Source of the DNA: a virus
DNA length: 40,245 bases
Reading direction: 5' to 3' (one strand)
Virus record (IMG/VR): IMGVR_UViG_3300025322_000075
Span: 1 to 40,245 of that record
Shown: positions 1 through 40,245 of the stretch, piece after piece
How the letters are laid out: every line of letters starts with the position of its first letter
Numbering within the stretch: position 1 is the stretch's first letter
Program-made: the position numbers and the translations under genes
The notes under the pieces: generated by a model
The model's input: the letters and a program-made list of their open reading frames with translations, nothing else
Told to the model about the DNA's origin: nothing
Database searches by the model: none

Positions 1-690
1 CGATCTCAGGCACAACAGGAAGCGTACGGGCGCACCCAGAAGTTTCAAGCACCTGAACGTGAAATTGCGCGCGAGCAGATGGAACAGCGGCTCGCGAACC
101 AAGGCATTACGATCGGGAGTAAAGCTTACGAGACCGAGATGCGTCGGCTTTCTGACCAAGAATCACGCCAGGACCTTCAAAATCTACAAGCGTCCTTTGG
201 TGAGGGACGTGCGCAGGGAGGCTATCAGGGGCAACTTCGCCAACAGTCGATTGCTGAAGAGGCGCAACGTCGGGGCATCAGTATCAATGAGATGAACGCC
301 TTACTGACTGGTCAACAGGTGAGTTCTCCACAGATGCCATCCTTTCAAGGAGCTGGCGCCGCACAACCTGCCAATATGCTTGGCGCGGCTGGTATGCAGG
401 GACAATACGGCATGCAGGCCTATAACGCTGAACAACAAGCAAATCAGAACCTTTGGGGTGGGCTTGGACAGCTTGCGGGCACAGGCGCACTTTTCGCTTT
501 CTCAGACGCTCGCTTGAAGTGGAACGTGCAGCGTGTAGGCACTCACCCACTCGGCATTGGCGTCTATGAATATGATGCCCCATGGGGTCATGGAATTGGC
601 GTTATGGCGCAGGAAGTTGAAAGAATTCGTCCAGACCTTGTTAAGCGACACGCGTCTGGTTACTTGATGGTTAATTACGGAGGGCTATAG
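1..690 (+). CDS. Virion/tail protein with C-terminal S74-like chaperone domain (C-terminal part)
   Basis: The frame is open from base 1 and is the continuation of the ORF that begins at 39719; joined across the circular junction the protein is about 373 residues. The N-terminal and middle parts are rich in Gln, Ala and Gly. The last ~65 residues begin FSDARLKWNV and contain GIGVYEY and IGVMAQEVE, the signature of the peptidase S74 / intramolecular chaperone domain that ends many phage tail fibres and spikes. In that family the domain helps trimer folding and often cleaves itself off. The position among internal virion genes suggests a virion component. The fold call is good; the exact role (fibre or ejection-associated) is inferred. 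Bases 1-6 look like assembly noise. Confidence 0.8.
   Translation, partial: RSQAQQEAYGRTQKFQAPEREIAREQMEQRLANQGITIGSKAYETEMRRLSDQESRQDLQNLQASFGEGRAQGGYQGQLRQQSIAEEAQRRGISINEMNALLTGQQVSSPQMPSFQGAGAAQPANMLGAAGMQGQYGMQAYNAEQQANQNLWGGLGQLAGTGALFAFSDARLKWNVQRVGTHPLGIGVYEYDAPWGHGIGVMAQEVERIRPDLVKRHASGYLMVNYGGL
7..93. repeat. Terminal redundancy (left copy), identical to 40157-40243
   Basis: Bases 7-93 match 40157-40243 without mismatch (offset 40,150). The match ends at both outer edges, with bases 1-6 and 40244 differing. This is what an assembler leaves on a closed circle, from a circularly permuted or concatemeric genome. It falls inside a gene and keeps the frame, so it is unlikely to be a physical end of the virion DNA. 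Confidence 0.9.
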
Positions 691-691
691 C

Positions 692-1048
692 ATGGCACAG
701 ATGATGCCTCAAGAACAGATTGACCCCGAAACAATCAAGGCTATCCTTGAAATGTCAGGAGATGATCTCGAAATTCAGGCGATGCTGAAGCAGATGACCA
801 TGTCTGACGCCCTTCGCGGCGCAGCCTTGGCGCCTGGAACGTCGAAGAATGTCTTCGGTGCCGTAGCACAGGGATTGGCAGGTTATGGTGCTGGTCGCGA
901 GCAGGAGCAATTTCGCACAGGCATGAAGGGCATGGGTCAGCGTAAGGCGGCAGGACGTGGTCGTTTCTTTGACGCGTTGTTTCCACAGCAACCTGCGCCA
1001 TTGAACGAAACCACCAATCCTGATTTTGAGGATACTGGGGAATACTAA
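692..1048 (+). CDS. Small internal virion protein (hypothetical)
   Basis: 118 residues, starting ATG two bases after the previous stop with a GGAGGG ribosome site. The sequence is rich in Met and Gln (MMPQEQ, AMLKQMTM), then has a Gly/Ala segment (APGTSKNVFGAVAQGLAGYG) and a basic patch. No known domain was recognised. It lies between the S74 protein and two larger ejection-type proteins, and the Gly/Ala-rich amphipathic stretch is common in podovirus internal or ejection proteins. Virion role is inferred from context. Confidence 0.7.
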   Translation: MAQMMPQEQIDPETIKAILEMSGDDLEIQAMLKQMTMSDALRGAALAPGTSKNVFGAVAQGLAGYGAGREQEQFRTGMKGMGQRKAAGRGRFFDALFPQQPAPLNETTNPDFEDTGEY

Positions 1049-1049
1049 C

Positions 1050-2132
1050 GTGGCTGAATTCCAAAGCCCATACGCTGCACGAATTGCGGCATTGATCAAG
1101 GAACAAGAGGGTCTAGAAACGGCCCCCATGCCGCAGATGTTTTCTCCTGAAGAGCTTGCGCGGCGTCAGGCAGAAAATCAACGGAACCGTCAGCTTGGCG
1201 TTCTTGGTGAGCTCTCAGGTGATCGCCCGCTTGGAGACGTAGGCGGTAAGATACTAAAACAGGCGATGGGGGAGCAACAACGCCGCCTTACGGAACATGG
1301 TGAATATGACCCGATCTCTGGTCGACTATCCGTGTTCCCTGAATATACCCGCAAGCAAAAGACTGATAGACTTGCGAAAGAACAGGCACGGATGACTGAG
1401 ATGGAGGCACGTGACTACGCCAAATTCCTGGCTGACCGTGCCTCTGATGAGAATCGTCGTCTAATAGCTCAAATGGCAGCTGGTCAAGCAGGCACCTATA
1501 GCTTTAGTGGCGTGGACGCCGCTGGCAAGCCAATACTTGTGCACAGTAAGTCAGGGCAGTTTGTGCAACCAGGCGCTAAGGCCGGAGAATTTACGCCATA
1601 CACTGGTGAGGTGCGTCAACGTGGTGCGTTTGAGAAGGAGACTGGAAAACTTGAGGTAGCTCAACAATTTGGCGATAGGGCTCGAAAGGTGATCGCTAAG
1701 TTAAATACTCCTGAAGCTCAGGAAGCTTTTGGCACCGGCGTGGCTGGTGGCACTTTAGCTCTTATGGCTGATATACCTGGACAAAGTTATTTACAGGAAC
1801 AGGTGTTTACTCCTGAGCAGATTGAATTTAGGGCTGATGTAATGGAACAAGGCTACCAGGTAGCTCACGACTTGGCCGGTGCCGCAATGTCTTATGGCGA
1901 GCGAATTCGTCTTAAAGATTTTGTTCCTCACCCTGGAGATACAGCCAGAATTGTGCAAGATAAGATGAGGTCAGCTTCTAGAAAATATAACGAAATAACG
2001 CAGAAACTTCAGGCAAAACGCTCTGTTGCTGGCTCGTCTCAAGGTCCTGGTCCCGGGGTTCAACCTGGGGCAACCGCGGCCCAGGGAGGTAACGTCATTA
2101 AGTATGACGCCCAGGGTAACAGGCAACCCTAA
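1050..2132 (+). CDS. Putative internal virion / ejection protein
   Basis: 360 residues from the GTG at 1050, preceded by GGGGAA; the frame is open upstream to a TTG at 1026 but that start has no ribosome site and overlaps the previous gene. The N-terminus (EFQSPYAARIAALIKEQEGLE) is predicted helical and charged, the middle is Gln/Arg/Glu-rich, and the last ~35 residues are Gly/Pro/Gln-rich and probably disordered. The stop overlaps the next start (TAATG). No enzyme motif is visible. Length and position match the ejection (pilot) proteins of podoviruses, but this is inference from synteny. Confidence 0.7.
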   Translation: MAEFQSPYAARIAALIKEQEGLETAPMPQMFSPEELARRQAENQRNRQLGVLGELSGDRPLGDVGGKILKQAMGEQQRRLTEHGEYDPISGRLSVFPEYTRKQKTDRLAKEQARMTEMEARDYAKFLADRASDENRRLIAQMAAGQAGTYSFSGVDAAGKPILVHSKSGQFVQPGAKAGEFTPYTGEVRQRGAFEKETGKLEVAQQFGDRARKVIAKLNTPEAQEAFGTGVAGGTLALMADIPGQSYLQEQVFTPEQIEFRADVMEQGYQVAHDLAGAAMSYGERIRLKDFVPHPGDTARIVQDKMRSASRKYNEITQKLQAKRSVAGSSQGPGPGVQPGATAAQGGNVIKYDAQGNRQP

Positions 2133-3910
2133 TGGCTAAGACTGCTCAGCTAGCTGACGGCACTACGCTGGAGTTTCCTGACGAGACTTCAGACGCGGTA
2201 ATGGACGCTGCCGTCAGGAAGCATACGCAAGAACAACGCGTCCAGGCCGTCATGGCGCCTGGCGCCGAAGAAGCGCGTCGTAAGCAGGCCATCAAGGAAA
2301 CTGGCGCTGAGATGTCGCTTCCTCAACGTGCACTTGCCGGTTCAGGTGCAGGCTTCCGGACAATTGCGAAAGCCGTCCTGCCTCAGGCGCTTGAAAAACG
2401 CTTAGGTATTGAGGAGAGTGTTGATGAAACAATGGAAGGTCTGGGCACCGCGGGCAAGGTAGCGCGGTTCGGCACCGAGGTCGGGGCTACCATGCTGCCT
2501 GCCGCGAAGGCCGCGCAACTTGCCGGCCGAGGGCTGGGACTTGCTGGTCGCGCGCTTACCCCAGTGGGTGCCGCGGCAATTGAGGGGATGACCGCTGGTG
2601 CCCTAACCTCGCCAGAAGATCAAGGAAAGGGTGTCGTTGCTGGCGGCCTTGGTGGCGCTGCAGGTCAACGGATACTTTCAGCCATCCTTGGTAGGGCCGG
2701 GAAACCAGTGCCTCAGCTTCCTGGTGCTGAACGTGCTCGCCGTGAAGGTATCGAGGTTTCAGCTGGTCAGGGCGCCGACCCTTCAACGCTGGCTGGTCGC
2801 ACGTGGGGAGCGTTGGAGGAAGGTTTTGCCGGCATCCCTGTCCTTGGTCAAGCACTAGCCCGACGCCGTGGGCGAGGACAGGAAACGTGGCGCGAAAAGG
2901 CTATCGAGAAAGCGTTGCCTGAAGGTGGCCCAGTGCCGAAGGGTGCTGAAGGCACGACTGAGGAAGCCATCGAGGGTGTCCGCAAGCAATTCACCAACCT
3001 TTACGAAGATGCCTTGAGAGGTAAGAAGATTTCCATTGACGAACCCTTCGAGGAGTTCGTCACCAAGGCCATAAATGATCCTGCGCGTTATATGACGCAG
3101 GCGCAGCGAGAGTACGTTGAGTCACTTCTCCAGAAACATGTTTACTCTCAAGTGCGTAACCCTCCACCTGCCGCGGGGACCGTGCTGCCCCAGGCAACCG
3201 CCACCGCACGCGCTTTACCGCCCCCGCCTGCAGGGACCGCAGTTGGGCCGGTACGTGCTGAGGTTGGTCCTCGTGCAGCACCGCCCATCCGGGACATTGC
3301 TGGAGAAGCAATGCCCGCCGCGGCAGGTGCCCCGTTCATTGAGGGTCCTACGCTCTTCAAAGGTCAGTCTGAGTTGCGCCAATTGGCCCATAAACTACGT
3401 GGTGGACGACCATCAGAGGAAGAGACTGGTAAATTGATGGGGGACATTGCTGACGAAGTCTATCGCATGATTGGTCGTCAGGACAAGCCTGCAGGTGCCA
3501 TGATTGAGAAACTTCGAGAACCGTACAGTAAATTCTCGGCAGTTGAACGTGCAGGAGAGAAGGCCGGTGGCGGCGGCGCCTTTACACCACGACAACTTCG
3601 TCAGACGGCAAAGGCGCAACCAGAGCTTCAGGAGTTTGCTAAGCTCGGGGAGCAGTTCGTCCAGCGGGCACAGCCACCAGGTCGTGGCACGTGGCCAGCC
3701 TACGCGGCCCTCGCCGGTGGTTACATGCTCGGTGGACCTGCGGCGACCGCGGCTGGTGCTGCAATGATCCCGGTGCTTGGTACGAAACTAGCCCAGCGGG
3801 CACTTCGCGGGGACTACGCCGCCCAGAAGGCCCTGATTAAACTTCTCCGTAAGCAACCGACCCTTGGTGCCGTACCAGGTGGCGTTGCTGGAGCCAATAT
3901 CAGTGAATGA
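2132..3910 (+). CDS. Large internal virion / DNA-ejection protein
   Basis: 592 residues. The N-terminal LADGTTLEFPDETSD motif resembles a short module at the start of many phage ejection proteins and virion transglycosylases. Long Gly/Ala-rich hydrophobic stretches follow (about residues 105-180 and 520-560, for example YAALAGGYMLGGPAATAAG), suited to inserting in or crossing a membrane, with a Pro/Ala-rich linker near residues 350-420. No lysozyme or peptidase catalytic motif was found, so it is not called an endolysin. GC is higher than in the two genes upstream. A pilot or ejection role is inferred from hydrophobic segments and position. Confidence 0.72.
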   Translation: MAKTAQLADGTTLEFPDETSDAVMDAAVRKHTQEQRVQAVMAPGAEEARRKQAIKETGAEMSLPQRALAGSGAGFRTIAKAVLPQALEKRLGIEESVDETMEGLGTAGKVARFGTEVGATMLPAAKAAQLAGRGLGLAGRALTPVGAAAIEGMTAGALTSPEDQGKGVVAGGLGGAAGQRILSAILGRAGKPVPQLPGAERARREGIEVSAGQGADPSTLAGRTWGALEEGFAGIPVLGQALARRRGRGQETWREKAIEKALPEGGPVPKGAEGTTEEAIEGVRKQFTNLYEDALRGKKISIDEPFEEFVTKAINDPARYMTQAQREYVESLLQKHVYSQVRNPPPAAGTVLPQATATARALPPPPAGTAVGPVRAEVGPRAAPPIRDIAGEAMPAAAGAPFIEGPTLFKGQSELRQLAHKLRGGRPSEEETGKLMGDIADEVYRMIGRQDKPAGAMIEKLREPYSKFSAVERAGEKAGGGGAFTPRQLRQTAKAQPELQEFAKLGEQFVQRAQPPGRGTWPAYAALAGGYMLGGPAATAAGAAMIPVLGTKLAQRALRGDYAAQKALIKLLRKQPTLGAVPGGVAGANISE

Positions 3911-3918
3911 GGTAACAT

Positions 3919-4923
3919 ATGCCACGTGACGCTTCAGGAACTTACACGCTGCCCCCATCAAATCCCGTGCAAACAGGGACCCCGATCCAATCCACAGGGT
4001 GGGCGAACCCATCAATGTCGGATATTGGGAACGAGCTCACAAATTCCCTGGACCGTGCTGGTCGCGGTGGCATGACGGGACCGTTCGGCGTGACCGACGG
4101 CTCATTATCAGCGCCAGGGATGCGTTTCACCAATGACTCGGACAATGGTCTACGGCGCACGGGCACCAATACCTGGACCTTGGTGGCTGCCGGTGTTGAC
4201 ATTCTACAGGTAAACGCCAACGGCCTTACCCTCGTTTCAGGGATAGCTGTAGGTTTCGGGGCATCGGTAGACCAGAGCGACGCACCTCCCTCAGGTTTTA
4301 TCAAGGGTGATCTTTGGTTTGAGTCTGATTCCGGCAACTTTTACGTGCAGTATGAGAACCCGGACCTTACCCTAGTGTCTGTTGGGGTGAATAGCTTCGG
4401 TGGCGCCTACGTGCCCCTGGGGTCGGTCGGGGTAGCGAACGGCGTGGCGTCCCTGGACGCTAGTGGTCGTGTGCCAACGTCACAGGGTGGGGTGCCCGCA
4501 GGCGCCATGTTTGACTTCGGCGGCACCGTGGCCCCGACTGGCTACGTGCTTTGTGACGGGGCAAGCTACACGACCGCCGCGCAGCCGACGTTGTTCGCCG
4601 CGATAGGCTACACGTGGGGAGGTTCGGGGGCGAACTTCAACGTGCCAAACTTCGCCCGCCGAACGGCGGTAGGTTCAGGCGGCACTGGCACGGCGACGCT
4701 CGGCAATACGGTGGGAAGTGTAGGCGGGGAAGAGACGCATACCTTACTGGATTCAGAAATGCCTGCTACTCTTTCTGGTGAAGGATGGTTGTATTATAGG
4801 GGCAGTGGAGGGGTTTATTCCGTAGGTGCTGGAACTTTGGTAGATCGCACAAATATCATCACAGCTACCCCCTTTAACGTCATGCAGCCCTCTGCCGTAG
4901 TGACCAAGATCATCAAGACCTGA
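3919..4923 (+). CDS. Tail fibre with phage tail collar domain
   Basis: 334 residues, start ATG after GAGGTAACAT. The N-terminal ~75 residues (Pro/Asn/Ser-rich, ends in a TGPFGVTDG-type motif) look like a virion-attachment segment. Residues ~195-265 contain GAMFDFGGTVAPTGYVLCDG and YTWGGSGANFNVPN, the classic Phage_Collar pattern of fibre tips and receptor-binding tails. The C-terminal end (ATPFNVMQPSAVVTKIIK) is also typical of collar fibres. It probably binds the host surface. The stop codon lies inside a 13-bp tandem repeat, which makes its 3' end a possible site of length variation. Confidence 0.85.
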   Translation: MPRDASGTYTLPPSNPVQTGTPIQSTGWANPSMSDIGNELTNSLDRAGRGGMTGPFGVTDGSLSAPGMRFTNDSDNGLRRTGTNTWTLVAAGVDILQVNANGLTLVSGIAVGFGASVDQSDAPPSGFIKGDLWFESDSGNFYVQYENPDLTLVSVGVNSFGGAYVPLGSVGVANGVASLDASGRVPTSQGGVPAGAMFDFGGTVAPTGYVLCDGASYTTAAQPTLFAAIGYTWGGSGANFNVPNFARRTAVGSGGTGTATLGNTVGSVGGEETHTLLDSEMPATLSGEGWLYYRGSGGVYSVGAGTLVDRTNIITATPFNVMQPSAVVTKIIKT

Positions 4924-4960
4924 TTTTTAGACCTGATTTTTAGACCTGATTTTTAGACCT
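4917..4960 (+). repeat. 13-bp tandem repeat (3 copies) at the end of the collar fibre gene
   Basis: The unit GACCTGATTTTTA occurs three times in a row followed by GACCT. The fibre stop codon TGA is in the first unit and the repeat fills the spacer to the next fibre gene. The ATTTTTA core gives short T runs but no hairpin, so it is not a classical terminator. Confidence 0.9.
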
Positions 4961-4971
4961 AAAGGAACTTT

Positions 4972-5577
4972 ATGGCCTTCCAGTTCCCGCCATCACCTAC
5001 CGTCGGGCAACTCTTTACCCCAGTTGCTGGTGTCACCTACCAGTGGAACGGCACGGGGTGGCTTCCAACGGCATCTACCCTTACCCAGGGGCAGGCCGAC
5101 GCACGTTATGCTCAGGCGGTCACTGGTGATCGGACGCTGTGGCAGCAGACCACCGCTCCTGTGGGTTGGACAAAGGAGGTTAACGCCCTCTACAACGACG
5201 CCGCGCTGCGTTTCCAGACCGGCACGGCGACAACGGGTGGGGCTGACAACTTTAGCGTAGTGTTCGGCGTTGGAAAAACAACGGCGACAGACGGTAGTGG
5301 AAATAGCGGGGGGTTCACGCTGACAGAGGCTGAGATACCCGCGCATACGCACCAGCAAACGGTGTCGATTAGTGGAAATCAATTTGGAGCAAATCGCACT
5401 GGTGCTTCTGGGAACGGAGCAAATGCCTCAGATAGTTCTGGCGCCAATACGACGGCCCAGACAACACTGGGAACGGGCGGTGGTGGCTCCCACGCGCATA
5501 CTACGCCTGCGCACTTCCATACGTTTAGCAACTTCAACCTCAAGTTCGCGGACGTTATCATCGCGACGAAGGACTAA
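4972..5577 (+). CDS. Second tail fibre / receptor-binding protein
   Basis: 201 residues, start preceded by AAAGGAAC. The N-terminus (FPPSPTVGQLFTPVAGVTYQW) matches the short repeat common in phage fibre and baseplate proteins. The C-terminal half has FTLTEAEIPAHTHQ, then a Ser/Gly/Asn/Thr-rich linker, then SHAHTTPAHFHTF and FADVIIATKD. This His-rich pattern is the metal-binding tip of collar-type fibres. It probably forms a trimeric adhesin next to the collar fibre upstream. Family recognition is by motif only. Confidence 0.8.
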   Translation: MAFQFPPSPTVGQLFTPVAGVTYQWNGTGWLPTASTLTQGQADARYAQAVTGDRTLWQQTTAPVGWTKEVNALYNDAALRFQTGTATTGGADNFSVVFGVGKTTATDGSGNSGGFTLTEAEIPAHTHQQTVSISGNQFGANRTGASGNGANASDSSGANTTAQTTLGTGGGGSHAHTTPAHFHTFSNFNLKFADVIIATKD

Positions 5578-5579
5578 CC

Positions 5580-5858
5580 ATGAGCGGAAGCTACTGCCCG
5601 CTGTTGAAGAAGCCCTGCATCGAGCACCAGTGCAAGTTCTACGTCCACCTGCTCGGGAATGACCCGCAGACCGGCAAGGGCATCGACAAGTTCGACTGCG
5701 CGATGGCCTTCATCCCTATTCTCCTGATCGAGGGCGCGCAGCAGACGCGGCAAGCCGGTGCGGCGATTGAGAGCTTCAGGAACGAGATGGTGAAAGCTAA
5801 CCAGCTAAGGCTTCCATTTGAAACCTTTCCTACTATTCCTCAGCTGCCTGCTTCTTAA
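5580..5858 (+). CDS. Conserved Cys-rich phage protein
   Basis: 92 residues with a strong ribosome site (GAAGGACTAACC). The N-terminal half holds four Cys in the pattern CPLLKKPC-x4-C ... DC, with His between them, suggesting a bound metal or Fe-S cluster; the C-terminal half is a helix (QQTRQAGAAIESFRNEMVKAN). Similar short proteins are common near the end of late operons in phages and prophages; their function is not established as far as I know. It overlaps the lipoprotein gene downstream by 41 bp in another frame. Confidence 0.8.
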   Translation: MSGSYCPLLKKPCIEHQCKFYVHLLGNDPQTGKGIDKFDCAMAFIPILLIEGAQQTRQAGAAIESFRNEMVKANQLRLPFETFPTIPQLPAS

Positions 5859-5970
5859 CGCCTGCGCCGCGCAGCAGATTGAGGGGCCGTGCACGATTGA
5901 GCTTAAGGTTGAGCGCACGGTTACTTGCGAGGCGAGCGGTAAGTCAACTACCGGCCTGTCGTTGCCTTAA
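5818..5970 (+). CDS. Small lipoprotein, possible outer-membrane spanin
   Basis: 50 residues in a frame overlapping the end of the Cys-rich gene. Start is TTG at 5818 with CTAAGG eight bases upstream. The N-terminus is a signal peptide with a lipobox: KPFLLFLSCLLLNAC, with LNAC as the cleavage site and Cys as the lipidated residue, followed by a short mature peptide (about 35 residues) with two further Cys. Small lipoproteins at the end of the late operon are typically Rz1-like outer spanins, often embedded in another gene. No inner-membrane spanin partner was found nearby, so the spanin role is a guess; the lipoprotein call is firmer. Confidence 0.65.
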   Translation: MKPFLLFLSCLLLNACAAQQIEGPCTIELKVERTVTCEASGKSTTGLSLP

Positions 5971-6500
5971 GTTTCTTTTCCGAGGGCGGCGTCGATGGCG
6001 GCGTCGAGACGCTCTCCCGCTGGTAGATCACGGTTCCAGCGCGGCAGATACCAGTAAAGTCCGGGGCCATTTCTATCCTGAACAACTGCGTTGTTACGCA
6101 TGTGACGATACCTCCTCGCATCCTTCTCCGCCTCCCCTGCGCGGGCTTCTGCAGCTTCGGCACGACAAAGCGGGCATGGGATGATGTGGCCTTTGTGCTC
6201 CCAATAGCGAAAGCTGCAAGTCGCGCATTGACCACCCACTCCGGCAGTCTCGGCTACTGCCAGCGCCCGTGTCATGGCGCGGTCGGCCTCGATCTCCTCC
6301 TGGTTGCGGCTATTGGCTACGGCCAGCGCGGACTGGGCGGCGGAGAGTTGGCGTTGTAGGCTCAGAATTAACTCTGTCGCATCCCGCAAACATAGTTCTT
6401 CGTTGAATGACGCCAAATACAAATTCGGATACTCGGGGCAAATCTGTTTTATGAAATCCAGAATGTATTGAGGCGTCCTGCCCCCGGAGTGGTTGGTCAT
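5967..6500 (-). CDS. Zinc-ribbon / coiled-coil accessory phage protein
   Basis: 177 residues. Residues ~40-85 are a coiled coil (LILSLQRQLSAAQSALAVANSRNQEE), then a CATC...CPLC zinc ribbon, then a C-terminal module ending DARRYRHMRNN...LDAAIDAAL. That last module is widespread in small accessory phage proteins of the Ea22 kind. Function is unknown. Last gene of the leftward operon; its start overlaps the stop of the preceding gene (ATGA). Its stop shares TTAA with the convergent lipoprotein gene. Confidence 0.75.
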   Translation of the reverse strand: MTNHSGGRTPQYILDFIKQICPEYPNLYLASFNEELCLRDATELILSLQRQLSAAQSALAVANSRNQEEIEADRAMTRALAVAETAGVGGQCATCSFRYWEHKGHIIPCPLCRAEAAEARAGEAEKDARRYRHMRNNAVVQDRNGPGLYWYLPRWNRDLPAGERLDAAIDAALGKET

Positions 6501-6802
6501 GGTATCACCTTGAGTTTTATATGAGGTTTGATCACATCTTCAGCTAGCCGAATTCCGTAATTTCTTTTCATTAAGCCGCGACGATCTGCGTGTGTTCCTG
6601 AGTGATAGCTAATGCTCGGCCCGTAGTGGCGTTTGCATGGCTCGCCGGGAATCGACTTGCAAACGGGGCAAGCAACCTTCGCAACACAGGGATCGGTATA
6701 TACATAGCGCCCGCGCATAGTTGGATCAGGCACGAAAATCTTATGCGGATCACGAGCGCCATAGGCGATGAAGCGAATCGTCGGATAAGGGCAGAGACTC
6801 AT
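6497..6802 (-). CDS. Small zinc-finger protein
   Basis: 101 residues starting at ATG 6802, chosen because GGGAGGGGAGGAGAG precedes it and it makes an ATGA overlap with the upstream stop; a longer frame reaches 6847 without a good site. The middle has CPVCKSIPGEPC followed by His and Arg residues (SGTHADRR), a phage zinc-finger pattern. No enzymatic motif is visible. Probably nucleic-acid binding; role unknown. Confidence 0.72.
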   Translation of the reverse strand: MSLCPYPTIRFIAYGARDPHKIFVPDPTMRGRYVYTDPCVAKVACPVCKSIPGEPCKRHYGPSISYHSGTHADRRGLMKRNYGIRLAEDVIKPHIKLKVIP

Positions 6803-7662
6803 CTCTCCTCCCCTCCCGCTGATGGGGCGGCGGCGAGCGCAGCCCAATAAAGATAGCGTTTTACATATTGATGTTCTTTTCCCTTCTCCAATAGGGCCTC
6901 TTGCACACCGACAAACGCAAGGACGGCGTGCCCGGTTTCCGGGTTGTAGAGTTCAACCGCAGTAGGTGCGATGTTATCGCCGCCTTGGAAAATAAGTTGC
7001 GTTCCACCTCCTCTCACGTATCCGCATTCTTCAAGGAACTTGGCCGTAATCGGCTCTCGCTTCTCGCGCAGGGAGAGGGCAGTAGCAGCTTGACGCAACA
7101 CCGCCGCCTCTTGTTGCGCTTCCTCCGTGGCATCCAACTCTATGTGTGCGGCAATGGCTAACACAGCTTCGGGCAGAGTCGGCGCAGGACACGCAGTATC
7201 GCCAATAACATACGGTTCCTCCGGCATCCCTTCCCCGCTGTCGGGGGCCTCGCTCGCAGACGTTCTTGTAGCCTCGGCTACTCCGGCCCTCGCGGACTCC
7301 GTAATCTGCGGCGCGGCTTTCAAAAAGACGTGTTCTACAATCCTGAAGGAATGCTTAACATGCACTAAGGCACAATGATGTGCTTCGTCTGCCGTAAGAA
7401 AATGCCGCGCTTGATTAGCATCTTCTGTCCATTGACCGGCATAAGGAAGAGATTCCCAAGCGGCTGCTCTCCACCATATAGTCGGACTGTGATTCTCCTG
7501 CTGCCCACGTTCTATTAACCAAACGCATTTAGATTCCGGTGCGGCTTTCGATTGGGCGAGGAGGGCTTCAATACGAAGAACTAACGTCTGACCATACGGG
7601 TCGTATTGACCGCGCAGCAACCACTGACAGTCCTGAAAAAGTTTAATCGCTTCATCGTTCAT
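6799..7662 (-). CDS. Hypothetical accessory protein
   Basis: 287 residues with GGAGG before the ATG. The N-terminal half includes a pattern seen in accessory phage proteins (CVWLIERG ... IWWRAAAWESLPYAGQWTEDANQARHF), then an Ala/Glu/Pro-rich linker and a C-terminal part with HIELDATEEAQQEA. No catalytic motif was recognised. Overlaps its neighbours by 4 bp on both sides, so it belongs to the same translationally coupled operon. The overall function is unknown. Confidence 0.7.
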   Translation of the reverse strand: MNDEAIKLFQDCQWLLRGQYDPYGQTLVLRIEALLAQSKAAPESKCVWLIERGQQENHSPTIWWRAAAWESLPYAGQWTEDANQARHFLTADEAHHCALVHVKHSFRIVEHVFLKAAPQITESARAGVAEATRTSASEAPDSGEGMPEEPYVIGDTACPAPTLPEAVLAIAAHIELDATEEAQQEAAVLRQAATALSLREKREPITAKFLEECGYVRGGGTQLIFQGGDNIAPTAVELYNPETGHAVLAFVGVQEALLEKGKEHQYVKRYLYWAALAAAPSAGGEER

Positions 7663-7874
7663 TTGCGCCTCCGCCTGGATTGAAGGGCGGCTCGTTCCGC
7701 AACAAGGTTACGACAGGCAAAATCTACTTTGTTCACGTCAGAAATAATGATGTTGATGTGTTCTAACGGAAACGGCACTAGCATCCACGTCGCCAATAGT
7801 TTCCACGGTTTCCCCATGACCGCATCAATTAAAGCGCGCTCTGCCCTTATGACCCGCTTCTCCTCCTTCCTCAT
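7659..7874 (-). CDS. Small basic hypothetical protein
   Basis: 71 residues, ATG at 7874 with GAGGAGAG upstream. Charged helix at the start (RKEEKRVIRAERALIDAVMG), a more hydrophobic middle (ATWMLVPFPLEHINIIIS) and a basic tail (QSRRRRK). No domain recognised. Lies directly downstream of the hexamer-repeat ORF with a 25-bp gap. Confidence 0.65.
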   Translation of the reverse strand: MRKEEKRVIRAERALIDAVMGKPWKLLATWMLVPFPLEHINIIISDVNKVDFACRNLVAERAALQSRRRRK

Positions 7875-7899
7875 CGCCCGCTCTCCTCGTCAGTTGCCA

Positions 7900-8294
<395 letters not shown>

Positions 8295-8310
<16 letters not shown>

Positions 8311-8564
8311 TTCGCACCGTCCACATCAATAACACTGATGACCGCACGCATCGGAACGCGCACCGTTCCGACTTGATCGAGTTTCGTGCTTGAGGTCGGC
8401 CCACTTACAAGCTCGCCAAGTCCTTTGGTAGTTCCCCACACCCGGATATTCTTGGCGCTCTCGATTACGCACCAATCCCCCTCTATCACGGTCTTGCCGA
8501 TATAGACAAAACCCCGATCCAGCACCACAATTGCAAGTCCCTGCAAAACACACTTCTTTTCCAT
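8295..8564 (-). CDS. Conserved small phage protein (unknown function)
   Basis: 89 residues from ATG 8564, with AGGAGATGAA just before it (a weaker start lies at 8579). Contains VVLDRGFVYIG, IRVWGTTKGLGEL and LDQVGTVRVP, predicted to be beta strands. The Trp-Gly-Thr-Thr...Gly-Leu-Gly-Glu-Leu stretch looks like a conserved small phage family; I know no function for it. First of the genes bordering the hexamer array. Confidence 0.75.
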
Positions 8565-8575
8565 TTCATCTCCTC

Positions 8576-8707
8576 TCATCGGTTAGAATCATCACAAACT
8601 CGATCATGGGATATTTGCTCTTTCGTCAGGAGCGCCATCTCCGCGCTGACAGGGGCCGCGCCTGCACGATGCTCAAATGGCAAGCCAAATTCTCCATCGT
8701 GCTTCAT
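8576..8707 (-). CDS. Small ORF, 43 aa
   Basis: ATG at 8707 forms an ATGA overlap with the ligase stop, and GGAGGTAGAACA gives an ideal ribosome site. Protein begins MKHDGEFGLPFEH and contains LLTKEQISHDRVCDD. The stop overlaps the ribosome site of the next gene. Short and without a known domain, but the start signals and tight fit between neighbours support it. Confidence 0.65.
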   Translation of the reverse strand: MKHDGEFGLPFEHRAGAAPVSAEMALLTKEQISHDRVCDDSNR

Positions 8708-9570
8708 TGTTCTACCTCCATATCATGGCTGTCACGCCACCCCAGAAAGACTGGGTGTCTTGGTAGGTCCTTCATCCCTACCTCAAGGTACTTGAACTTA
8801 ACGAGTCGGTCAACGTAACTTTCACGGGCGGCCCAAATGGCCTGACGCTCGTCAGCTGTGAAGCCAGTACCAATACGGAATATGAGCCCGCGCCACCGCA
8901 CCACGAGTGCCCCTAGCGTTCCCCTTGGCACAAGGTTCGCCTTGTGAGACGACCGGTCAGTATAACCAAGCTCATTCTGCGTGGCTTCGTTCTGGTTCGA
9001 GTAAAGTTCCTCGAACTCAACGACTAGGGCCTCATCGTCCTTGAACCGCTTCAATTTCATCATCCCCTGCTCACGCGGAGTTGAGCGACCGTACTTGTAA
9101 GCTGCTAGCGGGTCCCTGGTAACGAGGCCCTCGAAGCCCTGTTCAAGGACCTTCTTCTCGTGCGCAAGTAATTCTGCCTCACCTGAAATTAACAGGTGAG
9201 GGAGCCGATAGGCGGGGTCTACGGTTACATGGCGCTTCTCAAAAGGAAGGTGAGGGTAGCCGGCGTTGTCAAAGACTATGAAAAAAAGTTCATTACCCAG
9301 GGGAGCATATTCTGTCATGACGCCTGAAACGGTCTTAAGGTAGACGTCCTCAGCGGTCACTGAGCCAACGACAAGTTCACCATCATAACCTTCAAGGCGG
9401 CAATATTTTGCCTGAACTGACGCGTTTGGGATGGGCTTCAAGCTCCGTGAAAGCACGCGCCCGTCTCTTACGATCGCCCGCACCCCGTCAAGTTTAGGGG
9501 ATGCAAGGACCGGGTATCGTAGGAGCGAGAGGTCTTCAAGCCTGGCCGCTAACATGGGCCGAAAAGTCAT
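8704..9570 (-). CDS. ATP-dependent DNA ligase
   Basis: 288 residues, GAGGAG before ATG. It seals nicks in phage DNA using ATP. Motif I is KLDGVR with the adenylated Lys at residue 26; motif III-like YDGELVVG, motif IV EGLVTR and motif V MKLKRF follow, and the C-terminal ~100 residues make an OB fold. The length fits the short ligases of T7-type phages, with adenylation and OB domains only. It sits downstream of a 56-residue ORF with an overlapping stop/start and belongs to the replication arm. Confidence 0.95.
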   Translation of the reverse strand: MTFRPMLAARLEDLSLLRYPVLASPKLDGVRAIVRDGRVLSRSLKPIPNASVQAKYCRLEGYDGELVVGSVTAEDVYLKTVSGVMTEYAPLGNELFFIVFDNAGYPHLPFEKRHVTVDPAYRLPHLLISGEAELLAHEKKVLEQGFEGLVTRDPLAAYKYGRSTPREQGMMKLKRFKDDEALVVEFEELYSNQNEATQNELGYTDRSSHKANLVPRGTLGALVVRWRGLIFRIGTGFTADERQAIWAARESYVDRLVKFKYLEVGMKDLPRHPVFLGWRDSHDMEVEQ

Positions 9571-9737
9571 AAGGGTCTCCTCAAGTGGGGAGGTTCGAAA
9601 TTGTTGTCGACAGTCTCCTCATAATCTATTAGCATGTGCGACATGGCCGTTACGATGGTAGCGATTTGATCTTCACTTGGCTCCCAGAACAAGTAGTGGG
9701 CTAACTGGAAGGCGTGGCGTTCAACGAGTGATGGCAT
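9567..9737 (-). CDS. Small ORF, 56 aa
   Basis: ATG at 9737 preceded by TTTTAGGAGCCATAA; stop TGA overlaps the ligase ATG. Sequence begins MPSLVERHAFQLAHYLFWEP and is acidic with helical character. No domain recognised. Ribosome site and stop/start overlap with ligase support it as a real gene. Confidence 0.65.
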   Translation of the reverse strand: MPSLVERHAFQLAHYLFWEPSEDQIATIVTAMSHMLIDYEETVDNNFEPPHLRRPL

Positions 9738-9827
9738 TTATGGCTCCTAAAATATATTTAACCTTAACCAAATTGGATTTGAGGCTCACCGAAATATATC
9801 CACCCGACAAATCAATATATCAAGTGG

Positions 9828-9880
9828 ATATCCAGGAGTGTAAGGATACTTAGGCATATTAACCTATACTCCTGGGATAT
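9828..9880. repeat. Long inverted repeat around the stop of the small zinc protein
   Basis: Arms CCAGGAGTGTA (9832-9842) and TATACTCCTGG (9865-9875) pair with one wobble; the pairing continues into ATATC/GATAT with a single bulge, giving ~15 bp of stem and a ~22-base loop. It covers the stop codon of the gene ending at 9859. No long U run follows, so it may be a processing signal, weak terminator or binding site. Confidence 0.6.
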
Positions 9881-10044
9881 TTCGGTCGCATGGCATACCA
9901 ATCACCCCGAGGATCCCTCAATCTTTGCTTTTTCAGCTTGAGTCGTTTGTAGTAGCAAGCAAGGCATGTTATGCCAGTATAGAACCATTTATTTGGATCA
10001 TTTACTGGTGCCTTGGTCCCACAATACTGGCACAATAGGCTCAC
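9859..10044 (-). CDS. Small zinc-ribbon protein
   Basis: 61 residues from GTG 10044, chosen because GGGAGATAGA precedes it (a TTG at 10056 lacks a site). Two Cys pairs, CQYCGT ... CLACYYKRLKLKKQR, then a basic stretch: a zinc ribbon that could bind nucleic acid. Preceded by a promoter and a hairpin with a U run, so it may be under attenuation. Function unknown. Confidence 0.65.
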   Translation of the reverse strand: MSLLCQYCGTKAPVNDPNKWFYTGITCLACYYKRLKLKKQRLRDPRGDWYAMRPKYPRSIG

Positions 10045-10054
10045 TCTATCTCCC

Positions 10055-10086
10055 AAAAAGTGTACGGTGCAGACACCCTGCCGTAC
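10055..10086 (-). terminator. Hairpin with U run upstream of the zinc protein (attenuator-like)
   Basis: On the minus strand the arms GTACGGCAG and CTGCACCGTAC pair (one bulge) and are followed by ACTTTTT. This looks like an intrinsic terminator placed between the promoter at 10148-10176 and the ribosome site of the gene starting at 10044. Confidence 0.55.
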
Positions 10087-10141
10087 CAGGTTGTAGGAGC
10101 GCGGAGCCTGCTTCCGTGATCTTTGAGTCCTTTATGACTCA
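10055..10141 (-). ncRNA. Candidate small RNA or attenuated leader, ~87 nt
   Basis: The predicted start, about 7 bases after the -10 element, falls at 10141. From there the transcript begins with a perfect 6-bp hairpin (TGAGTC/GACTCA, 10124-10141) and ends in the U-run hairpin at 10055-10086. No ORF with a ribosome site lies inside. A capped and terminated transcript of this size is the shape of a phage sRNA or regulatory leader. Inference from structure only. Confidence 0.4.
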
Positions 10142-10147
10142 TTATTT

Positions 10148-10176
10148 ATTGTATACCCCCGATTTTCAAAAGTAAA
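10148..10176 (-). promoter_or_regulatory. Leftward sigma-70-like promoter (family member 6)
   Basis: -35 TTTACT (10171-10176), 17-bp spacer, -10 TACAAT (10148-10153). The spacer begins TTTGA and the -10 is preceded by GGGGGTA, the same as the promoter at 20479-20507. Likely drives the ligase and accessory operon. Confidence 0.75.
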
Positions 10177-10185
10177 CTGTAGGGT

Positions 10186-11595
10186 TTATTTAGCCGCAAC
10201 TTTAAGAAAGTCGACAACGTGGGCAGCAATATCTAGTTTGCGCTCAAGCGCTAAGAGAACATGTTCATCTACCGTTGCTGGTGCTATCATGTCGATGATG
10301 GTCACCGACCTAGTTTGCCCAATTCGGTGGGCTCGGTCTTCAGACTGCAGGCGATCCTCAAGGGAGTAACTATTCCTGAAATAGATCTCGAAGCTAGCGG
10401 CGGTTAACGTTACACCGTAACCGCCAGTCTCTTGGTTGGCTAGGTAGACCCGGCATGCTTTAACCTCTTGAAACTTCTGAACGTCAAGGGGTCGCTGGCG
10501 CGGGTCTACATCACCATGGCACTTGACAACATAATCTTTGCCGAAGCGTGCGATGATAACCTCGTAAAGTTTCAGGAGCGCTGGCACCGAGGAGCACCAG
10601 ACAATCACCTTGTCGTCAAGTTCCTCAAGCAAGTCAATGAGCGCCGCGACACGAGTCTCGGACACCCACTCAATGGTGCCCTCATCTTGCTTCACGAAGC
10701 CAAGCGTAATATTGTGAAGGTGCTGGAGCTTTGCCATCGCGTTGACCGGCTCAATGTAATTCCCTGCCAGCATTACCGAGATATCGTTCTTGACTAACTG
10801 GTACAACTTACGCTGCGCCGCGTCAAGCTCCACCTCGCGTCGTTCGTAAACCTTCGGTGGAAGGTCCAGGCACTCTGCCTTCGAGATGAAGGTGCCGTGC
10901 TTCTCCATCAGGGCCTTGAGCTGGTCCAGGCGCTTGTAACCAGCGACCTTGGTAAATGAACGAGTGCCCATGTAGACTGTCTCATAAACCCCGTGCTCTT
11001 TCATAAACTGGAAGTAGTTCATGCCCGTGGCACCACGTACAAGGAACTCGAGCTGGGACCAGCAGTCGAACGGATTGTCCGCGATTGGTGAGCCAGTAAG
11101 CACTCGACGGTAGCGGGCAAATTGGGACAACTTCATGGCGACCTTGGTCCGCATAGCCCTTGGGTTCTTGATTACTGTAGACTCGTCTACTATCATCATG
11201 GACGGCACGGTCCTTAGGAAGTCATAGGCAAGTTTAACGGCCTCTGACGCTGGATAAGATAGGGCTTCCGCATTGATCGCTAATACACGCACACCTTGAG
11301 TGTTCTGAAACAATTCCTTTATGGCTTGGCGCTGAGGCATCGAGTTCCGTGAATAGTACGTCACGACCCTGAACTCAGGCAGCCACTTCTTTACCTCCTT
11401 TTCCCACACGGCATGGACCCCGTTAGGGGCGACTACTAGCATCCCGCCTATCCTGCCAGCGGCATGCAGCATTTTTAAGTTAAGTAAGACAATTATACTT
11501 TTGCCGCATCCCATCTGGTGCCAGAGACCGTGGCCTGTAGCTTCCCAATGAGTTGCTAGCCAATCTTTTTGATGTTTATACAGTGTTAGTGTCAA
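10186..11595 (-). CDS. SNF2-family DNA helicase/translocase
   Basis: 469 residues from a TTG start with AAAGGAGGCGTG ahead of it. ATP-driven movement on DNA, probably in replication or recombination. Motif I MGCGKS (residues 28-33), motif II VDEST (DEST rather than DEAH), motif III LTGSPI, and C-terminal motifs SLEDRLQSEDRAHRIGQ typical of SNF2 (the QxxDRxHRIGQ signature). Length fits compact phage SNF2 enzymes without accessory domains. Its ribosome site lies inside the end of the HNH gene upstream (20-bp overlap). Confidence 0.92.
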   Translation of the reverse strand: MTLTLYKHQKDWLATHWEATGHGLWHQMGCGKSIIVLLNLKMLHAAGRIGGMLVVAPNGVHAVWEKEVKKWLPEFRVVTYYSRNSMPQRQAIKELFQNTQGVRVLAINAEALSYPASEAVKLAYDFLRTVPSMMIVDESTVIKNPRAMRTKVAMKLSQFARYRRVLTGSPIADNPFDCWSQLEFLVRGATGMNYFQFMKEHGVYETVYMGTRSFTKVAGYKRLDQLKALMEKHGTFISKAECLDLPPKVYERREVELDAAQRKLYQLVKNDISVMLAGNYIEPVNAMAKLQHLHNITLGFVKQDEGTIEWVSETRVAALIDLLEELDDKVIVWCSSVPALLKLYEVIIARFGKDYVVKCHGDVDPRQRPLDVQKFQEVKACRVYLANQETGGYGVTLTAASFEIYFRNSYSLEDRLQSEDRAHRIGQTRSVTIIDMIAPATVDEHVLLALERKLDIAAHVVDFLKVAAK

Positions 11596-12001
11596 ACACG
11601 CCTCCTTTATATTTATTTTCTTGATCCGTTAATATCTGTAAATTCCAGCTTACATGAAGTCCACAGACATATTCATTAAAGAGAGGTATGATATGATCAA
11701 CTACGTGTTTTATACCAGTCTCTTTAGTTAATCGCCTAGCTTCAGCAAAAATTGCTGGAAGTTTATGAACATCATCCTTAAATGTTCGCCGTATATCTCC
11801 TCTTAACATAAGGCGTACGTCATTCTTAGCGCGATAATTAGCAAGATCAGGGAGCCATTTATCGCGCGTTTTTTTCCAGTATGCTCGTTTATTTACATTA
11901 AAGCATACATTGCATATATGACCATATCTACGAAAATACTCCCGGGTCGCAGGTTTTTCAATGCTACATTTATTACAGACCTTTGACCCAGGAGTAACCA
12001 T
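11576..12001 (-). CDS. HNH endonuclease with zinc ribbon
   Basis: 141 residues. N-terminal zinc ribbon C9-x2-C12 ... C30-x2-C33, a basic linker, and a C-terminal HNH nuclease: KHVVDHIIPL (catalytic DH at 102-103), VCGLHVSWNLQIL and QENKYKG. This arrangement is common in free-standing phage HNH enzymes, some of which are homing endonucleases and others junction or packaging nucleases. The gene is visibly more AT-rich than both neighbours, a sign of separate ancestry. Whether it is mobile or a working phage enzyme cannot be told from sequence. Confidence 0.88.
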   Translation of the reverse strand: MVTPGSKVCNKCSIEKPATREYFRRYGHICNVCFNVNKRAYWKKTRDKWLPDLANYRAKNDVRLMLRGDIRRTFKDDVHKLPAIFAEARRLTKETGIKHVVDHIIPLFNEYVCGLHVSWNLQILTDQENKYKGGVFDTNTV

Positions 12002-12003
12002 AC

Positions 12004-12768
12004 TCAGAACGGGATATCGTCCTTTTGCGCTGCGATCGGGTCACTTACCTTCACTGAACCCGAGGCAATGGCATGATGGAACCTGATGGCAGCGTGGGCG
12101 ACCTCGACGATATCTTGAGGCGGACCCATCTCAATCTGCCACCCGAACCATGTTCCGCGTTCATTACTCTCTTGCCCCGTTGTCAAACGGTACATGAAGG
12201 CAAAGGATGGCGGGATGAACGACTTACCCTCAGCCGACGTCATCTTACGCATTTGAATCATGGAAAGCCACTTCCGCGATTTCTTCAACTGCGTAGACGT
12301 CATAGAGATAACCGCCTGAATGGGACCATCAGGCAAGAGCACGAGGACGTAATGATATTTCGTGTCCACCAAGAGGTTGCCGTTCGGTAGGATGAGCTGC
12401 CCACGGTCATTTCGCTCGCACTGCTCCATGAGCTTTTCTTGCCACCCGTGCGACTTTACGAAGCCACCGCCACCTTCCCGCGGGGTCCATTCGACGAGGT
12501 CCTTGCGGAAATAGCAAGGCACCACGTTGATACCCTGCTTACCATCAAGCAGTCGCCCACTCGCCATCTCAATCACCATTCCTGCCTTGGCGCCTTCGAT
12601 GTAGAGTAGGTTGTTCTCGTCGCACTGCGGTGAAAGTTTTTGAAGGATGGCTAAGAACGGTAGGGCGTAGTCCCCGGCCGTTGCTTGCTCGGTCCCTTGA
12701 CCCGCGTATTTGCTGTAGTCGAGAGTTGCGGGAAGTTGCGTCTCGACCTTTGTGACGTCTTGACTCAT
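12004..12768 (-). CDS. Putative single-stranded DNA-binding protein
   Basis: 254 residues, start after GTGAGGCAACC. The C-terminus ends DDIPF, the acidic-aromatic tail by which SSBs recruit partner enzymes. The core has beta-rich segments (YHYVLVLLPDGPIQAVISM, GTWFGWQIEMG) in keeping with an OB-like fold. It lies between the SNF2/HNH genes and the nuclease/polymerase genes. No bacterial SSB motif was recognised; the call rests on tail, fold and context. Confidence 0.65.
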   Translation of the reverse strand: MSQDVTKVETQLPATLDYSKYAGQGTEQATAGDYALPFLAILQKLSPQCDENNLLYIEGAKAGMVIEMASGRLLDGKQGINVVPCYFRKDLVEWTPREGGGGFVKSHGWQEKLMEQCERNDRGQLILPNGNLLVDTKYHYVLVLLPDGPIQAVISMTSTQLKKSRKWLSMIQMRKMTSAEGKSFIPPSFAFMYRLTTGQESNERGTWFGWQIEMGPPQDIVEVAHAAIRFHHAIASGSVKVSDPIAAQKDDIPF

Positions 12769-12775
12769 GGTTGCC

Positions 12776-13321
12776 TCACTTGATTTTTGCTAGGTTAAGG
12801 ATGGAGAGGTCGAACAAGTTCTCCGGGATCACGGCGCCTGCTTCAAGTTGCCGACGTGCCCAGGCAGATAGTGTCTGAAAGTGCACGTCCTTGGTCAGGC
12901 TCGGTTGGAGTCCCATGGTGATAAGCGCCATAGCAGCCTTGTTCGCTAACTCTCCCTCGCCACGACCAAAGCTAGTGCTCAGCTCGTGCTTGATCATGGC
13001 ACCGAACTCGTTCGCCTCAAGCCACTCGAACGCCTGCATCTTCTCAAGCTGTTTCAATCGGCAAGAGACTACTCGCTGGAGAAAGATGTGCGCACCTGAG
13101 GCGAGCTTCAAGTCGCTTATCCCAAGCTCCTGCATCAAGCCAGGAATTCTTGAGACGCGAAAGTCTTGCAAAAGCTTTTTCGCCTCACTGAGTTGCTCCT
13201 CGATGCGTTGAACTTCCTGCTCCTGTGTCAACATCTGAAGGCATAGGGAAGAAAGTTCCCCAAGTTTCCCTGGATCAGGGGTCTTAACCTCACTCTCGTA
13301 CAACTTCGTTATGTCGTTCAT
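12776..13321 (-). CDS. Replication-region protein of unknown function
   Basis: 181 residues. Residues ~28-55 form a coiled coil (TQEQEVQRIEEQLSEAKKLLQ), followed by a mixed region and a helical C-terminus. GGAG precedes the ATG, which overlaps the nuclease stop (ATGA). It sits between an SSB-like gene and a nuclease gene and may act with them, but no family was recognised. Confidence 0.7.
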   Translation of the reverse strand: MNDITKLYESEVKTPDPGKLGELSSLCLQMLTQEQEVQRIEEQLSEAKKLLQDFRVSRIPGLMQELGISDLKLASGAHIFLQRVVSCRLKQLEKMQAFEWLEANEFGAMIKHELSTSFGRGEGELANKAAMALITMGLQPSLTKDVHFQTLSAWARRQLEAGAVIPENLFDLSILNLAKIK

Positions 13322-13698
13322 AGTTTCTCCGTTCTTCCCCTTATGGTCATGAGCACCTCTCCCATGGAGGGGAAGACCATGGCGTGCTCAATGTTTAGCT
13401 TACCACCTTCCTTGAGTGGATACTCAAGGGTCTGGAGGCAAGTTTCAACGCGGTGGTGGTAGATCACATACATATCGTTAGTACAACCATGTTTCCAGCG
13501 AGCACGGGCCCAACGAAGCTGTGAAAGTTTAAGGACGTCGTACTGCGTCGCCTTAAATTCTACCCAGATAGTATTATTATTCCAGCTTACAGAGGCATCA
13601 AACGTGCCAAAGGTGGCGGCGTTCTCATAACGCTCAGGCACCATTCCCATTTGGGTGGCGGCAAGCTTAAAGCGAACCCAAAGGTCTCTTTCGGTCAC
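13318..13698 (-). CDS. PD-(D/E)xK nuclease, VRR-NUC-like
   Basis: 126 residues, GTG start overlapping the polymerase stop with GGAGCAAACTG as ribosome site. Catalytic pattern: FDAS (Asp34), IWVEFKA (Glu47 and Lys49) and LSQLRW (Gln60), matching the VRR-NUC / Holliday-junction-resolvase-like fold. The compact length is usual for phage versions. Likely cuts branched or flap DNA during replication and packaging. Its place next to DNA polymerase and an SSB-like protein agrees with this. Confidence 0.8.
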   Translation of the reverse strand: MTERDLWVRFKLAATQMGMVPERYENAATFGTFDASVSWNNNTIWVEFKATQYDVLKLSQLRWARARWKHGCTNDMYVIYHHRVETCLQTLEYPLKEGGKLNIEHAMVFPSMGEVLMTIRGRTEKL

Positions 13699-15506
13699 CA
13701 GTTTGCTCCTAACTTAACATCAATCAACATTGGCACGGTCAACTTGAGGGCATCTTCCATCAAAGTTTGAACGTGCATGGCCATATCCTCGTCAGGCACA
13801 GAGTAGCATAGTTCATCATGCGCAGTTATTAATGGCACGAGCTGTAATTCATTCCAGATATTGACCATTGCCTGCTTAACCATGTCGGCTGCGGTTCCTT
13901 GCACCACGGAATTCAAGGCCTTATGAAAGTCCATTGGATCCTTGAAATGTCGGTGGCGGCCACGGAACGTTTTAACCCAACCGCGCTTGGCCGCCTGGGC
14001 CATGGCAATTTCAGCAAGTTCCCTAAAGTAAGGAGCCGCGGCAAAGTAATTATTGTACGCTTCCCTTGCCTCTCGCTCGCTGAGCCCCACGGACGCTTGC
14101 GCCTTTTTGGCTTGCATACCGTAAAGACTACCGAGAGCTAGCGTCTTTGCATCATCTCGTTTAATGTGCGCCATCTCAGCAATCATTCCATGAAAGTCGA
14201 ACGATTTATCGTCATGGTAACGTTGAACGATCTCGGCAGCACCAGTGCACCCAAGTTTATAGGCATAGTGGATAGCTATTCGAATTTCTTGACCACTGTA
14301 GTCTCCTTTCAGGAATTGCTGACCTTCCTCAGGGAGGAAAAGTGACCTAAGCAGTGGTCCATATATTGGATGGCGTCCTGGCACTTGCTGAAGATTTGGG
14401 TCCGTGCAGGCAAAGCGCCCGGAACGCGTGCCCCCGTCTTCAGTAGCCACTTGGTGCCACCGTGAATGAATTCGTTCGTCATGTTCGCTGAACTTTAACC
14501 ATGAACCTATGAAGTCGCGACGCATCTTATTGATTAAACGATAGTGCCCAATAAGCTTCATCACCGGGTCTTTGTGGATTGACAGCTCAAAAAAATCTTT
14601 CGAGAAAGATGGATTTCCCTTGGCCGTTCTCATGTAGATGATGTTGTTCCGATCACAATAAGCCCCAATGCTTTTTGAGGACCAGGGATCAACCTTGAAA
14701 CCTGATTTAACGATCTTTTTGAGCGTCTCCTCTTCGTCCTGATACCATTCAGCGTTCAATTTTACAGCGTGTTCGCGATTGAAACGAACGCCGTTGCGTC
14801 GCATCTGCCACGCTAAGGGTAAGACTGAACGCTCAAGGTCAATGATCTCCGTAAGATTATTTTCCTGAAGATAGATTTCTTGAGCAACGCTCACATCATA
14901 TGTGCGTCGCACGTCAATCTCAGCATACTTACCAACCTCACTAGCTGGCAAGTATTTCATCATCTTCATAGCATCTTCAAGGTTCTGTGCACCATAGTGA
15001 CAGGCGTTCTTAAGAAGGATATCGCTTGCCTTTCCTGCACCAAGCCAGCGTTGCGCGACCGCCTCGAGTGAGTAACCTGGTGCGAATTCTTCATCGATAA
15101 GTGCTTGGTCAACTAGAATATCGGACCAATAACCACTCAAGTTAATGCCAAGTGACCATAACGCCTCAACATCGTATTGGGCGTTGGCGAAGATGTAGGA
15201 ACGGTCATATGCCAAGACTTCCTTTAGCCAGTCCTCTACTTTCCAGGCACAGTTTTCAATGGCATGATCGAGTGGGAAATACCACTGAGCATCTTCAGTC
15301 GCAAGAGCAACACCGACAGTAGTGGCAGCACCGCGGATAAAACCAGGGCCCATGGTCTCAAGTTCCGGGTCATGAGTCTCGCAGTCAATTGCAAGCGCCA
15401 TTACCCCCTCAAGGTTTGGTGGCTCAATTGGTGGCCGCCAACCCGTATCATGCACAAACAATGGCCTTGTCATAGTTTGTGCCAAAATCTTCCGGCTCTT
15501 TGCCAT
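13695..15506 (-). CDS. polA: Family A DNA polymerase with 3'-5' exonuclease
   Basis: 603 residues. The exonuclease domain carries AIDCETHDP (Exo I), FANAQYDVEAL (Exo II) and YAEIDVRRT (Exo III). The polymerase has motif A DYSGQEIR, motif B RDDAKTLALGSLYGM and motif C HDE (about residues 563-565). There is no 5'-3' exonuclease domain, as in other phage Pol A enzymes. The motif B residue equal to Phe762 of E. coli Pol I is Leu458 (codon CTC at 14133-14135). Start ATG follows AAGGAAAG and overlaps the deaminase gene by 37 bp. Main replicative polymerase of the phage. Confidence 0.96.
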   Translation of the reverse strand: MAKSRKILAQTMTRPLFVHDTGWRPPIEPPNLEGVMALAIDCETHDPELETMGPGFIRGAATTVGVALATEDAQWYFPLDHAIENCAWKVEDWLKEVLAYDRSYIFANAQYDVEALWSLGINLSGYWSDILVDQALIDEEFAPGYSLEAVAQRWLGAGKASDILLKNACHYGAQNLEDAMKMMKYLPASEVGKYAEIDVRRTYDVSVAQEIYLQENNLTEIIDLERSVLPLAWQMRRNGVRFNREHAVKLNAEWYQDEEETLKKIVKSGFKVDPWSSKSIGAYCDRNNIIYMRTAKGNPSFSKDFFELSIHKDPVMKLIGHYRLINKMRRDFIGSWLKFSEHDERIHSRWHQVATEDGGTRSGRFACTDPNLQQVPGRHPIYGPLLRSLFLPEEGQQFLKGDYSGQEIRIAIHYAYKLGCTGAAEIVQRYHDDKSFDFHGMIAEMAHIKRDDAKTLALGSLYGMQAKKAQASVGLSEREAREAYNNYFAAAPYFRELAEIAMAQAAKRGWVKTFRGRHRHFKDPMDFHKALNSVVQGTAADMVKQAMVNIWNELQLVPLITAHDELCYSVPDEDMAMHVQTLMEDALKLTVPMLIDVKLGANW

Positions 15507-15913
15507 CTTTCCTTAGCCAATGCGTGAGGATATTCAACAGTATAGTAAAGATCAACACAACTTGTGTTAAGGAGCAATTTAATGCAGTGAAGGCATGGGG
15601 AAGCTACCGTATAGCATCGTTCAATCTCGAAGGGTCGTTCACAGACCAATAAGGCGTTGGCTTCGGCGTGAATAGCTTCGCAGAGCTCTAGTGCGGTGCC
15701 TGAAGGCGCAAATGCCCCAGGACATTGAACATCCGTGCAGTGAATCTCACCCGCTGGGACCCCGTTGTAACCAAGCCCGATAATCCTATCCCGTTTATCA
15801 ATTAAAATGCAACCAACCTTTCGGCGACAACAGGTCGAAAGCCAGGCAAGGTCTATGGCCATTGCCATAAAGACCTTGTGCTTTAAGTCACGTCGTGAGT
15901 TTGCTGACGACAA
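15470..15913 (-). CDS. dCMP (deoxycytidylate) deaminase
   Basis: 147 residues from a TTG at 15913, chosen for the GAGGAGGTGG site six bases upstream; a GTG at 15958 has none. Zinc-binding motif CEAIHAEANALL (His82, Glu84) and SPCLHC (Cys107, Cys110), plus an N-terminal STCCRRKVG and GYNGVP typical of dCMP deaminases. It would convert dCMP to dUMP for the next-door synthase. The N-terminal part overlaps the end of the synthase gene, so the two are translationally coupled. Confidence 0.9.
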   Translation of the reverse strand: MSSANSRRDLKHKVFMAMAIDLAWLSTCCRRKVGCILIDKRDRIIGLGYNGVPAGEIHCTDVQCPGAFAPSGTALELCEAIHAEANALLVCERPFEIERCYTVASPCLHCIKLLLNTSCVDLYYTVEYPHALAKERWQRAGRFWHKL

Positions 15914-16610
15914 GCGCCACCTCCTCTGACCAATCAATTGTTGGAATTTGCCAGTCACCTGGATGCTTCACGACAGCTTTCACCTTTTCCCAGTGGCGCT
16001 CATAGACGTGAAAACTGCCGACAGTTAAGTGTAGGACGCTAGTTTCCTTATTAAGCAACGTTGCAACCACGTCGGCAACGAACCAGAAGAATGGTAAATC
16101 ATTACGGAGCCCAAACATAGCGTCCTGGCTCCTCATATGCACGATGGTTTGCAGCTTATTCTTTCTGAGAAGAAACTGAAAATACATCGTGCATGGAATA
16201 TCTCGGACCCCTGGCCTAAAATGACGAGGTCTGTTGATGTGGGCGATAGCACGTCGTGAATCTGGATCACGTTTCAACTCAGCGACAACCCACTTCAATG
16301 GAGCCTTGTCATAGCCCCACAAAAGATAACCATAATTCGAGCTCAAGGTGCCGTCAACATTGAGCATATCCTTCCAAATCCCAGCATGTTCGGTGATTGA
16401 TACATCATTTTTATCGGCCTTGATATACCAAGCTAGTTCAACGGCAAAATAGTCAAGGTTCATCGGCATCAGTTTATGGTAAATGAACCGCTGATCATTT
16501 TGAAATGAGAAGCTCCAATTTATGATCTCCTTTGTTGGTTGCCCGCGAGGAGCTACAAAGTCCCCGTAACCAATAAGAGGTGCGTAAATTAGTGCCTGCC
16601 AGGGCATCAT
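15888..16610 (-). CDS. Thymidylate synthase / pyrimidine hydroxymethylase family enzyme
   Basis: 240 residues. Catalytic Cys140 in DIPCTMYFQF; phosphate-binding RDPDSRR and MRSQD; conserved His201 and Tyr203 in SFHVYERH. At the position of the Asn that selects uracil in thymidylate synthase (E. coli Asn177), the alignment of GLRNDL with GLPFNI puts Asp171. Asp there is known for dCMP-specific enzymes such as T4 dCMP hydroxymethylase. So the product may be 5-hydroxymethyl-dCMP (or 5-methyl-dCMP) rather than dTMP; this alignment was made by eye. Overlaps the kinase stop by 4 bp. Neighbours supply deamination and phosphorylation steps. Confidence 0.88.
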   Translation of the reverse strand: MMPWQALIYAPLIGYGDFVAPRGQPTKEIINWSFSFQNDQRFIYHKLMPMNLDYFAVELAWYIKADKNDVSITEHAGIWKDMLNVDGTLSSNYGYLLWGYDKAPLKWVVAELKRDPDSRRAIAHINRPRHFRPGVRDIPCTMYFQFLLRKNKLQTIVHMRSQDAMFGLRNDLPFFWFVADVVATLLNKETSVLHLTVGSFHVYERHWEKVKAVVKHPGDWQIPTIDWSEEVALVVSKLTT

Positions 16611-17545
16611 TTCAAAGCCTCCAGGTAAGATGCCATTGTTTCTTTTCCCTTGAAACGTGCGACATATGCAGGGTGTGGTAATTCATAGTGGGCACGTTGG
16701 CCGAGAAAATCTCGCGCCACGTTGCCCAGCGCCACAACCTGTCCATTAAAACCTTTAAGAAATTGCGACAATTGCCGTTGGTGTTCCTCATTAGGGACCT
16801 TCACTGAATTAACGTTAGTCCACATGCAGCGTTCTTCCCCTATACCGACCTCCTCGAGCCCTTGAGCCATCGTTGCAGACGCACCAATGTACGAAAACCA
16901 AGGCCACCCAAGATGATGGCCGCGGCTATTAGCAACGTCACCAACGAAGAGATAATCAGCAAAACGAGTACCAACATAATCCTGAAAAGGGTGCGTAGCT
17001 TCCATAAAAGCCAACGACAATACCTGGTCATAAAGATTTGAGCACGTCGCCGCAAGATGTCCGCCCTGAAGATCAAGGTTGTAAGCACGCCAGTCTCTCC
17101 TATGTGAATTTTGCTGGTACAGTTTAACGTACCAATCGTGCAGTTGCTTAATCTTTTCATCTGACGCGTACATTTCCTCACGTTCTTTTGAGGAAGCTAA
17201 GTGGGCGCTGGCCTGCACGTCCCTATCAGCCCTGTGCGTTATACAATATAATACACCATATCGTAAAGCCACACGGTCAAGTAAACGTCTCATGAGAGGG
17301 AACTTGCTACCTTCACGATAGACGCCGGCATACACGTACTCTGACGGCCACCACCGGTCAAGTATGGCTAATGTTGCGTTATGCCTGGTGGCCCAACGAA
17401 AAGCTGCGAGGTGGTAAAGGTCCATTTTCCCAGGCCACCGATATGTTAAGTGCAGTGACCTGGAATGAGGGACCAATTGACGCAGGGCATCCACTATGGT
17501 GGACTTCCCAGTAACGTCACAACCGTCTACAACTATTATTGGCAT
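16607..17545 (-). CDS. Deoxynucleotide kinase fused to a uracil-DNA-glycosylase-like domain
   Basis: 312 residues from ATG 17545 (GAGGGACCT upstream). The N-terminal ~175 residues are a thymidylate-kinase-type P-loop domain: VVDGCDVTGKST (residues 5-16), LDRWWPSEYVY and an Arg-rich lid-like stretch. Residues ~190-300 follow the UDG-superfamily layout: FVGDVANSRG in place of GEAPG, a Trp-Pro-Trp/Phe-Ser-Tyr-Ile-Gly segment, WTNVNS, VVALGNVARDFL and ELPHPAYVARF, the last like the HP motif. The catalytic first motif is degenerate. The kinase part probably makes dNDPs from the product of the neighbouring synthase. The second domain may bind or test the base. Fusion and fold are by motif; activity unproven. 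Confidence 0.8.
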   Translation of the reverse strand: MPIIVVDGCDVTGKSTIVDALRQLVPHSRSLHLTYRWPGKMDLYHLAAFRWATRHNATLAILDRWWPSEYVYAGVYREGSKFPLMRRLLDRVALRYGVLYCITHRADRDVQASAHLASSKEREEMYASDEKIKQLHDWYVKLYQQNSHRRDWRAYNLDLQGGHLAATCSNLYDQVLSLAFMEATHPFQDYVGTRFADYLFVGDVANSRGHHLGWPWFSYIGASATMAQGLEEVGIGEERCMWTNVNSVKVPNEEHQRQLSQFLKGFNGQVVALGNVARDFLGQRAHYELPHPAYVARFKGKETMASYLEALK

Positions 17546-17925
17546 AGGTCCCTCAGATCTGGTGGCTTCCACCCCTTCGGTTTCTTTACATCCCAGAGAG
17601 TGCCCCGCTTGCTTTCTGTCTCTGAGCGAACCTTCTTTTTCTCCATGTTCGCCTCATGAACCCTCTTGAAGGCCTCAGCCTGCCGTGAGGCAGAGAAGCC
17701 CATAAGGTGTAACGTTCCCGAGGCCACGTAGATGAGGTCGATCATGGCATCTAGCGATCCTTCCAGGTCGCAATCTTCCTGCGCCTTTTCCCACTCCCTC
17801 AATTCTTCGCGAAGAAACAGAAGACGGGTAACGTACATGAAGTGCGGCAAAAGCTCAGGCTTCTTACGGTGCCAGTGCAGGCTGTAGTGCTTATGAAACT
17901 CAGTTACTTTCTTGAAGACGTTCAT
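17536..17925 (-). CDS. MazG-like nucleotide pyrophosphohydrolase
   Basis: 129 residues from ATG 17925, with TTGGAGGGACC before it and an ATGA overlap with the methyltransferase stop. Has the MazG pattern: EELREWEKA then EGSLDAMIDLIYVASGTLHLMG (EExxE ... DxxxD acidic metal-binding helix), and a C-terminal DVKKPKGWKPPDL typical of phage MazG. Would hydrolyse unwanted dNTPs or NTPs such as dUTP. Together with the deaminase, synthase and kinase it forms a nucleotide-pool cluster. Confidence 0.85.
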   Translation of the reverse strand: MNVFKKVTEFHKHYSLHWHRKKPELLPHFMYVTRLLFLREELREWEKAQEDCDLEGSLDAMIDLIYVASGTLHLMGFSASRQAEAFKRVHEANMEKKKVRSETESKRGTLWDVKKPKGWKPPDLRDLCQ

Positions 17926-18770
17926 GCAAGGTCCCTCCAATCACGGTGCTGGGACCAGGGTTCTTCGACATGCTCCAATAGCCCATCCTGTGCAATGCTC
18001 GGTGAACACACCCAGAGAGCGTTACGGCTCAATTCCGGATATAATGGCGCTAGCATGATCGATAAAAGATTACTGTCGTAATATTCTGACAGCTTATGGA
18101 AAATGGTCTGCTCTTCAGGGAGCATCTCATGGACGTAGTCACGCTGGGAGGCGAAGGTGCCATAGTTACGCTCAACGTGCCAACCTGTCTCGGCAAGAAT
18201 GGCTGCAAGAGCCTGGTATTTCGTCTCGTTCACATGGTTCGCAGCCGCCTCACCGTTCCAGTTCGGGGTGGAAAAGAACATGGTCCCACCTGGCGCAATG
18301 ACTTCACGCAGGGTCTCTAGCATCTTACGAGCGATGCGCGGGTGCATATGTTCGAAGACTTCGTAACAGACGATGAAGTTCGGTAACCATGGCAGCCGCT
18401 TCTCTGGCGCCGCTGTTGATGAAATGGAGAGTTCAGCCGCATCGCATTGCCCCTTGACGTGGACCTCAAGTTTCTCGTTGGCGGCCGCGGTAGCTACCAT
18501 CTCAGGCAGCTCCAGAACGTTCATGTCCACGCCACAATACTTGGCGCCCGTCATGCGGTTAGCGTAAAGGAGCTTCGCCAGTGGCATCTCCTTACCACAG
18601 CCAACGTCAAGGATCATTGCCGTCTTGTATCGATGCTTTTCATACAGCCGCTTGACGACATGCGACCACCTGAGGCAGTGCGCCAGATAATCTCGATGAA
18701 TGAGAATGCGCTCTTCAGCGGTATCAATGCTGAGGTGTGTTTTATCGTATTCCCTGTTCGGATTAGGCAC
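17922..18770 (-). CDS. Class I SAM-dependent methyltransferase
   Basis: 282 residues from GTG 18770, chosen for the GGAAGAGG site and the 8-bp overlap with the upstream stop; an upstream GTG at 18836 lacks a site and overlaps 74 bp. Motif I ILDVGCGKEM, a GVDMN acidic end of strand 2, and VCYEVFEHMHPRIARKMLETLREVIAPGGTMFFSTPN are typical UbiG/Methyltransf_11-23 features. No DNA-methylase DPPY or ENV motif is present. The substrate (small molecule, nucleotide, sugar or protein) is unknown. Confidence 0.85.
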   Translation of the reverse strand: MPNPNREYDKTHLSIDTAEERILIHRDYLAHCLRWSHVVKRLYEKHRYKTAMILDVGCGKEMPLAKLLYANRMTGAKYCGVDMNVLELPEMVATAAANEKLEVHVKGQCDAAELSISSTAAPEKRLPWLPNFIVCYEVFEHMHPRIARKMLETLREVIAPGGTMFFSTPNWNGEAAANHVNETKYQALAAILAETGWHVERNYGTFASQRDYVHEMLPEEQTIFHKLSEYYDSNLLSIMLAPLYPELSRNALWVCSPSIAQDGLLEHVEEPWSQHRDWRDLA

Positions 18771-19008
18771 TGATGGCCTCTTCCAGTTCTTCAACAGCCT
18801 CGTCAATTTTTGTTGAGCAAGTCTGAAGTTGCTCACAGACGAACTGCAGGTAATCTATTCGTTCATCTTGAGCGTCTGTACGATTCTCTTTCTCTTCAAG
18901 ATCACGAAGTTCATCCCCAAGGGGCCTAGCGATTTTCTCAACGATACCGTTAAGTGTTTCAAGCTGTTTCACTACCTCGAGAAGTTGAGCTTGTTGTGTT
19001 TTGTTCAT
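18763..19008 (-). CDS. Small acidic coiled-coil protein
   Basis: 81 residues from ATG 19008, with ACAGGAGGCGAT ahead; the open frame continues to 19071 but without a site. Predicted continuous helix with heptads (LLEVVKQLETLNGIVEKI, LRDLEEKENRTDAQDE, IDEAVEELEEAIS), net acidic. No domain recognised. Its stop overlaps the methyltransferase start. Confidence 0.75.
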   Translation of the reverse strand: MNKTQQAQLLEVVKQLETLNGIVEKIARPLGDELRDLEEKENRTDAQDERIDYLQFVCEQLQTCSTKIDEAVEELEEAISA

Positions 19009-19082
19009 ATCGCCTCCTGTAAATGGAAAAGGGAGAAGTCTCTCCCCATAGGGAGAGACTCTCCTGCACATTACTTCTGACC

Positions 19083-19370
19083 TTACGCCGTGGCCGCCGC
19101 GGGTTCCTTCGCTTTCTTGGGAGCTGCCGTGGAAGTCTTCTCCACGTACAGCAGGCCCGTGCCCTTGGGACCCAGCGTCTGGGCGTAGAAGGCCACGATG
19201 CGCTCGACCGGTTGCCGGGTCTTCACGACCTTCGTCAACTCAGCTACGAGCTCTTCACGCGCAACACCTTCGGGACCGGCGTCTTGGATGATTTGAATCA
19301 TCTGGCGAGCCTGCGGCGTCAGCTTCTCGTCCTTTGCCACCTCGCGCGCCATCTTCAACTTGAGCAACAT
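19083..19370 (-). CDS. Small winged-helix-like paralogue A
   Basis: 95 residues, AAAGGAGACAACC before ATG. Core: LTPQARQMIQIIQDAG ... VKTRQPVERIVAFYAQTLGPKG, then a Lys/Ala/Pro-rich tail. The core is clearly related to the proteins at 24625-24999 and 25644-25898, which share TRQ-x2-x-RI(V/I)-x-(Y/F)Y at the same place. The pattern of helix, helix, strand ending in G suggests a small winged-helix DNA-binding domain, but I do not recognise a named family. It is the first gene after its own promoter. Confidence 0.8.
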   Translation of the reverse strand: MLLKLKMAREVAKDEKLTPQARQMIQIIQDAGPEGVAREELVAELTKVVKTRQPVERIVAFYAQTLGPKGTGLLYVEKTSTAAPKKAKEPAAATA

Positions 19371-19421
19371 GGTTGTCTCCTTTCTGGGACAGTTAAAGTT
19401 ACTTCACCGTACTACAAAATC

Positions 19422-19450
19422 ATTGTAACATGGCCAAATAAAAATGTACA
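19422..19450 (-). promoter_or_regulatory. Leftward sigma-70-like promoter (family member 5)
   Basis: -35 TGTACA (19445-19450), 17-bp spacer, -10 TACAAT (19422-19427); predicted start ~7 bases on and 45-50 bases before paralogue A. Confidence 0.7.
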
Positions 19451-19483
19451 TAGGCCATTAAAACTCTTTGTCAGTTGAACCAG

Positions 19484-20437
19484 TTAGGCGGGAATCGCCA
19501 AGGCCAACTTGAACGCTTCCTGTTTCTTACGCGCGTTGGGTCCCAGCCACGCAGAGTAGAGGCGGTTGTCTTCACGCGCCCCTGCAAGGTGGTCAAGGCC
19601 GTACGTTACCGTGTTCACTAAGCCCCATGCGGTGCCCTTGGCCGACGGCAGGTCGTGGCCAGGATTCGTGCCAAGCAAGTGCATCCAGTGACCAACGGTC
19701 GTATCAATCGCCAACTCCTTCTCCGTCGCCACCTCCATTGCCGGCTTAAACAACCTGGCAAAGAACATTGACGCCTGTCGCTCGGTGACTTGAATCTTGG
19801 CCAGCAGTCTTGCAGCGTCGGCGTATTCGTGAGAGAGCACGGTCGCCAGCCGCAGGACATCCTTCGCCCGCGCGATAGCGTACTGGTCAAAGCGCGAGTT
19901 ATGGATGTGACGAAACTGCTCAAGGGACGCCGACGCGTTCAGGGCCGAGGTCATAGTGTTCATGCAAACCACCCTGATTGGCGTGTAGAGGATCTTGAGC
20001 GATTGACCCCAGATATGGGGAGAGACGAGCAGCACATAGTTCCTGCTCACGTCCCCATCCAGGTCCAATTCCTCGTTGAAGCGTGCCAGAGCCCAGACGT
20101 AACGTCCACCCTTCAGGGCACCCGCGACCTCCAACTGCATCTCGCTGACGGACGTAAACTCCTTGAAGAAGGCAAAAGCCTCGGAGTTTTGAACTGGAAC
20201 GTAACGTGGGCCACACGGGCCAAAGACGTCCAGCTCATTCAACACGTTACGGCGAGTGAGTGCCCTGAAGTTGTGCACCGTGTCGCCGTTAGGAAGCTTG
20301 ACCTCGAGGGCCTCGACTGACCACGTCAACCCAGCCTTCGTGATCATCTCGACAGGTTCCAGGTCGTGTGAAACAGGGACCCCGAGACCATGCCATGGAA
20401 CATTTCCTGCAAACGCCATCGTTTCAACTTCGTGCAT
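19484..20437 (-). CDS. DUF932 / phage-plasmid TIGR03299-type protein
   Basis: 317 residues, GGAGGTTAT before ATG. Begins HEVETMAFAGNVPWHGLG, the hallmark of the DUF932 family (phage/plasmid-like protein), and includes YVLLVSPH, TPIRVVCMNTM and AWGLVNTVTYGLDH in the expected order. Members are common in phages and plasmids and are usually near replication genes; their function is not known. Length is normal for the family. Stands behind its own promoter. Confidence 0.9.
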   Translation of the reverse strand: MHEVETMAFAGNVPWHGLGVPVSHDLEPVEMITKAGLTWSVEALEVKLPNGDTVHNFRALTRRNVLNELDVFGPCGPRYVPVQNSEAFAFFKEFTSVSEMQLEVAGALKGGRYVWALARFNEELDLDGDVSRNYVLLVSPHIWGQSLKILYTPIRVVCMNTMTSALNASASLEQFRHIHNSRFDQYAIARAKDVLRLATVLSHEYADAARLLAKIQVTERQASMFFARLFKPAMEVATEKELAIDTTVGHWMHLLGTNPGHDLPSAKGTAWGLVNTVTYGLDHLAGAREDNRLYSAWLGPNARKKQEAFKLALAIPA

Positions 20438-20478
20438 ATAACCTCCTGTAAAGAATCACCATTTGTGATTCTAAGAAT

Positions 20479-20507
20479 ATTGTATACCCCCGATGATCAA
20501 AAGTAAA
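20479..20507 (-). promoter_or_regulatory. Leftward sigma-70-like promoter (family member 4)
   Basis: -35 TTTACT (20502-20507), 17-bp spacer beginning TTTGA, -10 TACAAT (20479-20484) preceded by GGGGGTA. Nearly identical to the promoter at 10148-10176. Precedes the DUF932 gene. Confidence 0.75.
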
Positions 20508-20516
20508 CAAGCGGAA

Positions 20517-22757
20517 TTAAATTAGATCTGACTCAGGTTCGGAATGCTTTCGCTCTTTATTGTAAAGATCGATAACATCAAGAGGGCTTTCAGAGTAAAG
20601 GTTTGGTTGAAGGACAACGAAATTTGCCTTCTTAAAAAGAGTTACACCTCGATAATGGTAAGGGTATTCCAGATAAGGAAAAACTTGTGAGCCAAAAGTA
20701 GCGCGCAAATGTTCCATAACCTCTTCATGACGCGGAACAATTATACCATTTGCTTTAAGCACTTTAAAGAATTCAGATTCCTTAAAGATGTTATACTTGA
20801 GCTCTCCTTCCTTTATCAAGACCTCGATCTCTACAAGCCACCTATTATGTGAGCGTTGAATTACAGACGTTTTTGCTAGGGTCATGGGTGGAATTGCCTT
20901 AGCGTTCCAATCGCCAATCGTATAGTTCTTGAGATACCAGAATAAAACGTCCATGTTCTTTTCAAACCAATCAGCCAAGTATACATAATAGTTAATAGGT
21001 TTTGGGGCAACTGGCACGCACCTGGCGATATAGAACCGCCGGTCGTCAGCCACGAGGTGAACTGGTCGTTCCTGGTTCGTAAGAGCAAAGATGTGGGTGT
21101 GATTGCTTACCTGGTACGATGGAACGTACTTCTCGCTGACTGTCGTAGTTGGGTCGGCAATGAAGCCCTTAACGTGGTCAAGGAACTCGTGCTTGTTAAA
21201 GTCAGTAAACTCGTTAAGCACAAGTAATGTCTTACAGGCGAAGAGTGAATTGTAGCCAGAAAGGATGATGTCTGGCTCAACCACACAATAGTTGTTGAAA
21301 CCTACAATGCTTCCGAAGTTGTTAAAGATCAAGCTTTTACCGACACCTTGCTTGCCTTGAATGAGGAAGACTGAAGTCGGCCTATTTCGAGGATTTTGGA
21401 CAAGGTTAGCAAGGCGTCTAATGAATTCAAGCCGGTCTTCTGGGTTCAATAGCCATTCAAGGTGTTCAAGGAACGGTGAAACGTCGCCCTCGCGCGGTTC
21501 TAACTTGCCCGGTGTCCATCTATTGTAGGAATGTCTTCCATGTTCTTTACTGAAATAGAGCCGCGGCTGGTCTGGTTCATAAGCAAATTCATCAAAAATT
21601 CGCGCCTCAGAGTTTGGGCCCTCAATAAGGTACTGGCTTGGTAACAGACCAAACCGGGACTTCGTGAACCGTCGAAAATGATCATCATACTGTGACTGTG
21701 AGAGTGAACGACCAGTAGTAAAGTGCACGTAGTTGACTGAGTGTTGGATAAAGACCTTAACATAAAACTCGCGAAGATCTTCCGCCTTGGTAATGCACGT
21801 GAAGGCGACGTTGGCGACGCCCATAAAGGGACGGGCCTCGGCATAAAGTCGCCGTACCAGTGAAAGGTATTCAGGAAGTGGGTCAGCAAGATCCCACTTT
21901 GGGTAACCTTCAACGATCATTCGTGGTAAGTGAACGATCTTGATACTATTGACGATAGGGCTTAGTGAGCGTGCCCAGCTTTCCGCGTTCTCTTTCCAAT
22001 TGGCGTCAGCGTCTGGCCAGATTACTACGTCACGACCACGCAAGGGCAGGAAGTCGGTACGATTAAATCCCTGCAGCCCTCCCATTGGGGAGATAAGCGG
22101 CTGATTAGGGAAATGTGGAATGCCCGCATCACACGTCTTTTCTCCCTCGACGATAATAACCGGCCCTTCTTTATTGAGTGACGGGAGGTTGTAAAACTGA
22201 CGTAGGGCGATTCCCTTGTGAAGCCATTGCGCCAACCCGTCCTTCATGAAGTAGAAGGTTGGGATAAACTTTTTGGCTGGCTTCCCTAGCGCACCATTGG
22301 GACGTATCTCCTCGAACCGCGTAACCGTACCGAGTAAGTGTCCCTGACGCGCACGGTATTCATGGATTTTAACGAATTGAAAACCTTCAGGAGTTGACGG
22401 CCGTGGTGGTTTCTCATCAGTCGCCGTCAGGTTCTCAAACTCACGTTCCCTGGCAGCTGCCGCTACAGTGGTTGCCGCAAGCCGAGCCTGTTCAGTACTT
22501 ACCTTGATAGGCCATAGGCCTTTTTGGCGAAGTTTCTCGATGAGAAGGTCCTGGTTGTCGCAAGCCGCGTGACACTTAACGAGAACCTTGCCGTCGGCCG
22601 CTAACGTAACGTGCATCGACGCCTGCTTGTCGTCGTGCCCGGGACAATGGCCTTGCCACTCTGGTGAAGTCCCCTGAGCCCTGATGTGCTGAAGAAACTG
22701 ATGAAGTGAAACCCCTGAAGAAACAACTGGTCCTGAACCGTCTTGCGCGGTCGCCAT
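20517..22757 (-). CDS. Primase-helicase (zinc + Toprim-like + D5/DUF5906-type helicase)
   Basis: 746 residues from ATG 22757, where AGGGGG is well placed; a TTG at 22781 is weaker. N-terminus has a CHC2-like zinc binder (CPGHDDKQASMHV ... VKCHAACDN, residues ~38-66). Residues ~200-255 hold Toprim-like VEGEKTCD and PDADAN. The C-terminal half is an SF3-like helicase: FLIQGKQGVGKS (Walker A at 468-475), LLVLNEF (Walker B) and IFALTNQERPV. It would unwind DNA and lay primers for the Pol A enzyme. Domain order and length fit phage primase-helicases with a DUF5906-type motor. Confidence 0.9.
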   Translation of the reverse strand: MATAQDGSGPVVSSGVSLHQFLQHIRAQGTSPEWQGHCPGHDDKQASMHVTLAADGKVLVKCHAACDNQDLLIEKLRQKGLWPIKVSTEQARLAATTVAAAAREREFENLTATDEKPPRPSTPEGFQFVKIHEYRARQGHLLGTVTRFEEIRPNGALGKPAKKFIPTFYFMKDGLAQWLHKGIALRQFYNLPSLNKEGPVIIVEGEKTCDAGIPHFPNQPLISPMGGLQGFNRTDFLPLRGRDVVIWPDADANWKENAESWARSLSPIVNSIKIVHLPRMIVEGYPKWDLADPLPEYLSLVRRLYAEARPFMGVANVAFTCITKAEDLREFYVKVFIQHSVNYVHFTTGRSLSQSQYDDHFRRFTKSRFGLLPSQYLIEGPNSEARIFDEFAYEPDQPRLYFSKEHGRHSYNRWTPGKLEPREGDVSPFLEHLEWLLNPEDRLEFIRRLANLVQNPRNRPTSVFLIQGKQGVGKSLIFNNFGSIVGFNNYCVVEPDIILSGYNSLFACKTLLVLNEFTDFNKHEFLDHVKGFIADPTTTVSEKYVPSYQVSNHTHIFALTNQERPVHLVADDRRFYIARCVPVAPKPINYYVYLADWFEKNMDVLFWYLKNYTIGDWNAKAIPPMTLAKTSVIQRSHNRWLVEIEVLIKEGELKYNIFKESEFFKVLKANGIIVPRHEEVMEHLRATFGSQVFPYLEYPYHYRGVTLFKKANFVVLQPNLYSESPLDVIDLYNKERKHSEPESDLI

Positions 22758-22819
22758 TAAGCCCCCTACCAAGTTGATCAATAATAGGTGCGCCTTATAA
22801 AACCATGGCGCGAAATATT

Positions 22820-22848
22820 ATTGTATCACGGCTAAATTAAAATGTAAA
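22820..22848 (-). promoter_or_regulatory. Leftward sigma-70-like promoter (family member 3)
   Basis: -35 TTTACA (22843-22848), 17-bp spacer, -10 TACAAT (22820-22825). Lies about 60 bases before the primase-helicase start. Confidence 0.72.
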
Positions 22849-22864
22849 ATCCATTTTATCAGCC

Positions 22865-23071
22865 TTACTTGTGAATCTTCCGTGGCGCCCCATGGCGGAT
22901 GATTGTAGTAAACAAGGTCGCTGAAACGTGCGCTACCACGCCTTTCTTGGTGCTAATGATGTCGCAACCTGGCCACTTATTTGTTATGACCGTAGCCACA
23001 GCGTCCAAGGTTGCAGCACGTTCAGTGGTTCGTCTTCGCTTATTTGTTGATGTGTAGAAAAATTCTCTCAC
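22865..23071 (-). CDS. Small basic hypothetical protein
   Basis: 68 residues from GTG 23071 with AAGGACTAAA upstream, just after the stop of the preceding gene. Basic N-terminus (NKRRRTTERAATLDAVATVI) and a middle with VVAHVSATLFTTIIRHG. No domain recognised. Confidence 0.65.
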   Translation of the reverse strand: MREFFYTSTNKRRRTTERAATLDAVATVITNKWPGCDIISTKKGVVAHVSATLFTTIIRHGAPRKIHK

Positions 23072-23072
23072 T

Positions 23073-23279
23073 TTAGTCCTTATAAATTGTTCGTTGACAC
23101 CACTCCAGGATTACTGGCGCGTCGTTATGTAGGCTGATAAGTGCACGACACCCGGTGCCTGGACCTCGCTCCAGGGCTGGCGCTGGTGTTGCCGGCTTAA
23201 AGGCAAGCCAGACCCCGAACCCCAGAGCAATCACTGGGTATAGCCAGCGCTTTACTTCACCTCTTCGCCTAAGTCTCAT
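23073..23279 (-). CDS. Small membrane protein
   Basis: 68 residues from ATG 23279, preferred over the upstream start because GGTGGAG precedes it and it forms ATGA with the upstream stop. Basic N-terminus (RLRRRGEVKR), one hydrophobic helix (WLYPVIALGFGVWLAF), Pro/Ala linker and a C-terminal part with two Cys. Probably an inner-membrane protein with its C-terminus outside. Role unknown. Confidence 0.65.
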   Translation of the reverse strand: MRLRRRGEVKRWLYPVIALGFGVWLAFKPATPAPALERGPGTGCRALISLHNDAPVILEWCQRTIYKD

Positions 23280-23467
23280 TCGAACTCCACCACAACCATT
23301 ACCTTGCGTGGCGTTAGCCCAGGGACGGCTGCCTTCTGGAGGTAGATGCAATCCACCGGCGGCTGCACACCAGCCACGTCCCGTGAGTTTGGTAACCCAT
23401 CCGCCTCGTAGCGGTTGGTGTTCTTGGTCTCTTTCACCCAGTGCATGGGTATCCTGATGCTTGTCAT
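23276..23467 (-). CDS. Small hypothetical protein
   Basis: 63 residues. Contains MTSIRIPMHWVKETKNTN and VDCIYLQKAAV ... KVMVVVEFE; beta-rich look. ATG at 23467 follows AGGAGACTAAC. No domain recognised; its stop overlaps the next gene start. Confidence 0.65.
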   Translation of the reverse strand: MTSIRIPMHWVKETKNTNRYEADGLPNSRDVAGVQPPVDCIYLQKAAVPGLTPRKVMVVVEFE

Positions 23468-23468
23468 G

Positions 23469-23690
23469 TTAGTCTCCTAAAAGTTTCTCCAACTCCTGAA
23501 TAGGGCAACTAAAGTGCACAGTGCCCTGCTTGATTGGTCGGTGATACGGTGTTGCATTGACGAACCATTCGCCATGGCAGATGACGCAGAAGCGATACTC
23601 CTGGCCCCGTTGTTTGGTACCAGGGTGCTTCCACCTTGCTTGAGTGGCTCGCTCGATTAGCTCCTCGATGGCTTGCCTGGCAATCATCAT
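23469..23690 (-). CDS. Small Cys/His protein
   Basis: 73 residues starting MMIARQAIEELIERATQARW, then CVICHGEW with further His and Cys (YHRP, HFSC): a possible single zinc site. A frame-shifted overlapping ORF on the same strand is less likely. Function unknown. Confidence 0.6.
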   Translation of the reverse strand: MMIARQAIEELIERATQARWKHPGTKQRGQEYRFCVICHGEWFVNATPYHRPIKQGTVHFSCPIQELEKLLGD

Positions 23691-23697
23691 AGGTCAC

Positions 23698-23790
23698 CTA
23701 TATAGGAAGAACTTGGAGAATAACGAAGATCAGAATTACAATTCCCACGACCTTCAACACGAACCATCCACGGATTTCAAACATTTTCAT
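23698..23790 (-). CDS. 30-aa membrane micropeptide
   Basis: ATG at 23790 with AGGGAGATGACGA ahead. Peptide is MKMFEIRGWF followed by VLKVVGIVILIFVILQVLPI: one transmembrane helix of ~20 residues ending almost at the C-terminus. Sits in the gap between the Cys/His protein and the acidic ORF. Very short; supported by start signal, hydrophobicity and fit. Confidence 0.55.
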   Translation of the reverse strand: MKMFEIRGWFVLKVVGIVILIFVILQVLPI

Positions 23791-23801
23791 TCGTCATCTC
23801 C

Positions 23802-23972
23802 CTAGCTCTTACGCACGATCACCAGATTATCCTCAAGGTGCTTTTCAACGTCAACTTCAAGGTCAAGCACCTCCTCAAGTTCCTCATCGGTAAGGTCCAC
23901 TTCACTAATGAGTTCTTGAACTGAGAATTCCTTGCTGATACTTCCATGGTCAACTAGAACGTACTTTCTCAC
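23802..23972 (-). CDS. Small acidic protein, 56 aa
   Basis: GTG at 23972 with ATAGGAGCCTATC ahead. Begins MRKYVLVDHGSISKEFSVQE and then runs acidic (VDLTDEELEEVLDLEVDVEK). Ends 11 bp before the next gene start region. No family recognised; acidity recalls DNA-mimic inhibitors, but that is only speculation. Confidence 0.6.
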   Translation of the reverse strand: MRKYVLVDHGSISKEFSVQELISEVDLTDEELEEVLDLEVDVEKHLEDNLVIVRKS

Positions 23973-24080
23973 GATAGGCTCCTATAAATGTACGCGCCCG
24001 GCGCCAGGCCCCTCCCCAGGTGAGGTAAGGGCACTGGCACCAGAGGCGCACGGTTAACGTCACGAGGACTAGTAGTTTCA

Positions 24081-24407
24081 CTAGTCTATCTTGGTCTCGT
24101 CGAGCTTGTGCTGCCCGCACCAGTCAGCCTTGAACACGACCGGCCAACCAAGGGCGCCATCGGGCGATGGTGCCCTGCGCCGGCACCGCCCGACCTCACC
24201 TGCCTTGAGTGCGAACCACATGCACGTCTGACAGAGTAGGCCAGCGCTCCTATGCGCCCACGGATCAGCCTTCCGCGGTGGGTTCCACACCGGCTGCTGA
24301 GGCGATGGATGAATCTCGGTGACAATCTCAGGCTGCTTGTCGCCGTTTTTCACGTAGTGCCGCGGGTGCTTGTAGTGCATCTTACGTTTACGGTTATGCT
24401 TCTTCAT
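24081..24407 (-). CDS. Cys-rich phage protein
   Basis: 108 residues, AAAGGAGAGTCGT before ATG. Very basic N-terminus (KKHNRKRKMHYKHPRH), then CQTCMWFAL ... GRCRRRAP ... GWPVVFKADWCGQHKLD. The four Cys and the Gly-Trp-Pro-Val/Trp-Cys-Gly-x-His pattern occur in a common small phage family of unknown function; likely zinc or Fe-S binding. Confidence 0.75.
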   Translation of the reverse strand: MKKHNRKRKMHYKHPRHYVKNGDKQPEIVTEIHPSPQQPVWNPPRKADPWAHRSAGLLCQTCMWFALKAGEVGRCRRRAPSPDGALGWPVVFKADWCGQHKLDETKID

Positions 24408-24418
24408 ACGACTCTCCT

Positions 24419-24625
24419 TTAATGGTTAAAGAACCCATGCCCTGGTACGCGCACAAACGAGGTGTCGTCTACTAGCATCCTCGCTACCTCGAACGTGGAC
24501 ACTTCAAACTCTGCGAGAATGACCGCCTTACGACCCCACACCCTTCCTTTATCAAGGTCATGGTCCGTGAGGAAGACGCGGTGGAACTCGGGCCCCGGCT
24601 CAGTGACCTCCACAAGGTAGAACAC
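24419..24625 (-). CDS. Small hypothetical protein, 68 aa
   Basis: GTG at 24625 overlaps the stop of paralogue B (TAGTG). Begins VFYLVEVTEPGPEFHRVF and includes LVDDTSFVRVPGHGF. The longer open frame up to 24715 runs back over paralogue B and is less likely. No domain recognised; strands and charged residues suggest a small beta fold. Confidence 0.6.
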   Translation of the reverse strand: MFYLVEVTEPGPEFHRVFLTDHDLDKGRVWGRKAVILAEFEVSTFEVARMLVDDTSFVRVPGHGFFNH

Positions 24626-24999
24626 TAGACTTGCCTCACTATGCCCCGGCGCTTGAGTTCCGGCAGGTAATAGGCGATGATACGTTCGGGAAGTTGCCGG
24701 GTGACGAGACCACACGTGACCGCCTCCGCCGTCAAGTCTTTGGCAGTGAACTTATCAACCCCCTTCGCCACGAGGTTTCCCGCCGCTTGACAGATGACCC
24801 GCGCCTGAAGAGGAAGCGAGGCGACCGCGCCAGGGACGTCGGACCTGGGATCGTACACGTACGTAGTGAGGGAGTTTTTCACTGGCGGCGTTATTGTAGG
24901 TTGGCCCTCAACAGAACTTGAAGGTGAGGGTGGTCGACGATCTTCCGGGGACCTCGCGGTCCTCATCTTACCCGTGTCTTGCGGGTGCTCGATCTTCAT
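24625..24999 (-). CDS. Small winged-helix-like paralogue B
   Basis: 124 residues, TTAGGAGCTATC before ATG. A Pro/Ser/Thr-rich, probably disordered N-terminus of ~60 residues, then the shared core: LPLQARVICQAAGNL ... LVTRQLPERIIAYYLPELKRRG. Related to proteins at 19083-19370 and 25644-25898. First gene after the promoter at 25053-25081. A DNA- or RNA-polymerase-binding role is plausible for such a family but unproven. Confidence 0.8.
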   Translation of the reverse strand: MKIEHPQDTGKMRTARSPEDRRPPSPSSSVEGQPTITPPVKNSLTTYVYDPRSDVPGAVASLPLQARVICQAAGNLVAKGVDKFTAKDLTAEAVTCGLVTRQLPERIIAYYLPELKRRGIVRQV

Positions 25000-25052
25000 G
25001 ATAGCTCCTAAGGTAGTTGTGGGTGAGCAAAAGGCTCATTTGCCACGGGACC

Positions 25053-25081
25053 ATTGTATCACGTGGGAGGTCAAAAGTAAA
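25053..25081 (-). promoter_or_regulatory. Leftward sigma-70-like promoter (family member 2)
   Basis: -35 TTTACT (25076-25081), 17-bp spacer beginning TTTGA, -10 TACAAT (25053-25058). Its start would lie about 45 bases before paralogue B. Confidence 0.75.
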
Positions 25082-25474
25082 TACCCTGGGGATTATCCGA
25101 GAAAATATAGTTACTATAATTGATCAGCCTAAGAGTACTTGGGTGGTAACCAACAATAAGAATATCTAATAACTTAAGTAACTCCGAGTAACTAGGCTCT
25201 ATATAACTAAATAAAATATCATAAAATATGATTATATATATAGGGCCAAAATATAACAGTTACATTGGTTATCCTGCAGTTATAAATCGTTCCTGGCGTG
25301 TTAATTGACTACCTTCAGGGGTCCGCGGTCCAAGATACGAGTTGCGTGAAATTGGTTCTTTGGTCCTACCTGGCGCGCCATTTGTCTCACGGCCGGCTCC
25401 TCGGCCCGAGGTTCTTGGTCCCCACCTGGCGCGCCTGATGGCAATCTCCCCGGTCCGCGGACCGCGGGACTTGG
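25082..25474. other. Non-coding region: AT-rich block then GC-rich palindromes (origin candidate)
   Basis: No gene is supported here. Bases ~25090-25300 are strongly AT-rich, with repeated AGTAACT, ATCATA/TATGAT arms and a TATATATATA run. Bases ~25320-25470 switch to GC-rich palindromes: TGGCGCGCCA, GGTCCGCGGACC, and a repeated GGTCCGCGG. An easily melted stretch next to repeats, between two early operons, could be a replication origin. This is inference only. Confidence 0.4.
25354..25435. repeat. Direct repeat pair ending in GGCGCGCC
   Basis: Two 26-base copies at 25354-25379 and 25410-25435 share GGTTCTT, GGTCC and ACCTGGCGCGCC, with a one-base shift between them. The ends are AscI-type palindromes. 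They are 56 bp apart. Confidence 0.75.
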
Positions 25475-25504
25475 TTAAAAAACCAGGGCCTGACGACCCT
25501 GGTT
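25475..25504 (-). terminator. Intrinsic terminator, leftward
   Basis: On the minus strand, AACCAGGG and CCCTGGTT form a perfect 8-bp stem with an 8-base loop, followed at once by T6 (A6 at 25477-25482). It ends the short operon of paralogue C and the micropeptide. Confidence 0.85.
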
Positions 25505-25508
25505 CTCC

Positions 25509-25589
25509 CTACTTGTCCTGGTCGTCCTTCCATTCCCGCCAGATGTTCCAGAACACCACTACGAGCAACACGAGCCCAAGTAATTCCAC
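25509..25589 (-). CDS. 26-aa membrane micropeptide
   Basis: GTG at 25589 with AAAGGAGACTGAG ahead; peptide MELLGLVLLVVVFWNIW then REWKDDQDK. A single hydrophobic helix with a charged C-terminus, stopping right before the terminator. Start signal and terminator placement support it. Confidence 0.6.
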   Translation of the reverse strand: MELLGLVLLVVVFWNIWREWKDDQDK

Positions 25590-25643
25590 CTCAGTCTCCT
25601 TTCAAGAGAAAAGAGGAGCGGGTTTCCCCGCCCCTCCACCCTG

Positions 25644-25898
25644 CTACGACTTGATGATCACACCTTTCTTGTTGAGAGTCGGCAGGTAGTACTGCACGAT
25701 TCTCGATGCCGGTTGCCGCGTCTTCATTCCGAGTTCCACCGCGACTTTCCCAATCTCTTCCGGCGTCGCGAAGGTTCCGAGTTTCTCCATTGCGTAGAAC
25801 ACATACTGTGCCTGACGCGGGAGAAGCTTCGGCTTCTCGGCCCCGTCAACGAGCGAGTACTGCTTGCTCGTGCGGGATGTTTCGATGACGATTTCCAT
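25644..25898 (-). CDS. Small winged-helix-like paralogue C
   Basis: 84 residues from ATG 25898 (AGGAGAACTATC ahead); the frame runs to 25925 without a site. Core: LPRQAQYVFYAMEKLGTFATPEEIG ... MKTRQPASRIVQYYLPTLNKKGVIIKS. Clearest of three paralogues; the shared TRQ-x-x-x-RIV-x-YYLP-x-L run fits a recognition helix and wing. It is the first gene of the leftward arm, just below the multi-operator control region. Likely an immediate-early product; target unknown. Confidence 0.8.
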   Translation of the reverse strand: MEIVIETSRTSKQYSLVDGAEKPKLLPRQAQYVFYAMEKLGTFATPEEIGKVAVELGMKTRQPASRIVQYYLPTLNKKGVIIKS

Positions 25899-25939
25899 GA
25901 TAGTTCTCCTAATATCCGGCCTCATTCGACCGTAAAAGC

Positions 25940-25968
25940 ATTATAAAATGAATGAAATGAAAAGTACA
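25940..25968 (-). promoter_or_regulatory. Leftward sigma-70-like promoter (family member 1)
   Basis: -35 TGTACT (25963-25968), 17-bp spacer, -10 TATAAT (25940-25945; perfect). First promoter of the leftward arm, about 35 bases before the paralogue C start. Confidence 0.78.
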
Positions 25969-25989
25969 CAACTGTTACACTTTGTTACA

Positions 25990-26017
25990 TTTATAGGAGA
26001 CTGACAATTTCTGTCAG
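25990..26017 (-). promoter_or_regulatory. Second leftward promoter overlapping the TGACA operators
   Basis: -35 CTGACA (26012-26017), 16-bp spacer, -10 TATAAA (25990-25995). The -35 and spacer are covered by the first TGACA/TGTCA operator, so a protein bound there would block it. Confidence 0.5.
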
Positions 26018-26054
26018 TTGCTGACAATTTCTGTCACGTGACAATTATTGTCAG
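26001..26054. promoter_or_regulatory. Three TGACA-TGTCA operator copies
   Basis: CTGACAATTTCTGTCA at 26001-26016 and again at 26021-26036, and the perfect palindrome TGACAATTATTGTCA at 26039-26053. Centres are 20 and 17-18 bp apart, near two helical turns, which allows cooperative binding on one face. Probably sites for a host or phage repressor or activator. The binding protein is unknown; the paralogues are candidates. Confidence 0.75.
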
Positions 26055-26063
26055 TTGTACTTG

Positions 26064-26108
26064 AATACCACATGGTGAAATACCACATTATGAAATGCCA
26101 CATGGTGA
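26064..26108. repeat. Three tandem 15-bp repeats (iteron-like)
   Basis: AATACCACATGGTGA (26064-26078), AATACCACATTATGA (26079-26093), AATGCCACATGGTGA (26094-26108), followed by AATG. Copies 1 and 3 contain the palindrome CCATGTGG-like core CCACATGG. Could be iterons of an origin or activator sites. Confidence 0.8.
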
Positions 26109-26116
26109 AATGAGGA

Positions 26117-26135
26117 GTATAAGTAGAACTTATAC
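26117..26135. promoter_or_regulatory. 19-bp inverted repeat, operator-like
   Basis: GTATAAGT-aga-ACTTATAC, perfect 8-bp arms with a 3-bp centre. A weaker copy (TATAA ... TTATA) follows at about 26139-26155. Different from the TGACA operators and the Fur box next to it. Confidence 0.7.
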
Positions 26136-26149
26136 CAGTATAAAGGAAA

Positions 26150-26177
26150 CTTATAGCTATGTTATTGATAATGATAA
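26150..26177 (-). promoter_or_regulatory. Leftward promoter whose -35 lies in the Fur box
   Basis: -35 TTATCA (26172-26177, 4/6), 16-bp spacer, -10 TATAAG (26150-26155, 5/6). Bound Fur would cover the -35. This is the outermost leftward promoter of the early arm. Confidence 0.45.
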
Positions 26178-26185
26178 TCATTATC
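26167..26185. promoter_or_regulatory. Perfect 19-bp consensus Fur box
   Basis: GATAATGATAATCATTATC, identical base for base to the E. coli Fur-box consensus; the symmetry extends one more base on each side. Ferric uptake regulator with Fe2+ binds such sites and usually represses. It lies in the divergent control region, upstream of the leftward genes, and no such site was noticed elsewhere. Confidence 0.9.
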
Positions 26186-26296
26186 ATTGGGCCGAGTTCC
26201 GAGGTTCGTGTGTCTCGCGCCAGGGGACTTGGGCCCTGGGGGGTAGGGCGTGCGATCAGACGAAATTTTTATAGTGCTACCCACGCGTTAGACGGC

Positions 26297-26494
26297 TCAA
26301 AGTTTAGTCTTCGGGTTGTGTAACCTATGCCACCGCCTGTTGGTATAGAGTTTCCTGCGCCGTCTGGCGGGATCATTGGCATAGCGCTTATAGCACGCCC
26401 TACACTCTGCCCGCAACGCGGTCCCCTTAGCCGGCCTAAAGTTGGTCAGGTCCGCCTCAAGTTCTTTACCACAACGTCGGCATTTTTTAAGCAT
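26297..26494 (-). CDS. Small zinc-ribbon protein
   Basis: 65 residues. Two Cys pairs (KKCRRCGKELEADLTNF ... CRACYKRYA) followed by a very basic tail (RRRRKLYTNRRWHRLH). The ribbon resembles the N-terminal part of the HNH protein at 11576-12001 without the nuclease. No Shine-Dalgarno site precedes the ATG, and a -10 lies 6 bases upstream, so the mRNA may be leaderless. Sits inside the divergent control region, which makes a DNA-binding role possible. Confidence 0.65.
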   Translation of the reverse strand: MLKKCRRCGKELEADLTNFRPAKGTALRAECRACYKRYANDPARRRRKLYTNRRWHRLHNPKTKL

Positions 26495-26499
26495 AGTCC

Positions 26500-26505
26500 A
26501 TTATA
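26500..26505 (-). promoter_or_regulatory. -10 element for a possibly leaderless mRNA
   Basis: TATAAT on the minus strand, with its downstream end 6 bases before the ATG at 26494, so transcription would begin at or next to the start codon. The -35 region is poor. Confidence 0.45.
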
Positions 26506-26535
26506 TAATGCCGCTCGATTGATAGATACTGTCTG

Positions 26536-26564
26536 TTTAATCTTTATTTTCAAGGGCTTATAAT
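26536..26564 (+). promoter_or_regulatory. Rightward promoter of the late (virion) arm
   Basis: -35-like TTTAAT (26536-26541), 17-bp spacer, perfect -10 TATAAT (26559-26564). The start would lie ~28 bases before the first virion gene. The only good rightward promoter I found. Confidence 0.6.
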
Positions 26565-26598
26565 GTTCCTGCGTGCGCTATATTTCAAGGAGCCTTGA

Positions 26599-26784
26599 AT
26601 GCCCAGCAAATCACCAGAGCAAGCCGACTTCATGCGCGCCGTCGCCCATGGCATGAAACCACGTGCAGGTGGTCCCTCAAGGGCGGTCGCGCGGGAGTTT
26701 GTCGACGCCGACATGGCAAAGCAGAAGATGACCGCCAGTAAGCTTCGCGGCAATCCGGGGCATTCGCGGAAGGAGAGCTACTAG
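26599..26784 (+). CDS. Small conserved packaging-region protein
   Basis: 61 residues, CAAGGAGCCTTGA ahead of ATG. Sequence PSKSPEQADFMRAVAHGMKP ... PSRAVAREFVDADMAK is a short, basic pattern common at the start of podovirus packaging operons. Function not known to me; first gene of the late arm, overlapping the next start (TAGTG). Confidence 0.75.
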   Translation: MPSKSPEQADFMRAVAHGMKPRAGGPSRAVAREFVDADMAKQKMTASKLRGNPGHSRKESY

Positions 26785-27074
26785 TGTCCAACCTCACTGA
26801 TGCCCAGAACAAGAAAGCTCTCCGTGATGTAGTTCGCGAGGCTTTTGATCGATTGGGAGGTGCAGATTGGTTAGTGACCTTTTCTCAAGCCAACTGGGAG
26901 AACGCGCGAGTTTTTGTCTCCCTAGTCGGTCGGCTCATCCCCACGGAGCTTGTGGGTAAGGGCGGAGGCCCCCTGACCGTGATCATCAAAAAGGAAGGTG
27001 AGGAAATTCCTGTAGGACGCTTGATTGAGGGTTCAGCGGAACCACTCCCAGACGAGCCGCGGCAGTTAAACTAG
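26784..27074 (+). CDS. Putative small terminase subunit
   Basis: 96 residues from GTG 26784, overlapping the previous stop. Helical N-terminus (NKKALRDVVREAFDRLGGADWLVTF), VFVSLVGRLIPTEL, then KGGGPLTVIIKKEG. The segment 'LIPTEL...GGPL' resembles short TerS-like proteins that precede terminase genes. It lies two genes before TerL. Assignment rests on position and weak similarity. Confidence 0.55.
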   Translation: MSNLTDAQNKKALRDVVREAFDRLGGADWLVTFSQANWENARVFVSLVGRLIPTELVGKGGGPLTVIIKKEGEEIPVGRLIEGSAEPLPDEPRQLN

Positions 27075-27075
27075 T

Positions 27076-27285
27076 ATGGCTCAAGCCTACATCGTAGGAC
27101 AACTAGCGTGCGGCACGTGTGGCAGCGTCATGTACGTGGTCAAGGGCGCGTCGCTCGGGGTCCGCGATCCATCAACTGATAAGGTTGACCCAGAAATTAC
27201 GGTGCGGTGTGCCCACGCAGATTGCCAGGAGTATGGCGTCCTTCGTAAATTTGTAATGACGCCCCTGGAGCTTACGGATGCCTGA
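27076..27285 (+). CDS. Small zinc-ribbon protein
   Basis: 69 residues: CGTCGSVMYV ... VRCAHADCQEYG, a two-knuckle zinc ribbon with strands around it. Overlaps the TerL start by 8 bp. Likely a packaging-region accessory protein; function unknown. Confidence 0.7.
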   Translation: MAQAYIVGQLACGTCGSVMYVVKGASLGVRDPSTDKVDPEITVRCAHADCQEYGVLRKFVMTPLELTDA

Positions 27286-28645
27286 GCTAGTCCTCCCCCA
27301 CAATTTTACGCCCCGCCCGTACCAGCGCGACTTCATGTCGTTCATGGACCGTGGCGGGACACGCGCGTGCGCGGTGTGGCATCGACGGGCGGGCAAGGAC
27401 CTTGTGGGAGCGCACCAGATTGCTAAGTCCGCCTTCCAACGCGTAGGGTTGTACTGGCACCTGCTGCCCACGCAGCGCCAGGGCAGAAAGGTCGTTTGGG
27501 AGAATATCACCACTCAAGGTGTCCGACTCATCGATGCCGTCTTTCCCCCGGAAGTACGGGCGGCGGAGCCAAATTCGACGGAGATGTCGCTCAAGCTGCG
27601 CTCTGGTAGCCTCTACCAGGTCGTTGGGTCGGACAACTATAATACCTTGGTGGGGGCGAACCCAGTAGGCGTCTTGTTCTCTGAGTGGTCGCTTGCTGAC
27701 CCGCGCGCGTGGGATTTTGTGCGACCAATCCTTCGAGAGAACGGTGGGTGGGCAGCCTTCTTGTATACCCCACGCGGTTACAACCACGCCTTTGAGCTTT
27801 ACCAGATCGCTCAGCGCAATCCCTCGTGGTTTGTTTCACTCAGGACCGTTCAAGACACTAACGTTCTCTCGCCGGCAGATATTGAGGAGGAACGGCGGGC
27901 CGGGATGCCTGAAGAGTTAATCCAGCAAGAGTTTTACTGTGATTTTTCGTCAGCATCGATTGGTTCAGTGCTCGGGCAGCAGTTGGCGTTGGCGGAGCGT
28001 GAGGGTCGTATTACGGACATTCAGCTCTGGGACCCTGAAGGTGGGCCGGTCATCGCCTCGTCAGACATTGGTTTCAGGGACTCTTCCGCGTGGTGGTTTT
28101 GGCAACTTTACCCGGACAAGATCGCCCTCATTGATTATGAGGAGGAAAGTGGGCTCGAGGCGCAAGATTGGATTGACAAGCTGAAACTCAAGCCGTACGA
28201 GTACCAGATGGTCTACCTCCCACACGACGCGAAGGCAAAGACGTTCGCTACACGTTACTCGGCGCAGGAACAGTTCATCGATAGCGGGTTGCCAACCACC
28301 CTGCTGCCTATGATGCGTATAGCGGACAGGATTAACGCCGCGAGGGCAATTTTTCCTAGGTGCGTGCTCCAACGCGACCTGTGCGCGCGCGGCATCACCG
28401 CCTTACGTGCGTGGGCGTACTCTTATGATGACGAAAGAAAAATGTACTCGAAGGAACCGTTCCATGACTGGGCGTCGCATGGAGGAGACTCGTTTACTTA
28501 CGGGGCGTCAGTGCTTGCGCACCACTTCAAGAAGATAAAGGAAGAGGATAAGAAGGTTAGCGTGGCGAAGGGAAGCCACTACGCCTTTTCACTTGACCAA
28601 TTACATGATAAACCGGCGAATGGTCGGCTCAGGGAGCGTGTTTAA
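27278..28645 (+). CDS. terL: Terminase large subunit
   Basis: 455 residues. ATPase: HRRAGKD (Walker A, residues 35-41), GVLFSEWS (Walker B region), LYTPRG coupling motif. Nuclease: SSDIGFRDSS, LPHDAKAK and HDWASHGGDSF give the metal-binding acids of the RNase H-like domain. This is the motor that cuts and packages DNA into the procapsid through the portal. Length and motif order are normal for a full terminase. Stop overlaps the portal start (TAATG). Confidence 0.95.
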   Translation: MPELVLPHNFTPRPYQRDFMSFMDRGGTRACAVWHRRAGKDLVGAHQIAKSAFQRVGLYWHLLPTQRQGRKVVWENITTQGVRLIDAVFPPEVRAAEPNSTEMSLKLRSGSLYQVVGSDNYNTLVGANPVGVLFSEWSLADPRAWDFVRPILRENGGWAAFLYTPRGYNHAFELYQIAQRNPSWFVSLRTVQDTNVLSPADIEEERRAGMPEELIQQEFYCDFSSASIGSVLGQQLALAEREGRITDIQLWDPEGGPVIASSDIGFRDSSAWWFWQLYPDKIALIDYEEESGLEAQDWIDKLKLKPYEYQMVYLPHDAKAKTFATRYSAQEQFIDSGLPTTLLPMMRIADRINAARAIFPRCVLQRDLCARGITALRAWAYSYDDERKMYSKEPFHDWASHGGDSFTYGASVLAHHFKKIKEEDKKVSVAKGSHYAFSLDQLHDKPANGRLRERV

Positions 28646-30585
28646 TGGCTACTAATCTTGCTGACCTTACGAGCGTTGAGTTTCCGACCGATGATCCGGT
28701 AAAGTTGGCAAATTACTGGTCAGCGGAAATTATCGCAGCCAATAAGTGGTTCGAGAAATTCGTCACCCGGTCACAGCGGGTAGAGGAACGTTACCTCGAC
28801 GAGCGGGAAGGTGGCATCGGGGGAGTTAGTGATGGTGCCTCGGTGCTTAATCTTTTCTGGTCAAACGTGGAGGTAATGATCGCGGCACTCTACGCGCGCC
28901 CACCAAAGGTTGACGTCTCACGCACCTTCAAGGATCCTGATGATGACGTGGCGCGAGTAGCGGCGAACATTCTAGAACGCGTTATCCAAAACGATATTCA
29001 AAGTGAGGCAGAGTCCGATGGTGGAACTTTCAGGGACGCGATCCTTGATAGGTTGATCGTTGGACTTGGGCAGCTTTGGGCGCGTTACGAGGTTGAGACG
29101 GCGAAGCAGATGCAGCCAGCTGCCACGGATCCATCTACTGGGATGGAGATGGTTCCAGCGCGTGAGATAGAGGTCATCGTTGATGAAAAATCTCCCCTCG
29201 ACTTTGTGCGGTGGGAAGACTTTCTCTGCTCGCCCATTCGGCGGTGGCGTGATTGTCGGTGGGCTGCACGCCGGGTTTATATGACGAAGCCGCAGGTAAT
29301 AGCGCGTTTTGGTGAACCTATCGCGAACTCAATGAACTTTGACAAGCGCACAACTTCCTCGTTGCGCCCAGATGATAATCCTTTGCTTGTTTCAGTTGTT
29401 GAACAGGCACAGGTTTATGAGATATGGGACAAGCAGACCAAGAAAGCTTACTGGTGGTCTAAGGACGCACCAACCATCCTCGACTTCAAGGAAGCTCCGA
29501 TCAAGTTTCCAGGATTCTTTCCGTGCCCACCACCCTTGCTTGCTTCGACTACCACGAAGTCGATCATCCCACGCTGTGAATACTACATGGCGCAGGATCA
29601 ATATGAGGAATTGGACCTGGTCACTACACGAGTTCACCTTCTTGTTGAGGCAGTTCGTGTCGCTGGTGTTTACGACAAGAACAATGAAGGTGTAAAGAAC
29701 ATCTTGTCGGCAAAAGCCATGAACGAGATGATTCCAGTCAACAACTGGGCCATGTTTGCTGAGAAAGGTGGGCTTAAAGGTGCTGTTGACTGGTTTCCAC
29801 TTGACATGATCATTGCGACGATGGAAAAGTTGACCGCGCGTAAGGCTGAACTTGTCCAGGAAATCTATCAGGTGCTTGGGATTTCGGATATTATGCGTGG
29901 GATGTCCAACCCTAACGAAACATTGGGTGCCCAGCAGTTGAAGTCTCAGTTCGGGGGCGCAAGAATTGGGCGCACTCAGGCAACTATCGCGTTTTTTGTG
30001 CAGGGCGGCCTTCAGCTCAAGGCAGCGATCATTACCTCGCTCTATCAACCACAGCAGTTGATGAAAAAGAGCCAGATAATGAGTTCGTCTGATGCAAAGT
30101 ATGCAGAACAGGCAATTCAACTGTTAAAAGATCCCTCGATGCCTTTTCGCATCAAAGTTCAGGCAGATTCCATGGCATCTCCTGAGTGGTTGTCAGAGAA
30201 ACAAGAAAGAACTGGCGTGGTTCAGAGCATTGCCCAATTTATTGGGATGTCTATGCCACTGATTCAATCGGCGCCTGCTTCTGGGCCATATTTGATCAAG
30301 ATTCTGCAGTGGGCGGTTGCTGGCTACAAGGGCGGTGAGGAACTTGAGACCGTGCTTGATGACGCCTTCACCGCGATGCAGCAACCGAAGCCTCCGGCAC
30401 AGCCCACGCCTATGCAAATAGCTGAGCTGAAGAAAACTCAGGCTGAAGGGGTGGAAAAAATGTCGCAGGCGACTAAGAATCAGGCTGAAGCGAAGAGAGC
30501 CACGGTTGAGGCACAGCTTGAACCAATCAATGTGATACTTGACCATCAGAAAGGTGGACGTGAAACGCCGGTTCGTCCAAATTAA
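28645..30585 (+). CDS. Portal protein
   Basis: 646 residues. Directly after TerL. Begins with an acidic N-terminus, then SRTFKDPDDDVARVAANILERVIQ and ILDRLIVGLGQLWARYEVE typical of large podovirus/P22-like portals, a WEDFLCSPIRRWRDCRW segment and a Gln-rich C-terminal coiled coil (AELKKTQAEGVEKMSQATKNQAEAKR). Forms the dodecameric channel for DNA. Identification by position, size and motif style. Confidence 0.9.
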   Translation: MATNLADLTSVEFPTDDPVKLANYWSAEIIAANKWFEKFVTRSQRVEERYLDEREGGIGGVSDGASVLNLFWSNVEVMIAALYARPPKVDVSRTFKDPDDDVARVAANILERVIQNDIQSEAESDGGTFRDAILDRLIVGLGQLWARYEVETAKQMQPAATDPSTGMEMVPAREIEVIVDEKSPLDFVRWEDFLCSPIRRWRDCRWAARRVYMTKPQVIARFGEPIANSMNFDKRTTSSLRPDDNPLLVSVVEQAQVYEIWDKQTKKAYWWSKDAPTILDFKEAPIKFPGFFPCPPPLLASTTTKSIIPRCEYYMAQDQYEELDLVTTRVHLLVEAVRVAGVYDKNNEGVKNILSAKAMNEMIPVNNWAMFAEKGGLKGAVDWFPLDMIIATMEKLTARKAELVQEIYQVLGISDIMRGMSNPNETLGAQQLKSQFGGARIGRTQATIAFFVQGGLQLKAAIITSLYQPQQLMKKSQIMSSSDAKYAEQAIQLLKDPSMPFRIKVQADSMASPEWLSEKQERTGVVQSIAQFIGMSMPLIQSAPASGPYLIKILQWAVAGYKGGEELETVLDDAFTAMQQPKPPAQPTPMQIAELKKTQAEGVEKMSQATKNQAEAKRATVEAQLEPINVILDHQKGGRETPVRPN

Positions 30586-30880
30586 CGGTGTTTTGACGGA
30601 GGTGCCTCTTGATTACAGATCGGGAGACGAAATTCGTCGCGTGGCTATTGTTGGGGACCGTTATTATGACGGTCTTCGTACTAGTGATGGTATTGACATC
30701 TCAAGTCGGGTAAAGCACAAAGCTTACATGAAACGTACTGGTCTTACTACTGCCGATGACTTCAAGGAGACTTGGCGCAAGGCTGAAGAACAACGAATAA
30801 ATGAGAAGCGCGGCATTGATCCATCTCGAAAGTACGACGTTGCGCGGGCAATTGATAAGTTACTAGATAAGAGACGTTAA
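30560..30880 (+). CDS. Small conserved protein after the portal
   Basis: 106 residues from GTG 30560 (open frame reaches a TTG at 30539; family members known to me start MKRRFVQ-like). Contains RFVQINGVLTEV, VAIVGDRYYDGL and DDFKETWRKAEEQR. A recurrent small protein between portal and scaffold in this kind of phage; function unknown. Overlaps the portal end by ~26 bp. The start is uncertain since the ribosome site AAGGTGG lies very close. Confidence 0.7.
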   Translation: MKRRFVQINGVLTEVPLDYRSGDEIRRVAIVGDRYYDGLRTSDGIDISSRVKHKAYMKRTGLTTADDFKETWRKAEEQRINEKRGIDPSRKYDVARAIDKLLDKRR

Positions 30881-31905
30881 TGGAAATTCCTGCAACAGGA
30901 ATTCTTTCTCCAGCAGAGTTGGAGAAGAGCACCAAGCGACTTGTTACTGATGTCGCTGGTGAAACACCGTCTGAATGGGCCTTGACAGCCGCACTTGGTC
31001 CTATTGGTAGGGCAGCGACCAGAGCAGGCTTGTTAAGTTTATCAGGGGCAACGTATTCACCAGAAAGCGAAGCTGTGCTAACTCGCCTGGGGATTAAAGA
31101 GATACCAAAACGACTTGAAAAAATGTATGAGATGGCCAGACAATTACGGGCCCAAGGTCGTGGCGGTGAAGCGTGGCAAAAATCGGAAGGAAAGTTAACC
31201 ATTGGACCTGCTGGGGATATTGAGGCAATTCATACCCCTAAAGCAGTGGATATTTCTAGGATTAAGGAAGGAAGACCATTAAAGTATTCAGAGGTAATAG
31301 ACGCTCCTGAGATGCTTGCTGAAAATCCTTCGCTTAAAAATATGGTGATCCAGGCCACTGATTTACCTCGAAATGTTCGTGGTAATCTTCGCATCCCAAG
31401 GGCCCCTGGTGAGGTCCCTAAGATTGGGGTAAGTGCTGGTGGTAAGCTTACGCCTGAAGAACTCAGTGGTGTGATAGGACATGAATCAACCCATGGTTTT
31501 GATTTTCTTCACAATCTTCCATATGGGGCCAACCAAAGATTTACTCAACAACAGATTGATAACCTAATTCGTGATCTTGGAACGCTTCCACGTGGAGCCA
31601 GTCAATTACCAGAACTTCGCGCGGGTTTGTTACGCGCACGTTTAGGTGATCCAGGATTTTCTCGTGAACTTTACCTTCGTAATCTAGGTGAGACACGGGC
31701 ACGTGCTGGGCAAGCTGGTTGGCAACACGGTAATTTAATGGATCCGTACGGCACTAGTATTGTAGGGGAATCAATGAAGTTGAAACCTGGCGTACGCCCA
31801 CGGCTATCTAGCGGTACTGCCTATGAGCGAGTTATGGACCCAAGTTCTCCGGTCTATACCCGTGACATTGAACGCATCATTTCAGAGCTTAGACAAGAAA
31901 GGTAG
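30880..31905 (+). CDS. HExxH metallopeptidase-like virion-region protein
   Basis: 341 residues. The segment DAPEMLAENPSLKNMVIQ and GVIGHESTHGFDF (His201-Glu202-x-x-His205) with LGETRAR (Glu271) match the metallopeptidase module seen in large polyvalent phage proteins, where strand, HExxH and the E-x-x-AR helix are conserved. N-terminal part is basic and unassigned. It lies where a prohead protease would sit, before scaffold and coat. Zinc protease activity and substrate are inferred. Slightly more AT-rich than its neighbours. Confidence 0.75.
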   Translation: MEIPATGILSPAELEKSTKRLVTDVAGETPSEWALTAALGPIGRAATRAGLLSLSGATYSPESEAVLTRLGIKEIPKRLEKMYEMARQLRAQGRGGEAWQKSEGKLTIGPAGDIEAIHTPKAVDISRIKEGRPLKYSEVIDAPEMLAENPSLKNMVIQATDLPRNVRGNLRIPRAPGEVPKIGVSAGGKLTPEELSGVIGHESTHGFDFLHNLPYGANQRFTQQQIDNLIRDLGTLPRGASQLPELRAGLLRARLGDPGFSRELYLRNLGETRARAGQAGWQHGNLMDPYGTSIVGESMKLKPGVRPRLSSGTAYERVMDPSSPVYTRDIERIISELRQER

Positions 31906-31911
31906 GGTCCC

Positions 31912-33027
31912 ATGGCTGAAGCAGCGAAAATAGAGGAAAGTGGTTCTCGCAGTGATGTTGCTGCCGCCTTTGATAAGGTGGAGGTAGCACAGGCAAAGGT
32001 TGAACCTGTTAAGGTTGAACCTGCGAGAATTGAACCTGCAAAAATTGAACCTGCGAAGATTGAACCTGTAAAGGTTGAGCCTGCAGCTCTTCGCGGTGAA
32101 GGAGAGGTTAAAGAACCTGCGAAGGCCGAAACCTTGGGAAAAGTTGGGGAACCAGCCAAGGCCGTCGAACTAAAGGCTGGTGAAGTAAAATCTGATGAAG
32201 CTAAGTGGCAGGACCGTCTCACAAAGGCGCCACCTTCATGGAAGCCAGAAGCGCGTGAGTCATGGGCACAACTTCCCTCGAATGTTCGGGTTGAAATTCA
32301 TCGACGTGAGTCTGAGGTTTATCGGGTGCTTCAGAACTCGAAAGAGGCGCGGGAATTTCACCAAGAGTTTCAAAAGGTGGCACAACCTTACGCGATGCTT
32401 ATCGCTCAGGAAGGTTCTCCACTCCTTGCCTTTAGTGAGTACTTGAAAACAGGCTCGCTTTTGCGTATGGGCACGCCGCACGAGAAGGCGATGGCGGTAG
32501 CACGCGCAATCAATCAATTCCAGGTGCCTATTGAGTTGCTTGATGCAGCCTTGGCTGGCACCTTAAAGGCTGGTAATGGCGCAGGTGGTGCTGCCCAGTT
32601 TCGTGACCCACGCGTTGACCAACTCTTAGGGACGCTCGCGGAACAACAAGCACGGCATAATCAACAGGTAACTGAGGAAGTTGATGGCGAGCTTGAGGAA
32701 TTTGCGACAGACGAGAAAAATAAGTATTTTCATGATGTCCGCGATCTCATGGCGGATATTATGGAGGTAGCCGCTCGCCGAAACAAGAAGGTCAGTTTAC
32801 AGACAGCTTATAGCCAGGCTATAATGTTACATCCTGAGATTTCGAAGTTGGTGAAAGTTCAGGAGACGACGCAAACCGAGCAGAAGTTGACGCAGGCAGC
32901 CCAGGCCGCAAAGGCGGCAGCAGTCAGCATCACTGGGTCACCTGGCGCACCTGGTGGGGTTGTAGCGTCGGACGGCACGGTTCGTGGTTCTATCGAGGCA
33001 GCCATAGCCTCGTTGAGTGGAAGGTAA
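31912..33027 (+). CDS. Putative scaffolding protein
   Basis: 371 residues, highly charged and helical, with a Lys-Val-Glu-Pro repeat near residues 29-58 and coiled-coil stretches such as EIHRRESEVYRVLQNSKEAR. No Cys and no enzymatic motif. Immediately before the major coat gene, as scaffolds are. Helps procapsid assembly; likely leaves or is cut before maturation, perhaps by the upstream metallopeptidase. Confidence 0.8.
   Translation: MAEAAKIEESGSRSDVAAAFDKVEVAQAKVEPVKVEPARIEPAKIEPAKIEPVKVEPAALRGEGEVKEPAKAETLGKVGEPAKAVELKAGEVKSDEAKWQDRLTKAPPSWKPEARESWAQLPSNVRVEIHRRESEVYRVLQNSKEAREFHQEFQKVAQPYAMLIAQEGSPLLAFSEYLKTGSLLRMGTPHEKAMAVARAINQFQVPIELLDAALAGTLKAGNGAGGAAQFRDPRVDQLLGTLAEQQARHNQQVTEEVDGELEEFATDEKNKYFHDVRDLMADIMEVAARRNKKVSLQTAYSQAIMLHPEISKLVKVQETTQTEQKLTQAAQAAKAAAVSITGSPGAPGGVVASDGTVRGSIEAAIASLSGR
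31996..32085 (+). repeat. Six 15-bp repeats coding K/R-[V/I]-E-P-[V/A]
   Basis: Exact 15-base period, six units, in frame within the scaffold gene. Codons differ between units (AAG/AAA/AGA, GTT/ATT, GCG/GCA/GTT/GTA), so the protein pattern is kept while the DNA drifts. Confidence 0.9.
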
Positions 33028-33099
33028 GAAGCGAGGCTCATCTTACCGGACGCGTGTAATAAGAGCGTAGTTTCCCTCAACTAGCAAAAGGAGCCTTAA

Positions 33100-34107
33100 A
33101 TGGCATTCCCAAACGTAACAGACATCGTCGCGACGACCATTGAGTCTCGCACGAAGAAGATCGCTGACAACACCACGAACAACAACGCCATATTGTCGCG
33201 GCTAAGTCAGCGAGGTAACGTCAAAACCATCTCCGGCGGCTCCACGATTTTCGAGGAGTTGAGTTTCGCGGAGAACGCCAATTCTGGCTGGTATTCTGGT
33301 TACGACCTGCTGCCCGTTGCGGCACAGGACGTGATCAGCGCGGCACAATTCAGCATGAAGCAGGCCGCGGTGCCAGTTACCATTTCTGGCCTGGAGATGT
33401 TGCAAAATGCCGGCAAGGAGCAGATGATCGACCTGCTGGACGGTCGCATCACGGTGGCAGAATCCACCATGTCCAACCTACTGTCCCAGGGTGTTTACTC
33501 TGACGGCACAGGTTACGGCGGCAAAACCATCGTGGGCCTGGAGGCTGTGGTGCCTGCGAACGCGTCCGGTACGTCAGGACGTATTGCCACCGGCACGTAC
33601 GGCTCGATCGACCGCGCCACGTGGTCCTTCTGGCGTCCCTGGTCCTCGCACCCAACCACCGCGCTCACCGCCGCCACGATCCAACAGGCGATGAACGACG
33701 TCTGGGCGCAGCTGGTGCGTGGGTCGGACAGGCCTGACCTGATTCCTTGCGACTCGTTCATGTGGGGTATTTACATGGCGAGTCTGCAGGCGATTCAGCG
33801 GTTCACGGACCCTTCCTCGGCGAAGCTTGGTTTCCCGTCCATCAAGTATATGGACGCGGACGTGGTGCTTGACGGTGGCCTGTATTTCCCATCCTCAGCC
33901 TACGGAACGGGAGCCGTGACCAAGACCATGTATTTCCTCAACACGAAGTATCTCAAGTGGCGGCCACACGCGCAACGCAATATGGTGCCTCTGGCGCCGA
34001 ACAAGCGTTACGCGATTAACCAGGACGCGGAAGTCACCATCCTGGCGTGGGCTGGTGCGTTGACGACCTGCGGTGACGCATTCCAGGGCCGTCTGACCAG
34101 CAACTAA
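33100..34107 (+). CDS. Major capsid protein
   Basis: 335 residues with a strong ribosome site (AAAGGAGCCTTAA). Begins AFPNVTDIVATTIESRTKKIADN, then FEELSFAENANSGWYSGYDLLPVAAQDVISAAQFSMKQAAVPVTISGLEML, typical of the E-loop and spine helix of this coat family (HK97-type fold). GC-rich with regular, highly expressed-looking codons. Directly downstream of scaffold. Confidence 0.92.
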   Translation: MAFPNVTDIVATTIESRTKKIADNTTNNNAILSRLSQRGNVKTISGGSTIFEELSFAENANSGWYSGYDLLPVAAQDVISAAQFSMKQAAVPVTISGLEMLQNAGKEQMIDLLDGRITVAESTMSNLLSQGVYSDGTGYGGKTIVGLEAVVPANASGTSGRIATGTYGSIDRATWSFWRPWSSHPTTALTAATIQQAMNDVWAQLVRGSDRPDLIPCDSFMWGIYMASLQAIQRFTDPSSAKLGFPSIKYMDADVVLDGGLYFPSSAYGTGAVTKTMYFLNTKYLKWRPHAQRNMVPLAPNKRYAINQDAEVTILAWAGALTTCGDAFQGRLTSN

Positions 34108-34110
34108 CTA

Positions 34111-34142
34111 AGGAACCGCGGGGACTTCGGTCCCCGCTCCTT
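34111..34142 (+). terminator. Hairpin after the coat gene
   Basis: GCGGGGAC-TTCG-GTCCCCGC, a perfect 8-bp stem with a stable TTCG tetraloop, flanked by AGGA/TCCT. No long U run follows. Likely sets the high coat expression apart from later genes by partial termination or RNA stability. Confidence 0.65.
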
Positions 34143-34155
34143 AAAGGAGATAATC

Positions 34156-34659
34156 ATGGCGTTTCAAATGGTAGATCAACGGGTGGGTTGGCCAGCGATC
34201 AATGATGTAAGCACCACGCAGAAGATTCCAACGGGTTCAATAGCTTATATATCAGACCAAGCTGGCACTGTTCCGCTGGGAGGTGAGGCAGTCTACCTCA
34301 AGGCTGGTGGCGCGAACATTGTGGTTGGTTCAGTGTGTGAGCTGGATCCGAACGTGGGGGCGATTTTGGCACCGGCGACTGGGGGTGAGGGCCCGGTAGT
34401 AATCAGCCTGAACATTGTGCCTTCGGGTTCATTTGCTTGGTTCGCTGTCGAGGGAACCATACCAGTCAAAAGTCCAAACGCAACGGTCATTGGCGCGGCA
34501 GTGTTTATGCTAGCGGCGACCGCTGGTAGCGTGGACGATGCGGCGGTGGCGGGAGAGCAGATCCTCAACGCAGAGTTTGCGAGCTCGACCGGCGTGCCTT
34601 CCACGGGGTTGGCGCTCGTTACCATCGATCGCCCGTTCCATCAAGGACAGATCACCTAA
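34156..34659 (+). CDS. Putative capsid decoration / head protein
   Basis: 167 residues, AAAGGAGATAATC ahead of the start. Beta-rich and Gly/Ala/Val-rich (VDQRVGWPAIND, GGEAVYLKAGGANIVVGSVCELD, SFAWFAVEGTIPV). This size and composition directly after the coat gene is typical of decoration proteins. Identification mainly by position. Confidence 0.65.
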   Translation: MAFQMVDQRVGWPAINDVSTTQKIPTGSIAYISDQAGTVPLGGEAVYLKAGGANIVVGSVCELDPNVGAILAPATGGEGPVVISLNIVPSGSFAWFAVEGTIPVKSPNATVIGAAVFMLAATAGSVDDAAVAGEQILNAEFASSTGVPSTGLALVTIDRPFHQGQIT

Positions 34660-34671
34660 CAGGAGACGCTC

Positions 34672-35283
34672 ATGCCAGCAGGACTTCCAGGTTCGACAAA
34701 CGCGGACAACCTGGCAAACCCAAGCACGGGTCGGTTCGTTATCTTCGACCCGTTGTCTGGACCCAAGGGTTCTCCGCTCGATAAAGACAGTTCGGACAAA
34801 GCTTCAACCGGTGCCCTTCAGACGGGCATCGGTTACAGCGCGTTGCCAGTGATCGCCATTCAGCCTGGTGATGTTCCAGCCACGGCTCCTGGGGCAATCT
34901 CTCGCGCAGGGTTCACGGACAATCAGGTTCCTGGTGAAACCACACCGCAGGAAGGCACCATCAACACCATCAACTCCGCCTTCATGTATATCGGTGGAGG
35001 GCGCCAGGTAACTGGTGCCGGTGGAGCGAACGTGGCAGGTGCTGCTGGTTCTCCTCCATATACCGCAGGCGTCGCGATTTGTGGAGCAGGTAACGGGGCC
35101 TCACGGGATGGTGGTGCGGGGCCCGCGTTCCTTGGTTTTCCTCTTAAGATGGTGACGGCGGCGGGCACCGTGGCGAATGGCGCGGCGACCGAGGCTGGTT
35201 GGGTTAACCGTTCAGGAGTATCACTCACCATAAACCAGTCAGCGAACGGCTCAAGCACGACGACGCTAGCTATAGCGAGCTAG
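34672..35283 (+). CDS. Gly-rich head/structural protein
   Basis: 203 residues, CAGGAGACGCTC before ATG. Gly/Ala/Thr/Ser-rich throughout (GGGRQVTGAGGANVAGAAG), suggesting a beta structural protein. Between decoration-like and jelly-roll-like genes. No family recognised. Confidence 0.65.
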   Translation: MPAGLPGSTNADNLANPSTGRFVIFDPLSGPKGSPLDKDSSDKASTGALQTGIGYSALPVIAIQPGDVPATAPGAISRAGFTDNQVPGETTPQEGTINTINSAFMYIGGGRQVTGAGGANVAGAAGSPPYTAGVAICGAGNGASRDGGAGPAFLGFPLKMVTAAGTVANGAATEAGWVNRSGVSLTINQSANGSSTTTLAIAS

Positions 35284-35284
35284 T

Positions 35285-35836
35285 GTGGCTCTTACCCAGG
35301 CCCAGGAGTCGGCAATGTTTGCTGCCTTGGCGGCGAACAGAAATGTTATACCGCCTCTGCAGATGGCTGGTATTGGGCAGATTCCTGTGGCGCTTTGTCC
35401 ATCCACATGGGGTGGCATGGGGGTTGCAGCACTAACCCCTCAAACTTTTGGGGTGGCATATTCACTAGTTACGATGTTTGACGTGCCTTTTCCTAATTTC
35501 GCTACTTCTGGGTTATCACCAGAAGGCTGTCTTTTTGATCAGTTTACGGATAGCTTGGCGTTCCTATCCAAGGGCATTTACATTTTAACTATGAATTTTG
35601 TCGGCACAATACCTGCAGGGGCTGACTTTCAATTCACTGTTTTCAGGAATGGGGTTGAGACACCGATTACGATAGGCGCGGGCGCATCCAATCAGACCAG
35701 TGCTTTTGCATCGTCCACTTCCGGCATCGCAGAACTGAATTCAGGGGATGCCTTGACGGTTCAGGGTAAAGCAGATCAGGCAGGGAGGTTGTTTACCCCA
35801 CTTTTTGTATCGATGCAGGCATCGAGGATACGGTAA
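35285..35836 (+). CDS. Structural protein with jelly-roll-like C-terminal half
   Basis: 183 residues from GTG 35285 (an ATG at 35315 has AGGAG ahead and is an alternative). The C-terminal ~110 residues have FLSKGIYILTMNFVG ... DFQFTVFRNGVETPITIG ... SGIAELNSGDALTVQG, the spacing of a C1q/TNF-type beta sandwich used in head or tail fibres. Probably a capsid or vertex fibre. Fold call is by pattern, no database was searched. Confidence 0.6.
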   Translation: MALTQAQESAMFAALAANRNVIPPLQMAGIGQIPVALCPSTWGGMGVAALTPQTFGVAYSLVTMFDVPFPNFATSGLSPEGCLFDQFTDSLAFLSKGIYILTMNFVGTIPAGADFQFTVFRNGVETPITIGAGASNQTSAFASSTSGIAELNSGDALTVQGKADQAGRLFTPLFVSMQASRIR

Positions 35837-36195
35837 TGCTTAACTCTGGCGTTTTATCATTTGATGCTACCGGTAGGATACGGATTGCTAACGCTCTCCC
35901 TCCTACCAACTTCAATGGTGGAACGCCAACGCTTCCTACCGCTGGAGCGAACTTGCTCGCGGGAAATAACGCTGGTCCTCAAGTTTATGCACAAGGTGCT
36001 GCTTATACCCTTGACGGAATTTTGTGCGCTACCTCGATTGGGTCAATAGATCATTATTCTCAAGGTGGGTTGCCTATGGTGGCTAGCGACGAGGTAGCTG
36101 TTGACCCAACTGGGGCTATCGCGTTTTATAACGCAGGGTTGCCTTACACGGCGGCTGGAAAGCTGGTCGTGGCTGTGGCAGAAATACCAACTTAA
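35836..36195 (+). CDS. Small structural-region protein
   Basis: 119 residues, GAGGATACGGTA before ATG, TAATG overlap. Gly/Ala/Asn-rich; repeats of a GRIRIANALPPTNFN-type phrase and SIGSIDHYSQGG, typical of small virion-associated proteins of this kind of phage. No known domain. Confidence 0.65.
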   Translation: MLNSGVLSFDATGRIRIANALPPTNFNGGTPTLPTAGANLLAGNNAGPQVYAQGAAYTLDGILCATSIGSIDHYSQGGLPMVASDEVAVDPTGAIAFYNAGLPYTAAGKLVVAVAEIPT

Positions 36196-36244
36196 TCCCG
36201 CCGGCGAGACGGGCCCTTCTCGACCTAGCTTGGAGGTAAAGACG

Positions 36245-36844
36245 ATGGAAATGCTCGAATACGATCATGAAGGTTTCACGAAACCGCGCGCTGGTGATGA
36301 ACAACTCGCCATTCGCTTCTTTAAGAAGGCCTCACAAGATATGGAACAGACCAAGGCGCAGGGTCGTCCAATCTTTACTGAGGTCGAATTCATTCAGATC
36401 ATGATCCCTGGCGATAAGGGCACTGTCATTGTGCGCCCTATTGGCATAGAGGATCAGCAAAGGTTTGGCAAGCAATACGACGATTGGGTGCGCTCTAACA
36501 AGGATTCTAAAGAAGTTCTTGTAGGAACTCCGTTAGAGGCGTGGAACCAGATGTCGTTGGCGCAGATTGAGGAATTTCGTTACTTTGGCGTGCGCACGGT
36601 AGAGCACCTTGCCACCCTTCGTGATGACGTAATGCTCAAGATGCCTGGAGCCATTTCACTGAAGAAAAAGGCACAGGAATTTCTCGACGCTGCCAAGGAA
36701 GCGGCACCGCTCTCCAAGATGCAGGCTGAGCTTGAGAAGCGTGATAACGATATCGCCGTATTGCAGCATGCCCTGAAAGAGCAGGGTGAGATGATCGCCA
36801 AACTGCAACGTTCACAGCCCAAGGAGCTGCATGCCAACGTATGA
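36245..36844 (+). CDS. Helical structural-region protein with C-terminal coiled coil
   Basis: 199 residues from ATG 36245, chosen since GGAGGTAAAGACG precedes it; the open frame runs back to 36101 across the upstream gene. Begins MEMLEYDHEGFTKPRAGDE, includes VEFIQIMIPGDKGTVIVRPI, and ends in a coiled coil (SKMQAELEKRDNDIAVLQHAL). No family recognised. Precedes the adaptor gene and overlaps it by 14 bp. Confidence 0.75.
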   Translation: MEMLEYDHEGFTKPRAGDEQLAIRFFKKASQDMEQTKAQGRPIFTEVEFIQIMIPGDKGTVIVRPIGIEDQQRFGKQYDDWVRSNKDSKEVLVGTPLEAWNQMSLAQIEEFRYFGVRTVEHLATLRDDVMLKMPGAISLKKKAQEFLDAAKEAAPLSKMQAELEKRDNDIAVLQHALKEQGEMIAKLQRSQPKELHANV

Positions 36845-37583
36845 CATTATTGCGCAGACGACCCTAAGTCAGGGCGTTACGACAATTTGTCGGTTGACGG
36901 GGCAACCTGTGCCTGCTGATGCGGCTGGTTCAACTGATCCTTCAACGCAGCAGATGGTTGAGGCGTTGAATCAGTCGGCATCAGATCTTTTTGCTATGCG
37001 TGATTGGCAGGAACTTCGTCAACAGCTTAACCTGAGCATTCTGGCAGATTCTCAGGGACAAACGGAAAAGGCGTATGATCTTCCGCCTGATTATGGGCGC
37101 TTTGTTGATGTAACCCAATGGTCCACGTCACAACAGTGGCCGGCCGTTGGACCAATCTCGCCGCAGGGATGGATAGCGTACCTTGTTAATAAGTGGACAC
37201 CAGTTACGTCCCTGTACTGGCAGATTAGGAATGATCAGCTTTGGTTCCTGGCGCCACCTTTCCCTACCGCTCAGCCTTTCACGGCATATTATATCTCACG
37301 AGGTTATGTCCGTGATCAAGATGACTCAACATTATTCAAGAACTATGCCAACAAGAACGGTGATACTTTCCTTCTTGATGGTCAGTTGATTTCTTTACTT
37401 GGGCGCGTAAAATGGCTAGAGTATAAGGGTTTTGATAGTGCGTCCGCGATGCGTGACTTTCAGACACAATACGATTCACGTGCGGGAAGTGATGAAGGTG
37501 CTCTGGTCTATAATCTTTCTGGGACAACTGGAATGCCTCTCATTAGTTCAGCAAATGCTCCTGATACAGGATATGGCTCATGA
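36831..37583 (+). CDS. Putative head-tail adaptor (gp4-like)
   Basis: 250 residues, AAGGAGCTGC before ATG. Contains LNQSASDLFAMRDWQELRQQLNL and YDLPPDYGRFVDVTQW ... YYISRGYV, a pattern common in podovirus connector/adaptor proteins. Sits between head genes and the large beta-rich protein as gp4-type adaptors do. Would bind the portal ring to complete the neck. Confidence 0.7.
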   Translation: MPTYDIIAQTTLSQGVTTICRLTGQPVPADAAGSTDPSTQQMVEALNQSASDLFAMRDWQELRQQLNLSILADSQGQTEKAYDLPPDYGRFVDVTQWSTSQQWPAVGPISPQGWIAYLVNKWTPVTSLYWQIRNDQLWFLAPPFPTAQPFTAYYISRGYVRDQDDSTLFKNYANKNGDTFLLDGQLISLLGRVKWLEYKGFDSASAMRDFQTQYDSRAGSDEGALVYNLSGTTGMPLISSANAPDTGYGS

Positions 37584-39238
37584 GCCTTAGACCTGTACGT
37601 TCATTGATGTCGACCGTGCCACGTCGCGCTAGTGTGACGAAGACGCATGAGGCGTATACTTATCCAGCACCAGTTGGCGGCCTCGATTTTATGACGCCGT
37701 TAACTCAAATGGACGCAAAGTCTGCGATCAAGGCATCAAACGTCTTGGTACGTAATTACGGTCTTGAGTTCCGTTCTGGTTGGCGTCGGTGGGCTTCACT
37801 CATTCCCGGTGAAGTTCGCACGATCATGCCGTATAACCCGCCGCGGGGACTTGGTCCGTCGGCGATTGCTAAGCTTTTCGCCGCCTGCTCTGACGGTAAG
37901 ATTTATGACGTTACCGCGCAGACGAACGAGTCAACCATCCCACCTGTTTCTGCGACAATTTCAGGACAGTTGGAGCCCGGCGAATTTAGCTGGGTAAACT
38001 TTGCAACACCAACGAACAATTTTCTCTGCGTCGTCTCCGCTGGTGGTGGTTACTGGACCTTTGACGCTACTGGTGGATGGATAAACCAAACAGCTAATAT
38101 CTCTGGCGCAGGAAGCGCTGCCGCGATTGACTTTGACTTTGTGATGTCATGGAAGAATCGGCTCTGGTTCATTAAGAACCTAACGGCTGACACCTATTTC
38201 CTTGGCGTTAACTCCATTATCGGAGCTTCTACCGCCTTTGACTTTGGGCCCTTGCTGGTGCATGGTGGGGACATAAAGGCCATGGCCTCATGGACCGTGG
38301 ACGGTGGCGATGGAATCGATGATAAACTCATAATTGCAGGTTCTGAAGGCGACCTCTTAATCTATGAGGGAACTGACCCTTCAAGCGCTGCCGCGTTCCG
38401 TATCATCGGCCGCTGGTTCATTGGGCGCCCGCCAAATGGTCGACGGTTCATGGCACGTTATGGTGGTGACCTGGGGATGATTACCCAGTTTGGTCTCGTC
38501 TTTCTTTCACGCCTACTTCAGCAGACTGGTGTGACCGTTGATAAGGATGCTTCGGCTTCGTTCAAAATAAACCCGATATTCGCTAACTTTGTCCGTAATA
38601 CTGTGCTTACGCAGTATTGGGAGATTCGTTACCTGCCGCAGCTTGAAGCCATCTTTATCAATATGCCTGACGCAATTGATACTAGGAACAGGCAATGGGT
38701 GATGGACATAAACTCACGCGCCTGGTCAACATTTGATGGCGTTCCGATGCTAACGTGTGAAAATTTCCAGGGTGAACTTTACTTTGGCACGCTTGATGGC
38801 ATCGTTGGCAAGGCTTTTGAGGAGAATGCCTCATCCGACGGAATTCTTTCAACAGGTGCTGTGGGAAATGACATAGGTATTGAGGTCCAATCCGCCTTTG
38901 TCCCGAACGGTGATCCTGTGCGCATAAAGCGGTTTTTGCATGCAGCCTTAACATTTCAAGGACAGCTTAAGCCATCAATCGCTGCCCAAATAAATCCTGA
39001 TTGGGGATTTGGGAGCACTCCTGGTTCGCCAGTTTTTATTGGAACTGATCCATCTTTATGGGACATAGCTCTCTGGGACCAAAGTCTCTGGTCAGGTGGT
39101 CCAGAAATCACTTTCCGTGGCTGGTTTGGTATTGCAGGCCTCGGTTATTTTGGAAGTCTTCGTTTTACTGGACGTGGTCTTCCAAGAACATACTTTGTTA
39201 ACTGGACGTTCGTCACAGAACCTGGGGGTTTAATGTGA
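37580..39238 (+). CDS. Large beta-rich tail / DNA-stabilisation protein (gp10-like by position)
   Basis: 552 residues, mostly beta strand with repeated Trp/Phe/Gly motifs (LWFIKNLTADTYFLG, DLLIYEGTDP, RQWVMDINSRAWSTF, SLWDIALWDQSLWSGG). Starts with YTYPAPVGGLDFMTPLTQMD, typical of tail-hub proteins that follow the adaptor in P22-like order. Probably forms a beta-propeller ring of the tail hub. No enzyme motif. Confidence 0.7.
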   Translation: MSLRPVRSLMSTVPRRASVTKTHEAYTYPAPVGGLDFMTPLTQMDAKSAIKASNVLVRNYGLEFRSGWRRWASLIPGEVRTIMPYNPPRGLGPSAIAKLFAACSDGKIYDVTAQTNESTIPPVSATISGQLEPGEFSWVNFATPTNNFLCVVSAGGGYWTFDATGGWINQTANISGAGSAAAIDFDFVMSWKNRLWFIKNLTADTYFLGVNSIIGASTAFDFGPLLVHGGDIKAMASWTVDGGDGIDDKLIIAGSEGDLLIYEGTDPSSAAAFRIIGRWFIGRPPNGRRFMARYGGDLGMITQFGLVFLSRLLQQTGVTVDKDASASFKINPIFANFVRNTVLTQYWEIRYLPQLEAIFINMPDAIDTRNRQWVMDINSRAWSTFDGVPMLTCENFQGELYFGTLDGIVGKAFEENASSDGILSTGAVGNDIGIEVQSAFVPNGDPVRIKRFLHAALTFQGQLKPSIAAQINPDWGFGSTPGSPVFIGTDPSLWDIALWDQSLWSGGPEITFRGWFGIAGLGYFGSLRFTGRGLPRTYFVNWTFVTEPGGLM

Positions 39239-39750
39239 TAGTTTGCCCACGCACGCCTGAGCAGGCAGCTCTTCTGTTCTCGTTCTTAAATGAACGCGGG
39301 TCGCCGGTGCGCGCATCACCTGAACTTCGGCTGATTGGTCACGTTACTAATCATGAGCCGCATATGATTAATGCAGTTGTTGCTTATGACAGCTTCATTG
39401 GGCGTGTATGCTCAATGCACATTGCTGGTGAAGGTGTAAACTGGCTTGATAAGACTTTCCTCTACGTTGCTTTTCATTATCCCTTTGTCCTTTGCGACTT
39501 TGTGTCGATTATTGCAACCGTGCCAGGGGATAATGAAAAGGCGCTTAGGTTCGATAAACGTATTGGTTTTAAAACCTTTGACATAATTAAGGATGGGTGG
39601 AAGCCAGGCATCTCTCTACACGTTCTTAAAATGGATAAGAAAGATTGCCGATGGTTGTCACGTATCAAACAACCATCTTTCGTAAATTTAAGCGCTATTC
39701 AACCAGTAGAGGTGTTTAATGTTCAGCCAACGGCTCCGGGAATGCATTAG
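39235..39750 (+). CDS. GNAT-acetyltransferase-like virion-region protein
   Basis: 171 residues, GTG overlapping the previous stop. AVVAYDSFIGRVCSMHIAGEG, FVSIIATVPGDNEKALRFDKRIGFKTFDIIKDGW follow the GNAT beta-alpha pattern (N-x-K/A-A ... x-x-x-GF). Such GNAT-like proteins sit before the internal virion genes in many podoviruses (T7 gp13 type); catalysis is uncertain. Overlaps the next gene by 32 bp. Confidence 0.7.
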   Translation: MIVCPRTPEQAALLFSFLNERGSPVRASPELRLIGHVTNHEPHMINAVVAYDSFIGRVCSMHIAGEGVNWLDKTFLYVAFHYPFVLCDFVSIIATVPGDNEKALRFDKRIGFKTFDIIKDGWKPGISLHVLKMDKKDCRWLSRIKQPSFVNLSAIQPVEVFNVQPTAPGMH

Positions 39751-40245
39751 GCTTGGGGTAGCGCCGGAGTTACTCCATTGGGCCAGTACCGCACAGGGTG
39801 GTAAGGGTTCAGCACCTGCAGCTCCTGATTACGCTGGTGCAGCGCAGGCTCAGGGAGCGGCGTCTAATGAGGCAATAACTCGACAAACGTGGGCCAATCG
39901 TCCTGAACAAATCACCCCGTGGGGGCGTACGAGTTGGGGTGCGAACGCTGACGTTGACCCGGCTACTGGTCAACCAATCACGCGGTTTACCCAGACACAG
40001 ACGTTGGACCCGCGCCTTCAAGGTGCCTTGGATGAACAATTAGCGGTCCAAGGTGGCCGGAGTAAGCTAGCGTCCGAGCAGATCGAGCGTGCCGGCCAGG
40101 CTCTTGACCAGCCGTTTAATTGGGGTGCGATGCCTAACGCTCCTGGTTCAATGGAGCAGGCACAACAGGAAGCGTACGGGCGCACCCAGAAGTTTCAAGC
40201 ACCTGAACGTGAAATTGCGCGCGAGCAGATGGAACAGCGGCTCCC
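39719..40245 (+). CDS. N-terminal part of the S74-domain virion protein (joins 1-690)
   Basis: ATG at 39719 follows AGAGGTGTTTA; the frame is open to the window end and matches the frame of 1-690 through the shared 87 bases (170 codons to the ATG repeated at 79 and 40229). Start overlaps the GNAT-like gene. N-terminus MFSQRLRECIRLGVAPEL is followed by Ala/Gln/Gly-rich and Pro/Trp segments. See the entry at 1-690 for the C-terminal domain. Confidence 0.8.
   Translation, partial: MFSQRLRECIRLGVAPELLHWASTAQGGKGSAPAAPDYAGAAQAQGAASNEAITRQTWANRPEQITPWGRTSWGANADVDPATGQPITRFTQTQTLDPRLQGALDEQLAVQGGRSKLASEQIERAGQALDQPFNWGAMPNAPGSMEQAQQEAYGRTQKFQAPEREIAREQMEQRL
40157..40243. repeat. Terminal redundancy (right copy), identical to 7-93
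   Basis: Exact 87-base copy of the left end; removing one copy gives a circular map of 40,150 bp. Bases 40244-40245 differ from the other copy's continuation and are probably assembly noise. Confidence 0.9.

Follow-up and report, generated by a model that had tools for sequence, protein, structure and literature searches.

Fur boxes of the E. coli-type Fur regulon are non-coding sites of two overlapping 7-1-7 units next to promoter-like sequence, and the palindrome described here shares their consensus, their architecture and this kind of setting. However, the present box is a predicted one in the control and packaging region of a phage, with no iron gene nearby. A Fur-type box is likewise carried on a phage in the case of the phage-borne sitABC operon (Lambda_4C10), but there it precedes a host-type metal transporter operon, whereas the present box precedes phage replication and terminase genes. 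The packaging region of lambda-type phages (cosQ-cosN-cosB) likewise includes the site of a host DNA-binding protein, the IHF site I1; in the present window, however, i.e., the whole stretch of 40,245 bases analysed here, no cosQ, cosN or terminus was recognised. A further parallel is FURTA, in which multicopy DNA also bears a Fur box, but this is an engineered plasmid assay, and titration by the phages considered here is hypothetical. A search of the open-access literature gave no report of Fur boxes at phage packaging ends, in cos or in lytic early regions, and the passages on cos and cosQ that were consulted mention no Fur-type palindrome.

The palindrome and the main control region

The window is a virus contig without end repeats. 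Its leftward arm encodes primase, polymerase, helicase, ligase and thymidylate synthase, and its rightward genes, starting from 26599, encode terminase, portal and capsid proteins. Proteins of the rightward arm are related to those of the Myxococcus phages Mx8/Mx9 and the Stenotrophomonas phage BUCT555, and among cultured phages the most similar capsid protein (66% identity) is that of a phage infecting Stenotrophomonas. A search of genome contigs returned no relative for TerL and only distant ones for the MCP (33-48% identity), and therefore no host was assigned. Comparison of positions 24000-28000 with phage records gave no useful sequence relatives, and neither a tRNA nor an Rfam family was found in the window.

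The main non-coding gap (25926-26296, 371 bp), flanked by the 65-aa zinc-ribbon gene and the 93-aa gene, separates the leftward replication arm from the arm with the terminase, portal and capsid genes, and we regard it as the genome's main control region. It contains the Fur-type palindrome and three other repeat families (Table 1). The TGACA..TGTCA dyads (26002-26057), which look operator-like and are predicted to form an operator array, and the TATAA..TTATA dyads (26116-26157) are absent elsewhere in the window; the direct repeats at 26064-26111 are a possible element of a replication origin. The minus-strand RNA of 26002-26057 folds well (-21.5 kcal/mol, z -4.3).

Positions 26167-26185 read GATAATGATAATCATTATC and are identical to the 19-bp Fur consensus printed in PMC3145626 (19/19, 0 mismatches; 18/19 on the opposite strand), as an earlier note on this DNA had claimed; an E. 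coli-type Fur is assumed for the host. The symmetry, which the same note extended by one base on each side of the box, is exact over 21 bp: the perfect palindrome TGATAATGATAATCATTATCA at 26166-26186 has 10-nt arms (26166-26175 and 26177-26186) around one central base and comprises two overlapping 7-1-7 Fur units. The site has both the sequence (GATAATGATAATCATTATC / TGATAATNATTATCA) and the dyad symmetry of a Fur box, and it is non-coding by the ORF map. That such a match would hardly arise by chance is borne out by an expectation of 1.7e-7 from the composition of the window and by window shuffles, in which no match to the consensus was found even at <=3 mismatches. Known sites can be far weaker, for example the functional Fur boxes of sci1, which match only 11-13/19 (PMC3145626).

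The earlier note had also placed a minus-strand promoter (TTATCA/TATAAG) on the box, pointing into the early arm. The box does sit upstream of the leftward replication arm. The promoter sequence itself is present at 26177-26150 but is weak: it scores 5.8 on a sigma-70 matrix with approximate frequencies, on which 396 sites in the window score >6.5, and better leftward candidates abut the box or lie just downstream of it. One of these has its -35 touching the edge of the box; the other, with the top leftward score, has its -35 about 21 bp downstream of the box.

Table 1. Features of the control region and its surroundings, in positions of the window
Feature	Position	Strand	Basis or remark
DNA primase, leftward replication arm	20517..22781	-	
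93-aa protein, first leftward gene past the box, possible winged-helix DNA-binding protein	25644..25925	-	model of modest confidence
Control region, non-coding, flanked by leftward genes	25926..26296	.	ORF map, repeats, gaps
Three TGACAATTNNTGTCA dyads, spacing 20 and 17 bp	26002..26057	.	operator-like repeats
Three 18-bp direct repeats AATACCACATGGTGAAAT, 15-bp spacing	26064..26111	.	iteron-like
Tandem pair of 21-bp repeats with a TATAA..TTATA dyad inside each copy	26116..26157	.	operator-like
Candidate promoter TTTATA-17-TATACT	26116..26144	-	score 11.0, top leftward score in the control region
Candidate promoter ATAACA-17-TATACT, -35 abutting the Fur box edge	26137..26165	-	9/12 consensus bases, score 7.4
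Promoter-like site TTATCA-16-TATAAG	26150..26177	-	score 5.8, weak
Fur-consensus palindrome	26166..26186	.	19/19 match, perfect dyad, expectation 1.7e-7
65-aa zinc-ribbon protein	26297..26494	-	phrog_1035, E 4e-5
Likely small terminase subunit, 96 aa	26784..27074	+	by-eye likeness to the TerS-like ORF upstream of the L037 TerL
Large terminase subunit	27278..28645	+	phrog_2, E 8e-28

The 93-aa gene has a paralogue at 24625-24999(-), with E 5e-9 between the two, and modelling suggests that both may encode winged-helix regulators; no significant fold match to the 93-aa protein was obtained with Foldseek. A Fur-family identity for this protein was considered and rejected, since the Zur/Fur/PerR chains in the Foldseek results all had E >1 and the sequence search was empty. 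On the other side of the gap, the zinc-ribbon protein resembles the N-terminal region of phage proteins in the endonuclease VII/HNH families, and its sequence is conserved in the relative L036. The likely small terminase subunit gave no family match. The box lies on the 5' side of the large terminase gene, 1.1 kb to the left of its start.

Occurrence of the palindrome in relatives and in other viruses

Five further contigs of the same virus, with 99.7-100% identity to the window, have the box in an identical context and with no variant inside it, so that an assembly error can be dismissed. Among diverged relatives (TerL 27-54% identical), a Fur-type site (>=14/19) upstream of TerL was found at 0/25 loci, each of which had at least 1.9 kb of sequence upstream of TerL; the box is therefore probably not ancestral to the wider group. 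The earlier note had asked if related phages keep the box: it is kept in the near-identical contigs and absent at the diverged loci. L036, the sole relative at 90% TerL identity, has a sequence that starts 150 bp short of the box position.

Two of the strain contigs differ locally from the window. In one (L024), 16 differences are clustered at 26335-26402, in the middle of the zinc-ribbon gene, the rest being identical; this cluster is read as an allele exchange. The other (L025) is near-identical except for six substitutions within 19 bp (34116-34134), just past the capsid gene.

Beyond the relatives, the exact 19-mer was found in 29 IMG/VR stretches representing 12 independent viral families, nine of them with the box in intergenic DNA, whereas a control palindrome of equal composition was found in five stretches, all within ORFs (0 intergenic). 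Of the nine intergenic families, five, among them the present phage, have the box 0.4-3 kb 5' of TerL; comparable loci, at which the Fur palindrome is likewise intergenic and at most a few kb 5' of TerS/TerL, are L006, L010, L013 and L019. One family of 13 contigs (L010/L011/L022) retains the exact 19-mer across clades at 79-86% identity. In this family the exact box adjoins a terminator-like repeat and lies between the small and large terminase genes, and some members (L007, L012 and L027) have a second Fur box 3 bp off.

With the 15-bp core, TerL was within 2.5 kb of the intergenic match at 12/37 loci, compared with 2/19 for the control core; in 11 of the 12 the match was 5' of TerL. This excess is modest and of marginal significance (Fisher 0.07, or 0.03 when the exact-19 families are added). 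When all 15-mer palindromes were considered, coding matches as well, their proximity to TerL did not clearly differ from that of the control, and a general association of that kind was discarded.

In cultured phages, the raw matches to the Fur palindrome numbered 488 records compared with 14 for the control. However, this is not a clean measure, as the T5-like matches examined are coding and the control has more stop codons in its frames; the T5-like matches were excluded as coding coincidences, and 488 versus 14 therefore overstates the effect. For example, the match in UTK0008 encodes a membrane peptide (MILIIILIL), and that in phiR2-01 falls in a deoxynucleotidase gene, the same gene being named in Klebsiella phages. 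As a positive control, the search recovered the promoter of the phage-borne sitABC metal transporter (Lambda_4C10). Long gaps in vibriophage helene and in phiTE contain five Fur-type sites each, where <=0.2 would be expected, and exceed shuffles. In vibriophage helene 12B3 (L066, 533-2306) the sites are clustered in a long non-coding gap, and in vibriophage 1.187.O (L304, 1-767) three clustered sites lie in a long non-coding gap by winged-helix genes; both clusters are near a record end. In the Pectobacterium phage phiTE (L065, 713-2179) the five sites lie in 1.5 kb of non-coding DNA that precedes a gene for an HNH endonuclease.

Fur-type palindromes at packaging ends

The packaging-termination signal of lambda-type phages is cosQ. 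Lambda, phi80, N15, 21 and HK225 each have, at the right end, a Fur 7-1-7 palindrome 4-6 bp to the left of cosQ CGGGTCC, and in mEp213 and PhiR12_1 one is found at the same distance from CGGGTCC in cos-like sequence. These seven palindromes score 11-14/14, and the DNA further to the left is unrelated between the phages; the probability of 11/14 for a random 15-mer is about 1e-4. Similarly, Fur-type sites above the level of shuffles occur 97 and 129 bp from the right end of PY54, 49 and 102 bp from the right end of YeP1, in which the terminase begins at the left end, and, as a pair, inside the 343-bp terminal repeat of phi92. No Fur-type site was found at the right ends of HK97, HK022, phiKO2, P2 and T7. 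In the window, the sequence past the box reads TTGGGCCGAGTTCC and has no CGGGTCC, so by sequence the present palindrome is not of the cosQ-adjacent kind, though it may work alike.

Possible roles of the palindrome

The explanation that we favour, tentatively, is that the palindrome could be a genuine operator for host Fur acting on a leftward promoter, and would belong to a recurrent class of Fur boxes at packaging ends or ahead of terminase genes. It is preferred because of the 19/19 match with its 21-bp symmetry, the intergenic position abutting a -35, the recurrence in other phages and the conservation of the cosQ-adjacent palindromes. Two dimers of iron-loaded Fur would cover 26166-26186; bound there, Fur would occlude the 26165-26137 promoter and shut or damp it, and might spread to its downstream neighbour at 26144-26116. 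The first leftward regulator gene and the replication arm would then be expressed more in iron-poor cells. We infer Fur binding at the palindrome from its sequence and, more weakly, an effect of the box on leftward transcription. Against this explanation, the top-scoring leftward promoter lies downstream of the box and not under it. Moreover, the absence of the box at the 25 diverged loci and of any site at five right ends argues against it, and a role other than early transcription is suggested by the recurrence at packaging ends.

Since Fur-type boxes recur at packaging ends, a switch of the early promoter is only one of several readings. The location of the box within 1.1 kb upstream of the terminase and the packaging-end pattern were both missed at the first reading of this DNA, and the pattern is the more novel part. 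Unrelated tailed phages would, on the favoured explanation, place their Fur boxes either at packaging ends or in the gap preceding the terminase. The similar signs at the packaging ends of lambda and other phages suggest that phages may often sense or exploit host iron regulation. It is possible, albeit doubtful, that several unrelated groups of tailed phages build a host-Fur site into the packaging end, next to cosQ in lambda-type phages, close to termini or terminal repeats in others and ahead of the terminase in the present phage, by which iron status would control either DNA processing or late or early transcription.

A serious rival, which we nevertheless judge to be unlikely, is that control of the early promoter is beside the point and that host Fur, bound next to the place where packaging starts or to a terminus, influences the processing of DNA ends, packaging itself or transcription through that place. 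The cosQ-adjacent palindrome conserved at 4-6 bp in seven lambda-type phages argues for this role, as do the sites in the terminal repeat of phi92 and those that PY54 and YeP1 have at 49-129 bp from their right ends. The position of five of the nine intergenic exact-19 families upstream of TerL, together with the 5' bias of the intergenic 15-mers, is also consistent with it, but the proximity to TerL exceeds the control only marginally, no cos site or terminus was recognised in the window, and Mx8, a relative of the present phage, is a headful packager.

Titration of Fur is a weaker rival. Replicated phage genomes might act as a decoy that withdraws Fur and derepresses iron uptake by the host, which is conceivable in principle because a Fur box on a high-copy plasmid titrates Fur in FURTA (PMC3145626). 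The box is perfect and presumably of high affinity, and three to five boxes are clustered in the gaps of the vibriophages and phiTE. However, there is a single box per genome here, the copy number would be too low early in infection, and the conserved position in lambda-type phages would be unneeded for titration; a decoy role is thus rather improbable.

It is also quite improbable that the dyad serves a regulator of the phage itself, namely the possible DNA-binding protein encoded by the first leftward gene. The remaining repeats of the gap, which form three families, and the possible winged-helix pair (25644-25925 and 24625-24999) are consistent with such an operator. However, the dyad, unlike the other repeats of the gap, fits the Fur consensus at every base, an identical dyad recurs in unrelated phages, and the 93-aa protein lacks a significant fold match. 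A chance palindrome, or part of an RNA hairpin or terminator with no Fur function, is very improbable, for although the palindrome forms a weak stem made up entirely of A/T pairs (-7.8 kcal/mol, z about -2), it has no T run and no G/C-rich stem and was not called as a terminator, the expectation of the match is minute, and the control palindrome was not found in non-coding phage DNA.

Should Fur bind these sites, iron status would feed into the life cycle of the phage itself, beyond the iron or toxin genes that phages carry. Were phages of several groups indeed to build a host-Fur site into the packaging end, cos would contain a host-factor site so far not recognised, much like that for IHF. 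The cosQ-adjacent palindrome makes the question testable in laboratory lambda and E. coli K-12, for which fur mutants and iron chelation are standard, and a positive answer would provide a simple rule for spotting iron-responsive phages in metagenomes.

Two further genes of the window were noted in the course of the annotation. The gene at 16607-17572(-), which adjoins a thymidylate synthase gene, encodes a single protein that resembles thymidylate kinase in its N-terminal part (phrog_761) and uracil-DNA glycosylase in its C-terminal part (PF03167, slightly below the cut-off); a possible function of this protein is in altered-base DNA metabolism. The gene at 39235-39750(+), next to the lysis and tail genes, encodes an Acyl-CoA N-acyltransferase (phrog_4470).
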